Origin: Hydra vulgaris
Lineage: Eukaryota > Cnidaria > Hydrozoa > Anthoathecata > Hydridae
Direction of reading: 5' to 3'
DNA: 64,000 nucleotides
Assembly (NCBI RefSeq): GCF_038396675.1
Contig: NC_088926.1
Location: 26,922,501-26,986,500 of the forward strand
Shown here: one piece after another, positions 1 to 64,000 of the stretch
Layout: each line of letters opens with the position of its first letter
Numbering within the stretch: the first letter of the stretch is position 1
Notes under the pieces: model-generated
Database searches by the model: none
What the model saw: only the letters and a program-made list of their open reading frames with translations
Told to the model about the DNA's origin: nothing
Position numbers and translations under genes: made by a program

Positions 1-1409
1 ACCCCCCCCCCCCCCCTTCTCCTCCCCACCAGAATCTAAATTTTTTTGACCCTTTTTTTTTTTAGGAAACGGATTTGTGATACAAATTTCAAATATTTTT
101 CAACATCCCTCCTCCAACCCTCATCCCCCCTCCCTCCCTTTCTGAAAGTTCCTGGATCCGTCACTGGCAATCATGTATGTATATTTGAAAAGTTCCTATT
201 AGGAGGAAGAAGGGAGTTAAAGTTTTCAACTTACGGCACACAAGTTTATAAACTTTTTCATTTTCGAGGAGCCACCCAATCCCCCTAAAGGAGCACAATA
301 CGTCTAAGATACGTACTAATACGCTTTAATACGTGTTTTAGATGTTTTAAAAACGTTTCGTGCAAAATGAGCCCGTTCCACTAGACGTCTTTTGGACGCC
401 AATAAATTAATACTTTTTTAGATGTTTAATACTTGTCTTGTGCCCACAGGGATGTCTGGAAACTGATAAATTTAACTGATACCTTTTAAAGGTAAAATGA
501 AGCCCGAATTTATTTGAACTTTTGATATTTATCTATTTTTTGACAACTATTATTAGTTTTCAAAATGAAATATTCCGTCTTTCAAAAAAAAAATTTAATT
601 TAAATGTAAATTTAAAAGTTAAAGTTTGAGCAAAACAAATTTAAGAGTTTTAACTGTATTATTGAAAATCATGAAGAACTTAATTAATGCAAACTGGCAT
701 AATTCTCAAATATAAATAGTAGATTCTATAATCTACTGATTGAATGACAATACACTAAAAAAAATAAAGCGATATGATTTTCTTTCAATCTGCATTAAAC
801 AATTGAAGTCATTTTCTCAAGTGAAATTGATGTTAGATTTAATCATGCCTAGCTATTATTGTTGCTTATGGTATGTATGTGTTATGGTATGTATGAGTTA
901 TAAAATGTTTGTATGGTATATATGATGTATGCAACATGTAGTTGTTAAAATAAAAGTAACAAGAACTATTATACTATTGTAGTTCTTTTTACTTTAAGTT
1001 ATGTTGACCATAACTTATAGCTCAACATAAACTGTTGAGCTCATCATTCATTATCTACAGTTTTTTTTTTATAACTATGTATTTATTTTATAGAAAAAAT
1101 GTAACTTGTAGTTGCAAAAATAAATATTATTATTGGTAAAAGATATTTCAAGCATGCTAACATGTTTGTTCTTGAGTTAAATTAACAAGCCGAATGATGA
1201 ATTATGTTTTTTGTTTTTTTAATGAAATATTTTAAGTTTAAAACATAGTTTAAACTTGATCAAATGTTATGCTTACTAAAACAAAGCACTTTATCAATTA
1301 CAAAACCCATGCAAATATTTGGTACACTATTTTTGATTCCTATGGTTATAATACTCTGTGGTTATCATATATATGACATATATGATAACCACATATATGA
1401 TATATTTCC

Positions 1410-1411
<2 letters not shown>
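1..1411. other. Non-coding, A/T-rich
   Basis: C-rich first 160 bp (C-tracts and CCTCC repeats), then plain A/T-rich sequence. The short open frames show no recognisable protein. No gene seen. Confidence 0.6.

Positions 1412-1496
<85 letters not shown>
1412..1496. repeat. (TA)n microsatellite
   Basis: About 85 bp of uninterrupted TA dinucleotides abutting the left arm of the palindromic MITE. Open frames across it are Tyr-Ile artefacts. Confidence 0.95.
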
Positions 1497-1806
<310 letters not shown>

Positions 1807-2393
1807 ATCCAATAAAAAAATTGGCTTTATAATACAAGCCAGTTTTTTGCTCCGTACTGCCATTTGTTTGATATCAATGCATCAACATAGTCCCAACAAA
1901 AACTATTCTTTGATATACTTATACATTTAATCTTGATATTGTTTGTAGATTTCAAAAGTAAAATATTAAACAAGAAAACAAAAACCTTGAAAAATAAGAA
2001 AAGATTCCTTTAATAAAAAAAGGCTGAGTACAATACTAATAAGAATGCAACAATATTTGAAACCCAAAATCTCTGGAACTAAATATGGTTGCTTGAGTGC
2101 CATAATTTGAATCGTTATAATTCAAAGATACTAAACACAATTAGATGTAGATTTTTTTTTCATTACTTCAACTAGTTGCGATTTCAAAACATATTTACTT
2201 CAATCCTCTTCATCTTGATGTATTTTCTGGTGGATTTTCAATATTTTTACCATCACCATTACTTCTGTTATAAACAAACTATATCAACTCATATTTTTTT
2301 AATAATTAAGATTTTTTTTGTCTTACTAAATAATTTTGGTCTGATTTGATTTGAGTTATAATAAAGTTCACAATTTTAAAATTGTTTTTTTAG

Positions 2394-2441
2394 TCTGTAA
2401 AAATGGTTACATATACAATGATGAATTAGGGCAATGTGAAG
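2394..2441 (+). pseudogene. 48-nt phase 1-1 mini-exon of the receptor
   Basis: Preceded by a T-rich tract and AG, followed by GTAGTC. Read in phase 1 it gives CKNGYIYNDELGQCE, a two-cysteine segment like the C-terminal half of an EGF or similar small disulphide module. Both borders are phase 1, as in the EGF exons downstream. The exon itself is intact. It is supported mainly by its same-length duplicate at 3345-3392. Confidence 0.5.
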
Positions 2442-3344
2442 GTAGTCTGTTTTGAATTCATTTTATTAAAAATCTTTTATTATATTTATTTTACACACAC
2501 ACATACACAAATACAAACATAAATTAGCTCACATAATATACTCTTGCAAATATAAACACTTTGTCATATTTTGATTATTTATAAATTTATATTTATATTT
2601 AGTTTTTATGTTAAAAAAAATTAAAATATAATAAATAATATTTTAAAAATGTTAAGTTTGCAAATGAATAATATTCTCATAAATATATTGCACTAGTATT
2701 TGCTATGATTTAAAAAAAAGTGATTTATTTGACCAATCATAAAATTACTGTATTTTTGTTTATATATTAATTTAGACACATGCTCTTTGAATAAAAAATT
2801 AAAGTAGTGTGCAAATATGGTTTTTTACATTATTATTTTCTATTTTTTTAAATTGGTTTTTTAGATTGTTATTTTCTATATCTAGAATTTTAATGTTGTT
2901 AAATTGTTTGGCACATTTTACTTTTAAATTGGTTTTGATATCATTTTAGTTACCCTTTTGATTGGCATAATTCAAATTCAAAATAAATCCTAATAAGAAA
3001 TTCTAATACTTTGTATTTTTGTGTTCATGAAGCAAGATATTGAAAATTTTATTGAGTAAAATTAAAAGTTTCAAATTAAGTTTATTTATCGAAGCTTTTA
3101 CATTAATTCTTTTATTCCTTTTGTTTATTTGTTAACAATTATACTTCTTTCTTTACATCTAATTAATTAATAATAGTTTGCTACAAGTTTTTAAAACAGC
3201 AGATACTAATTTAATGATTAATTTTATATAATATTAAAATTTAGTGCATTAACAATGACACAGAGATAAAGCAGGAAAAAAAAACTAAAGAACTTTATTG
3301 GGAAAATTTATACAGGTTTGAAAACTCCTTTTTTTGCTTTTTAG

Positions 3345-3392
3345 TCTGAAAAAGAGGCTACATATTCAATAGTACTTCAAGCCAATGTGAAG
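3345..3392 (+). pseudogene. Decayed duplicate of the 48-nt mini-exon
   Basis: Same length and same borders (TTTTTAG before, GGTAAT after) as the mini-exon at 2394. The phase-1 reading keeps GYIF and SQCE, but the first Cys codon TGT has become TGA. It could not be included in the mature message without terminating translation. Confidence 0.48.
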
Positions 3393-5435
3393 GTAATAAA
3401 ATTAAAATAAATTTAAATGTGTTATAAATAGGGAATATGAATGATATAAATATAACTATGTGTACCTTTTCCACTCCAACACTTTTATTATTATTGTAAT
3501 TATTGTTATTATTATTATCATTATTATTATTATTACTAACTGACCCATAAAAATACGGGTCTTTGTAAGTCTATTCTACACCAACCTTTTCTATACTTTT
3601 TCCTTTTATATATACTAGCTGTCTGGACCCATAAAATGTAGATCTTTACCGAATCGACCATTTCTATACACACCAATCATTTTTATACTTATTCCTTATT
3701 TACTTCAATATTTTTTAGTAAGTGCTAAAAAAAGTTTATTCAAGAATATTGCTTTAAGAGCAACAAAAAGTTACCATGCAAACCTTTTCCATTAACATAA
3801 AGCTTATAAGAGATTTATAAAGTGGTTTATTTTCCACTTAACTGTGTATCTTTAATAGCTCAGTGCACTTCACTTAGATGTATATCTTTAGTAGTTCTTT
3901 AAATTGATCCCTTGGCATAATACAATTTTTGAATTTTTTCAACCTCATTGTATATATTTATAGCAAAAAAATTTGTATAGCAAAAAAGACTTGTAATTGT
4001 TAATAAAAAATTTAAAAGTTTTTTATATTTACATACAATCTCATATATTATACATGATCATTTCAAATACTGCTTGCAAACTCAACTTATTCTAAAGTTC
4101 TTTGGACTTACAGACGTTTGTACATAATGCTATATAAAGGGAAATTTTATATTTGCATAATTTTAAATGATATACTGTTATTATACTTATATTTACATAT
4201 CTGTATATAAATTTCTAATACTTCCATATAAAAAAGTCCTGTGCAATACCTTCTCATCATTACCTTGGCTATAATGGCGGTATATTTCCATTTCAAACAT
4301 ACATGACTGGGCACTATTAACAAGTTCAGCATTAATATAAAAAGATTATTATTACTATTAAACAGAGAAATTTGTCAAGTAGAAAAGTAACTGATGGCCA
4401 ACTCATTTAAATCTAAGATAAGTAAATATTTATATTATATTAGAGTTTGTTAAAAGAATTTCTCAAACTTGTTTTTGATCATGTTAACATCGTTAGACCT
4501 ATTTATATCAATACTGATGAAGTTAGGGGAGATAGTGAACTTTAATCTCTTTTATTATTGTTACAGAGGAAATTCTTATAAGCTTTACAATTTATAACAC
4601 CAGATTCTCAAATATGATGAGCAAAACCTTGAAGACCACTAGCTAATCTAAGTTGCACAAATGCATGAGCTCCTTAAACAGGCTATTTGTTTAGTATTGG
4701 TAGAGTGCATACTTAATAGGTGAGAAGTACAGAGTTCAAAGCCCATAACAACTCTGGTAGTAGGATTACAAACTTCAAGAATGGTACATACTTCAAGAAT
4801 GGAAGGATGCTTGGTTTTTTGGTTCATGATTTGGCAAAAGCAAGATTAATAAAATTTCTATGAGCAAGGTTATACAACCACGAATATCAAAAATCATGTT
4901 TTTTCAGAGGATAATGATTAAAATAACAGGGTGTCTTTTATTTAGCATATACGGATGGTTTATTGGTTTTTGCTGTTTTACATTTTAAAATTGTTTTTAT
5001 TTGAGCTTTTATTAAAGCAAATAAGGTTAATAAAATAAGAATATTATTCTCTTACTACCCTTTATTCGTATTTATACAAAAATTTTTTTATACTACAAAA
5101 ACCTTTGCTCATGGTATCTAAGACTCTTCTCTAAACCTAAAACTTTATTTATAATTTCTAAAGCTTTTTTTATACTACCTGAAGCCCATTTTATGTATCT
5201 TATAAAAAACTCATATAATTTTCTAAATCCTTTTTCATACTAGAACTTTCTTATACTTCCTAAAGCTCTATTCATACTAACTTGATCTTATACTATCCAA
5301 ATCTTTTACTACCCAAAACTCTAACTTTCTTGTTCCCACAATTAACTATAAATCTTTGTTAACAGCTTTGTTAAAACTTATTTTTAAAATAACAGAAACA
5401 GGAACACATACGTTGTGCGTTTTTGAACTGTTGTC

Positions 5436-5586
5436 ATAATTTGTAAAATAAAAATAACAATACAGCAATAAAAACAACAGTACTGTAATAAGAATAACAA
5501 TAATATAGTACAGATAACTATGCTGTAGTAAAAATAACAATGCTGTAGTAAAAATAACAATTCTTTGGTACAAATAATATTACTGT
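5436..5586. repeat. Degenerate tandem repeat
   Basis: Imperfect copies of a unit like GTAGTAAAAATAACAATGCT, about 20 bp long. The clearest pair is at 5524-5560. Lies in a receptor intron. Confidence 0.6.
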
Positions 5587-5873
5587 TATAAGAAATTAAG
5601 GTTTTATCTGTGACATCTAAAAAAGTAGTTTTTAAAAAGAAATAACATTTTATAATCTTAGATTTTTTAAGTAGATTTCAATTTTATTATATTTCATTAT
5701 AAATTTTTATTATATTTCAAAAGTAACTACTTGTGTCTTAAAATATATAAGTATATATTTAAGAAAATTTACATCTAAACATATATTTAATGAAGTAAAC
5801 TCTTTTTTGATGGATTTTATTATAATTTTTAAAAATAATCATAATCATTTTTGATTTAAATTTTTATTTTCAG

Positions 5874-5990
5874 TTGTTATCTGCCAAAATAAATATTGCC
5901 AATATGATTGCAAAGTGGTGTCAGGCATTGCAGAATGCTGGTGTCCTGATAAATACGACTTGTATTCTGATGAAAAAACATGTTTAAAAG
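5874..5990 (+). pseudogene. EGF-like domain exon of the receptor
   Basis: Acceptor TTTTCAG and donor G|GTATTG bound a 117-nt phase 1-1 exon of 39 codons. Six cysteines are spaced C-x4-C-x3-C-x8-C-x-C-x12-C, the EGF pattern, including ECWCPDKYDLYSDEKTC. This exon is intact, so it could also be functional if the gene is only partly decayed. EGF modules of this sort form the N-terminal stalk of EGF-TM7 adhesion receptors. Confidence 0.7.
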
Positions 5991-6235
5991 GTATTGGATT
6001 TTGTTTTAACCCTTTTTATAGATTTTGTTATGCAAATTTTGCACTAAATATCTTTGCATTTAAATTTAAACCAACCTTTTTGTTTGTTATTAAAATATTT
6101 GAAAAAGTATTCTTAAATAATTACAAGGCTGTTTAAAAGCCAATTTTAGATTAAAATTTAAAAAAAAAATTTGTTTGAAGATACTTTAAGTTAAAGGATA
6201 GCTTCAGTTAAAAAAGTTTGACAATTTAGTAAATT

Positions 6236-8360
6236 TGACTCCCCCACCAGTGCAGATAAAAATTTGGTCCCAGCTGTCTAAAAATGCAAAAAATTCAAGT
6301 TTTTGCATTTATAGTAGGGGCAGAGTCACTTAATAAAATTTTAAAAATACCATGAGAGTTATTTTTTTAGCTTGATCTATCTACTATAAGGTTACGTTTT
6401 GCTTTTTGGTAAAAATGATGGGAAGAGTTGATCTTAACCATTTGCAATCATGTTTATATTTGAGTGGTTGGGGGAGGGGGGCTTTATTGTTTTTTTTTCA
6501 TGCACTTTAAATATAAAACATTTTTGTAATTGTACATTTTTTATTTAAAGAAAAACTATTTTATGGTTTTTATCCAAGATGTTTTAAATTTTAAACAATA
6601 ATAAACTACAACCATTAAATTTACTTCTCCATCTACTTTTGTTTCTAAAAGTTTCAATAAGGTCTTGACTAGAATTAGAAGCACATTCTGCACTGTAATG
6701 TAGAACAAAAAGACCAGTGAAAATTTTTTTTAAAACCTTTTATAATCTGGAAATAAGTATATAATATATAGCAATATATACACATAGCGCATAGCCACAA
6801 TAAGTTCCAGTTTGATGAACTGGTTTTTAGCCATTCTGTCTAAAGTAATGTCATTTTTAATAAATCAAAGAAAAATCTGTTTTTAGATCCAAAAAATCTT
6901 TAATTGTTATATAACTTGCAGACTTTTCTGTTTCAGCTAATTCAAGAGCTAATTTATGTAATTACTTTACAGATATTGAATAAAAATAGGAACAATATAC
7001 TTTTTAAATTTTCTAAAATGCTAGAGATACTGTCTATCTTATCATCTCATTATTGCTAGGATCTAAACATTTTATTGTCTCATTAAATTTTTTACTGACA
7101 AACCTTTGTTTGTTTCCGAATGGACTCTTATAACCTTTAAATTTTTTTTCTTACTTCACTTCTATTTTGCAAAATTCTCTTTGCACGACATTTTTTGAAC
7201 ATGCAATCCTTTCTGATCATTGAGAAAGTTTACATCTTCTTGTGTACTTTTTAGAACTTGTGTTTTATCTTTCAAGATGATGGGTTTTTTATTTTTCATC
7301 AAATAAATCTTCCTCTTTTAAAATCACATTTTTGCCTTTATGGTTTTGTGTTTGCTTAAGTTCTTTTTATTCCGTTTCAAGTCAATATTTGTGTCTCTAA
7401 ATGGCATATCAAAATTAAAAGAATTGATTAAAGATATTGTAACTAAAAACATTTGTATGTTGATATTTTTATCAACATATTACTTTATTATTAAGTCAAT
7501 TTAAATTCGGACTGAATCGTAAATTTAAAAGCATTTTACTATAATATAGTAAACATATGATATGTTAGCCAGTATTTTCCTCACCTAATAAAGGGCGCAT
7601 GGTAAATTTTTTTACCATGAGACAACCTCCTTATTTAATACATTAAGGCATAAAACAATAGACATAAAGCTATATTAATTGTAGAAATGTTTGGAAAACT
7701 AACACATAAAAAAACCTCTGTAATACAGTTTTCTTGATAAGCAAGTGTTATTGGTTATGTATTATGTGTAATAAATTTTTTTCCAACATGAAAAACTTGA
7801 ATGAAGAAAAACAAGAATGAGATATTTAATTTTAACAATTGCTTGTTGACATTTTTTTATTTACAAAAATATTAAAAAAATTTCACAAAATTATTTTTTG
7901 ACTCCTCCCCCATCCTCCCACTCTCAACAACCCATTGAAAGGTTTAGAAATAAAAGAAGACAGAGAAGCAAACTTAATGGTTGTAGCTTATGATTGTTTA
8001 AAATTTAATACAAATCTTGGATAAAAACCATAAAATAGTCTTTCTTTAAATAAAAAATGTACAATTACAAAAATGTTTTATATTCAAAGTACATTAAAAA
8101 AAAAAAATTATAACGCCCCCCCCCCCCCCAACCTCTTGAATATACAAATGATTGCAAATGGTTAAGATCAACTCTTCCCTCATTTTTACTAAAAAACAAA
8201 ACATAATCTAAAAGTAGATAGATCAAGCTACAAAAATAACTCTCATGGTATTTTTGAAATTTTGTTAATTGACTCTGCCCCTACTATAAATGCAAAAACT
8301 TGAATTTTTTGCATTTTCAGACAGCTGGGACCAAATTTTCATCTACACTGGTAGGGGAAT
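6236..8360. mobile_element. Foldback DNA element with TIRs of about 425 bp
   Basis: The left arm (about 6236-6665) reappears inverted at about 7935-8360. Matching landmarks include the C/G-rich block near each end, GGTCCCAGCTGTC, GCAAATGGTTAAGATCAACTC and the stretch containing ATCCAAGATG (CTTGGAT in the other arm). The arms are diverged by several percent. The 1.3-kb interior has no open frame and I recognise no transposase in it. Superfamily unknown. Confidence 0.75.
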
Positions 8361-8471
8361 TTTTTTTCAATTTGGAAATAAGTATTGTTATTTTAAAATA
8401 ATACAAGTTAAAGTTCATCTTTTGCCGCTATGCCATTTCTGAAAAAATGAAATATGCTTTTAATTCATAAC

Positions 8472-8484
8472 CCTAATATGTATG

Positions 8485-8565
<81 letters not shown>
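8472..8565. repeat. (TA)n followed by poly-T
   Basis: Interrupted TA dinucleotides followed by about 25 T. Confidence 0.9.
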
Positions 8566-8597
8566 GGTAAGAAATCACTTATTAAATATTCATTATA

Positions 8598-8662
8598 TAC
8601 TGTGTTTCATGTATAAAGACTCATCAGATTTCTGATGATTCTCTATAGATGAAACACAAGTT
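8598..8662. ncRNA. Head-to-head pair of hammerhead-like motifs
   Basis: Two inverted copies of a hammerhead-like core separated by ATTT. The minus-strand copy has CTGATGAG, an 8-nt spacer, then TGAAAC-ACA-GTA. The plus-strand copy has CTGATGA (8632-8638), then ATGAAAC (ends 8655), ACAA and GTT. The arms suggest an ancestor with a TCT/AGA stem II closed by G.U. Each copy now has one defect: a C that breaks stem II on the minus strand, and T for the G after CTGATGA on the plus strand. Stem I is not convincing, so activity is doubtful. Confidence 0.35.
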
Positions 8663-8679
8663 CAGACTCTACGTAGGCT

Positions 8680-9170
8680 TCACTTTGTTTCTTATTTAAT
8701 TTAAACTTATAAGCAGCCCAAAGTTTTTCTATAGGAAGAATATGCAGACGGTTTGGTGGGCTGTGAACTTTGAGTATGATTTCAGCTTCATTTTCTCAGT
8801 ATCAATTCATTGCTTTAGCAATGAACACTAGTTAAATTAGGTTAAAACTATGCAGAAACATTATGATATTTTATAAAAGGTAGAAGACGCTTTTACAGAC
8901 ACTCCTTTATGTAGATTCCAGCATTTATTGTCTTTGATGGCTTGCATTTTTTTGCCATATATTTCCTGCCACACTTATCCTGCTTTGTATATTTAAATTT
9001 ATTGCTGACAGCTTCATGCTTAATACCAGCATAAAATCTGTGACCAGGTTTTTGTCTAAATTCTACTTTGACATAAGTTTTGTCATCAAAAACTAGACAG
9101 CTATTAAACTTTGTCAGAATTTTTGCAATTAATGCATTAAGATTCCTTGAAATGTTTGAGAACCTAAGTA
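8680..9170 (-). pseudogene. Tc1/mariner transposase fragment
   Basis: Minus-strand translation gives NALIAKILTKFN, LVFDDKTYVKVEFRQKPG (the first catalytic Asp region) and KECL..RLLPFIKYHN, with stops after that. These blocks match the catalytic half of Tc1-like transposases. The C-terminal half of a similar element lies at 59140-59820. No TIRs were identified. Confidence 0.6.
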
Positions 9171-9465
9171 AGAATTTATTAAATGTTAAAAATAGTTTTA
9201 AATAAAATTCATTTTTTTTTTATAGAAAATGCTCAAAATTCCTTCACAACTGATTTGCTCTTTTAACATCATTTTTAATATTAACTTTTCATGAGAATTT
9301 TTGTTTTTATTTTTTGTAAAATAGATATACTGAGCTTTGTTTATGTTTAAAAAGTTTTCTATTTTGTATACTTTTTATGTTAATTTAAACCTCTAAAAGT
9401 GGAGTCCATTTTTTTTCTGACTTTTATTAGAAAATGTTGTTATAAAAAAATAAATTAAAGAGATT

Positions 9466-9640
9466 ACCGCGTCCCTGGTAGTATCGCGCTCAATTTTCTC
9501 CCCGCAGCGGCCTTGTTCGTCAAATTTCGTGTTTCGGAGTTATAGAGTTGAGAGAAGATTATAACCACAATTAAGTAGCCTCCTCGTCTCTAGTGGCTTT
9601 CTGTGCGTTGGGGAGGTGAATTAACAAAAAAAAAAAAAAA
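9466..9640 (+). mobile_element. SINE family A, 5'-truncated copy
   Basis: Matches the body of the full-length SINE at 37353, from the GTCCCTGGTAGTA block through GCAGCGGCCTTGTTCGTC and AAGTAGCCTCCTC to the A-rich tail. The tRNA-like head is missing. Confidence 0.8.
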
Positions 9641-10076
9641 CAGATAACTAAAAAAAGTATTTTCATACAAAAAAACTTTCTTTTATTTAAAATAAACATT
9701 TGATAATGTAAGTTTGAGGTAATAATTTTTTTCTTGCTAAAAATTTATACTTAAAATAATTTATTTACAATTACATAGTGTGCAAGAAAGAGTTTATTTG
9801 TACTTACAATTATAACGTGCAAGAAAGAATTTATTTGTATTTATAAAATTATAATGTGCTTACTAAGAAATAAAGTTTTATTCAAAAGAAGTCTCCATCA
9901 TTCAAAGTTCATCATTTACTTGATTAGCCTTAAATACATAAATATTGTATGTCATTAACAAAATTGGATGTCATAAAAATAGCATAGCGAACACAATATT
10001 TTCAAACATGTTTAAACCACCTGTTTCTTCCTAACACCACTTATTTTAAAAATATGCATCAAAGGGCTAGACCAAG

Positions 10077-10106
<30 letters not shown>
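10077..10106. repeat. (TA)n microsatellite
   Basis: Short pure TA run in a receptor intron. Confidence 0.9.
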
Positions 10107-10110
<4 letters not shown>

Positions 10111-10238
10111 TTATAAATAAAGTAAACTTTCCAACTTTTCAAAATAATCGCTAATTATACATATCGTTGCTGGAAAACAAAACTATAAGTACAAGTTTAG
10201 TAAAAAAAAAATCATAAGTCAAAGTTTTGATTTTAGAT

Positions 10239-10384
<146 letters not shown>

Positions 10385-10385
10385 A

Positions 10386-10534
10386 CTTGTTTCTCCGCGC
10401 AGCGGCCTTGTTTGTCAAGGTTCGTGTTTCGGAGTTATAGAGTTGAGAGAGGGCTATAATTACTATTAAGTAGCCTCCTCATCTGTAGTGGCTTTATTGG
10501 CCTTGAGGAGGTGAATAACAAAAAAAAAAAAAAA
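10386..10534 (+). mobile_element. SINE family A, 5'-truncated copy
   Basis: Starts at TTTCTCCGCGCAGCGGCC and runs through TTAAGTAGCCTCCTC to a poly-A tail. Same family as 37353-37595. Confidence 0.8.
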
Positions 10535-10868
10535 TATGTTTATATATATATTTGTTTTTAAGTAAGTTAAACATTTGTACTTAATGAAGATTTATAGTTA
10601 TTTATGTGTCCTGTTTTGTTTTAACTTTAACTATAAAATTAATGTTGACTATGATTTGTATATAAGCTTTTTATTCTTAAAATAAATCTGTGTTTATTCT
10701 GAACATCTGTTGGTTTTTCTTTGTTTTTATTAGTTATCCTCCTTTATATAAAAATTTTTTCAATAAGAATCTTTCATATTTCTCTGAGGGCTTTCATTGC
10801 TCAGTCTAGTGTATCTAAAAATTTTCCATATAATAAATGAAAAAGTAAGATGAAAAAAAACAACTTTT

Positions 10869-10914
10869 TACGGTACTTAAAGTTTCATGCCATTTGCGGC
10901 ACTCATCAGCCATA
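10869..10914 (-). ncRNA. Hammerhead ribozyme
   Basis: Read on the minus strand: stem I UAUGG, then CUGAUGAG, stem II UGCC-loop GCAAAU-GGCA closed by G.U, then UGAAAC, a minimal stem III (A-U and C-G around UUUAA), the cleavage triplet GUA, and CCGUA closing stem I (five pairs, one G.U). All conserved core positions (CUGAUGA, GAAA, UH) are present. The predicted cut is between 10874 and 10873. A very short stem III is typical of hammerheads in Penelope-like elements, and a Penelope-like coding fragment lies about 270 bp away, on the opposite strand. Confidence 0.72.
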
Positions 10915-11177
10915 TATTTAAATCAAGAAAAAACCGTTCAAAAATAAAATTAAAAAACCGTTACAAAATTAAAAAAAACAATGGAATGAGTTCTAACGTC
11001 AAATAATAATAATAATAATAATGACAATAATAATAAAAATAATAATAGTATAAAAAAACATCTTTTTTAATCGCCAGTGTCATATTGGGAAAGAAGGAAT
11101 CTGTTTCTATTTCTACACTTAGAAACATTTATTAAAGTCTGGTTATAAATGTAGTCTAACATATAATCCTATAACAA

Positions 11178-11405
11178 TATCAACTCCAAAACGGAACAGA
11201 GCCCGCAACATCATTTGGTTTAACCCTCCATTTAGTAAAATTAGCACCAACTTTAGCAACGTTAGCACCAACGTGGGAAAATGTTTTTTGAAACTTATTG
11301 ATAAACATTTTCCTAATAATAATAAACTGCATAAATTACTCAACTCAAATAGAAGTAAAACTTTAATTTGGTTGAGTAAACTTCCTTTAAAAAATCAGGT
11401 TTCAT
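11178..11405 (+). pseudogene. Penelope-like retroelement fragment
   Basis: Reads [17 protein letters not shown], then [17 protein letters not shown] and [14 protein letters not shown]. From memory this matches the segment between reverse transcriptase and GIY-YIG endonuclease in cnidarian Penelope-like elements (NPPFSK...NVGK.FL.LIDKHFP). No RT core or endonuclease remains nearby. The family call rests on recognition, not a search. Confidence 0.5.
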
Positions 11406-12168
11406 GTGTTTTTTTTTACCACCACAAGAATTATATATTCATAAAAAAAAATTTATGAAATTTCTACAGGTCTTGTTCTCTTATTAACAACTTTTTGGAG
11501 TAAAGCTTGCATCCCTAAGTAATCAGAACAACATGCCATATCAAAACTGGTAAAACTTGTAAAACTAATTTAAGTCAAAGAAAAATCATAAAGACTGAAA
11601 CTCAGCAGTAGAATGAAACAGAGTTTGTTGATAGCAGTGATAATTTGTTTGATATTGCCTTAAGCATAATCAAAATTCAAGAGAATAATAACTTTCTTCT
11701 TGCTTAAAGATAGAAAGGTTGGTATCAAATGATTCTTTAAAAAAAATTATTCTTAGAGCAGTAATTTTTTTTCTTTCTTAATTTTTTTTTTTTTCATAAT
11801 TTTGCAAAAAAAAAAATATGAATTTAGTTTAGCCAAAAATTTTGGTAAATGTATATCTGAATTGTGCTACCAGGGATGTGGTGTCCCAAAAAAGACTCCG
11901 AAATTGAAAGTAACATAATCTAAGACTAATAAGGTGAAAAAAATCAGCATGTCTAAGGTACAATAACTATCAGTTTTGAACCTGGAGCCTTTATGTATAA
12001 TAGTTGTTAGGGACACTGGGACTCCAGGCTAAATAAAAAAGGTTTTGTATCATAAAATCCCATGAATGGAAAGTCTAAGCTGTAAATGCAGAAACTCGTG
12101 CACTATATTGATTAAGATGATGTATTTTTTGTATATATATATACTTTTTTTCAAATTCTTAAATACAG

Positions 12169-13837
12169 TTACTGAGGCGGCACCAATATCTGAACCTTCA
12201 AGTAACTATTCCTCATTAATTTCAAGTTTTGAATTTGCCTCTACAACTCTATCTACTGTTCCATCTGTATCTACTATTACATCTCCATTTACTATTACAG
12301 CTGCATTTAATACAACCGATTCTATAACTCCTAAATCTAGAAATATATTTATTGAAAGTATAACTGAAGCTACCAAATCTACAGATACATCTACTGAATC
12401 TAATTTTGCTGGTCCTAAATCTAGAATTTCAAGTTTTGAATTTGCCAATACATCTGCATCTACTATTACAATTGCATCTACTGTTACAACTATACTTGCT
12501 TCAACTGATTATACTACTACTACTCCTATATCTTCAAATATATTTACTGAACATATAACTGAAGCTACCATATCTACAGATACATCTACTGAATTTAATT
12601 CTGCAAGCCCTGAGTCCACAATTTCAAGTTTTGAATTTTCCAATACATCTGTATATACTATTACATCTGCATCTTCTGTTACAATTGCATCTGCTACAAC
12701 TGATTATACTACTACTACTCCTATATCTTTAAATATACTTACTGAACATATAACTGAAGCTGTCAAATCTACAGATAGATCTACTGAATCTAATTCTGCA
12801 ACTCCAGATTCTGGAATTTCAACTTATGAAGCTACAACTATTGAATCTACAGTTTTTAAATCTACATCAGCACCTATTACATCTACATTTGTGTCTACTA
12901 AGACTAGATCAGCATGTCTTGAATCTACAATTTCAATTTTCGAATTAATCAATTATACAACTGCATCAACTAATACAATTGAATCTTCTACAACTGAATC
13001 TATTACAGTTTCTAAATCAGCAAACATATTTACTGAAAATATGACTGGAACTACCAATTCTGCATACACATCTGCTGAATCTTTTTTTACAATGTCTGTA
13101 CTGACAGCTACACCTACTAAGTCGATATCTGCAACTTTTGATTCTGCAACTTCAAATTTTGGATCAACGCATACTGAATTCCTAATTCCATTTTCTAATA
13201 TTTCAATTCTAAAATCTACTAATAAAGCTCTTGAGTATACAACTTCTATAGTAACAGCTACGGAATCTAGAATTGTATCTACTGAATATTCAGCTATAGC
13301 TTTTCAAACATCAGCTACTGATTCTATAGCCCCAAATACGCAAATCATTTCTACATCTACTGAACATTTTTCAACAATATTTGCACCCAAAAAACACTTG
13401 TATCTTCTGCAACGTTGAATTTACACCAACAGTTAGTAAATTTGCAACTATAATTCAGGAGTCAATTACACCTGCACAAACTACTGCTCAAACACTTGCT
13501 CAAACTCCACCAGCTTTTAAATCTTCAATTTTGGATTCAACTTTAGAGAATTCAATTAAAACTTTAGAGGTTACAACTACAACTTTAAATTTTTTGGAAA
13601 ATAGAACTATTAACAAAACTTTTATAATGTCATTATCTTCACCTGCAATCCATTTAACTGAAGTTTTAACAACTGCAAAAATTTCCCAGTCAAGTCAATC
13701 AACAATTGAAATAACAAAAGCTATAACAACTCAGGCTATAATTACTCAGGCTACAATAACTCAGACTACAATAATTCAGGCTACAACATCTCAGGCCACA
13801 TTGACTCAAGCTACAACAACTCAGGCTACTACAACAA
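12169..13837 (+). pseudogene. Ser/Thr-rich mucin-like stalk exon, frameshifted
   Basis: Begins after TTAAATACAG at phase 1 and ends at ACAACAA|GTATTT, also phase 1. It encodes about 550 residues dominated by Ser, Thr, Ala and Ile, with degenerate repeats built on TEHITEA.ISTDTSTE and SSFEFANTS, and ends in short TQAT repeats. Such regions are normally O-glycosylated spacers on the cell surface. The frame from the acceptor is open to 13418. The frame that reaches the donor opens around 13381, so at least one indel lies in 13381-13425, in or near a run of six A. A third frame is briefly Ser/Thr-rich there, so two indels are possible. Confidence 0.6.
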
Positions 13838-15508
13838 GTATTTTTTATAATTTTTTTATATAAACCAATTTTAAGTGTTGTTTTTTATTATTACAAATAT
13901 GTATTATTTTTCAAGTTTTCTACTTGAGCATATTTTTTTATTACATTTTTAATTCAAAAGCTCCCAAGGTAAACTCAACGTCTTTTGTTATAGTTATTCC
14001 AAACAACCTAATATCTAACAGTTTAATGAAGTAAGTTTTTTATTTTACATTTGATAGCTAAGTGTTTTTTTTTTCTTTTACATTTTTATTAAAACAATTA
14101 GACACGTTAAAAAAAATTTTATGTAAAAAAATAAATAATAAAAATTTTAATTTTATTTTAAAAGTATTCTTTTTGGAATGAAGAAAAATTTACATATTTA
14201 TGGACTTATGCCACGCAAATTTTTGTGTGTACAGCATGTACAGAAAATATCAAAAACTAAAAAATTATTTTTCTAATTTATATAAATTAAAGCAAGTTTA
14301 AGTAATATTAATTTTAATATATTCAAATATTCCAGTCAATGTCTGAAAATATTTAAAATTCATTCCAGATATTAGTGACCTTTGTTAAACCTTGTGCATT
14401 TATAAACCTGGTGGATAAACTATGTTAAACCAAAAATTTCCTAAACCTTTCATTTATTTTAATACCTTTCATTTATTTTAAGGAAAACAATTAAAAAAAT
14501 TATAGTTATGATTAATTAGTTTTAAAAAATTAATTAAATTTCTTTTTATGATGCTTTATTTATTTATTACATATTATTATTATTTTTAGTTGTCTTTAGG
14601 AATTTTTAGGTAACAGGTCTTCTAAATATTTTTGAACAATACAAGACAACTCACTTCAGTTAAACTATGATTTTGTAAACAGTAAAATTTATTTGAATCA
14701 TTTTTGGATATGAATAAAATTTTTATAGACTTTTTAAAAAGTTAAAAAAAATATTACCATGAAAAATTAAAAATAACCTATTTTTTCAATTTTTTATCTA
14801 GAGTATTTCAAAAATGAAATTTATTTAAGTGCATTTTCTTTACCTACATTTTTTATTGGGTCATAAGATTTTCAAAAGGCACAAAGTCACAGCTGCAGTC
14901 TAAGTGCCTCTAATTAAAATAATGATAACATTCAATGTGATTTTATGGAAACATACATCTAATGGTAAGAACAGTTTTTTGCTGAGTTGCTATTTGTAAC
15001 AAATTTAAAAAAAGTATTAATAAAAAATATATACAGTATATATAAGGCTTTGTTCCTTTATAATATTTTTAATTCTAAGGTCATTTATAGTATTTTTTAG
15101 TTGAATTGTAGATAATGGTAATAAGATTGTTGATACAAAACCTTTAAGACTGTTGAATTTTGATAAAATTTACTCAATAAAATTTTTTTTTATTTTAGTT
15201 TTTTTAAATTGTTGACTTAACTAAAAAAAAAATTTTCTTTAATTTAAATTTTATAATCAATTAGCAAACTTTAAATTTTATTTATGTGTCATGCCTATCA
15301 TTCAATATAAAAATGAACATGATTCTAACCAAGAATCTCAAGTTTGTATTTTGGCCTAGCCATAAAATTTCATTTTTGTGGAGACTGCCAACAGAAGACC
15401 AATTCATTAAACACTTAAAGAAACTTTAATAGAGCTTTGTAATAAGACCTTTAGGTCTTCTTTGAGCTTTCTAAACAAAAATTGACATTATTTGTTTTGC
15501 TTTTCCAG
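13838..15508. other. Receptor intron, no features
   Basis: A/T-rich sequence between the mucin exon and the possible exon at 15509. No repeat family or coding block recognised. Confidence 0.55.
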
Positions 15509-15686
15509 AACATTTCATATCATTTTGGTAAAGCTACTATCTGGTTCTTTACCTAAAAGAAATCCAGATTCATACTCATGGGATGAAATAAGTAACCACA
15601 CAGACGGCCTGTACTTAGTAGGAATTCTTGATGCAAATAGTAAGATCAAAAACTTTACAGTGGGTGGAGGATCTAATCAAAATTGA
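15509..15686 (+). other. Possible exon of unknown product
   Basis: An open stretch follows a good acceptor (TTTTGCTTTTCCAG). It reads as a non-low-complexity peptide containing SWDEISNHTDGLYLVGILD and FTVGGGSNQN, then stops at 15684-15686. I do not recognise the family. It lies between the mucin and second EGF exons on the same strand, so it could be a receptor exon that has lost its donor, or a piece of a mobile element. The open frame does not match the phase 1 used by the flanking exons. Confidence 0.3.
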
Positions 15687-15989
15687 AGAGACTCAAGTAT
15701 TACAATATTTTTTATTAAAATATCAAATCATTAGAATTTAATCCTGTTTTTATTTATTATAATTATTATTACTACATATTGCTCTCTAAAGATTATTTAT
15801 TCTGTTAAATATATTTTTATTCAGTTTTTTTTGAATTATTTTGGTTAAATTTTTAGTTAAGTATTGGTAGAAAATTGGGAGAAAAAGGAATGGAAAAATT
15901 GTGCTATAAAAACTAGCAATTTAATTGACTTTTTTTCATTTTTTGATAATCAATGAAGTCATTAAATTCTGCATTATTGTATTTTTAAT

Positions 15990-16153
<164 letters not shown>

Positions 16154-17596
16154 CACTGCGACCATTTTCTATAGATGCATGTGGATTATGTCTTAAAAAC
16201 GTACTTAACTTTATTTTTATAGTGTATTTCAATAAATTATAAATAAAGCACCAAAAAACAATATCAAATTTGAAAAGAGGTCAATCATAAATGAATTAAG
16301 TTCAAAAGATAGCTGACTATTTTCTATAGACGCAGTTTACATTTTTCAACAAAACTATCTAAAAAAATGTTTTTATCACATTTTTAGTACTCGATTGGAC
16401 CTCCTTTGCGCTCAATTACTTGATAAATTCGTTTTGGCATACTTTCCACCAAGTTTTCAAGCACTTTTGGCTCCATATCCTCCCAGCATTCTGATACTGC
16501 TACTTTTAGCTCTGTCACAGAATTATTGCTTCTGGTCAGCATAGATATGTCTTACAATGATTCCCCAGATGTTTTCAACAGGATTCAAATCTGGACTGCA
16601 AGCAGGCCACCACATTTGCTCAATTTTTTTTTTATATTGTTTTTAAATGGAATCAAACATAATTTTAGCACATCAATGTATTCAGAACTTTTCATTTTGC
16701 AAGATGTAAATGCTAAATTTAACTTTCCTGTTGCACAAAACCCAAGCCAAACCATCAAAGATCCACCACCAAAGTTCCTTGTCGAAAAATATTTGGGTTC
16801 TTTCCTCAAATCATGCCAGTAGCGACTAAAACCATCAGGCCCATCAAGATTAAACTTTTTCTCATTCGAAAAAATCATCTGGTATTGAAAGCAAAAATAT
16901 TCAGCTATTTAGACATCTTACGTATTCATGAGAATTTAATCTAAAATTTCTTACTTGTTCCCAATCGCATGCCATGTTTTCGCAGGCAAATTCCATCCGT
17001 TTCTATTTGTGAACGAGCTTCAAATTTGGTGCTTTATTCATTTTTGATCGTACAATGTGTGGGATGTCTTTAAGAACTTTCCTAATCGTCTCCTTGCAAA
17101 CATTTAAACCCAAATCTGACTTAATTGTTTTCAAACTTTTTGATGAATTTGATGCGAGTCGAACAATTCTGCATTTTTTTCAAGAAATTACGGATAACGT
17201 GATCTGATCTCTTCAATCTTCTAGTAATTTCTCGATATGTAACTTTTTCTTGATGATAAGCCAATATTTGACCTTTTTCAATATTGGTAAGGACCTTTCC
17301 TTTCGGCATTTGGTTAAAGATCAACTTAATTTCGACTCACATAAAAAATACTACAGAATATAAGAAATTTGCGGCAAAACTCGTAAAATCTTTAGTGCAT
17401 CTATAGAAAATTGCCACGTGAATATTAAAAATTTAATTATTTTAATACAATCAAGACAATTAATAATCAGATGCATAATGGATCATTGTTTTCTTGCATA
17501 CACTTATTCAAAAGTACCGTTAGAACAATTTTATAACCACTGTAACACTGTAAATCCGCTAATTTCTACATGCGTCTATAGAAAATGGTTGCAGTG
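16154..17596 (-). mobile_element. Tc1/mariner element with doubled (IR/DR) ends
   Basis: TA on both sides. The outer ends read CACTGCRACCATTTTCTATAG. A second copy of the motif TTTTCTATAGAYGCA lies about 165 bp inside each end (16318-16345 and 17392-17416), the IR/DR arrangement known from some Tc1-like elements such as Sleeping Beauty. The transposase gene is on the minus strand (see 16384-17309). Confidence 0.85.
16384..17309 (-). pseudogene. Inactive Tc1/mariner transposase
   Basis: N-terminus MPKGKVLTNIEKGQILAYH with a helix-turn-helix (TYREITRRLKRSDHVIRNFL), then [39 protein letters not shown] and C-terminal MPKRIYQVIERKGGPIEY-stop. The first catalytic Asp is Asn (FSNE for FSDE). The QDN block with the second Asp is deleted between IKKK and [11 protein letters not shown]. 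Several frame changes are present. It cannot be active. Confidence 0.82.
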
Positions 17597-17757
17597 TATA
17601 TGTATATGTTAAACATATATATGTATATATATAACATTCAAAACCTAGAATGAGCAATTTTCTTTTTATGTGTCAACTTAAATTAAAAAAAACTCTAAGT
17701 ATCTTAAAAAACAACAAGTAACTAATAATAACAAATAACTATATAAAAAAAACAACT
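17470..17757. repeat. Source copy of a 285-bp segment repeated at 20306
   Basis: The last 127 bp of the Tc1 element plus about 160 bp of right flank recur almost unchanged at 20306-20590, from GCATAATGGATCATTG to AACTATATAAAAAAA. Confidence 0.85.
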
Positions 17758-17866
17758 TTAAAAAGTTATTAAGTATTAACTAAAAAGTACTAATAAAGTG
17801 CACAAAACAAAATATTTTTAACAATGTTTAAAGCAGCACATTAAAAGCAAAGTTGCATGTGTGTGT

Positions 17867-17934
17867 GTATATAATATATACACGCACACACATTTTATAT
17901 ATATATAATACATATATAGTATCTATATATATAC

Positions 17935-18004
<70 letters not shown>

Positions 18005-18020
18005 ATATATATACACACAC
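17867..18020. repeat. (TA)n/(CA)n compound microsatellite
   Basis: Interrupted TA runs bordered by short ACACAC stretches on both sides. Confidence 0.9.
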
Positions 18021-18032
18021 ACTTGAAGAGAA

Positions 18033-21000
18033 ATGCCTAAATTAATAAGAGCAAATCAGCAAGAGGTATGCTGATTTGCCATCAGAGCTTCCAATAAGCG
18101 ACCTTCCAACCAACAGACAAGTGATTCAATATTCATATTTTATTTGTAAAAATATGTATGAAGTAACAAGTATTAGTTCTCCAGAGATAATTTCAAAAGT
18201 GACAAATGAGTCGATCAGTCTGTGGAGTAGAGTAAATCCTAAGCTTCCTTTGATCCACAAGAAGTCAGTAGCCAAAAAAATTTCTAGACTTCTTAAGAGA
18301 GTTTTATCTACTGAAAGAAAATGCAAAAATGCAAACAAAAACAAGGAATATCTTGATTACAACTTTGAGCATTTGTTTGATTTGTCTTCTTGTGGTTGTG
18401 GACTTCCAGTAGTAGCTTGCAATAATAGGTTAGGAAAATTGTTAATTTCATTTTTAAATGTAATACTTATTTTTAGCTTGTGCTAAACTTTATACAAATA
18501 ATTGTTTATAACTTGATATGATATTTTTTTATAAGTTAAATGCTAAATTAAAAAGATTGTATTGGATAATTTTATGTAGTTTTATAATTTTAATGATATG
18601 TTTTTGTTTTCAGTTTTTCTGTAATGCTTTTTTATAAAAATGATATTAAAATTATTCTAATAGATTTTAAATATTTTTATAGTGCATGCAATTTTTTTAT
18701 GCATAGATCTTTGTGTAAGTGTAAGAATCCTTTGGATTGCAAAACAACACACTTTGCTTGTCTCTGTGAAAGCGGCAAAAAGTTAAATAATTTTAATTTT
18801 AAAATTAGACTTCAATTAACTCTTTAATCTGTAATAATTCGGAGAGCTATGAGTCTGGTAGTAACAATCAAATACACGTCAGAGTGAAAAAATAGTGTAC
18901 TTTTCTTCCATTTTGTCAGCAAAATACTTTATTTTGTTTTATTATTAATAATAAAAAAGCCTAAGAGATGGTTTGAACTGTAATTTTCTTAAGTGTTTAG
19001 GATATTGTAAAATATATTTGAGACTATTTTATTGTATTTATTCTATTCTAAAGTTACTTTAACAAGTTTATTATTGAACTGAGTAAACGCTTTGTTAAAA
19101 AAGTTTAAAATTGTTTTAGGTACCACCTTTGAATAGAGAATATTTAAAAGATCAAAAATCTAAAATTGGAATAACAGGAAGATTTCAAATTGGTACAGTA
19201 GATAAAAAAACAGCTGCCAGAGAAAAAAGAAAGCAAGAGAGAGAAACTAACGAGCAGATAAAAAGATGTATTAAGTTGCCTGCTGCAGAAATTCAATGTG
19301 ATTCCAATCTGGATACTGAGTTATTTGATAGCAATAATAAATTTGAATCTGATCCAGACTTTTCTATAACCGTGCCAGTTGAAAAAAATTATACTCATTT
19401 AACAAGTTTGGCAAAAGCTGCTATACGGTTTGAAATAAGTGATGCTGCAACAGCTGCATTGGCAACAGCTGTATTAATAGACTATGGTATTGTAAAAAAG
19501 TTTAATAAATCACAAATAATAACTGAAAAAAAGATTTTTGGAGAAAAAAAAAAGAATCAGCACTATCATAAGTTCTAAACACTTAGCTGATGTTAAAGAA
19601 TTAAAGGTTATTGGAATTGATGGAAAAATTGACAAGTCTACATTAGTACATTCTGTCAGTTATAACAACAGTTATAAATGAAGATCCTATTATTGTTGCT
19701 TTAACCAAAGAAGAACATCATCTTACATTTACAGCAGAATATGGACCAACAGCACAAAATTATTTGACTCATGTAGTTATACCTAATGGAACTGGCGCTA
19801 CCATGGCAAACGCTACTGCTAATGTTTTAACAGAATATAATAGTGTTCAGAGCTTAATCGCTGTTATTGTAGATAACACAACTTCTAATAAAGGTGCAGA
19901 TAATGGTTTGGTTATAAAACTCGAAAAAATTCCTAAAAGAAGTTTGCAGCTTTTAGGATGTTTGCTTCATCAAGTTGAACTTCCACTGCGACACATTATA
20001 TGTGAGTTAGATGGAAACACAAATGGTCCTAAGTCTTATATGGGGCCTATTGGATATGCTGCATCTCATCAAACTCTTCATGAACAGCTATTGGTTGAGT
20101 TTGTTCCCATATATTCGGAAATAGAGTTGTTTGTTAGCAGTGAGGTTATAAGCGATCTTAGTGCAGACCAGCGAAAACTTTATGAGTACTCTGTGGGTAT
20201 CTCAAAAGGTTTTATATCTAAAAAATTTCTTGCAAAAAAACCTGGACCAATTTTTCATGCTAGATGGCTAACTTTAGCCTTAAGAATAATGATGGTTTAT
20301 GTTTATGCATAATGGATCATTGTTTTCTTGCATACACTTATTCAAAAGTACCGTTAGAACAATTTTATTACCACTGTAACACTGTAAATCCGCTAAATTC
20401 TACATGCATCTATAGAAAATGGTTGCAGTGTATATGTATATGTTAAACATATATATGTATATATATAACATTCAAAACCTAGAATGAGCAATTTTCTTTT
20501 TATGTGTCAACTTAAATTAAAAAAAACTCTAAGTATCTTAAAAAACAACAAGTAACTAATAATAACAAATAACTATATAAAAAAACAACTTTTTTTTATA
20601 TAGTTTTTTTTTTATACAATGTTTTTGGTTTATAATTATGGTTTAGGACTGATAAACCATCTCCTGAGTTATTAGTAATAACTAAATATATTGTTCAAGT
20701 CTATTGTGTAATGTGGTTTGCTATTAAGCGCTCCAGAAAATACAAAGATGCTTGTCAACTTCTGTACAAAACCATTCAATTAGTCAAGTTTCAAGACAGC
20801 AGGATTCAGAGCATTGTTTTTAAGAACTTACAAGGAAATTCATATTGTTGTTTGCAAGAAAATTTCCTGTACTGCATGCTGCTGGATGAAAATCTGAATA
20901 TAAGAAATCAAGCCCTCAACCAAATCCTTAAAATAAGAGCATTGAAAGAAGACATTACTTTTGAACCAAAGCTTAAGCCGAAATCTATAATGAAAATAAA

Positions 21001-21238
21001 TTTTTAAGCTGAGTCTTGGGGTTATCTTATTTCTGTTGATGATATTCAGGTTGAGCCCCCAACAACTCTTTGCATAACGTCAGAAAATTTGAGAGAGGCT
21101 ATTAAATCAAACCTAAAACTTTGTGTAATAGATATGCCTAACAATTCTCAATCTGTGGAGAGAGCAGGCAAATTAACCTCAGAGGCATCTAAACAGGTTT
21201 ATGGTTACAAAAAGAGACACAAATTCATTTTGACTTAA
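18033..21238 (+). pseudogene. Transposase-like ORF set (RNase H-like, hAT-like?), broken
   Basis: Segments of one protein in order: from ATG 18033 (frameshift near 18070) LPSELPISDLPTNRQVIQ and EYLDYNFEHLFDLSSC; 18690-18780 Cys-rich CKCKNPLDC; 19120-19578 LKDQKSKIGITGRFQIGTVD; 19764-20300 VIPNGTGATMANATANVL, IAVIVDNTTSNKG and GPIFHARWLTLALRIMMVY; after an insertion, 20650-21007 SPELLVITKYIVQVYCVMW; then an in-frame TAA at 21005 and a last block SVERAGKLTSEASKQVYGY. It resembles an uncharacterised transposon-borne protein repeated in cnidarian and arthropod genomes; superfamily uncertain. Frameshifts, a stop and the 285-bp insertion disable it. Confidence 0.6.
20306..20590. repeat. Duplicated Tc1 end plus flank inserted in transposase-like ORF
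   Basis: Near-identical to 17470-17757. It carries the outer right Tc1 terminus but not the inner one, plus 160 bp that flanks the Tc1 element at its own site. It lies between the ALRIMMVY and KPSPELL parts of the interrupted ORF. Confidence 0.85.
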
Positions 21239-21427
21239 ACCCAAAGTGGAGGAGAGAATAAAAGAAACGTAAAAAAGTATGACTATTTTATAAAATGAAT
21301 GTCTAGTATGTTAGTTATACTTTTTGTTTATTTGTTTTTTTCTTTAACTGCTGAATGAAATATTTACTGTAGTCAATAATCTAAGTAAAGTTCTATTGAT
21401 ATTAAATTCCTAATTACATAGACTTCC

Positions 21428-21772
21428 AGGGCTGGTTTTCTAGGGAGGAGAGCAGTTGGTGAAATGGATACAGGCTCCACGATTTAGGGGCCCCCAAACG
21501 CTAATGAACTTTCTATCAAAACTTTTTTTTTTGAAATTAATTTAACAGCTATTTAAAATGACTAAAAATACGCATAAAGTTATTGTAATTATTAAAAATT
21601 TGGTTTAATCTCAGTTTTCAATAGTTTTTCTGTTTTTTATTTTTGAAACCTTTTTTTTCAACCAACTGCAAAAATTCAAGAAACTTGTTAGTATAAAATT
21701 ATATTTATATCTGTGGCCCCTAATATTATTGTTGCACCCGGGCACCAGACGTAGAAAACCGGGCTTTTAGAC
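21428..21772. mobile_element. Possible small MITE
   Basis: The ends GGGCTGGTTTTCTAG and (reverse complement of the right end) AGCCCGGTTTTCTAC are similar in inverted orientation over about 14 bp. The interior has a GGGGCCCCC block and no coding sequence. No target duplication is clear. Confidence 0.35.
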
Positions 21773-23337
21773 CGCTAAAAAATAGGCTATAAAACATATC
21801 AAAATGGCTGAAAAGTGTGATTATTAAATCCAATTTCCTGAAGGGAAAAAAAGTAAATGTTATTGTTTTGTGTTATTAACATTGCAATAAACAAATGCCA
21901 GGGTGATTCTTTATGATTTAAATAAAAAAACACCTAGTAGGCAGTGGCCTAATGTGTAACAGTCCAATGCAACGCATATGCAGATTGTGTCTTTGAAAAT
22001 AGTTTGCCTATTTGTAAATGCAGAGCAGGCTTTATTTTTGGAGGTTTGTTATTTGTATTTTAAGCATTTCTTGAAATATATACAAATGTATTTTTTTAGA
22101 TGATCAATGTTAACAGTATGTTTTTGTACTTAAAAGTTAGATTAGCCAGTTAACAGTATTTAAAATTTTATAGATATTTCTGCTAAAATAACAGTTTTGA
22201 TGCATGGTCTTAAAAAGTACACTATTTTGATTTAATTTTAATGTTAAACATTGTAAATGGTTTTTTCAATAATATAAGCATGTTATTTTTTTTTGCTATA
22301 ATTTATTATTGCACAGTTTGGTTAAAAGTTATTTACACCTTGACTCTATAACTTTTTTAACCTGTGGCTTTTATTATCATTGTGAATGGTATGGATTGTA
22401 AAAATTTATTTTTAAAATTTTTTATTGGGTTTGATTTATTAAACTGCATGTTGCTTGCATATTATCAATATACAGATTCCATTAACAGCTTCAATCAGCG
22501 TTGTCATTTTTCAAATTGCAAAACTTGAAATAAAAACTATAAAAAATTAAAAAAAAAATAAAAATGTTTGATCTTGATATTTGAGCTTAGTTCTAGTTGT
22601 ACTTTAGATTTTTTTAAATAATCAATAATGCTTGACCAATTATTTATACAAATAATAATGCTATATTAACTTTATGAAAAAAGGTTTTAGAATAAAACTT
22701 AATCTAGTTTTAACACATTTGATCAATATTTATTCAGTATTATTTTTAATAAAGGTTACACAGGTTTTATACAAGTTTATACAGGTTTTGATCTAGTTAA
22801 GTGTTTGTTTGTTAGCATGTCATGATTTGATAGTTAATATTTTTTGTTATCACAATTTTTCAAGAAAGTAGTTTTTACTCATATTTATTTCTTGTAAACA
22901 CGTAACTAACGTAACTAATATTTACACGTAACTAACATAGTTTGATTAATGACGTTAATGTTCAATCAAATGATGAATAATTAACTAGTTTTGTTGTCAC
23001 CTTGTTTTAAAATGTTATTGTCTTGAAAGCAACAATAATTTTGTTTTATTTTATCTTTTCTTGTTGTTTTAATTTGAGCCACTGCTGCATTTTGTAAAAA
23101 GTTTTACTCTGTTCTGTTATGATCTTTTTTGCTTTTTAAAACAAAAAGAACAGGAAATTTATTTAACTGATGATTTTAGCAATGCCCAAACTGTTTCTCT
23201 GTCAAATGAGAAAGTTAGTCAAAGTTTAGGAGTCAAAGTTTTGGAGTTACAGAAATGAGAAAGAAAGTTATTATTGTAAAAACTTGTAATTTTGGCTTTT
23301 TTTCCCTTTAGAAAAATTAATAATATTTTTTATATAG
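21773..23337. other. Receptor intron, no features
   Basis: A/T-rich. Only short tandem words such as ACGTAACTAACGTAACTAAT near 22900. No coding block recognised. Confidence 0.55.
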
Positions 23338-23469
23338 ATAAATGTATTACACAAGGATTATGTTCAAGCAATGCTAAATGTTCGATTGTGGGTGGTCAAG
23401 AAACTTGCATTTATGGTCCAGGGCTTGCTGGTGATGGTCTGAGTAAACCTGGAAGTATTGGTTGCAAAG
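23338..23469 (+). pseudogene. Second EGF-like exon, one cysteine lost
   Basis: A 132-nt phase 1-1 exon between TTTTATATAG and G|GTTAGT. It reads DKCITQGLCSSNAKC, then ETCIYGPGLAGDGLSKPG and a final IGC. The layout is that of a calcium-binding-type EGF module, but the fifth cysteine (expected in C-x-C after ETC) is Tyr, codon TAT where TGT is expected. Losing one disulphide would be expected to destabilise the module, in keeping with decay of the gene. Confidence 0.65.
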
Positions 23470-24782
23470 GTTAGTACATAGTTTTAGACTTTTAAACAAA
23501 TTTTTGCCGTTTTATTTAAAAGTAGGTGAGTTAGACCATAATTTTAGCCAAGTAAACTATGTTTATAGTTTACTTAGGAAATGATGAGAGAGAGTTCTAA
23601 AGCATCAATGTTTAAGGAAAAAACTGAATAAAAGAATGAATGAATAAAAGTTAAATAAAATAAATGAATGAATAAAAGTTTTTTGAAAACAAAGGAACAA
23701 TTACAGTATAACAATGTGAATGAATGATGGCTCATAAGATTGAGTTTTCAGTCTTGGAAAGAAAGAGAACAATAAATAACAAAAAGAAGAATGATTAAGG
23801 GAAGAGATCTTAAAGAAAATTCATATAAAAAAACAGTCATAAGATTCAAACTTGATTTTTTGACAAATAGGTGAATTGATACATATGTATATGCCAGGTC
23901 AATTTGACTATTGAAGTCTATGTAAATCAATGTATAATAGCCATCAAAACTGAGAATTGAAGATAAACTGAATTTATGTTAGTTAAGCAAATTTTTAAAT
24001 TAGCCTTACAATAAAAATTTTGTAAGATGCAAAATTTAATGGATGAAAATTTGCTTTGAGGACCACAAATATTTGTTAAAAATATGATGAAATAATTTAG
24101 TGGTAACTTAAAAATAGCAGATTAAGATGATTCCGACTTAAAATATCTAAATATTAAAAAAAAAAGTTTTTTTGTGGCTAAAACTTAATCTCGTTCATTT
24201 TCTATGCAAAGCAGTAGTGGAGACTGGGGCTAGTTGTAACAGCCTCGGTCTTCCCTATCAAATGAAGAACAAAAAATATACAAAACATAGTCTTACAAAA
24301 AGCTATAGCATTAAATCCAACTCTCCCACTTACTCTTATTGGTCCTAAGTAGTTTAAGCAATTTAAGAACTACTTAAATAAATTTATTGTGAGACTAAAA
24401 ACAACTATTATAAACTGGATTTCAGATCATCAGCATTCATTGTTCACTGAAAAAAAAATTTAACTGTACTTAATTAAATTTATGCATTAAAATAAAATAG
24501 TAGTTTTCAAGATTTTTCATCATTTTCATCAGGGGTTTTTGCTCTAATAAAACAGTACAAACAATAAACCACTCACCAATAATTGTACTGATTGAAATTT
24601 TGCATTCATAACTTAACTTATTGCATACAACAATGGTGTAAATAAAAGTTAAATATTTACAATTAAAACTTTTATTTCACAATGAAACACAAAGCATTAA
24701 TTTGTTCATAAAATGTAAGTTGATATTTAGTCAGTCTTCTCTAATTGCTTCTCTATATGCTAAAGCTAACATCACCATGACC

Positions 24783-26088
24783 GGTTAAAATTTGGACAAT
24801 TTTAAATTGAGTTTATTAAAAAACAATTGTTTATTAAAAAAATCAATTGTGATGACTTTTTTTATAATTATTATTTTTTTCAACAAAAAAAAATTAAGCC
24901 TTAACTTTACGATGTGCGAGTAATTTAATTTTTTAGAAAGTACCTGCAATTATCTCCACAATTTTACTTTACATCACTTTTTTTGTAAAAATAATCCATA
25001 AATCTTGGAAATTTTACCTCTATTTGCACATTGGCTTCTTTTCTTCAATATTCTCTTTACAATTGCCCAATAAAATTTGAAAATTCACAGCTCAGAATAG
25101 TTTCATGGATTAGCATCCTTTGGAACGAAATTAACATTTCTTTTTTGAAATTGTGGATCAATGCCAGATCTGGTCAAAATTAGCTTGGTTGTTTGTACTT
25201 TTATATTAGAGGAAGAAATTGTTTTTTTAAGCATTCAGTCACATATAGATCTGAAGTCAAAGATTGATTTATTATGAAAAAAGAGCTTTTAAAACCACAA
25301 ATGTTAATAGCCTGCCATACAAAAAATTAAAAAACAATTTTTTTCCACTCGAATGCACTTCAAAAGCTTTATAACCTTTTGATTGATAATAGTATTAATT
25401 ACCTGGATGTCTTAAATGATCTTTTTTACAGTAAGTTTCATCCTCTTCTAAAATGCATAAAGTTTTTTTTGTAATTAATTTAAACAAACTTTTAGTTTGT
25501 CCAATTGCCTTGATTTCTCCATCAAGCCAATTTTTTGATATATTTTTTTCAATATGCTTTCAAGTTTGTTTTTTTGAACATTCTTTGAACAAAAGGTCTA
25601 TTACATTTAAACGTCGTAGTAAAATCTAGTTGTGACTGAGTTAGATTTCGATGAGTTGAATCGATTTGATTATTTATTTTCTATTATATATTATTGATTT
25701 TGCCTTCTTTTTGTAAATAAATTCCACCATTTTCATTTTCACAGTTCTTTTTGGAAATAAATCTTGGTTTTCCACCATTTCCTGATTTTCTTTTATAAGT
25801 TTTGTTTTCCTTATAATGTTTTATAACAATTCCAACTGTTGATTTTGGAACTTTAAATGCTTTTGAAATCATGGAATATGAGAATATGAGAATAGATTTT
25901 CTATTAAAAAATTTCAAATTTTTTTTTGATTTTCAGGCTCTTTACTCGACATTGCAAAAACTAATGAAAAGTAAACAAAAATACACCCAGTAATAAAAAA
26001 ACTATGTAAGCATCATTATTAAAAAAAATCATTACAGTTGATTAAGTGGTTTTTGAGAAAACTCAATATAAAATTGTCCAAATTCAAC
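24783..26088 (-). mobile_element. Degenerate Tc1/mariner element
   Basis: Inverted ends share AATTTGGACAATTTTA-ATTGAGTTT (24788 on the left, about 26085 on the right). The minus strand near 25920-25750 reads MISKAFKVPKSTVGIVIKHY and GNGGKPRFISKKN, a Tc1-type helix-turn-helix. The catalytic part between is decayed beyond clear reading. Confidence 0.65.
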
Positions 26089-26092
26089 CAAT

Positions 26093-26351
26093 TGTTACAA
26101 AGGTTATAAAGAAACCAACCAAGTGGAATGCTTGAATGCCAAACGTTATATGCATTGCAGAAGCGCAATGCATATAACGTTTGGCATAAATGCCAAGAAA
26201 CAATGCTTATCAAACAACTTTTTTTACAAACTGGGGCACATATAGTGTCCGAGAAATATATAAATAGAGTTGCATATGGTAGTTTAAGAGTAGAGACGGA
26301 AATTACATAGTGGTGCTCGACGATAATCAGTCTGAAAGTTACCATCTAACA
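26093..26351 (+). repeat. Left LTR of retrotransposon (shortened)
   Basis: Begins TGTTAC and ends TAACA. It matches 31932-32340 in direct orientation, including the AGAAATATATAAATAGAGTTGC promoter-like block with a TATA box. It is shorter than the right copy by about 150 bp near its 3' end and contains an extra hairpin (26132-26181). Confidence 0.72.
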
Positions 26352-26664
26352 TTTGTAGGCACTGCCCAGATCAATTTTATGGGCTGCAGTGCTATTAATA
26401 ATTGTATATTTAGTTTTGAAACCGAATTGGAACTATACCTTACCGTGTTTGAAACCTCTAATTAAAACAAAGAATAAAGAAACAATACCCAATAAAATGC
26501 ACCAGGACCAATCAACAACGATGTCACTAAAAAGAAATAAACGCCTCAGTTGTAATTGCAAATGTCCAGCCTGTAAAGATGCCCATAAAGACTAGAACAT
26601 TACTTATCTACAGTAATGGCAGGATATTTGACCAAGAGTCCTGGATGGGAATTGAGATACCCCA

Positions 26665-29600
26665 GGGTAAAAATATTTGAAATCATCCAAAAAAAATAAT
26701 TTTCGACACCCTTACGTCTCAGAAGTTTATTTTTACACCACTTGCAGTCCATATCAAAAAAATAATAACTGCGAAAATTTTAGTTAAAAATACAATGGGT
26801 TCCAGAGATATCGTCACTTGAAATAATGCTGACTCAGCATTTTAGTGATTTTCTGAAGCGACTACAAAGCAACTTTGACATACAGTATCTTCATAATGGC
26901 TTAGAGAAGTTTCCTAAAATTTGGTACTCTAATAGATTTTAACTTAAGGAATCCAAAAAAAAGCACCCTCAAGACTCGATTATCTCAAGAAATGCCTCAT
27001 TTGTCCAATTTTGTTCAAAATTATGACTTGTAAATTAGTGATTTTTGGAGGTAAAATAAAGACTGTGGCCCAAAATCCCGAGTAAAAAGTTTAATTGTAT
27101 ATCATTATTTCATCTTAGGTCTACTGAAAAAAATTAGATTCATCAATTGTCTCTCTAATACATGATCAAAATTTGCATTTAAAAATGGTGTCTCTTTAGA
27201 AAAATATAAATTTTGTAACAAAAGCAATTAAAATATTTTGTAAAACATTTATTTGAATAAAACATCAAATAGTGTTATTTATTGACTAGTTTAGGATATT
27301 TATAGTCATGGGCCAAGGAAGACACCCTCCCCTCCCACGGGAGGCCCCACGCCGCCCCCCATCTCCCTAGATTTTTTTTTATTTATTTTTTTTTTACATA
27401 AAATGAATAAATAATAGTTGATTGTTAAAATACATTTTAAAAACATATTTTTTCAGTTTAAGTTTGAGAAACAGTTTATTTGCGTTACTTCAAATCGATA
27501 AATACTTACCTCTTATTTCAAAGATCTTTTTACGATTTTAAGTCATAAATTTTAAAACCAAAGATATTAAAACGTTTTTAAAACATTTTGACAATCAATA
27601 TCTTTATGTAGTTTTAGACTAATATAGTCATTGACATAATAAGATGGGAGTGATTTGTGATTTATTTAAACCCCCACCCCTCCTTCTCAGCCTACAATTC
27701 AAGAATTTGAAAAAAATAAAAGACATTTTAAATGCAAAATAGGTAAATAAAATAAAAACAAAATTATTTTAAACATAAATAATTTTTTTTTGTAACCAAC
27801 AGTTTATATTCTTCAAATCTAAATCAGATATGTTGTATGTACGACCTGATATTGTTCGCGGTGTAGAAATTAGGCATATAACTTCAGAATTGAGCACCCA
27901 ACACTCATCAGTTCTCATTGGCCAAAAGAAGTTTTTACCTGGTCCATGTGGATGCATGAATCTGACTTTTATATCAAGCTCACTTACATCTTCAGCAATC
28001 CCTACCCACCAAAATCCATCATAAAAACATGCAATAAAATCCATTTTTTTAATATTTAATGAAATATCTACATAATGTTTGCTTTTTGGAATGTTATCAA
28101 ATATTTCAGTGCATGCATCAGTACTTATTTTTTTATAACTTATAGTGTTTGGAGCAATTGGAATAAAATGATGATACATCCTTGTGCCAGGAACTGTTCT
28201 TCCACCTAAATATCTTTTTTCTAATTGTGCTCGTGTTTGATCAATTTCTTCTTTTGAAAATAACTTAAAATAAATTACATTTATCTTGGCTTTACAAAAG
28301 GAGTACATTAAATTAACATCTAAAATCTGCCCAGTAGTTATTTGTTTTAGACTTTCTTGACATACTACTCTTTTAACAGTGCCACCAATACCATCACAGG
28401 GGGATTTACCATGACTGGTAGCAAAAAATACCCATTCAGCATTTAAATCAAAGTCTTTACTGTGATGACAAAGATTGATAAAATTTTTAAAATTTTTAAA
28501 TTAAATTTTTTGTGCTGCACAACCATCGGAAAAGTATTTCACACTTGATACATCAGGTAGATTTTCTTTGATATATCTAGTTATATCTTCCTGAGTCTTG
28601 TAAATAAATCCTGTGTCATGATGAACATCTTCTGAAAGGTAACAAAAAGATTTATGTTTGAGAAGTTTGTTCTCTATAAAATAAAGTACAATTGTATAAA
28701 GTGAGCATTGACTTTTGCTCCAGTGATAACTTTGAACCTCATCCTGAACAACGTATTGATAGTTTTCAGCAAAATCTCCTAAAATTAAGCATTCGTTTTG
28801 GTTAAGATTTTCTTTACAGTTTTTTAAGTATTTACTTTGTGTTTTTGCAATATATGAATGAGTGGTAAGGTTGTCAATGCTGTCACATAATAAATCATTA
28901 AATTCATCTAGTGGCAATGACTGTGAAAGTAGTGTTGTACGATCGGTACTCTGCCATTGCTTAAATACTACATCTTCTTCATGCTCATGGTCCATAAACT
29001 CCTGCACTAAAAAACTTTTTAACACTTCAATACCAGGGCATTGGTTACATCGATGCAACATACATTCTGCATTTTCAAGAGAGCAAACAATCAATGCCAT
29101 GAAATCTTTATAACTTTTATTCCACCAAATGGCATCAATGAGAAATTTTGTATTTTGGTGATGTATGCAAACACATACATTGTGGGTACCTGAGGCATTA
29201 GTTGTAATACACCATTTAGGTTTAAGAGTACAAAATTTTGACAAACTGACTTTGACGTTAGGGTAGTCTTTTTTAAATGCAACATGTAATTCATTAAGAT
29301 TGAGTAGCAATAATCTTTTTTGAACATGTTGGTTTTTCTTAATACTTACATAATCTTTTTTTCCTGGCATCATTCTTGAAAATTCATCACTTTGATAAAA
29401 GTTAATCACTAAATTAACTGTTTCTGGTGAAAGTGGGTTTCCAGTTTTTTTTCCGGGTAATAATAGAATTCCATTCTCATTTTTAACTTTTCTTGCTGTT
29501 CGAACAAGATACTCAGACACTTCAAAGTAGCTTGATATCTTTTTACGTGTCCATGATTTTGGTGAGAGTGTTAACATTTGCACCTTATGGCAATAAAAGT

Positions 29601-31378
29601 CAGTCTCTGAAATTTTATTTTTTATTTCATACATTAAAATGTCTAGATCATGGTCATTGTTAATGTTGTTGTTTAAAATGGGGCTTTTTATTTCTGTTGT
29701 TAAAAAAGTTTCTTTAATATTATATGCTAATGAGACCATTTTTGCAACTCTGTCAATAGTGTTCTCAAACTTTTGTTTTGCTACAGGCAATTTGCTGTGT
29801 TTTGAAAGACTTTTTAGTTTGACTGGTGAAATTCCAAGCAATTCTATAGTGGTATCTAACTTAATTTTTTTCTCACATTCGGATTCCCATTCCTCCTGTG
29901 AATTTAAATCTTCATCAGTTTCTATTGCTTTTTTGTAACATTTACTGCAGAATTTCCAACCTGGGGTTACATAAACATTATTTTTTTGCAAATAGTTTGC
30001 CATGTCTATGGAAATCTTTATATTACCTAAAAAACAAATTTAGTTTTACGTGGTTAAAATAACTGAAATTATCAAACATTTTATAAATAATAAATTGTTT
30101 TCTTTTAATTTCCATATCAATTCTATTGTAAATAAGGTAAGATTACCTTTTATAGCAATTTTTTTACTTTCCTTGTGTGTTCCAAAAGGATTGCAACACT
30201 TTGTAATTTTTCTCTCAAAATATTTTCCATAGAATTGCTCATGATAACAACATATAATTCTTATTGAACTATATTTTTCCTTTAAATTTGCTCGCCATAT
30301 TATTTCTTCTTGTTTTTCACAAGGAAGATCTTTAAATTGAACAAAACCTTGTTTTCTTGAAAATCCAGTTTTGTGGCAATGAATGTTAAGACTTTTTCCA
30401 ATGTCACATTTCTCCATATTAATTATTTTTATTATTTATTACCTAACAAAATAATATAAAAACTATAAAATTAAAAGTAATTCTTTAAGAAAATACAAAC
30501 AAGTAAATACCTTTAAAAAGAACAAAACAAAACTTATGTTTGTTTTTTATATAAAAAGAGGTTTTAAGTCACCAATTTGAAATAATGAAATTTTTTTTTT
30601 TTTCAAAATTAAATTAAATTGTATGTTTTTGCATTATTTATTCATTTTATACAAAAAAAAAAAAAAAAAAAAATCTAGAGAGATTGGGAGAGGGGCGTAG
30701 GGGCTTCCCGTGGGAGGGGAGGGTATCTCCCTTGGCCCATGACTATAAATGTCCTAAACTAGTCAATAAATGACACTATTTGATGTTTTATTCAAATAAA
30801 TGTTTTAAAAAATATTTTAATTGCTTTTGTTACAAAATTTAAATTTTTCTAAAAAGACACCATTTTTAAATGCAAATTTTGATCACGTATTAGAGAGACA
30901 ATTGATGAATCTAATTTTTTTCAGTAGACCTAAGATGAAATAATGATATACAATTAAACTTTTTACTCGGGATTTTGGGCCACAGTCTTCATTTTACCTC
31001 CAAAAATCACTAATTCACAAGTCAATAGTTTTGAACAAAATTGGGTAAATGAGGCATTTCTTGAGATAATCAAGTCTTAAGAGTGCTATTTTTGGATTTC
31101 TCAACTTAAAATCTATTAGAATACCAAATTTTAGGAAATTTCCCCAAGCCATTATGAAGATACTGTATGTCAAAGTTGCTTTGTAGTCACTTCAGAAAAT
31201 CACTAAAATGCTGAGTCAGCATTATTTCAAGTGACGATATCTCTGGAACCCATTGGTATTTTTAACTAAAATTTTCGCAGTTATTATTTTTTTGATATGG
31301 ACTGCAAGTGGCGTAAAAATAAACAAATTCTGAGACGTAAGGGTGTCATGGTCTGGATGATTTCATATATTTTTACCC
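26665..31378 (-). mobile_element. Sola-like DNA transposon with TIRs of about 0.7 kb
   Basis: Long inverted repeats span about 26665-27395 and 30670-31378, starting GGGTAAAAATAT. The same four bases CCCA precede the left end and follow the right end. GRG termini, a 4-bp duplication and very long TIRs agree with what I recall of Sola2 elements, which were described from Hydra among others. The class call is inferred from structure. The gene is on the minus strand inside the TIRs. Confidence 0.65.
27769..30417 (-). pseudogene. Transposase of the Sola-like element, one in-frame stop
   Basis: Exon 1 starts at 30417 (MEKCDIGKSLNIHCH) and ends at a donor near 30146. Exon 2 begins after TTTTTTAG near 30027 and runs GNIKISIDMANYLQKNN, a Cys pair (FCSKC), MMPGKKDY, SKFCTLKPKWC, GTHNVCVCIHHQN, LGDFAENYQYVVQDEVQ, HWSKSQCSLYT and YFSDGCAAQKI. 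TAA at 28501-28503 follows; in the same frame NFKNFINLCHHSKDF, FFATSHGKSPCDGIGGTVKR and the rest continue to 27769. DFAEN and SDG are likely catalytic acidic blocks. Apart from the one stop, set in an A/T-rich repeat, it is intact over about 860 codons. Confidence 0.68.
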
Positions 31379-31439
31379 CCCAACCACCACGAGTTTCCTT
31401 CAGTGAAGAAGTTTCCTATAGTTTACTACGATGAATTTT

Positions 31440-31760
31440 TGATTGCTGTTTTGCAATGATGCTGTTTAGCAATGATTTATATGATAATGTTTTATTATGA
31501 TGATTTTATTATGTTGCTGTTGTGCAGTGACGCTGTTTAGCAATGATTTTTATGATGATGTTTTATTACAATCATTTTTCATGTTGCTGTTTTGCAATGA
31601 TGCTGTTTAGCAATGATTTTTATGATGCTGTTCTATTACAATGAATTTTTAAGTTGATGATGTGCAATGATGCTGTTTAGCAATGATTTTTATGATGATG
31701 TTTTTTTATGTTGCCGTTTTGCAATGACGCTGTTTAGCATAATGATTTCTTTTTTGGTGT
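31440..31760. repeat. Minisatellite of about 70 bp
   Basis: Five degenerate units anchored on GCTGTTTAGCAATGATTT at 31461, 31532, 31602, 31672 and 31729, each with TTGCTGTTTTGCAATGA. Spacing is 70-71 bp except the last, which is 57. Confidence 0.8.
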
Positions 31761-31931
31761 TGGTTTATGATGCTGAATTATATGATGATATCACAAGTTT
31801 TGATGATGTTGCTGTACAATAGTAATGCGTTTTTTTCAATGGAATCAATAAACATGTTGTTTTGCAGTAATGCAGTTTTGTTATATTATATGTTTAGTCC
31901 GGGGACAGACTTTTCCTAAACCCATGAGTAA

Positions 31932-32340
31932 TGTTATGAAGGTTATAAAGAAACCAACCAAGCGGAACACTTGAGTTAAGCAATGCATATAACATTTGGC
32001 ATAAACGCCAAGAAATGATGTTTATCAAACAACTTGTTTTAAGAACTGGGACTCGTCTAGCGTCTGAGAAATATATAAATAGAGTTGCATATGGTAGTTT
32101 AAGAGTAGAGACAGATGTTACATGGTGGTGCTCAATGATAATCGGTCTAGAGAGTGACAGTTAGGGGAGTTGCATAGTGGTGCTCTATGAACAGTCATGT
32201 TTTATTATTTTATTATATGTATATGTTTTAACAATATTATATTCAGGAAACGATATCAAGTCAGACTTATAGTTTGTATTTATATTTAAAAACAAGTTAC
32301 TGCTTAACATTTATATTCAAATAAAAGTTACCACGTAACA
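31932..32340 (+). repeat. Right LTR of retrotransposon
   Basis: 409 bp starting TGTTATG and ending CCACGTAACA, with a TATA-like TATATAAATAG at about 32071 and a late AATAAAAG. It is preceded by a G-rich AGTCCGGGGACAGAC that may be the remnant of the polypurine tract. Confidence 0.7.
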
Positions 32341-32578
32341 CAATCATGGTGATAATTTTTATGTTGACTGTTGTTACCAACTCGCTATGTTGGGAGATAT
32401 TGGAGAGAGGCTCATATAAAATTTATTTGTCATAATACCACCTTTATCTCTAAATATTTTAATGTTAAGTTGATAATTTTTTTATTTTAGACTCTCATTT
32501 TCTGGAACTGATAAATTTGGATAGTATAAGTGAATTTTTTGAAAAATATTACTATTCTTTATTATATATGGGTTATTA

Positions 32579-32730
32579 AATACTGTTACATATTGAACCT
32601 TATTGAATACTGTTGCATATTGAACCTTATTAAATACTATTGCATACGGAACCTTATTGAATACTGTTGCATATTGAACCTTATTAAATACTATTGCATA
32701 CGGAACCTTATTGAATACTGTTGCTTATTG
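32579..32730. repeat. 27-bp tandem repeat
   Basis: About six units alternating between TTGAACCTTATTGAATACTG and CGGAACCTTATTGAATACTG types, each followed by TTGCATA. The alternation implies a 54-bp higher-order unit. Confidence 0.8.
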
Positions 32731-33002
32731 AACTATCTTGCTCTTATCATCACACAAAACTATTCTATTTACAGCATCTTGGTTGATAGCTTTATTTTTT
32801 TTTTCTTTAAAAAATTTTTTTCAAGCTCTTTATATTTATATTTAATTTACCATTCTGCTCACTTTTCTTTTTTTATTCTCACGTTTCTTTTTTATGTTTA
32901 CTCTACAGTAAATAATAAGTTTAATTAAATTGCTTGAAATATTATTTTCTATTCATATTTGAAATTAGAGACAAATCTTTAATTCTCATTTTTTCAAAAG
33001 TC

Positions 33003-33146
33003 TGAAAAAATTGAAAGAGAAGCTAAAAGTGGAAAAAAGAAAAGATTTAAAGATAAATATAAATCAAAACCAATCATTTACTCCATAAAGGCAAATTCAT
33101 GTCAGTCGCAGAGAGATCTTGCGAGAAAATTTAAATGCAGCCAAAT
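33003..33146 (+). pseudogene. Tc1/mariner transposase N-terminal fragment
   Basis: Open in one frame as KIEREAKSGKKKRFKDKYK, then [13 protein letters not shown], a helix-turn-helix start typical of Tc1-like transposases. It breaks off right after CSQ into A/T-rich sequence. A second copy lies at 56276-56415. Confidence 0.55.
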
Positions 33147-35958
33147 AATTTTATAAATAATAAATTATAGTAATATAAAAATAGTAATAACAGTAAATAA
33201 TAATAGTAGTAATATAATTTTTGAGGTTTTGCCATATTTTTTCTGCATATGAATAGAGTTATACTTATGTGTAATAAATAAATACTTGTGAACATTAATA
33301 AAATAATGGTTAACAATAAGTATATAATAATAATTTATAATAAAATACTAATAAAAATGAATTAGTAATCAAGTACTATGAGTATTATGATGAAATTTTT
33401 AAGCTCTATTATGTTTTATTTGTATTTTTTTCTTGAATTTAAAGGTTTTTTTGACACAAATTTTTGAATTGCAATTTTGTATTAATTATAGTTTTTATAT
33501 TTATTATAATTTTTGTACTTATAACTTCTCTTGACAATTGTCCTTTTATTTCAATTGGAGTTTTTTTTTTTTTTGGTTTATTAATTTTTTATAACTGTTT
33601 CTTTAGGATATTTATTGTTTATTTGTCTGGCAGTACAACAAAAACAATTAAGGCTTAAAATGCTCTGAAAGTTGCAACTTTTTTAATAGGTTTTGTATTA
33701 AAGGTAATTTTAGGGTAATGAAAGCAGGATCACCAAATGCAGTACATTATATATACATTACATCATGTTTCTTAACCAGCATAATGTTGGTATTTTAACA
33801 TTTAACTTTTGCTTTAATATTTTGTTGAGACTTTTCTTAAGATTTTAGTTGTCACTAACTTCACAAAATCAATTGATATATTTGAAGGTCTTTGATGTAT
33901 TTGTTTAATTGATATATTTGATATATTTAATTTAATTGATATATTTGAAGATCTACAAATAATTAAATTCAACACAAAGTGTTTACATCCTTGGGTATAG
34001 AAATGTATTTTTCTTTAAACTTCTTCTGAATTATTACAACAGCTTGAGAGGTTTCTGAAGGAGGTTTTTAAAAATTTTCTTATGTTGGATGCAACTGTAG
34101 GTACTACATTATTACTTAAAGAAGGAAGATCGTATATATACTATATATACACTGCTTGAGACTTGAAATTACTTTTGATAAACTTTTACTTTTATTGTAT
34201 TGTTCCAACTTCGCTGTGTGATTTGATCTGCATTTTAACAACTTTAAGAAAATTATTTATCTTCCTTTTGCAGCCAAATGCCATCTTTTTTGTAATATCA
34301 AACACTTAAATTTAAGCTGAGTACATTATAGGTAGGGCTATGCTATCATCTTGTTGAGCTATCCCATTATCTAGTAAGGCTATGCTATCATTTTACATGG
34401 CCATATTAAAACTTTTGGTGTTGCCATGTAAAAACTTTTTTTAAATCAAATATTTTATAGCTCTATATAATTTATTTAATTCACTTTAAGCGGTTTAAAT
34501 TCTGCAAGACAGAGGAAAAAAAAAGTTATCAAAACACATACTAAATCCTATAAGTCTTTTTTTTTAACTATTTAAAAATATTTAAAGCAAAAAATTTATT
34601 AAAAAAAACCATTTTATTATACTATAGCTTGGTTTTAAATTTGCAAGGGTTGTATAAACATGTTTTGACATTGATATACAGTCGTGTGAAATGTTAAAAA
34701 TTGTGTTGTAAAACCATAATTGAGAACTTTGATAATGTTATAGTGCACTTTTTTAATATAATTTACATGATTTTTAATAATCATTTATTTATTTTTTCTT
34801 ACACCATTGATTGCATTGTTTTATATGTTGTTTTTTAATATTGGCTTCTTTGTTACAATTGCTATGGTTATGACCGTCACGACAAAATAAACAAAAAAAT
34901 GCTTGTAAAACTGTAGGTAAAAGCTATGAAATTCAGCATAAAATAATATCAATATGTGCTAAATACACACAGCAAATAGCTTAAATAGTGTCAAATGTTA
35001 CAACCATCACTCTTGTGGAATTGCCCATATGTTTTTTAAATGTTTTTTCCTTTATTTTTGATTGTTAAAACAATTAAAAGTAAATAAAGTAAACCATTTA
35101 AAAATAGCTGTCAAAAGTAAAGTATATAAATCCTACTCTTAGGTGCTTAATACACAGGAAGGGACATTTAATAATTTTTGGAAATTTCTCCAACCCACCC
35201 CAAAATCAACATCTCAAAACTAAAAAAAAATCAGAAAATATATTAGTCATTAATAAGAATGGAAACTTTCAATTTAAAAATTGTTGACCTTTAAAAAGTC
35301 TTATAAACCTTGGTTTGTCAAAAATTAGATTTTTGTTTATTTCTCACCATAGTATAAAATTTATAAGCATATTAAATACTATTTAAATTATGATGAAACA
35401 GTTGTTAAAAAATGCACATTTGACCACAAGCTGCACTAGAATTAAATTGTTACTTGTGTTCTGTAAAATACTCCCACCCACCCTTTTATTAAGACATCTC
35501 CCCCTCCTCCACCCTCCCTCTTCCCTACAGTTTAGATCTGGACTAAAATTCCCATCCACCTCTTTTTATTCCTACCCTACTGACCCCCCACCCTCCTTTT
35601 ATTAAGCACACAAGAGTATAGAGCTATAAAATATTTTAACTTCAAAATAAAAGTTTTAACATAAAATATAGCTTTTTAATATGGTTTACTTTTAACAGTT
35701 TTATTTTGTTATGCAAATAAAAATCAATTTATTAGGTATTACTCACAGTAAATGTCACTTGGTTTTAGATTTAAAATTTTTGCTATTGATGTATTGCTAC
35801 TTTCTTATTTTCTAATCTTGCTTCTTGTTTGTTTGAAGTATATAATGTGTTTTACAATATATATGACTTTTTACAATACATTATAATAATTTTAAATTGT
35901 TTACAATTTTTAAATAAATGATTGAATACATTCATTCATTTTTTTATTTGTAAATTAG
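33147..35958. other. Receptor intron before the GAIN exons
   Basis: A/T-rich apart from the pyrimidine tract at 35459. No further exon of the receptor could be supported here. Confidence 0.5.
35459..35604. repeat. Pyrimidine-rich tract
   Basis: C/T-rich strand with repeated CCACCC and CTTTTATTAAG blocks, strikingly GC-richer than its surroundings. No gene seen. Confidence 0.7.
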
Positions 35959-36102
35959 GTCATTGTCACAAAATCAAATGTTGAAAGTGCTGCTTTTAAT
36001 TTAAGTCAGATTGTACTAAAAGAAAACCTTACAGCAAAAAATCTGGAACTGGTTTCCAATATTATTTCAAAAGTTATTAATGCAAACTCTTCTTCAGAAT
36101 CA
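35959..36102 (+). pseudogene. GAIN-domain exon (subdomain A region)
   Basis: A 144-nt phase 0-0 exon between TGTAAATTAG and GTAAGTAT. It encodes 48 residues, including VESAAFNLSQIVLKENLTA and LVSNIISKVINA, an alpha-helical pattern typical of the N-terminal half of GAIN domains. It is intact and in phase with the following exon at 36397. Confidence 0.6.
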
Positions 36103-36144
36103 GTAAGTATAAATTTTTATAAATATCAAAAGTATCTAAATAGA

Positions 36145-36330
36145 GAGCAGTCGTAGCGTAGTAGTTAACGTGCTTGCCTCAGAAGCTAGAGACCCGTGGT
36201 TCAATGCAAGTTGGGCAAGTTTTGTAACATCAATAAGGAAGAAACCATGAAGTTCCTTTTAAATGCTCTTCCATGGTGCTCTGTGTTAAGACCATAAGGA
36301 CTTCTTGGGGTACCTAATATAAAAAACAAA
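36145..36330 (+). mobile_element. SINE family B (tRNA-derived)
   Basis: tRNA-like head (GTCGTAGCGTAGTAGTTAACG ... GGTTCAATGC, A and B boxes), then the family body with GAACTTCC-like, GCTCTTCCATGGTGCTCTGTG and AAGGACTTCTTGGGGTACCTAA, and an A-rich end. It sits in the intron between the two GAIN exons. Other copies are at 40930 and 57430. Confidence 0.8.
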
Positions 36331-36396
36331 AAGAATTCATTACAATAAAATTATTAGTGTAACACTGAGTTTAACCAAAAAAATATTATTTTCCAG

Positions 36397-36919
36397 GTCA
36401 TCAATGATGTTTTGACAACTGTTGATACGTTGCTAAGTACAAGTATTGATTTGATTAGTGCAAATAAGAACTTAAATTTGTATTTGAATTTTATAACTTA
36501 CTTGGATGCTTTGGCAAAGCAACAGACACAAAACATTACAATATCGGGAAAAAATTTAGCCTCAGCATCATATACTTTTGAAACAAACTACAATTCAATA
36601 TTCATTTATTCAATGCTTAATGGAAGCAATATAAGTCTTAGTATATCAAAAAATGATCTAAGAAATGTATCACAAAATATCTATGCCTACATTATTCTTC
36701 CCGCACAACTATTTAATGGAAGAAATGAAACACAAGTTTATTCTTATGTGTTTATTGAAAAAAGTTTCTTCGAAAATTCAACAACAATTGACAGTGTTAT
36801 TCTTTCTGCAACCATTAATGGCTTAAATGTAGAAAATTAAAGTTACCCAATACCAATGATGTTCTTACGTGGAACAAACATTAGAGGCAAAAGAGTGTTT
36901 CATTTTTATAAGTTATCAG
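36397..36919 (+). pseudogene. GAIN-domain exon with in-frame stop
   Basis: Starts after TATTTTCCAG at phase 0 and ends at TTATCAG|GTACTT at phase 1. The translation carries beta-strand-rich GAIN sequence, including VILSATINGLNVEN. TAA at 36838-36840 then interrupts the frame, which continues open to the donor. The interrupted motif, N-stop-S-x-P, corresponds to the N-L-S/T-x-P segment usual in GAIN domains, so a TTA to TAA change is the simplest explanation. The expected GPS cysteine and tryptophan (CVFW) are replaced in KRVFHFYKL. Confidence 0.7.
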
Positions 36920-37352
36920 GTACTTTTGTATTACCTGTTTAGTTAAAGTTTTAACAATTTTTTTTTTTTAATTATTTCTTCAAAACATTGAACCATGTTA
37001 GGTTGGTTATGTTAAAAGCAGTATTAGGTTACTATTTAATTTATAATATTTTATAATAATAACATACACACAATAACTTACATATTATAAGTTAAATAGT
37101 AATATGCTATTAAATATTAAATAGTAAATGCTGTTTTACAAAATAAACTTAAATATTTTAGGGTATGTATTTTCTTTATATAGTTTTAGTGTATGTATTT
37201 TGTATTGTTTATGATATTGTTTATAATATTGTGGGTTATGATAATAGGTATAAGATTTTGTTGTTGAGTTTTGCATCTATTGATTGTTTAGTTTTAGAAT
37301 GTTGAACCTTGGGTATATTGGTATATAGATTATATTGCGGTAAAGATTTAAT

Positions 37353-37595
37353 GCGGTAGTGGTGTAGTGGTAGAGCGTTCGCTTCATAAGCGTGAGGTTC
37401 CGAGTTCAATCCCCACCACGTCCCTGGTAGTACCGCGCTCAACTTGTTTCTCCGCGCAGCGGCCTTGTTCGTCAAGGTTCGTGTTTCGAAGTTATAGAGT
37501 TGAGAGAGGGTTATGACCACAATTAAGTAGCCTCCTCATTTGTAGTGGCCTTCTGGGCCTTGGGGAGGTGAAATAACAAAAAAAAAAAAAAAAAA
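37353..37595 (+). mobile_element. SINE family A, full length (tRNA-Met-like head)
   Basis: Begins GCGGTAGTGGTGTAGTGG (box A) with an anticodon-like loop CTTCATAAG and box B GAGTTCAATCC, ending the tRNA part at CACCACGTCCC. The body GCAGCGGCCTTGTTCGTC...AAGTAGCCTCCTC follows, then a poly-A tail. The tRNA-like part may still drive pol III. It is unlikely to be a functional tRNA because it runs into the SINE body. Confidence 0.85.
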
Positions 37596-38089
37596 TATGG
37601 TATACTATATAGACTCTAGTATGTATTGATAGTATATTGGTCATTGTATGTTGGATTTTAGTATAATGACAGCATGTAATTTATTGTATATAGTTCATTG
37701 TATTAATTTTGGTGGTCCAAACAAAATATAAGGCAATAAATAAATGAACTAATTTAACCATTGTTGAGTTGTGTAATTGTTTATCTAACTTGTTTAAATT
37801 ATTAAAATTGTTGCATAAAATAATAAAAGTTATAAGATATAATCATAACAAATTTTTATTGTTTACAATTTTTTTGTACTACATAACACAATGCAAATGC
37901 AATCAAAAATAAAATTAAAGTTAAAATCAATAGTTTTACTTGTTGGTTTACTTTTCTAAATAAAATGGACCAATAAAACACTCCGTTTGTTATCTCCAAC
38001 AAAACTCTAAAAGAGTAACAAACATTTTTTTATTGTTGCAAAGTATTATGTACTTATGTATTAAGTATTATGTACTTAATGTACTTAAT

Positions 38090-38258
38090 CAACCTGTTTC
38101 TCCACGCAACCCCCTTGTTTGTCAAGACTTGTGTTTCAGAATTAAAAGATTAAGAGAGGGTTGTAAAAAATAATTAAAGAAGAAGTAAAAAAAGCGTTTA
38201 CCCCCTCAGCTGTAGTTGCCACCGTGCCCTTAAGTAGGTGAATATAGTAAAAAAAACT
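38090..38258 (+). mobile_element. SINE family A, diverged truncated copy
   Basis: Aligns with the body of the full-length copy (CTGTTTCTCCACGCAAC, TTGTTTGTCAAG, GTAGGTGAATA) with many substitutions and a small insertion. Confidence 0.65.
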
Positions 38259-38525
38259 TTATTTTAAAGTATCATATAATAAATAAACAAAAGTAAAAAA
38301 TGTATTTTTAATTCTTTGAAATGGATATAGAAGGACAGAATCGAAATAACACAATACCATGTACAAATTGAGTAAACATGCTAGGTTTTTTCCAGAAGTT
38401 TTGATGCATAAATTCTGTATAAAAACTTTTAATTATGTTTTTTTTTTTTGTACATCAAGTATAAAAAATTATTTTTTGTACATTAATCAACTAAAAGTTA
38501 TGATGATGATGGGTATGACAATACT

Positions 38526-38612
38526 TTGAAAACATGTTATGCAATATTTGAAAACCTATTATGCAACTTTTGAAAACATATTATGCAACTTTGAAAACAT
38601 ATTATGCAACTT
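38526..38612. repeat. 21-bp tandem repeat
   Basis: Four units of TTTGAAAACATATTATGCAA with small length differences. Confidence 0.85.
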
Positions 38613-38898
38613 TACATTTTGAGGTTTATTTTATTTATAAAAGTTATTTTGATTTTAATAAAGTTTAAATTGAAAATGTGAATCAACATAATTAGTGATG
38701 GGTTAGAGGTGAATGGCGAGAAGGTGCCTTTTGCCATCTACCATGATCCAGGTTTTTTTAGTTTTAGAAAAAGTCTGATACAGAATATTTACTTTGAAAT
38801 ATGCTTAGTTGTGAACTTAGTAACTATTATTAATAAGCAATAATAAGTGATCATTTTATTAATGCATGTTATGTTTAAAGATTTTATTTTTTAAACAG

Positions 38899-39052
38899 AA
38901 AAAGTTTGGTCTACTGAAGGATGCAATACAACCAATAATTCTTCAAAAGAAGTTTTGTGTCAATGTAACCATCTAACTAATTTTGCACTAATATTAGATG
39001 TTGATCAATTAGGAGACAATCCTTTAACTCTTTGTATAATGACATGGATTGG
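38899..39052 (+). pseudogene. GPS autoproteolysis-site exon
   Basis: Acceptor TTTTTTAAACAG; donor GG|GTATAT. It reads KVWSTEGCNTTNNSSKEV, then LCQCNHLTNFALILDVD, ending TLCIMTWIG at phase 2. WSTEGC and CQCNHLTNF are diagnostic of the GPCR proteolysis site, where intact proteins cleave between L and T of HLT. The first residues of TM1 (CIMTWIG) are present, but the rest of TM1 is not found downstream. Confidence 0.82.
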
Positions 39053-39067
39053 GTATATTTATATACC

Positions 39068-39113
39068 AACATCATAATCATGATCAATGATGATCATGAT
39101 TATAATGTTGGTT
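39068..39113. repeat. Perfect-type hairpin after GPS exon
   Basis: CCAACATCATAATCATGATC is repeated inverted (one mismatch) across a 4-nt centre, ending ATAATGTTGG, starting 15 bp inside the intron after the GPS exon. Confidence 0.75.
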
Positions 39114-39774
39114 GTAATAGTGGTGTTGCAGATGATGAAGTTTTTTTGATTTAAAAGATCCTCATTCAAAAGAACACAGTTGTTTATCAATACAATACAA
39201 GTTTTAAATAAAATTTAAATTTAAAAACTATTCTTCTAACTCTGTCTTGGTGTCTTTATAAGTTTATTTTATAGTATTAAGGTTATTTCACAGCACCTAT
39301 AATTATAAAAAAATTGCAACATTTATAAGTGTGTGTGTGTGTATATATATATGTGTATTAATAATAAACCGTAGATCACCGCAACTTCCTGCTCTCAATG
39401 AGAGTTTGTCGCATTGGTTTGACAAGGCTCTAACTCTTGATCAATTTTTTTCATTTTTAAATTAAATTTCTTTCATTTTTATACATCTATCAAAAAAAAG
39501 AATACATAAACATATAAAAAAATAGTAATATACATAAACATATAAAAAAGTAGTAATATAAATAATTTTAATTAAATATTAAAAAAAAAAGTTAAAAGAT
39601 TTTTATTTAAATTCTCCTAACATAAAAAATTTTCTATGTTAGGAGTCTTGATTTCGGTCTTGTAAAAACTTTCAAAGTCTTGGTCTTGGTCTGGGGTTTA
39701 TTTTTTTATGTATTGGTCTTGAAGCATTCAGTCTTGGTCTTGAGCCCAAATGCCTTAATCTTAGTCTTAGCCTA

Positions 39775-40256
<482 letters not shown>

Positions 40257-40317
40257 TTTGTACACTAATTTAAAATGTTTTATTTCTGTGTCTTACATAA
40301 AAACATTGAATGTTAAA

Positions 40318-41575
40318 TAGTGAACGGAAACTTTCGGCTTCGGCCGAAACCGAAATTTCTGCTTCAACAATTTTTTTACTTTTCCTGTTTCGGCCGAAAT
40401 TTCGGTTCAAACCGCAACAGAAATGAACCGAAACTTTTAAAAGATTTTTTTTAGTTTTATTATAGAGTGGGATCATGACAGTTTCCTAATTGTAATCGTT
40501 TGTTAGTAAATCAATTTTTTATTATAACAAATGTAAAAATATGAATTGAAATCACGTTACATAATAGTTTTAAGTTACTATTCTCAAATCATTCTTAAAA
40601 TGAAATAACGTTTATGTAAAGCAACCCAAACTAATAGTTTCATCAAAAATTTCTCAGTGCTAAATTTTACAATGGAAATAATCGATAAAAAACTGTTTTA
40701 TGGAATCATTTTACCGTGGCAGTTAGTGATTTCAAATACGGAACTTGCAATTTGAAAATATCTCGTGGATCGCACAATCCAAAACTTCAATCACTTAACG
40801 GACTTTCATCACATTTAAGAAGTGGTTTACTCTAAAAAATCTCTTAACTGAAAAAGCAATACAACTACCGGCAGTCCTATAAATCTCAAAAATTGATTCA
40901 AACTTCAAAGAAGGTCCGAATTTTCTTGTGCGACCGTGGCGCAGTGGTTAGAGTGCTTGCCTTTTAAGCAGGAGATCCAGGCTCAAAACGAGCTTCGGAT
41001 ATATTTTTGCGTCACGGTAATGAAGAAGGCGTGAACTTCCTGGTTAAATGCACTTCCGCGGTGCTCTGTGACAAGACCTATAGATCTTCTTGGGGCACCT
41101 AAATAAAAAAAAAAATAAAAAAAAAGTTTCATAGATTTATATTAGAAAACAACATTAAAAGCAAAGTTTGGTTTGGCAAAAGCAGCAAAGAGATTCCTTA
41201 GATCTCCACCAACATCTGCCAAAGTTAAAAGGTTGTTTTTAACTGCTGGAGAAATTCTTTCAAATGAAAGAAACATACTTTTGCCAGAAAACATAAAAAA
41301 ATATGTATTTCGCAAAGAAAATACTTTAATTATTACCTTTAATTATTGAAATGTCTTAACATATTAGAGCTTTTATCAAACTATGTTACATGGTGATTGG
41401 CTAGATATATGTTAAATAGTTTTTTTTTTGCTTTAATTTGGTGATCATAAAAGGTTCAGGGACTTTAAACATTCATTTTCAAATTTTGGCCGAAATTTCG
41501 GTTTCGGCTACGGTTTCACTGAACCGAAATTCCGGTACTTTCGGTTTCGGCTCAAATTTCGGTTTCGATCGATTA
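40318..41575 (+). mobile_element. Internally deleted hAT element with SINE inside
   Basis: Both ends are rich in TTTCGGTTTCGGCCGAAA-type motifs in inverted arrangement. Near 40735-40835 the plus strand reads YGTCNLKISRGSHNPKLQ and LNGLSSHLRSG, a decayed BED zinc finger. At 41170-41325 it reads LAKAAKRFLRSPPTSAKVKR, LFLTAGEILSNERN and LLPENIKKYVF, the hAT C-terminal dimerisation domain. The catalytic middle is gone. A family B SINE has inserted between the two parts. Confidence 0.75.
40930..41125 (+). mobile_element. SINE family B (tRNA-derived)
   Basis: GCGACCGTGGCGCAGTGG head with an anticodon-like loop CTTTTAA (tRNA-Lys-like), body with GGCGTGAACTTCCTGG and CGCGGTGCTCTGTG, ending GGCACCTAAATAAAA and poly-A. 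Confidence 0.85.
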
Positions 41576-42788
41576 CTAATTTTAAATAAGCTGTATTTTT
41601 TCATGCATTTTGTTTATTTATTAAGGATTGTTGAAACAAGACAAGTTACTCAGTATATAAAAAAATTGTTTTCCATTAACTTCCTGTGATAAAATAAAAT
41701 GAATAGCATTAAAAGCACTAAAATAACGTTAAAACAAAATAAATGTTTAGAATATAATAAAATACAGCTATTAAGGTATAGTTTAAAGTTTTGCATTATG
41801 GAATATATAAATATAAGTTTTTATAAAAATAACGCAAACAAATTGTCAGTTATTTAAGCTAATAAGTTACATGTTCAAGATCTCAATTGATAAATATAAG
41901 CGTAAAAGATTAATCAAGATATAAATAATATTCTTAAAAGTCATAAATAAAGTTATAAATAAAAAAGATCAATAGCTTTTTTTATAATTTTCTGCATTGT
42001 CAATTATATTCAAATAAATTGGTACTTAGTTGAAAAGTTTAGCTCCAGTGTAAATAAATCATGACAATTATATTAATGTTGTTTATTCTAGTTGACTTTA
42101 AATAATTGGTACGAACAAAATATTTAGTGTATCCTATCAAGAATTAATGGAGCTTATACTTGGTACTTTAGTGGTTGCTTTTGCTACTCCCCAATAACTT
42201 TTATATTTTTATTAGGTGTCTAAGCACTGACATGTGTTCAAGCACTGATGGCAAATTTTACGTTTGATTTTACAATTGTTTTTTATAGCTTTTTTAATAG
42301 GAATACATCTCTTGATATAACTGTTTTTTTTTTAATATTAGGTAATCACTAGCAATTATAAGGTACATTGCTATCACCTTTTTTCAAATAATGGAGTTAT
42401 ACTTTCAGTGCTCTATGCTTAAGGAATTGGTCATTCTGATAGTGATTTGTTAAATAGTATTGTAAAAATTGAGCTAATAAATCTATTCTAATGCTCTAAT
42501 ACCAGTAGAAATTGTCAGGGTCTGTTATTTTATTTTGCTTTAAATTGTTTAATTTAATACTGACAGTTGTTTAAAAACAAGTACCTAAAGTTTGTTCAGT
42601 TGTACGAATCAAAAAAAATAAGAAAGTTCTATTAGTAGGTATTAAAGGCTGATTAGAATTGGTTATTAAATGTGTATGCAATACACATTAAATGATAAAA
42701 TCTTTGACTGGAGGCAGACCTTTTATAAAAATAATTTTAAAAATACAGTTTAGTTTAGAATTTTAAAAGTTCAATTTATGATTCAGTT

Positions 42789-45231
42789 AATTCGTCCCCT
42801 CAGTATTATCTTGTTCTATCTACAAACTTTTTTTTTTTGCAAAAACCAATTTTTATTGTTTAAAAAAGTATAATGTATTATTTGCACTTATCAATAAATT
42901 ATTACCTTCTCTGCTTCGTCAAGATTTATTCAATTTGACTTTGTTCTAATTACAATTTTACGTATTTTGTTAGTTTTATCTTATTCTATTTCACTTTTTT
43001 AAAACATTTTAGTATTATAATGTTCTAATGCCCAAATCTGCAAATCAATGTTGTAGCGCAAGTCACATGACTTTTTATTTTGATATTTTCAAAATGTCGT
43101 CAAGTAAGTTTATTGGTTTAGTTACAAAAGAAACAGTTGACTTTGAATTACTTAATACCGACTCGTAAGTAGTTTCTATTACTATGGTAATTTTAAAATT
43201 TGAAAATAAAAAGGAAAATTTTATTTTTCCGATAATTGGATTCCATTTTATGTTCTTTTAACGATAAAATAGTCAACTATTATATCGTGCATTATCAACT
43301 ATTATATAAATATCGTGCATTAAAGGGTTAAAATAACTTAAGACTAGCTCTCATACACAGTACTAGTAGTTAACTAACTATAAATCTATATGTATAACTA
43401 TATATATATAACTATATGTATAACTATATATATTGTGCCTTTAAATAACTATATATATATTGTGCAAAGTCTTTAAGTAAGACTAAATTCTCTATATTAT
43501 TTATTTCCTAACTGTAAAAAAATAACTTATATTACCCTGCTAATTACGATGCTTATGAAATTCCAATTGTCATTAATTTTTGATTTTTTTTTTAATATTA
43601 TGTTGTTTTTAAATGTAGCTAAAGTTTGTACTTTTTATTTCTACAGTGTCGATTCAAGTTTCCACAATAAGCTACTACATACGGATTTAGAAATAGTTGT
43701 GCCAATAGAGCAACTCTCGACAAAAAAAAAAGTTGGACGTAAAAGAACCAGAAATCCAGATAGCTGGAAATGCAATGTCAATAAAAAAAGGCGTCAAGCT
43801 GGCCAGGAGTATAAAAGCAGGAATAAAGTGATAAGAAGAAAGAGAGAGATCAATAATGAGAAGGACTGTACTAACTGTAAATTTAAATGCCACATTTATT
43901 TTCCGCAAGAGTAACGGGAGTTACTATTTAACAAATTTTGGGGACTCAATGATGACCTCAAAGCACACTTTTATAGTGAAAATACAACACGTATTGTGAA
44001 AAAAACTAAACGAACACTTGCAATTTCATCGAGGCGGCAATACTCATTTGCCTACTTTTTTCACCTGGCAGGGATTCCCATCAGAGTTTGCAAACCTTTC
44101 TTTTTAAACACTCTTGACATAAGTCAACAAAGAATTTCATATTTTTATAAACATTTCCAAACAGATACAAACACGCCTACCCCAAGAAAACAAGGTAAAC
44201 ATACAAAAAAGAAAATTCCTGACGCGGTCAGAGATGGCATTAGGAAACACATATATAGTATTCCGGTTATAGACTCGCACTATTGCCGTGCTAATACAAA
44301 TAGAAAATGCTTTGAGTCTGAATTGTCTATTAGTCGACTGTATGAGCTTTACCAAGACTTTTGTCAGCAAAAACGATTTCAACCGGCTAAAAAGCACTTA
44401 TACTCTGAAATTTTTTTAACTGAGTTCAATATTTCTTTCCAGCAAAGAAAAAAAGATAGGTGTGATAAGTGTGAAATTTTTAAAATCAAAAGTGCTAAAG
44501 GTATTTTAAGTGATTGTGAACGGGCTCAGCATCTAAGTCATATTGAACAAAAAGAAGATGCACGCGAGGAGCGCAAAAAAGACAGACAGTCAGGACATCC
44601 TGTTCTCTGTTTTGATTTACAAAATGTTTTAACAGTTCCCAAGGCTGAGATATCCAACTTCTTAGGAAGCTGTCTGTTTATAACATGACAGCACATCTTT
44701 CTTTAGATAAAGATGTTTATTGTTGTATCTGGTCTGAAAGCCAATCTGGCAGAGCCGGAAATGATTTGGCATCTGCAATCCTACGAATTTTAGAATCTGT
44801 GCTTACCACCCATCCACAACTTAAGAACCTCATTTTATGGTCAGATATTCCCATCTTTGTATCCGTCCTTGGTAAGAAATACATTCAAAACATTCACCAA
44901 ATTAGACATTTGTGCATGTTTGGACAAACTATAATTAAAAAAACCCAAAGAAATTGACATAGAACATTATACAATTTTTGTATTTTGTAAAGTTTGTCAG
45001 TAATTTGTTCTATCTCAAAAGTCAAAATCATTTTTTTAAACACTAAATACACAATAATTTTCTAAAAATGGTTTATAAGGGTATTATATATTGACCTTGA
45101 CAATTTTATAATAACAAAATTTGGTGCAAAGTTTATTTTGAACATTTTTAGGGCTTTTGAAAATTCAAATGCCTTTTTTTCAAAACCATAGTTTAGCGAC
45201 ATAGAACAAGATAATACTGAGGGGATGAATT
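42789..45231 (+). mobile_element. DNA transposon, family unassigned
   Basis: The ends read AATTCRTCCCCTCAGTATTATC and continue TTGTTCTAT, inverted at 42789-42820 and 45200-45231. GTT lies immediately outside both ends and may be a 3-bp target duplication. The interior encodes a decayed transposase on the plus strand. Confidence 0.72.
43094..44957 (+). pseudogene. Transposase of the 42.8-45.2 kb element
   Basis: Exon 1 43094-43164 (MSSSKFIGLVTKETVDFE) joins at phase 2 to exon 2 from 43647 (VDSSFHNKLL). It runs KKKVGRKRTRNPDSWKCN, CTNCKFKCHIYF, stop TAA 43912, then in frame LFNKFWGLNDDLKAHF, FFLNTLDISQQRISYFYK, RCDKCEIFKIKS and CFDLQNVLTVPKAE. A frameshift near 44680 leads to YCCIWSESQSGRAGNDLAS and LILWSD, after which the C-terminus is lost. 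The Cys-pair and DLQN...SE blocks suggest a DDE-type transposase with a zinc-binding region. I recognise it only as a recurrent invertebrate transposon protein. Confidence 0.65.
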
Positions 45232-46430
45232 GTTGCAACAAATTGTTAAAAAGTACTGTATTCCTGGATAAAGAAATTAAAAATAAAGGTCTTTAGGCTT
45301 AACTACTATGAAGGAGAATTAAATCGATGGTTTGATAAATTCAGTTCCACGATAAAAAATTTTAAAGTGATATACATTAAGATTGTTAGGAAAAGACAAA
45401 GCGAAATGAACATACATCAACTGACCGTTAGTTATATAGACACAGCAAAATATAAATACATCGACTGAGGGTTATGGCATAAGCAGACAGTCTAAAAGTT
45501 TTTAACTTTTTCTGTCTTCTCTAAAAATCTTTGTTCAAACAAAATATGATTTTTAATATTGAGGGTTTTAGTTCAATAAATGAATATAAGACCACAGTAA
45601 CAATTTAAAAAAAAACTTTATGGTAATTAAAAATATAAGCTGTTAATACAATTCGTTTTCGCTTATTTTTAAATTTTTTTGTTAAGCTGTATGAAAAGCC
45701 ATCTTGCCCCATTTTCCTTTAATTGTAAAAAATTAGTTATTTTAATACTGATAGAAACTAATTTTTTTCATTACGCAATGTAACGGCAAATAACTTGAGT
45801 TAACAGCAATTAATTTAAGTTTAACTCAAAATCCTTTAACGTTTAACGCTCTAACGGCTCTGAACCGTTTTATTAAATCATTAATTGCTTAATAATTTTT
45901 TTTTTTAATAGATGCTCTTTATGGATGCTCCCTTTAGGTAAATTGGGGTATATAAATAGGCGCATTAAAACGCACATACGTTGACTTAAATAGAGATAAG
46001 CGTGGTGAGTGTTCATACGTTGACTGATTAATAATCTATCCAATATTGCTTTAACTTCCTTTTCAGTATGTGTTATTTTTCTATTTTCCAAAAGAGAAAG
46101 TTTTTTTTATACTTTTATTTTTCATAATCAACAAATTGGTAAAATGATCAACAAGATGAATAAATTATTTGCGGAACATTAACATTAAGTTTAATTACTC
46201 AAAGTTTTTTTCACTGCAACTTATAATTACGCACGTAAAAAGCACGTATAATGTTCGTTTTATAGTACATTATTGATTGTTTTTGACTATAAAATTTATA
46301 ACTATAAAAATGTCATTGATTATAAAATTTATAAATTAATCAACAGATATGCTATCCATATCTGTTGGTTGGCTGGGGCTATATATTGTTCAAATTTAAT
46401 TTTTTGATTTTGTTACAAAATTATTTTTAG
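45232..46430. other. Receptor intron, no TM1 exon seen
   Basis: A/T-rich. Searched by eye for a hydrophobic exon with phase 2-2 borders that would supply TM1; none found. The short minus-strand frame at 45873-46091 has no recognisable features. Confidence 0.5.
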
Positions 46431-46699
46431 CAAACTACGAGCGAATGTTTCATCTAAAATTCTTCTCAATCTATGTTTCAGTTTAATGATAACTCTTATT
46501 CTTTTTCTTTCCTTGGTTGAACACACCCAACCACGAATATTATGTCAGATAGTTGCATCACTTTTACAATTTTTTGTTCTATCCACGTTTTCCTGGATGG
46601 TTGTTGAAGGAATAAATATGTATGAAATATTTGTGAAAGTGTTTCGTGGTGTATACAGATCTCGTGTATTTATGTTGAAGTCTTACGCTTTCGCTTTGG
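46431..46699 (+). pseudogene. 7TM exon: TM2 and TM3
   Basis: Acceptor TTATTTTTAG; donor G|GTTAGT. It begins at phase 2 with KLRANVSSKILLNLCFSL and continues through two hydrophobic segments and SWMVVEGINMYEIFVKVF, the TM3 signature of class B2 adhesion receptors (compare WMLVEG.xLY). The frame is open throughout. Confidence 0.8.
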
Positions 46700-46798
46700 G
46701 TTAGTATTTTATTGTTAGTAATGCTTAAATTACTCATTATTTTTTTAAATGCTTTTTCTTAATACTTTTTTGTGCAAGAGTTTAAAATTTTTTTTTAG

Positions 46799-46892
46799 GT
46801 ATACCACTGGTATTTACAGTAGTTACATCTGCAATTAAACCTAGCAACTGATACTAGAACCTAGGCCCTGAAACTGATCGTGATCCAAAAGT
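46799..46892 (+). pseudogene. 7TM exon: TM4, with two stops
   Basis: Follows TTTTTTTAG and ends before GTAAGTAT. Phase 1 reading gives GIPLVFTVVTSAIKPSN, matching the GxP start of TM4, then TGA at 46849-46851 and TAG at 46855-46857 before the donor. Either stop would truncate the protein in the second extracellular loop. Confidence 0.7.
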
Positions 46893-46967
46893 GTAAGTAT
46901 TAACTGTTTAAGTTTTCGATAGTAAAATTTAGAAATTTCAAGCTTGCTTTTTTTTTTGTTTTTTTAG

Positions 46968-47375
46968 ATACGTTGTTCGGGGTATTTCGTTTGTGGAGTA
47001 CTTCTTCCAGTATGTATGATAATGTTATGCAATATTGTTATTCTTGTTCTTGTTCTAAGAGGTATCAATAGTAATACTAAAATAGCGAATAAAATAAAGT
47101 TAAAAAAAAATGTTCGTATTACATTGGGGTGTTCTTTATTGCTTGGAACAACATGGATATTTGCAGTTTTAGCAGTTGATAATCTTCGAGATGTATTTCA
47201 ATGGTTATTTTGTAATTTTAACTCTTTGCAAGGTTTTTTTATTTTTCTATTTTACGTTGTTCAAAACTCAGTTGTTAAAAATCAATGGCGTTTGTTCCTT
47301 GGAAAAAATGATTTAATGAAAAAGTCGATCCAATTTTCTAGGCGATATGAAAACAGCAACACTACGAAATTTTAG
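46968..47375 (+). pseudogene. 7TM exon: TM5 to TM7 and C-tail
   Basis: Follows TTTTTTTAG. One frame gives GVLLPVCMIMLCNIVILVL (TM5), GCSLLLGTTWIFAVLAVD (TM6) and FNSLQGFFIFLFYVV (TM7), then a short tail ending at the TAA at 47373. FNSLQGFFIFLFY is highly characteristic of adhesion GPCRs. The frame dictated by the previous exon (phase 2) instead reads YVVRGISFVEYFFQYV and stops, so an indel lies near 46990-47000. Confidence 0.82.
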
Positions 47376-47404
47376 TCTGATAGATAGATTTGATTTTGAC
47401 TGGA

Positions 47405-47540
47405 AAAGTAACTTAAGAAGAAAAGGATGAGCAACTTAAAAACAGAAAAAAATAACTTAAGAACAAGAAGAATGACTTAACAACAGAAAGAATTACTTAA
47501 GAACAGAAAGAATTACTTAAGAACAGGAAGAATAACTACT
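47405..47540. repeat. 21-bp tandem repeat after the receptor stop
   Basis: About six degenerate units of GAACAGAAAGAATTACTTAA just downstream of the receptor's last codon, in what would be its 3' UTR. Confidence 0.8.
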
Positions 47541-47602
47541 CAAAGCTCAAAAATTAATGTTCTTTATCGTTGCTTTTAGATAAATATAAATAGTCTTTTT
47601 AT

Positions 47603-47603
47603 A

Positions 47604-47665
<62 letters not shown>
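47603..47665. repeat. (TA)n microsatellite
   Basis: About 60 bp of TA, 20 bp before the AATAAA at 47682. Confidence 0.95.
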
Positions 47666-47666
<1 letters not shown>

Positions 47667-48072
47667 CTATTTTTGCTGTTTAATAAAATAAATATTGATA
47701 ATAATGATAATAATAATAATAAATGCACAACGACTTAGTTTTATGATGGAAACTTTTTATAGTGTAAGTCGTAAAACTTATCGTGTGCTCTACAACAAAA
47801 TTTATGCTGCAAAGCAATTGTTGTGTACGAATTTCTGTTTGTGTACGTAAAATTGTTGTGTACAATAAAATCGTAAAATTGTTGTACATCATTTCTACAA
47901 CTATTGGAAATATCGAATTCAAAGACCAAGATTTTCTGGATACTGGAGAATTTTATTTTATCTATTAGATCACTGGTCGCCAACCTATTATAAGTATCTA
48001 AATCCTAAATAATTTTATCAAGTCTTAGTAAGAGACACAAGAATTTTAGTGTAAAAAACTCTATAAATCATT

Positions 48073-48131
48073 AGCTATAAATTATTATTTTTTGAAAAAA
48101 TAATAATTTGCTATAAATTATTATTTTTTGA
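48073..48131. repeat. Nested direct and inverted A/T repeat
   Basis: GCTATAAATTATTATTTTTT followed by GAAA occurs twice. The segment between is its own inverse (AATTATTATTTTTT/GAAAAAATAATAATT), forming a strong hairpin. Confidence 0.7.
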
Positions 48132-48540
48132 AATTGGATATCATTTATGTCTCTTAAAAACATTTTTTACACATTGCAAAATAAAAAATTAAAACAAATG
48201 ATTTAAGAATAAAAAAAGATATATAGTATAATTTTTTTAAATCAATTAATTTACAATTTGTTTTGCATCAAGTTTAAAACTTGAGGTCTTTAGTTTTAGG
48301 CAACTTTCAAGGCTAACATCTTTGAAAGAAAATCTCGACATCATTGACAGAGACTCTCAACATCGTCGTCAACATCATTGAAAGATAATGCAAACTTTTC
48401 CCTTTTTTTTCCTTCAATTTTTTTATTTCTTTCCGTAAAGTTGTAAAGAGGTAGAGGGGCATTGTGACACTTTTAGTTTTTGCATCGTAACTATTTTCAA
48501 CGCGTCATTTTTTAGGCCGTTGATCCAATATGTAGATTTA

Positions 48541-48967
48541 GACGATATTTCGAATGACTTTTTTTTCCCGTGAACTTTAGGCCAGACGAGAAAACTTTAA
48601 AAATGTTTTAATCTACCGGAACAAATAAGTGACTGCGGCTTTACATTGGCGTTGTAAAAAAACAATGGCTTATTGCGTAATGTTAGGGGGTTTTTATTGT
48701 TTATTTTCTAGCCTTTTAAAAAAATTTAGATTTGTTTTGAATTATATTTTTATAGTTGCGTTATTATAAAAAAGAAATTTTTATAAGATTAAGAAATAAA
48801 TTAAATTTCTTTTTATTCATACATTTATATTTAACTTTTTACAAAAGCAGTTTAGTACTCCTGTCATTAGAAATGTTTATTAAATATTTTTCTGCATGAT
48901 TTTTTAACCAAAGTTTTCTCGTCTGACTTTCCAAAGTTCACAGGAAAAAGTCAGACGAAATATCGTC
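48541..48967. mobile_element. 427-bp MITE with TA target sites
   Basis: Inverted ends of about 60 bp: GACGATATTTCG at the left, then GTGAACTTT and CAGACGAGAAAACTTT, mirrored at 48907-48967. TA flanks both sides (48539-48540 and 48968-48969). The interior is non-coding. The TA duplication fits a Tc1/mariner-mobilised MITE. Confidence 0.8.
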
Positions 48968-48969
48968 TA

Positions 48970-51900
48970 ATTCAACTTATGTCTACAAAATTAAATTAAT
49001 TAGATATCAAAATATAACAGTTTGAACTTGAGAGACTAATTATAGTAAAATTTAAAATTTGTATCAAGGTACCCCACAGCACTATTAAAATAAAGTTAAT
49101 AAAAAGTATAAAACTCAGAGAAAAGATTTCACTTGAATAACAAACAAATTAATAATGCTGATAATATATCGTTCTTTAGATGTCTTAAGCGTAAATAAAT
49201 AATAACCTTGTATCGAAATTGGATATCCGAATATTATGTTTACATAAATTTCATACATATTGACTGTAAATATTAAAAGAAATGATTTTCAAGTCTGATT
49301 ATGATACAATGTGCTTTTCTAATATTAAAACTATACATAATTTCAAATATATGTGATATAAATTAATTCTAAACACCAAAATTGCTAATTTTTAAAAGTT
49401 TAGGTCTCGCACAAGCCATCAGTTCTGAGCACTATTTAAAGTTACGAGAGTGTTTCAAAATCTAATGGACTTACTTGAGGCGCATTTTTTTTTTTACAAG
49501 ACTTATTCCTTGGGCGCCTAAAAGTTTTTAATTGCACTTTTTTAATGGACAGTTGCCATGTAATATTAAATGAGAACATCTATGGAACTGTTGAAAATTC
49601 TTTGTTAAAGAAATAGGACGCTAATTTGTATAAATATCACAATTTATTGTTTGTTCAATTGTTAAGAGTTTGCTGGTATTTACTATCATCGATGGCCTGT
49701 TAAATTAATTTTTTTAATTGTATTTCTTCCAGCGCTTTTTTTGCTTATGGCATTATAAAATCTTATCCAACTATTGCAGAATTAATGTCTTTTCCACAAG
49801 TTTGTACTTTGAGCGGAACCAATGTTAGCTGTTCTTCGTGATTAGGTATCGCTCTACCAATCCAACATGTGCAGCACCCTTTATTTTACTTGCTTCCCTC
49901 GCACACAAATGAAAGTGTAGGCAATGATTTTATATCAAAAAACTTGTTGTGATGTCACATTCTTTGCTGTTTTTTAGTACTCTTTGGAGAAAGCAAAATA
50001 CTTTTGAATTTTTTTGACTAATTTTTTTTTCTTTCTTTTTGAATATAAAAAAAATAAAACAAATATACAAAATTTTTTAAAAGATAAATCTTTGTAAAAT
50101 GTTTTACACCAGTTGGTACCCCATTGTTGGTAACCCACCTGTTGGTAACCCATTGGTATTTGGAATAAAAGCTTACTTTTCTATCCATGCGTATTTACAA
50201 TCGTAGTTTTATTCTTGAGTTTTTTGCTTCTTTTTTTGTATTTATGACAGGGTTTAACGTATTTAAATTGGTTTTTGTTTCTAACCTAAAAACAGTTTTA
50301 ACACTGATTCTACTTTCTGATTATGTTCTTTTATTTATGTTTATGTGTATTACATCACATTAAATATTTATGCAGTTTTTAAACACAAAATTTATACGAC
50401 ACGTTTGGGCGCGCAAATTTTCTCACTAAACACACTTTATTTGATTTTTATTACCACTCGTGGCGCCTGTTGGGAGATCTGGCGGAGCTAAACCTGTGTT
50501 TAAATGAATTGGCGACAGCCTTATATAAAAAATTCAGGTACTTAATTTAATATAATTCTATTCAATTTTAAACCTGTTACATTTTAAATGTAATACATTT
50601 TACTAGTAATTTTTATATCATTTAGGTAAATGTAAAAAAAGACAATCAAAGAGCTCAGGCAAAAAGTGAGTTGCGACTAGTCTTTGTAACGCCATTTATT
50701 ATGAATAAAAATGTCTTTTTCGAAATAAGATCACATAATACTTCAAATTCAATGCATAATTTTTATAAACTATATAACTATACAATAAACTTTATAGCTA
50801 TATATTTATAAAGTTTATTGTATAGTTATAAAGTTATAATTTTATAAACACATATTACTTTCATAACTTATATTTGCAATTATGATTTTATAATTTTTCT
50901 TCATCTTTTTGTTGTATGTTTTGAAGTTGTCATAGGAAAGAAATTTTTTTTAAATACTTTTTTATATCTCCATATGGTTTAACAGTGCCAACAGTTGCTT
51001 TGTTACTACTATAAATTTTCTAGAAAATGTCTCTTCTAGCTCTCCTGATTTAGTATTTACTAAGAAGCACAAAAATCAGCTGATAATATTAATTAACTTT
51101 ATGGTAATTTATGATATTCTGATGTATATCTTTTAATATTTTTATTACGTCATTTGCTTCATAGAAACTGAGATAGTATAACTGATTTAATTATACAGTA
51201 GAACTGAGACAGTATGACTTATTTTATCCTATAGAAGAAGCTAAAACAGTACAACTACTCCATTGCTCAAGGTGTATTCAAGTTATTTTTATGATCCATC
51301 AAAGATCTTCTTATTTAATTCCAGCTAAGAATCTTGGGAGTATATAGTAATATGTTTATGTAATAATTCCTTAATGATTAGTTTTCAAACTTTGAAAATA
51401 ATTAATACTATGAATGCTAGTAAAGGTTTGATGCTGGAAAAAGACCTAAAACTGATGGCCTAAAAACTATTTAAAAAAAAACCACATTTAATGCAAATGT
51501 TTAAGTTCTGTTTTGAAAGCTCTCAACACCGATGCTATTAGTAACCCCTGTTTACAAAGGTTTACCACAAAATAAAATTAATAATTGTACAAAGAAGAAT
51601 AAAAAATTAGCACAGAATAGTAAGCAATATGCATTTTTTTTTATTTTTATAATAATTTCACCATTAAGACGTACTACGCCAGTTTTTTTTGTAAACATGT
51701 TCGCACATACGTTGTACAAGATTTTTATCAACTTTTCTTAATCAGGAAAAAAAAATTTTCCCAGTAGATCTTCATTTTCAGCTTCCCAATTTTTTTTTTA
51801 TATACATAGCCTTCAATCATTGACCAAAACTCCTTGACACAAGCCAAACTATCAACTTCTGTAAAATATTCTAATTCTGACATAGTACCATGGGGACCAA

Positions 51901-52641
51901 ATCAGGCCAAAATATATAACTACCATAAGTGGGATAGTTTTTAATAAAAGGAATCAATCTTTTGATGATGCAATTATTTTTATACACTCTTCGGTGAATT
52001 GCCCGTTCCGCAGGAACAATTACAGATTGAAAGATTTATGAGGGAAATGGTAACTCAAGAACTCTTTTTTCAAATTTGCTTTTACGCTTTACATATTTTG
52101 GATTATCTGAGTATAACTCTTTGATTCGTTAATTAATTGGGCTCAAAACCAATTATTTGGGTCGGAATTTTGTTAATATTTTGAGTTCTCTTTTAAACAA
52201 CAATTTTTAAATCATTAGTTTTTTCGTTTAATTCAGCCAATTCAACATCCTTATAAAAAAAACTGTACAAAATATACAAACATATAAAATACAGTTCTGC
52301 AACTAATAGCCGTTCTTGAGATATCGCAACGCATATGCTTTTCTTTTAGACTTGCTAACCAAAAAATAGTGTTCCAAAGACAAACTTGAAAAGTGAAATT
52401 TTTGTTTTATAAGGCTTTTTATACTTTAACCAAATAGTGAGTTAATTAAAAAAAAGGTATACTATTTCATTAAATATTTTTAATTTTTACTGAAACTGAT
52501 GCCATAAATTTCATAATGCCTGGAGAAAGAAGCAACAAAGTTACTTCTTAGCATATGTATTAAAAACGGACTAAAAATAGTAATTTTTATATCATTGATT
52601 TCTAGAAAAATTGCAACATCACCTATCTCCTCAATAAAAAA
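48970..52641. other. Intergenic region
   Basis: Lies between the receptor pseudogene and the 3' end of the LicD gene (convergent arrangement). Contains the inverted repeat at 50776 and a small GTTGGTAACCCA repeat near 50110-50155. Otherwise nothing recognised. Confidence 0.55.
50776..50827. repeat. 21-bp perfect inverted repeat
   Basis: Arms 50776-50796 and 50807-50827 are exact inverses (AACTATACAATAAACTTTAT...) around a 10-nt loop. Confidence 0.8.
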
Positions 52642-53581
52642 TTAACTAAACGGTAAAGCCGGACCGCTTATTGCATCAGTAATGGAAAACGTTACAGGAG
52701 TAACCCAATCTCGAGATCTATGACAGTAATTATGCGTTTTACCTAATCGACTCCAATCATCTCCATAAGTTCGATTCAAGTATTCGGAATAATTGCCAGG
52801 ACAACGGAAATAAAAATCGCCAAACGGTAAATGCTCACACGAGTTGATGTCCGATTCATTATACCATTCATTTGGCCAAAGACTTTTGGCAGATGATCGA
52901 GAGAGTTCATATCTAGATTTTATTTTCTGCATAATGAATATATCACAAAACGGATAACGATAATCTAGTCCAGGAACGTCTTTTCTTTGTTCGTCAATCG
53001 GAACAGATTCTATTGAACTATATATACGATAACCAAAAGTATGGTGCTCGCGTATTACAAGATTGTTATCAGCAAGCGTCGTAAATAAATTACGAAGTTT
53101 GTCTTCGTCCTTAAAAATACATAAATTAAAGTTTCATAACATAACAGGGAACAATGCAAAATTAAAGATTTTGATATAAATTTCCACGAAACAAAACGCT
53201 CCACAATGAAATCTTTGACAAAAGCGTATGGGATAAACTAGCAAAAAGACAAAACTTTTCAGTTTTAAAATCAAATCAAAATTCAATTTCATACCTTGCT
53301 TAAAACACACAGGTCAAGATCATCATCCCAGGGAATTAAACCCTTATGACGAACTAAACCTAAGGTTGTGCCGCCGGACGTCCAATAAAAGATACCATTT
53401 TTATCGAAAACACTTCGAATTGTTCGCCCGAGTAAATATATTCGCCGCACTAAAACTGGATCAGTTAATTTGAAGGTATTTATAGGTCTTTGATACAAAA
53501 TATCAGTATTTTGTTCATCAAAGATAAAATGAAATCCAAAGTCGTCGTCTTGCATATTAACGAAAACATCGAAAACCCAAA
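52642..53581 (-). CDS. LicD-family protein (fukutin/FKRP-like transferase fold)
   Basis: Two exons: 53295-53581 (ATG at 53555) and 52642-53109, joined in phase 0, giving about 242 residues. The first exon has SGGTTLGLVRHKG followed by IPWDDDLDL, the LicD/fukutin nucleotidyltransferase-fold motif whose acidic run binds metal. The second holds PFCDIF, a Tyr/Trp-rich stretch, PFGDFYF and YLNRTYGDDWSRL, which resemble the C-terminal half of the family. Relatives transfer phosphocholine or ribitol phosphate to glycans; the substrate here is unknown. No membrane anchor or signal peptide is seen. A possible splice acceptor (TTAAACAG) lies just before 53581, so a leader exon may exist. An upstream out-of-frame ATG is present. 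The frame is clean, so the gene is probably functional. Confidence 0.8.
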
Positions 53582-53973
53582 CTGTTTAACTTTCGAATAT
53601 AAATTTCTGTACTAATTTGCTAAACATTCCAAAATTTAGAAGATAAATTCAAATTTATAAAGAACTTACAAAAGTAACACATAAATGCTTTATAAGCTTT
53701 ATATACTAGTTAAATGATCAGGCTGTACTTTAAGAATATAACCAACTTATAGCTTTAAATTCTTAAACAAAATATAGTCTCTCTCCTAGTAGGAACTTTT
53801 CTTTCTGAAATTATCAATCACAAATAATATTTTATAAAGTGTTTAATTAAAACATTTTAATACAACTAAATTGAGCAAAAAAAAAAAAAAAAAAGCAATA
53901 AAAAAAGCAAAGAACACTATTAATTGCTTATAACATGGAATTATTTATAAATCATGGTAATAAAGAAAGCGTT

Positions 53974-55801
53974 TTATATAGAACTTAATAAAAATTCAAT
54001 TGCGAGTTGTTCGTTTTTTTCGCAAGCAAAGAAAGCTTGAATAACTTCCGCCTCATTAAATCCCATGCCAACAATCTGAAAACAACAGATACTAAGATTT
54101 ATTTTAAAACTATAAAACTTTAACACAAAAAGATAAAAAAAAAATAATTACCCTATCAATAGCCGCCTTTTCTTCAGTTGTAACATGAATTTGAAATCCT
54201 CCTCCTGCGCCAGCATCGCCCCCAAAAGCGTCTTCACTAACAGGAGCTGAACTCTCGCCTGTTTCTGGTTCATTTAGAAGAGCAATGAATGCTTCTTGAT
54301 TTTGACTAATAAGCTAAAATTACATTTCAACTTAAAACTAAATCATAAAGTAAAAGAGCTTGTAAAACTAAAAATATATCTCAAAATATATATCTTTACT
54401 CAACACTATATTTTCTAAAATACAATCCGAAGCGAAGAATGTCAACAGTCCACAACAGTCCACGACACACACACACACACAAAAGAAAGAAAAGAAAAAG
54501 ATATAGCCGCAGTTTTCAAATCACTTCATCCTTAAAAATTATTTTGAAGAATGAAGATAATAAAAAAAACTAAACCTTTCTGTTGACGCTCAAGTAACAC
54601 AACTTAGTTAAAAAATTTATTTATTATAACCTGTAATAACTGGGGATTGGAGCGTCCAATTTCTTGCAATAATTGCGGCAAAGTATCAGGATGACGTTGC
54701 ACTTGAGATCGCATCATACGGAATTGTGGAAGATCTCGAAGGAAGTTTAGATCACCTATAGGGTTATAAAATAAGAAGCTATAAAAGATGTCAATCCAAA
54801 TTATTAAATGTCACATCGAAAAGTATTAACTTAACGCCACCATATCTAAACCAATTATAAGAAATTCTTCAAGATGTGTGAAAAATAAAAACGACACGTC
54901 ACAGAACACATAAACAAAATGATGACCTAATAATAAATGACGACTATTTTTTTTATTGCAATACTATTGTAAAGCAAAAAACATATGAAAATCAGCCATA
55001 TCTACATATATACTTAAAAGGTAACTTCAATTTGAATTAATAAAATTTAAAAAAACAAGAAAAGTAGGGGATGATTAATTATATATTATGCAATTTATCA
55101 TCAATTTTTAGCTGAAAAGTAACATACCTTTTTAGCAAACAAAGATCAGGTATGCCATTTGATTGCATTATTTATAAAACATTTAGTGACTTAGTTTTAT
55201 TCTATTTACTACTTTCTATTTACAGTTTTATCTATGGATAGAAGCTAATACATAGTAGTTTATTATATCATTAGCTTTTGTGATAAAACTTTGAAATCAT
55301 TATATTATAAGAATTTAAAATGTATTTAAACATGCATTTTACACCAACTCTATTTTGACCAATCAATATTACTTTTATTAATTATTTTAGAACTTATCAA
55401 TCAAGTTTTTTAAAAATATAATAGTAAACAAAATTTCAAAAAAATGTTTCCTTTTATGATGTGGGATAACACAATGTATCATGTTTACATGCTATCAAAA
55501 TTATAGATTGACATATTTTTAAAAATATCCATTTCTTGCACTCAAAAATAGAACAAAAATGTCAAACTAAATTACTTAGCTGCTTTACTATCAATAGAAA
55601 GATTTAAAAAACAAAACATTCAAATACCTTCAGCGCCAATATCTGCAGGAAGAGCTTCTGATTCCATATCTATGTCACCAGGCGCGTCTTCAACAAGTTC
55701 AGGCACATTCCCCTAAATGACATAATAACAGCTACTAATATGCAATATAATACTACATAAATATATAAAATTATATATTTATATATACAAAAAATTATAT
55801 A

Positions 55802-55883
<82 letters not shown>

Positions 55884-58800
55884 TACATATATACTGATGG
55901 TGAAACATTATGATGAAGAATAAAAGATAGATAAGTGTTTTTACTAATTTACATATATAACAACTAGTAATATGTCGGTTGATCACAATGAAATTCAACA
56001 CCCTTTAACCGTGAATTACTAAAACAACTACTAAACTAATGTTTTTTGCGCATGGAAGCTAGTGTGTTGATGTTTAATTATAATGGTTTATAAGTATTGG
56101 TTATAATTGTTATCGGAATAAAATGAGTGAACAAATATTAAATCAAAAAAAAGCTTAAGAGATTTTTTTTCTGTAATTCTTTTATTGTCACAAGTTGAAA
56201 TTACAAAATTGACTGGTGTTTCTTGATCCTCAGTTGGATTTATTTTGCTGCACTATAAACAGACTTAATCTATTAAAAGAGAAGCTAAAAGTGAAAAAAG
56301 AAAGGATTTAAAGACAAATATAAACCAAAATCTATTATTCGCTCTATAAAGATAAATCCATGTTACTCGCAGAGATATCTTGCAAGAAAATTTAAATGCA
56401 GCCAATACGGTCAAACCATCTCATTGGTCAAGCTTAAATAGGCCTCATAACAAACATGCTCATTTGCTGTTAAATAGTTGCTATGTGAAATATTATCAAA
56501 ATATAACTACTAAATAGCCCACATGAATTTAAGCTTAATGCTGCATTATTATGTTGTAGCAAAAATTGTTGACTTATTCTTTAAATATTAAATGTTAATT
56601 TATTTTTCAACACAGACATTGATAACTAGTAGATTCTATTTAATTGAACTTCAGTTTTCGTTATATTTCACAACTTCATGTTTTTTTAGAATTTTAGTAA
56701 ACTGAACTGTTTAATCAACCTTTTTGATAGCAAACAGTGCAAGAATTGTAGAATTGCAGATGACTTATTTAATTGTGCTTCTGTTAGAATATATGTTTTA
56801 TTATGTTTTTAAATGCAAAAATAGTTTAATATTATAATTTTTATTTATAGCAAAAGAATGGCACATTCTGTAGCTAAGTCAACATCTAAAAAGACTAGTC
56901 AGAAAACTTTGTGGAATTGGAGTTGGTATTACAAAAGGGGATGCTGAGATTACAGGTTGCCAGTTATCAACAAATAAAAAAGTTTTGCGGTATTACATGT
57001 TCCATCAACAAGCTGGCGTGTCTATTAAACATGACAGTGAAAAAATTATGTTGAATCAGATGACTCTTTTCATACAAAAAGCAAACATTCTAATGATAAC
57101 GAAAAAAGCAAACATTCTAATGATAACGAAAAAAGCAAACATTCTAATGATAACGAAAAAGAAAACTTGTGAAAAAATCGTTAGTGTCTCAAAAGAATGC
57201 CAAACTTAAAGTTTCTCTACATTGTTGTTCATCATTATCAACACTTATTAAGCTGGAACAGTCATCAAAAGAATTTAATTTGACTTTTCCAATGTGAGTA
57301 AAAGATACTAAAAAGTCTTGAAGAATGATGATGTGAAGTTTTTACAGCTCATGGAAAGAGACCAAACAGCATTATTTGGTTCCCTATGTTAAAAAATCGA
57401 CATTACAGTTTCATTGCAAGAAGTGTGTTGAGCAGCCATAGCGCAGTGGGTAGAGCTTTGGTTCAGAACTTAGAGGTCCCAGAACTTAGAGGTTCGACGC
57501 CAGCTCTAGCCCAACAAGCGACATTGTTACGGAAGGAGGCATGAACTTCCTGTTAAATGCTCTCCCGCGGTGCTCTGTGATAAGACCATAAGGACTTCTG
57601 GAAGCACCTAAATAACTACAACAACAACAAAAAAAAAAAAGTTAAGGGCAGAAGAAGCAGCTACTTGTACAGCTCAGCTCTCTAGCAACAGCAGCGAAGA
57701 GAGTAGTGATTATAGTAAATGTGATAGTACTCTTACAATTTCGAAAAAAAAGCTGGTAAAACATCAAACCACTTGAAGTAGAACAGCAGCATATATACCT
57801 TAAAACATTCTCAAATCTCCAATAATTGTATCATTGGCAACCAGAAAAAAATTCTTTTGTCAGTTTAAAATCCCTGAATTTGGATTCTAAACTGATGAAG
57901 AGCCAGACAACTTTTGATATCTCAGCCAGCAATACCAGACATGTCAGTATTGCTCTGGTCAGCATGTCTTAAAGATTTACACATTGAAGCATCAAAATCT
58001 TTAGAAGTTACAGTACTTAGCAAGCTTAAGAGGTTTTTTGACACACTTCCTCATGGAAGCAACGAGATGCTCAGTCTATTCAACCCACAACCATTCTATG
58101 ATTCAGAAGTTATGATTTAGAAGTTGTTTCTCAGATTGCCATGTGGAAACTGTAGAACCAGCTGGCAAATATTCTGTGAAGCACCAACAAGAAGACTACT
58201 AGGAACTCAGTGAATTATGTTTATTGTTCCTTGATCCAGAAAACAGACCATTTTATTTTTGTTGATTAGAGGCAGTCCACATAGCTTAGTGCATGTTCAA
58301 AATTTTGTACTGCATTCAAATAGTCCTTCTTGAAAAGAAGATGGATTTGTTGCCAAATAGAAAAATCACCACTATTGCACATCAGCAAAGCTGTGTAGCT
58401 TAGTCAACTTTGTGTCCAATATACAAAGCCTGGTGGACAACATATGTATTATACACAAGTCAGTTCCACAATTTCTAAAAAAGCTTTAAAAGCACTGAAA
58501 TGGTTCCTCTTGCTTTATTCAGTCACATTGCTTCAAAGCCTGAAATAAAGTATTAGCTGAGAAGCTTCAAGCAGCAAAAGATGGAATGGCTCTTTCACAA
58601 TTGACATGACACTGGCTTTGGAAAACCCAAGTTGCCAATAGAAATCAATGCCACAATAAGACTTGCTTATTTAGTAACTTAATTTTATTTATAATATAAC
58701 TTTTTTTTATTTATAACTTATAATTTTATATATAACTATAAATTTTATTTATATATAACTAATAATTTTTGTTAATGTTATCAATAACAGAGCTGAACAT

Positions 58801-61800
58801 GGAATTGTGTGCAGATTTTCACGATATAGCAAAAAACTAAGGAGAACTACCAGAATATTCTGCAGTGTTGAGGCTGACAGAAAGTTTCAAGTCTGCAAGA
58901 GGAAACTAAACGGAAAATCACAAACATTCTCTATATTAACCTAACTGTAAATTACCATTTGTACTAAAACCTATAATAAATTCTCATAAAAAATTGTCAA
59001 TTTTTTATGGGAGTCATAATTTATAAAATAGAACATGCAATCATAGGGCCAAAACTGAAATTAACAAAATTGAAAATTGTTAGTTTTATGATGCACCCTA
59101 GCAGTCGAGCTCAGATAGAAAAAATACTTAGATTTCAAGAATATAAAGCATATCATTAAAGAAAAGTATTAAGTGATTCATTGATGGATTAATGAAATCA
59201 AAGCAATTTGTTGTTTAAAAACGCTATATAAACTTTTAAACCAAGAAAACTTGTGCATATTTAAAGATGATGAAACCTATTGCAAAAAGGACTAGTATAT
59301 TCAAGCTGAGAAAATTGCTTCAAAGTTCCTTAAATGACAAGCAACCTGCTCCTGTGGTTTGAAAAGTACACCATACATTACTTGCAAAACTTTGAAAGGG
59401 GATTTTCAAAACAAAAATCACTTAAAAAAACACCTTTTGCCATTTATTAAAAAGCACGATATGCACACAACATTTTGGTTTGATTTAGCCACAATCCACT
59501 ACTCTAAAAAATCTCTAAAATGATATAAACAAAACAATTTAGAAATTGTACCTAAGGAAGAAAATCTTTTAAAATGGTATAAACAAAATGGTGTCAAATT
59601 TGTAAGTAACCTCCAAATTGTCCTGAGCAGCAAGTTATTAAAAGCTTTTGGTTAATTATAAAAGGAATCTTTTTGAAAAGCAAGAAATTAGCTTAAGAAA
59701 AAAAAGATTTTAAGAAAAAATGGATAGCAGCTTCAAAAAAAGTAACTCAAACCAAAACCTAGCAGAGTATGTCAAGTACTCGCAAAAATATTTGATTTCT
59801 ATCTAAGTGTCTAATAAAAAATGTAAAAAATTATTGAAAAGAATAATTTTATTAGCTTCATTAAAATTTAAATAACCTGTTTAGGTTTACACAATGAAAA
59901 ATATTAAACAATAATCTGTTTAGTATTTTTTAAGTTATTAACAACTAAAGGGTACTGAATTTCATCATGTTCAACCATTATGTAAAACTAATAATTAACA
60001 AATCTGTTTAAATGTTAAAATCTGTCATTCAAAACAATTGTCTTTACTTTTTTTCTTTTTACCAATTTTTAGTCAAAAACTTTTTACAGTGTTTTTAAAA
60101 ACATAAAAAAAGTCATCTAAGTAAAGGCTATAGTTTAATTAACAGCCATGCTGTTAAAAACTAAACTTTGAAAGCATACATAGCTATTGGCTTTTTAATA
60201 ACAAGATAAGGGTTTATCTCCCCCCCCTGCATTTTGCTTAAGTACCCTCCACCTCCCTAATAGTTCCTATGCTTTTAACCTACCTACCCAACATTTTATG
60301 ATTTAATTTAGTGTCTCCTTACTTTTATAATTGACCCCCTGTCCCCAATTTTATATACGCCATTTGCAGACCCCTCTCCTTCATTCGAGCGTAAGTACTT
60401 TATGGACAATTCTTAACTAACTAGTAAGTAACTGAGATTGATAATTGACAGGGGCAGGGTTTGATAATATATAGCTGGGGCCGGGTTTGTGACTGGGGCT
60501 GCATAAACATTTATACTTCCTAATGTTTGTTTTTTTTTGTTCAAAATTCATGTTATATTTTGTATATATATCCATATATAAATATCATTATGATCAACAT
60601 GATCATCATAATCATATTCATCACCATCATCATCATCTTCATCTTCATCATTGTGATGCTGCAAAAAACTTCAAAATATGAGAAAAAGTTTTTTATGCTG
60701 TTTCACTTATGTAAACAATCTAGAGCATTTTTTTCCTAAACTAAAGCTCATTCATACAATGTGTAAGGCACTCTCTTCAAATTTTCTTACTTTTACCACT
60801 GTCATTTTCTACAGAAGCTACTACCTCTCTACATGCTGATAATTAAATTACTTTAATCATTTCTAACAAACGTTTTTATAAATCTGTATAAGATTATGCC
60901 CCCTTTTCTTGTCTTGCTAGAGTCACACCACACATCCATCAGATCATCTTCTCTTTCGGCAAATACTACACCATAAAATACCAAAGTTTATATAACAATG
61001 AAAGGATATTGTATGCCAGCATCTTAATAAATAGCAAACAGATATGTTTATATCCATAATATGTATGCATAAAGTGCATCTTGGAAGCTTTTATTCCTTC
61101 TGGAATAAAAGTTTGGAAGCTTTTATTACTTCTCTTCAATTTTAAGTCAAGCCTCATTCTACTCCACATTTTTCAACATTAATCTTTTTTTTTTATATTT
61201 TTTACGAGAACGTCTCTCTTAGGAACAAGTGTCGTTTTATTATTGCAAGAAGCCAATGTAAAAAAGTCCTGTCTGATGTTAAACTCTGTTATTCTCAGTT
61301 TACTAAATCTTGTATCTTATCTCAGATATTAGGTTCTAGAAACTTTTGGCTAGTCTTCAACAGTGTCATTAACTAAAGTAAGTCTAACATTTAATCTCTA
61401 ATTCATGGGTCGGATCTTTTTACTTCTCCCCAGAATAAAGCAGAGTTTGCAAAGAAATCTTACTCTAATTTGACTCTTGAATATAATGGCCATACCCTTC
61501 CTGACAGTTAAACAGATTAACCCATTGTTAAATGAGGAAATCACTCTGACTTCCAATGCTAAAGTTAATTCTCAGTTAAACACTTCTACAGTTTGTGCTC
61601 CAGAATAGATTTCCATCATAGTCTTGTTAATATGTGCTAAACAAGTGGTTCCAATTTTTCAAAACTCAAGAAAACACTTTGAGCTCTCCAACTATCCTAC
61701 AATTAGTCTTCACTGTTACCAGTTTTTTCATATAAAGGTTTTGACTTAATTAAATTATTTCTTTCTAACTGCAGTAGTAAAGTTATTCTTGAAGGCTTAC

Positions 61801-64000
61801 CCTCTTCTTTATTTCAAGTAACTTTAAGGGTACCACAAGGTTCTATCTTTGCTCCTGTATTACTTCTTATCTACAATAATGATCTTCATGAAATCTAAAG
61901 TGACTCTATTTGCTGACTCAACTTTATACTCTTGTCTTGACAAAAAATCTTCACTTTTTAATTGCTTAGAACAAGCAGCCAATTTTAAATTTGATCTCTC
62001 TTCTGTAACTGCCTAAGACTTGCAGTGCCTTATGGATTTTAATTCTGGACTTAAAATCCACAATTTTTGTTAGACTTCAAAACTCATTTATTTACTGCAA
62101 AAAAAATATTGCAATATTGTTGGCATTCCAATATTGACGAATAACAACCCTCTTACTTTCAGACAAAGTCTAAAAGCACATTGTTAATGTAATTAGACCT
62201 GCTTTATCTGCCAAACTTGAGCTACTCCCATTGTTGCAAGGTTGCATTTCTTTCTTTTTTCTACAAATACAATCATGGTCAATGCTTAAACGAGCTATCA
62301 TCTCTATAATGATAAACTCATTCTAGCTTGGCTTTTTATTCAACAGGTTGCATCCTTTTACTGTGAAAACCTTATAATTCTTACTCATCTTCATGTTTTC
62401 CTTTTTTATACAACTTACAACTTTTTAAGTTTTCAGTTATACATTTCCTAGTATTTTAGCTTATTCTCTATTTTAAAGTAACTCATAACTTAATAGTGGT
62501 TGCTTGCAATCTTGTAAATTAGGGTTTAAAAATATTTAAATGTATGCCATTATTTAATAAATAGTAAATGCAAGCATAAAATTATAATATGTTAAGTATT
62601 ATAAATTTTTTTTCTAGCCCTGGCTACCAACCCCAGCTAAATCTTATAAATTTGCTGGGATAGGTTTGCAAAAAGTCTTATTTTTAGCCGGGGCCAAACT
62701 TACTATAACTAACAGGATAAAACTGGATAAACTGTTAGTATTAACAATTTGATTGGATAAACTTATAGTCATTATATTTAGAATGATTAAAGTTCTTAAA
62801 CAACTATTAGAGATATATCGATGAAAAAGGCCGATTGTGGCTAATAATAACGTTTAATGTATGTATATAAAAGTAATATATTAATATTAGGTATATAATT
62901 TGCATATAGTTGGGCTTATGCACAAGTATAATATAAGTTGGGCTTATGCACAAGTAGTGGTTTGTTCTATTAGACAATGCCGATGCCTCTACCAATTAAT
63001 GAGCCGATTAAATAGTTAAGCCGATTTTCCAAGTTAAAACTTTTTCTTGAATGCTAAAGATAATAATTGATTAAATTTGTTGCTAAATAAAATACTTGAT
63101 TTGACTAATGATTATTTATAAATTATAATAAATAATTTATTTTTGCAATCTATTTATCATTTAGAACTTAAAACCTGGATTAAAATGAGACTTTTAAAAT
63201 AAATGTTGAGACTTTGATGACTTTTAACTCTTGATGTTTAAATATTTCAAGTCATATAGTTATTTAGAAAGCTATAGCTACTATTTGCATACGTCATATA
63301 ACATTCTTATATAACATTTAATCTGAATCAGGACCAGATCGTGGTATTAAACTGACCCTATATTGAGGCAGGTAAAACTCCTTAGTTGTGGTGAAATCAA
63401 CTTGGAAAAGAAACTCTCATATTAAACCTACAATTTAATCATAGGTAAAGGCAGTATAAACTTTTTATGATAATCCTTGTAGCAGTAGAACCACAATAGA
63501 AATTTTTGCTCTGATTTGCTAAATACATTAATAATAAGATGTTATAAAAAATTAACAATAAGATGTTGTAAAAAATTAACTCTGAAACTATGAAAACTTT
63601 TCCAAACAACACAAGTGTAAAAACAAAGACATTTAACTGTCTTTAACTAAGTTTACATAATACAGAGTATTAATGTCTAACCATTGTCCAACTTTTAATT
63701 CATATTTTAAAGTTTTTTAACAATTCTGAGTAGAATTGCAGCATCACAAGTATCATTGATCTGCCAAGAAGGTGAGCTGGTGTGTTTACACACCTTGGGT
63801 TACACATCAGCATGTTGATGAGCCTCAAAGGGCGAAACACGCAAGTGATTGTGATATGCACAAATTAGACAATAATACTCTGTTTTCACATATTTAATAT
63901 TTAAAAACATACCGATAACAAATACTCTGCAGCTCTATCTGCATTTTGAAAACTTCGTTGAAGAGCTCTTAAAACTTGCTCTCTACTAAAGCCAAGTGAC
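53974..64000 (-). CDS. RAD23: UV excision repair protein RAD23 (5' end beyond window)
   Basis: Minus-strand exons, 5' to 3': 63913-64000 (UBA1, with [16 protein letters not shown] and AAEYLLS), 55628-55712 (acidic linker), 54631-54755 and 54152-54313 (XPC-binding/STI1-like domain, with [17 protein letters not shown] and GRSNPQLLQ, then a Gly-rich linker) and 53974-54075 (UBA2, with [19 protein letters not shown], ending FLLSSI-stop). All junctions have GT/AG borders and agree in phase. RAD23 shuttles polyubiquitinated proteins to the proteasome through its UBA and N-terminal ubiquitin-like domains and stabilises XPC in nucleotide excision repair. The ubiquitin-like part lies beyond the right edge. 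No disabling change is seen. The large intron 55713-63912 is full of repeats. Confidence 0.92.
55784..55894. repeat. (TA)n microsatellite
   Basis: About 110 bp of TA with CATA interruptions, at the 5' end of the large RAD23 intron region, 70 bp beyond the linker exon. Confidence 0.95.
56276..56415 (+). pseudogene. Tc1/mariner transposase N-terminal fragment
   Basis: Diverged copy of 33003-33146, ending at the same AAATTTAAATGCAGCCAA point. A catalytic C-terminal half of a Tc1 transposase in the same orientation lies at 59140-59820. The two may be halves of one element split by the material between. Confidence 0.5.
57081..57165. repeat. 27-bp triplicate repeat in decayed ORF
   Basis: Three exact copies of GCAAACATTCTAATGATAAC plus GAAAAAA. 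Read in one frame they encode KSKHSNDNE three times, probably the original coding frame of an unidentified element spanning about 56860-58970. Confidence 0.8.
57430..57640 (+). mobile_element. SINE family B (tRNA-derived)
   Basis: GCAGCCATAGCGCAGTGGG head containing a short internal duplication (CAGAACTTAGAGGT twice), then GGCATGAACTTCCTG, CTCCCGCGGTGCTCTGTG and GGAAGCACCTAAATAAC, and an ACA/A-rich tail. Lies in the RAD23 intron, antisense to RAD23. Confidence 0.85.
59140..59820 (+). pseudogene. Tc1/mariner transposase C-terminal half
   Basis: Plus-strand blocks separated by stops: DETYCKKD (first catalytic Asp region), [54 protein letters not shown] and [13 protein letters not shown]. The order fits the catalytic domain of a Tc1-like transposase. 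At least six stops. Confidence 0.65.
60527..60665. repeat. (ATC)n-rich degenerate microsatellite
   Basis: ATCATC, TTCATC and GATCAT units between about 60590 and 60660. No gene. Confidence 0.75.
60770..62290 (+). pseudogene. Decayed CR1/Jockey-type LINE reverse transcriptase
   Basis: Plus-strand blocks in shifting frames: [20 protein letters not shown] before 61620, [20 protein letters not shown] near 61830 (the VPQGS motif of non-LTR RTs), then [20 protein letters not shown] (FADD box with one Asp lost) near 61895 and KFDLSSVTA and LMDFNSG near 62000. The catalytic YADD/FADD acidic pair is damaged and several frames are broken. In the RAD23 intron, antisense to the gene. Confidence 0.72.
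62926..62957. repeat. Short tandem duplication
   Basis: AGTTGGGCTTATGCACAAGT occurs at about 62907 and again at 62936. Confidence 0.75.
63815..63847 (+). ncRNA. Degenerate hammerhead-like motif
   Basis: UUGAUGAG, stem II GCCU-CAAA-GGGC, GAAAC, a possible tiny stem III around ACGCAA, then GUG. The core differs from a working hammerhead at two positions: U for C at the start of CUGAUGA, and G at the cleavage position. No continuous stem I. A perfect GGTGTG-TTTA-CACACC hairpin lies 35 bp upstream. Confidence 0.3.

Follow-up and report, generated by a model that had tools for sequence, protein, structure and literature searches.

Introduction

Minimal type I hammerhead ribozymes reportedly occur in the pLTRs (direct terminal repeats) of Penelope-like retroelements, as Cervera and de la Pena in 2014 and Lunse et al. 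in 2017 are said to have described. The hammerhead considered here is thus of a kind familiar from these elements, with which it shares the type I core, the short stem III, the occurrence of the motif in tandem terminal repeats and the presumed cleavage as dimers. It differs from them, as far as they are described in the papers that cite them, by a 9-nt stem III strand that allows a third pair, and a fourth one between strands, and by position 11.1, which is U in 14/14 rows of our alignment, facing U, G or A. The in vivo activity and role of Penelope-like hammerheads have been called still a mystery in a paper that also cites dimer cleavage of Penelope hammerhead variants (PMC7761336).

Among the described systems, Poseidon of Anolis carolinensis resembles the present element in having a sense hammerhead at the pLTR/ORF border, near the ORF start, tandem units, an insertion that begins at internal RNA sites and not at the ribozyme, and an AT-rich target (PMC11167929). 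Poseidon is cut 26 bp inside its ORF (PMC11167929), whereas the cut predicted here falls 173 nt before the GTG taken as start and 209 nt past the stop codon, and the flanks are here (AT)n at 28/29 exact termini. Cleavage of the lizard element required protein, and its ribozyme mutants inserted in vitro all the same (PMC11167929). The endonuclease-bearing Penelope elements of the rotifer Adineta vaga are similar by their inverted head-to-head copies, pLTRs, partial tandems and optional tail at one end, but their tail is of 31 bp, against about 79-91 nt here; the word hammerhead is absent from the main text of the paper that describes them (PMC3846280). Finally, amphibian satellites and the axolotl retrozyme also have a weak stem III, a palindromic loop, dimers that cleave better and, in one family, a U.U at the stem II base, but their repeats are short, of about 330-350 nt, and are described as non-autonomous (PMC7229834), unlike the 2515-bp unit found here.

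The DNA analysed, hereafter the window, is a stretch of 64,000 nucleotides of the Hydra vulgaris genome. Our reading, to which we give a probability of roughly 85%, is that it contains the hammerhead of a Penelope-like pLTR, carried here by a decayed head-to-head insertion, and for which a role in dimer cleavage is proposed. None of the titles and abstracts listed by the literature searches describes this element family, which may nevertheless already be in print.

The hammerhead core

The type I hammerhead core is 46 nt long and lies on the minus strand (10869..10914). Its stem I, UAUGG/CCGUA, is formed by 10914-10910 and 10873-10869, and is followed by the CUGAUGA core (10909-10903) and by stem II, GUGCC/GGCAU (10902-10898 and 10891-10887), with its GCAAAU loop. 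On the 3' side of stem II come GAA, the stem III strand ACUUUAAGU at 10883-10875 and A17 at 10874. CUGANGA, GAAA, A15.1-U16.1, H17 and three stems round the core are all found, and every core position that we take to be essential from the standard hammerhead numbering is present, in agreement with the original prediction of a complete catalytic core. The putative self-cleavage site deduced from the fold (10873..10874, minus) falls between A17 (10874) and C1.1 (10873), which is where that prediction had placed it. Its stem lengths, on the other hand, have to be corrected: stem II, given as 4 bp, has 5 bp counting the closing G.U, and 6 with the inner G.U, and stem III, given as two pairs, is short indeed, but a third pair, U-A, is possible next to A-U and C-G, the 9-nt strand being a palindrome around one base.

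The pair 10.1-11.1 counts against the motif, as it is canonically G-C but is G.U in the window and U.U in 9/14 rows. Compared with the tandem-array unit to which it was aligned, the window core differs by one base in 46 nt, which turns an inner G-C of stem II into G.U.

The site at 10914-10869 is the sole match of a hammerhead descriptor on both strands of the 64 kb. Among 52,000 order-3 Markov windows, there were 61 CUGAUGA cores whose stems reached 5/5/2 bp or more, about 0.0012 per window, and 19 with stems of 5/5/3 bp, about 0.0004 per window; these counts rise to 132 and 50, respectively, with any base at position 7. An Rfam search at the curated threshold gave no family match in the window and, on an 81-nt stretch, RF00163 scored 19.0 bits against a curated cut-off of 34 (E 0.013 for all 4227 families), a low score that would be typical of short-stem-III variants. 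A covariance model trained solely on 18 viral-contig hammerheads (R1) gave the ribozyme 20.4 bits (E 8e-4 in the window, E 0.009 over 774 kb). The covariance-model scan that had been suggested as a check thus recovers the site, but it places two other sites of the window higher (24.3 and 21.6 bits), despite an H17 or a C3 that is broken when read by eye.

The single-strand folding energy is ordinary (z -0.62; 50/200 shuffles fold equally well), and stem I pairs reach about 1.5% probability at 25 C within 154 nt of genomic context, which counts against the fold. The single-sequence statistics for the ribozyme are thus only suggestive. The motif is very probably a genuine hammerhead, the strong evidence being comparative.

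The element and its copies

The genome searched amounts to 911.5 Mb in 15 contigs. With a 121-nt query (window 10840-10960), 1443 candidates were obtained, of which 40 were scored; all of these are full-length, one being the window's own copy and 39 being other copies, 98% identical. On contig C9, two sets of four copies face each other head to head, one on the plus strand with a period of 2515 bp and one on the minus strand with a period of 2516 bp. Intact tandem units consist of ribozyme, 710-aa ORF and ribozyme, with a spacing of 2514-2516, and the three whole 710-aa ORFs of the locus L154 are each bordered on both sides by a ribozyme of their own sense, one lying between successive ORFs. 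When the unit (2515 bp) is numbered from the first base past the cut, the ORF extends from about 174, GTG being taken as start in an open frame that is longer than 710 aa (733 codons), to 2306, and the next cut comes after 2515. As the unit spans the entire ORF from cut to cut, such an RNA would contain a complete ORF. Of the 57 family-1 sites of the fetched loci, 55 have an intact core pattern, both loci and sites having been picked by similarity.

The family has several features of Penelope-like elements: direct terminal repeats (pLTRs) flank the ORF in tandem and partial-tandem copies, inverted head-to-head copies bear an extra tail at one end, and a hammerhead motif lies in the terminal repeat. 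The equal unit lengths within each C9 arm were considered as a sign of one template copied repeatedly, but this argument was dropped because the three minus-arm units compared reach 2516 through three different one-base insertions. Two units of C6 share four variants, which fits repeated copying of one template without proving it.

The names of the putative reverse transcriptase and GIY-YIG domains rest on motifs read by eye in the 710-aa protein, FDIIDFYPSI and GLYRDDGL being reverse transcriptase-like and IVYQATV...YIGIS being GIY-YIG-like. Penelope-type reverse transcriptases are the sister group of telomerase. Pfam, NCBIfam, PADLOC and PDB sequence searches of the 710-aa protein gave no reverse transcriptase or GIY-YIG match. 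A first structure model, made by AlphaFold without alignment, was useless (mean pLDDT 32.9). When the last 151 residues were modelled (mean pLDDT 63.7), a strand-strand-helix-helix-strand order was obtained from residue 23 on, where a GIY-YIG domain would be expected; when this model was submitted to Foldseek, there was no GIY-YIG among the 50 matches listed of 535, and none at E 0.001 or better. The element protein was also sought in viral contigs, where two scans yielded 26 and 34 pattern-matching stretches, 0 of which were confirmed.

The insertion in the window

At the window locus, the minus strand contains the 3' end of a Penelope-like element (10832..11127, 91% identical by BLAST), comprising the ORF C-terminus, a 3' UTR with ATT repeats and a terminal repeat with the ribozyme; window 11127-10832 aligns to unit 2246-2515 and then to 1-43. 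The C-terminal ORF end (11067..11127, minus), with its stop at 11067-11069, was identified by DNA alignment and by-eye comparison with the ORF end of L154, is in the same sense as the ribozyme and is covered by a frame, 11067-11168, of the ORF listing of the window. The ATT/AAT repeat of the 3' UTR (11002..11047, minus) aligns with one found in the intact unit too. On the other side of a head-to-head junction at 11127/11128 lies an inverted arm (11128..11335, plus), an internal ORF fragment that aligns to unit 1553-1742 with about 90% identity and contains a 21-bp tandem duplication. Similar junctions recur among other copies of the family, and the outer flank of the window copy is AT-rich and not a clean AT repeat. 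As judged from these alignments, the window locus is a decayed two-armed, head-to-head insertion.

The association with a Penelope-like element, proposed in the original prediction, is borne out, the unit alignment placing the ribozyme in the terminal repeat of such an element. The ribozyme had also been described as opposite to the coding remnant; as it directly follows the C-terminal coding end, both being on the minus strand (alignment 11127-10832), this strand argument fails, and the reading of the ribozyme as antisense to its element was rejected. The guess of an inverted copy was nevertheless close to the truth, the plus-strand piece at 11128-11335 being an inverted arm of the same family.

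Conservation and covariation in related elements

A protein search of the genome gave 15022 candidates and 64 rows (63 scored), including intact frames at 64-70% identity. Eleven elements of 64-70% protein identity were sampled through 14 short stretches beside them, and a ribozyme was found at 10/11 of them, in 4/7 upstream and 6/7 downstream stretches. Both flanking stretches of the element without ribozyme (C5:1743394) are other sequence. For two of the ten ribozymes (L195, L199), part of stem I lies outside the sequence read. The ribozyme of L191 is inverted relative to the ORF, those of the other sampled elements being in sense.

Further alignment rows were taken from the flanks of fetched loci with a loose pattern. 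The alignment A2 contains 13 of 22 distinct hammerhead-like rows, and A4 is A2 with the addition of L122 (14 rows). Rows that were left out are four family-1 rows close to used ones (L154:1340, L169:3796, L176, L185), L182, which is close to L188, two decayed L181 rows, two rows of a palindrome of the window, the partial L195 and L199, and L189, L197 and L201, which repeat others; adding the decayed rows would reduce the pairing percentage. Four of the rows used (L124, L128, L156, L173) are ribozymes without tie to an ORF.

In the 13 rows, 12/16 pairs are changed on both sides, with a score of 0.413 vs 0.161 for shuffles (0/500 reach it). With 14 rows and the fourth stem III pair, 13/17 pairs are changed on both sides, a number that 2/500 shuffles reach, and the covariation score is 0.477 vs 0.175 for shuffles (0/500 reach it), sliding the alignment giving no more than 0.140. 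Further pair types are weakly above shuffles (22 vs 18.3; 40/500 reach). The pair types of stem I columns 6 to 8 include UA, UG, CG; GC, UA, AU; and GC, UA, CG, respectively, and the outermost columns of this stem seldom pair (column 1 in 3/14 rows, column 3 in 5/14). H17 is A, U or C across families.

An independent match came from a scan of bacterial and archaeal genome contigs, which returned a 67%-identical peptide on L122 (NZ_MPRK01000087.1), labelled Solemya elarraichensis gill symbiont. This scaffold is probably animal DNA, likely that of the clam host in a bacterial assembly. It contains the C-terminal half of a related ORF, a spacer and the N-terminal part of a next ORF. A covariance model made exclusively of rows from the window's own genome (R2) finds a hammerhead in the spacer (1248-1295, 33.6 bits, E 7e-7), and R1 ranks the same site first within L122 (17.5 bits). 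L122 also has a long ORF resembling an animal LINE.

Stem III and the putative dimer

The fourth stem III pair is complementary in 12/14 rows, as U-A (10 rows), C-G (1) or G-C (1). Because it is unable to close a one-base hairpin loop, its retention, which is partly due to shared ancestry, points to pairing between two ribozymes. Stem III palindromes allowing dimers have previously been described for other hammerheads (PMC3088659). When two copies of the window ribozyme are cofolded, the minimum is a full double hammerhead, with -21.0 vs 2 x -7.8 kcal/mol. In the cofold minimum, three or more stem III pairs form between the two molecules in 10/14 rows, the exceptions being L194, L124, L156 and L173, whereas stems I and III are both intermolecular in 6/14 (window, L154, L169, L175, L128, L122). 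Counting against the dimer, the minimum is other than the full double hammerhead in 8/14 rows. L122 loses its double-hammerhead fold with two more flanking bases per side. As the stem III strand is palindromic in 12/14 rows, cleavage is probably dimeric, and the original prediction that dimers would cleave best is likely to hold.

Insertion ends and target

The 3' ends of the copies were tallied on the unit in 64 rows ending below position 400, from 63 overlapping loci, so that rows do not stand for independent insertions. These ends fall at 133 (23 rows), 54 (18) and 137 (14, including 12 internal repeats of L142/L172), the others being at 42-57 (7, two of which are the window copy seen twice), 130 (1) and 99 (1); 0 of the 64 tallied ends are at the ribozyme cut. 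The 54 class actually ends at about 42, as the alignment continues into the AT repeat. Rows ending above 400, outside the tally, mostly have the appearance of inner breakpoints, and one at 2515 is a split continuous match. The arms of L169 (2437) and L176 (2477), which apparently end short of the cut, count against this picture. L142 and L172 are one locus (G000:C7 near 14.34 Mb), where the insertion contains some six copies of the 85-bp segment that separates the two end points (unit 52-137); these repeats look as if reverse transcription had restarted between two start points.

An exact-motif count, from which the window copy was excluded, gave 15 short and 14 long distinct termini. At least 25 of the 30 flanking bases are in (AT)n phase in all of these except L131, which begins with ATATATATAT. 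Several insertions have one short and one long end, e.g., L127, L180 and the C9 array, and L187 has two long ends; the tail at one end is of about 79-91 nt. The finding that both outer ends are 3' ends is consistent with priming of either target strand, and both target strands were extended in vitro with the lizard element (PMC11167929).

Those arms that start at +42 or +133 and continue backwards over the cut as far as the ORF had templates with an unbroken junction. Some arms do not reach so far: the left arm of L174 halts at position 9, and in L176 an arm that has been round once halts at position 7. Such ends near position 1 could be explained by run-off at a 5' end cut by the ribozyme, but two cases are no proof of it. 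The loci were picked by ribozyme or ORF similarity, and copies made from cut RNA could be missed in such a sample.

Proposed role and alternative explanations

The position, sense, conservation and covariation of the ribozyme, as well as the ends and target of the intact termini, can be read directly in the DNA; from them we infer its catalytic activity, dimer and role. In the proposed mechanism, a transcript running through two terminal repeats would carry two ribozymes, whose palindromic stem III strands would pair to form a double hammerhead. This would cut at GUA^CC and give a unit-length RNA with one whole ORF. The template of insertion would usually have kept the ribozyme junction, either as unprocessed RNA or as a re-ligated circle, because the tallied ends are found some 42 or 133 nt past the cut. 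A more daring possibility, which we consider rather unlikely, is that the ribozyme acts as a two-copy sensor: the double hammerhead alone would be active, so that only RNAs with two terminal repeats would cut themselves, the exact unit-length RNAs would be circularised by a host ligase, and the element would copy these circles for more than one round from +42 and +133 at both sides of an (AT)n break. If this were true, head-to-head tandem arrays would arise directly.

Alternatively, both element and fold could be real but catalysis lost, the RNA structure being kept for protein binding or for the start of reverse transcription. The G.U or U.U at the stem II base, the weak fold of a single copy, the tallied ends beyond the cleavage site, which imply that most templates were uncut there, and the in vitro insertion of lizard ribozyme mutants (PMC11167929) would all agree with such a loss. 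However, an axolotl hammerhead with U.U at this pair still cleaves (PMC7229834), and the core pattern is kept in nearly all family-1 sites of the similarity-picked loci and across families, with an H17 that varies only among A, U and C. We therefore regard a loss of catalysis as improbable.

A non-autonomous retrozyme, in which small circular RNAs are made from a short, tandemly repeated unit bearing a type I hammerhead, is a very improbable source of the motif. Cnidarian repeats of about 220-350 bp do exist, and one coral has more than 6000 type I motifs (PMC7229834), but the repeat unit is here 2515 bp long with a 710-aa ORF, and no tandem array of a unit of about 220-350 bp is listed at the locus. 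Metazoan retrozymes are non-coding tandem repeats of about 150-450 bp round a type I hammerhead, and this class was rejected for a coding unit of such length. A chance match of the descriptor in AT-rich DNA, for which the Rfam score under the curated cut-off, the z-score of just -0.62 and two non-canonical sites scoring equally high in the same window could be invoked, has a next to negligible probability, given the 0.0012 matches or so expected per window for stems of 5/5/2 bp, the ribozymes that divergent elements carry at the same position with compensatory changes in all three stems, and the independent match between ORF pieces in L122.

With a pLTR hammerhead of a Penelope-like element as the preferred reading, a vague role now becomes testable, as the cut end does not coincide with the insertion start in the examined copies and the stem III pair that only two copies can form is mostly retained. 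Hydra, a laboratory animal, offers tandem units that are intact, divergent families whose ribozymes covary, and a large number of insertions with readable ends.

Other features of the window and of viral contigs

The window contains a decayed, palindromic hammerhead-like remnant related to a second family (8570..8662, minus), found by the R1 scan, hairpin statistics and similarity, beside an (AT)n repeat at 8476-8539. The region 8476-8662 includes a strong palindrome, some 60 nt long (hairpin z -5.35), both strands of which contain CTGATGA...GAAACACA, and is 76-79% similar, in an alignment that includes the AT repeat, to stretches in L124 and L128. In these two loci, a few dozen bases separate the end of the second hammerhead family from (AT)n, and stem I has undergone a compensatory change. 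The palindrome of the window looks like the decayed head-to-head end of another ribozyme-bearing element; coincidence was abandoned as an explanation after the similarity to L124 and L128 was seen.

A further hammerhead-like site at 63810-63859 (plus) has good stems I and II, but C3 is changed to U and H17 is G; it scores 21.6 bits with R1 and could be a remnant or a chance occurrence. A SINE-like repeat is present in three copies, 88-91% identical, at 9466-9640, 10385-10534 and 37415-37592, one of them about 330 bp from the ribozyme. A sequence similar, by eye, to the start of this repeat follows the AT terminus of L131. Open frames rich in Ser/Thr, which include a tandem repeat of 195 bp and resemble a mucin-type surface protein, occupy 12066-13863 (plus). 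Finally, several canonical hammerheads are found in a row in the IMG/VR contigs L066, L036, L108 and others, with four within 1.6 kb of L066.
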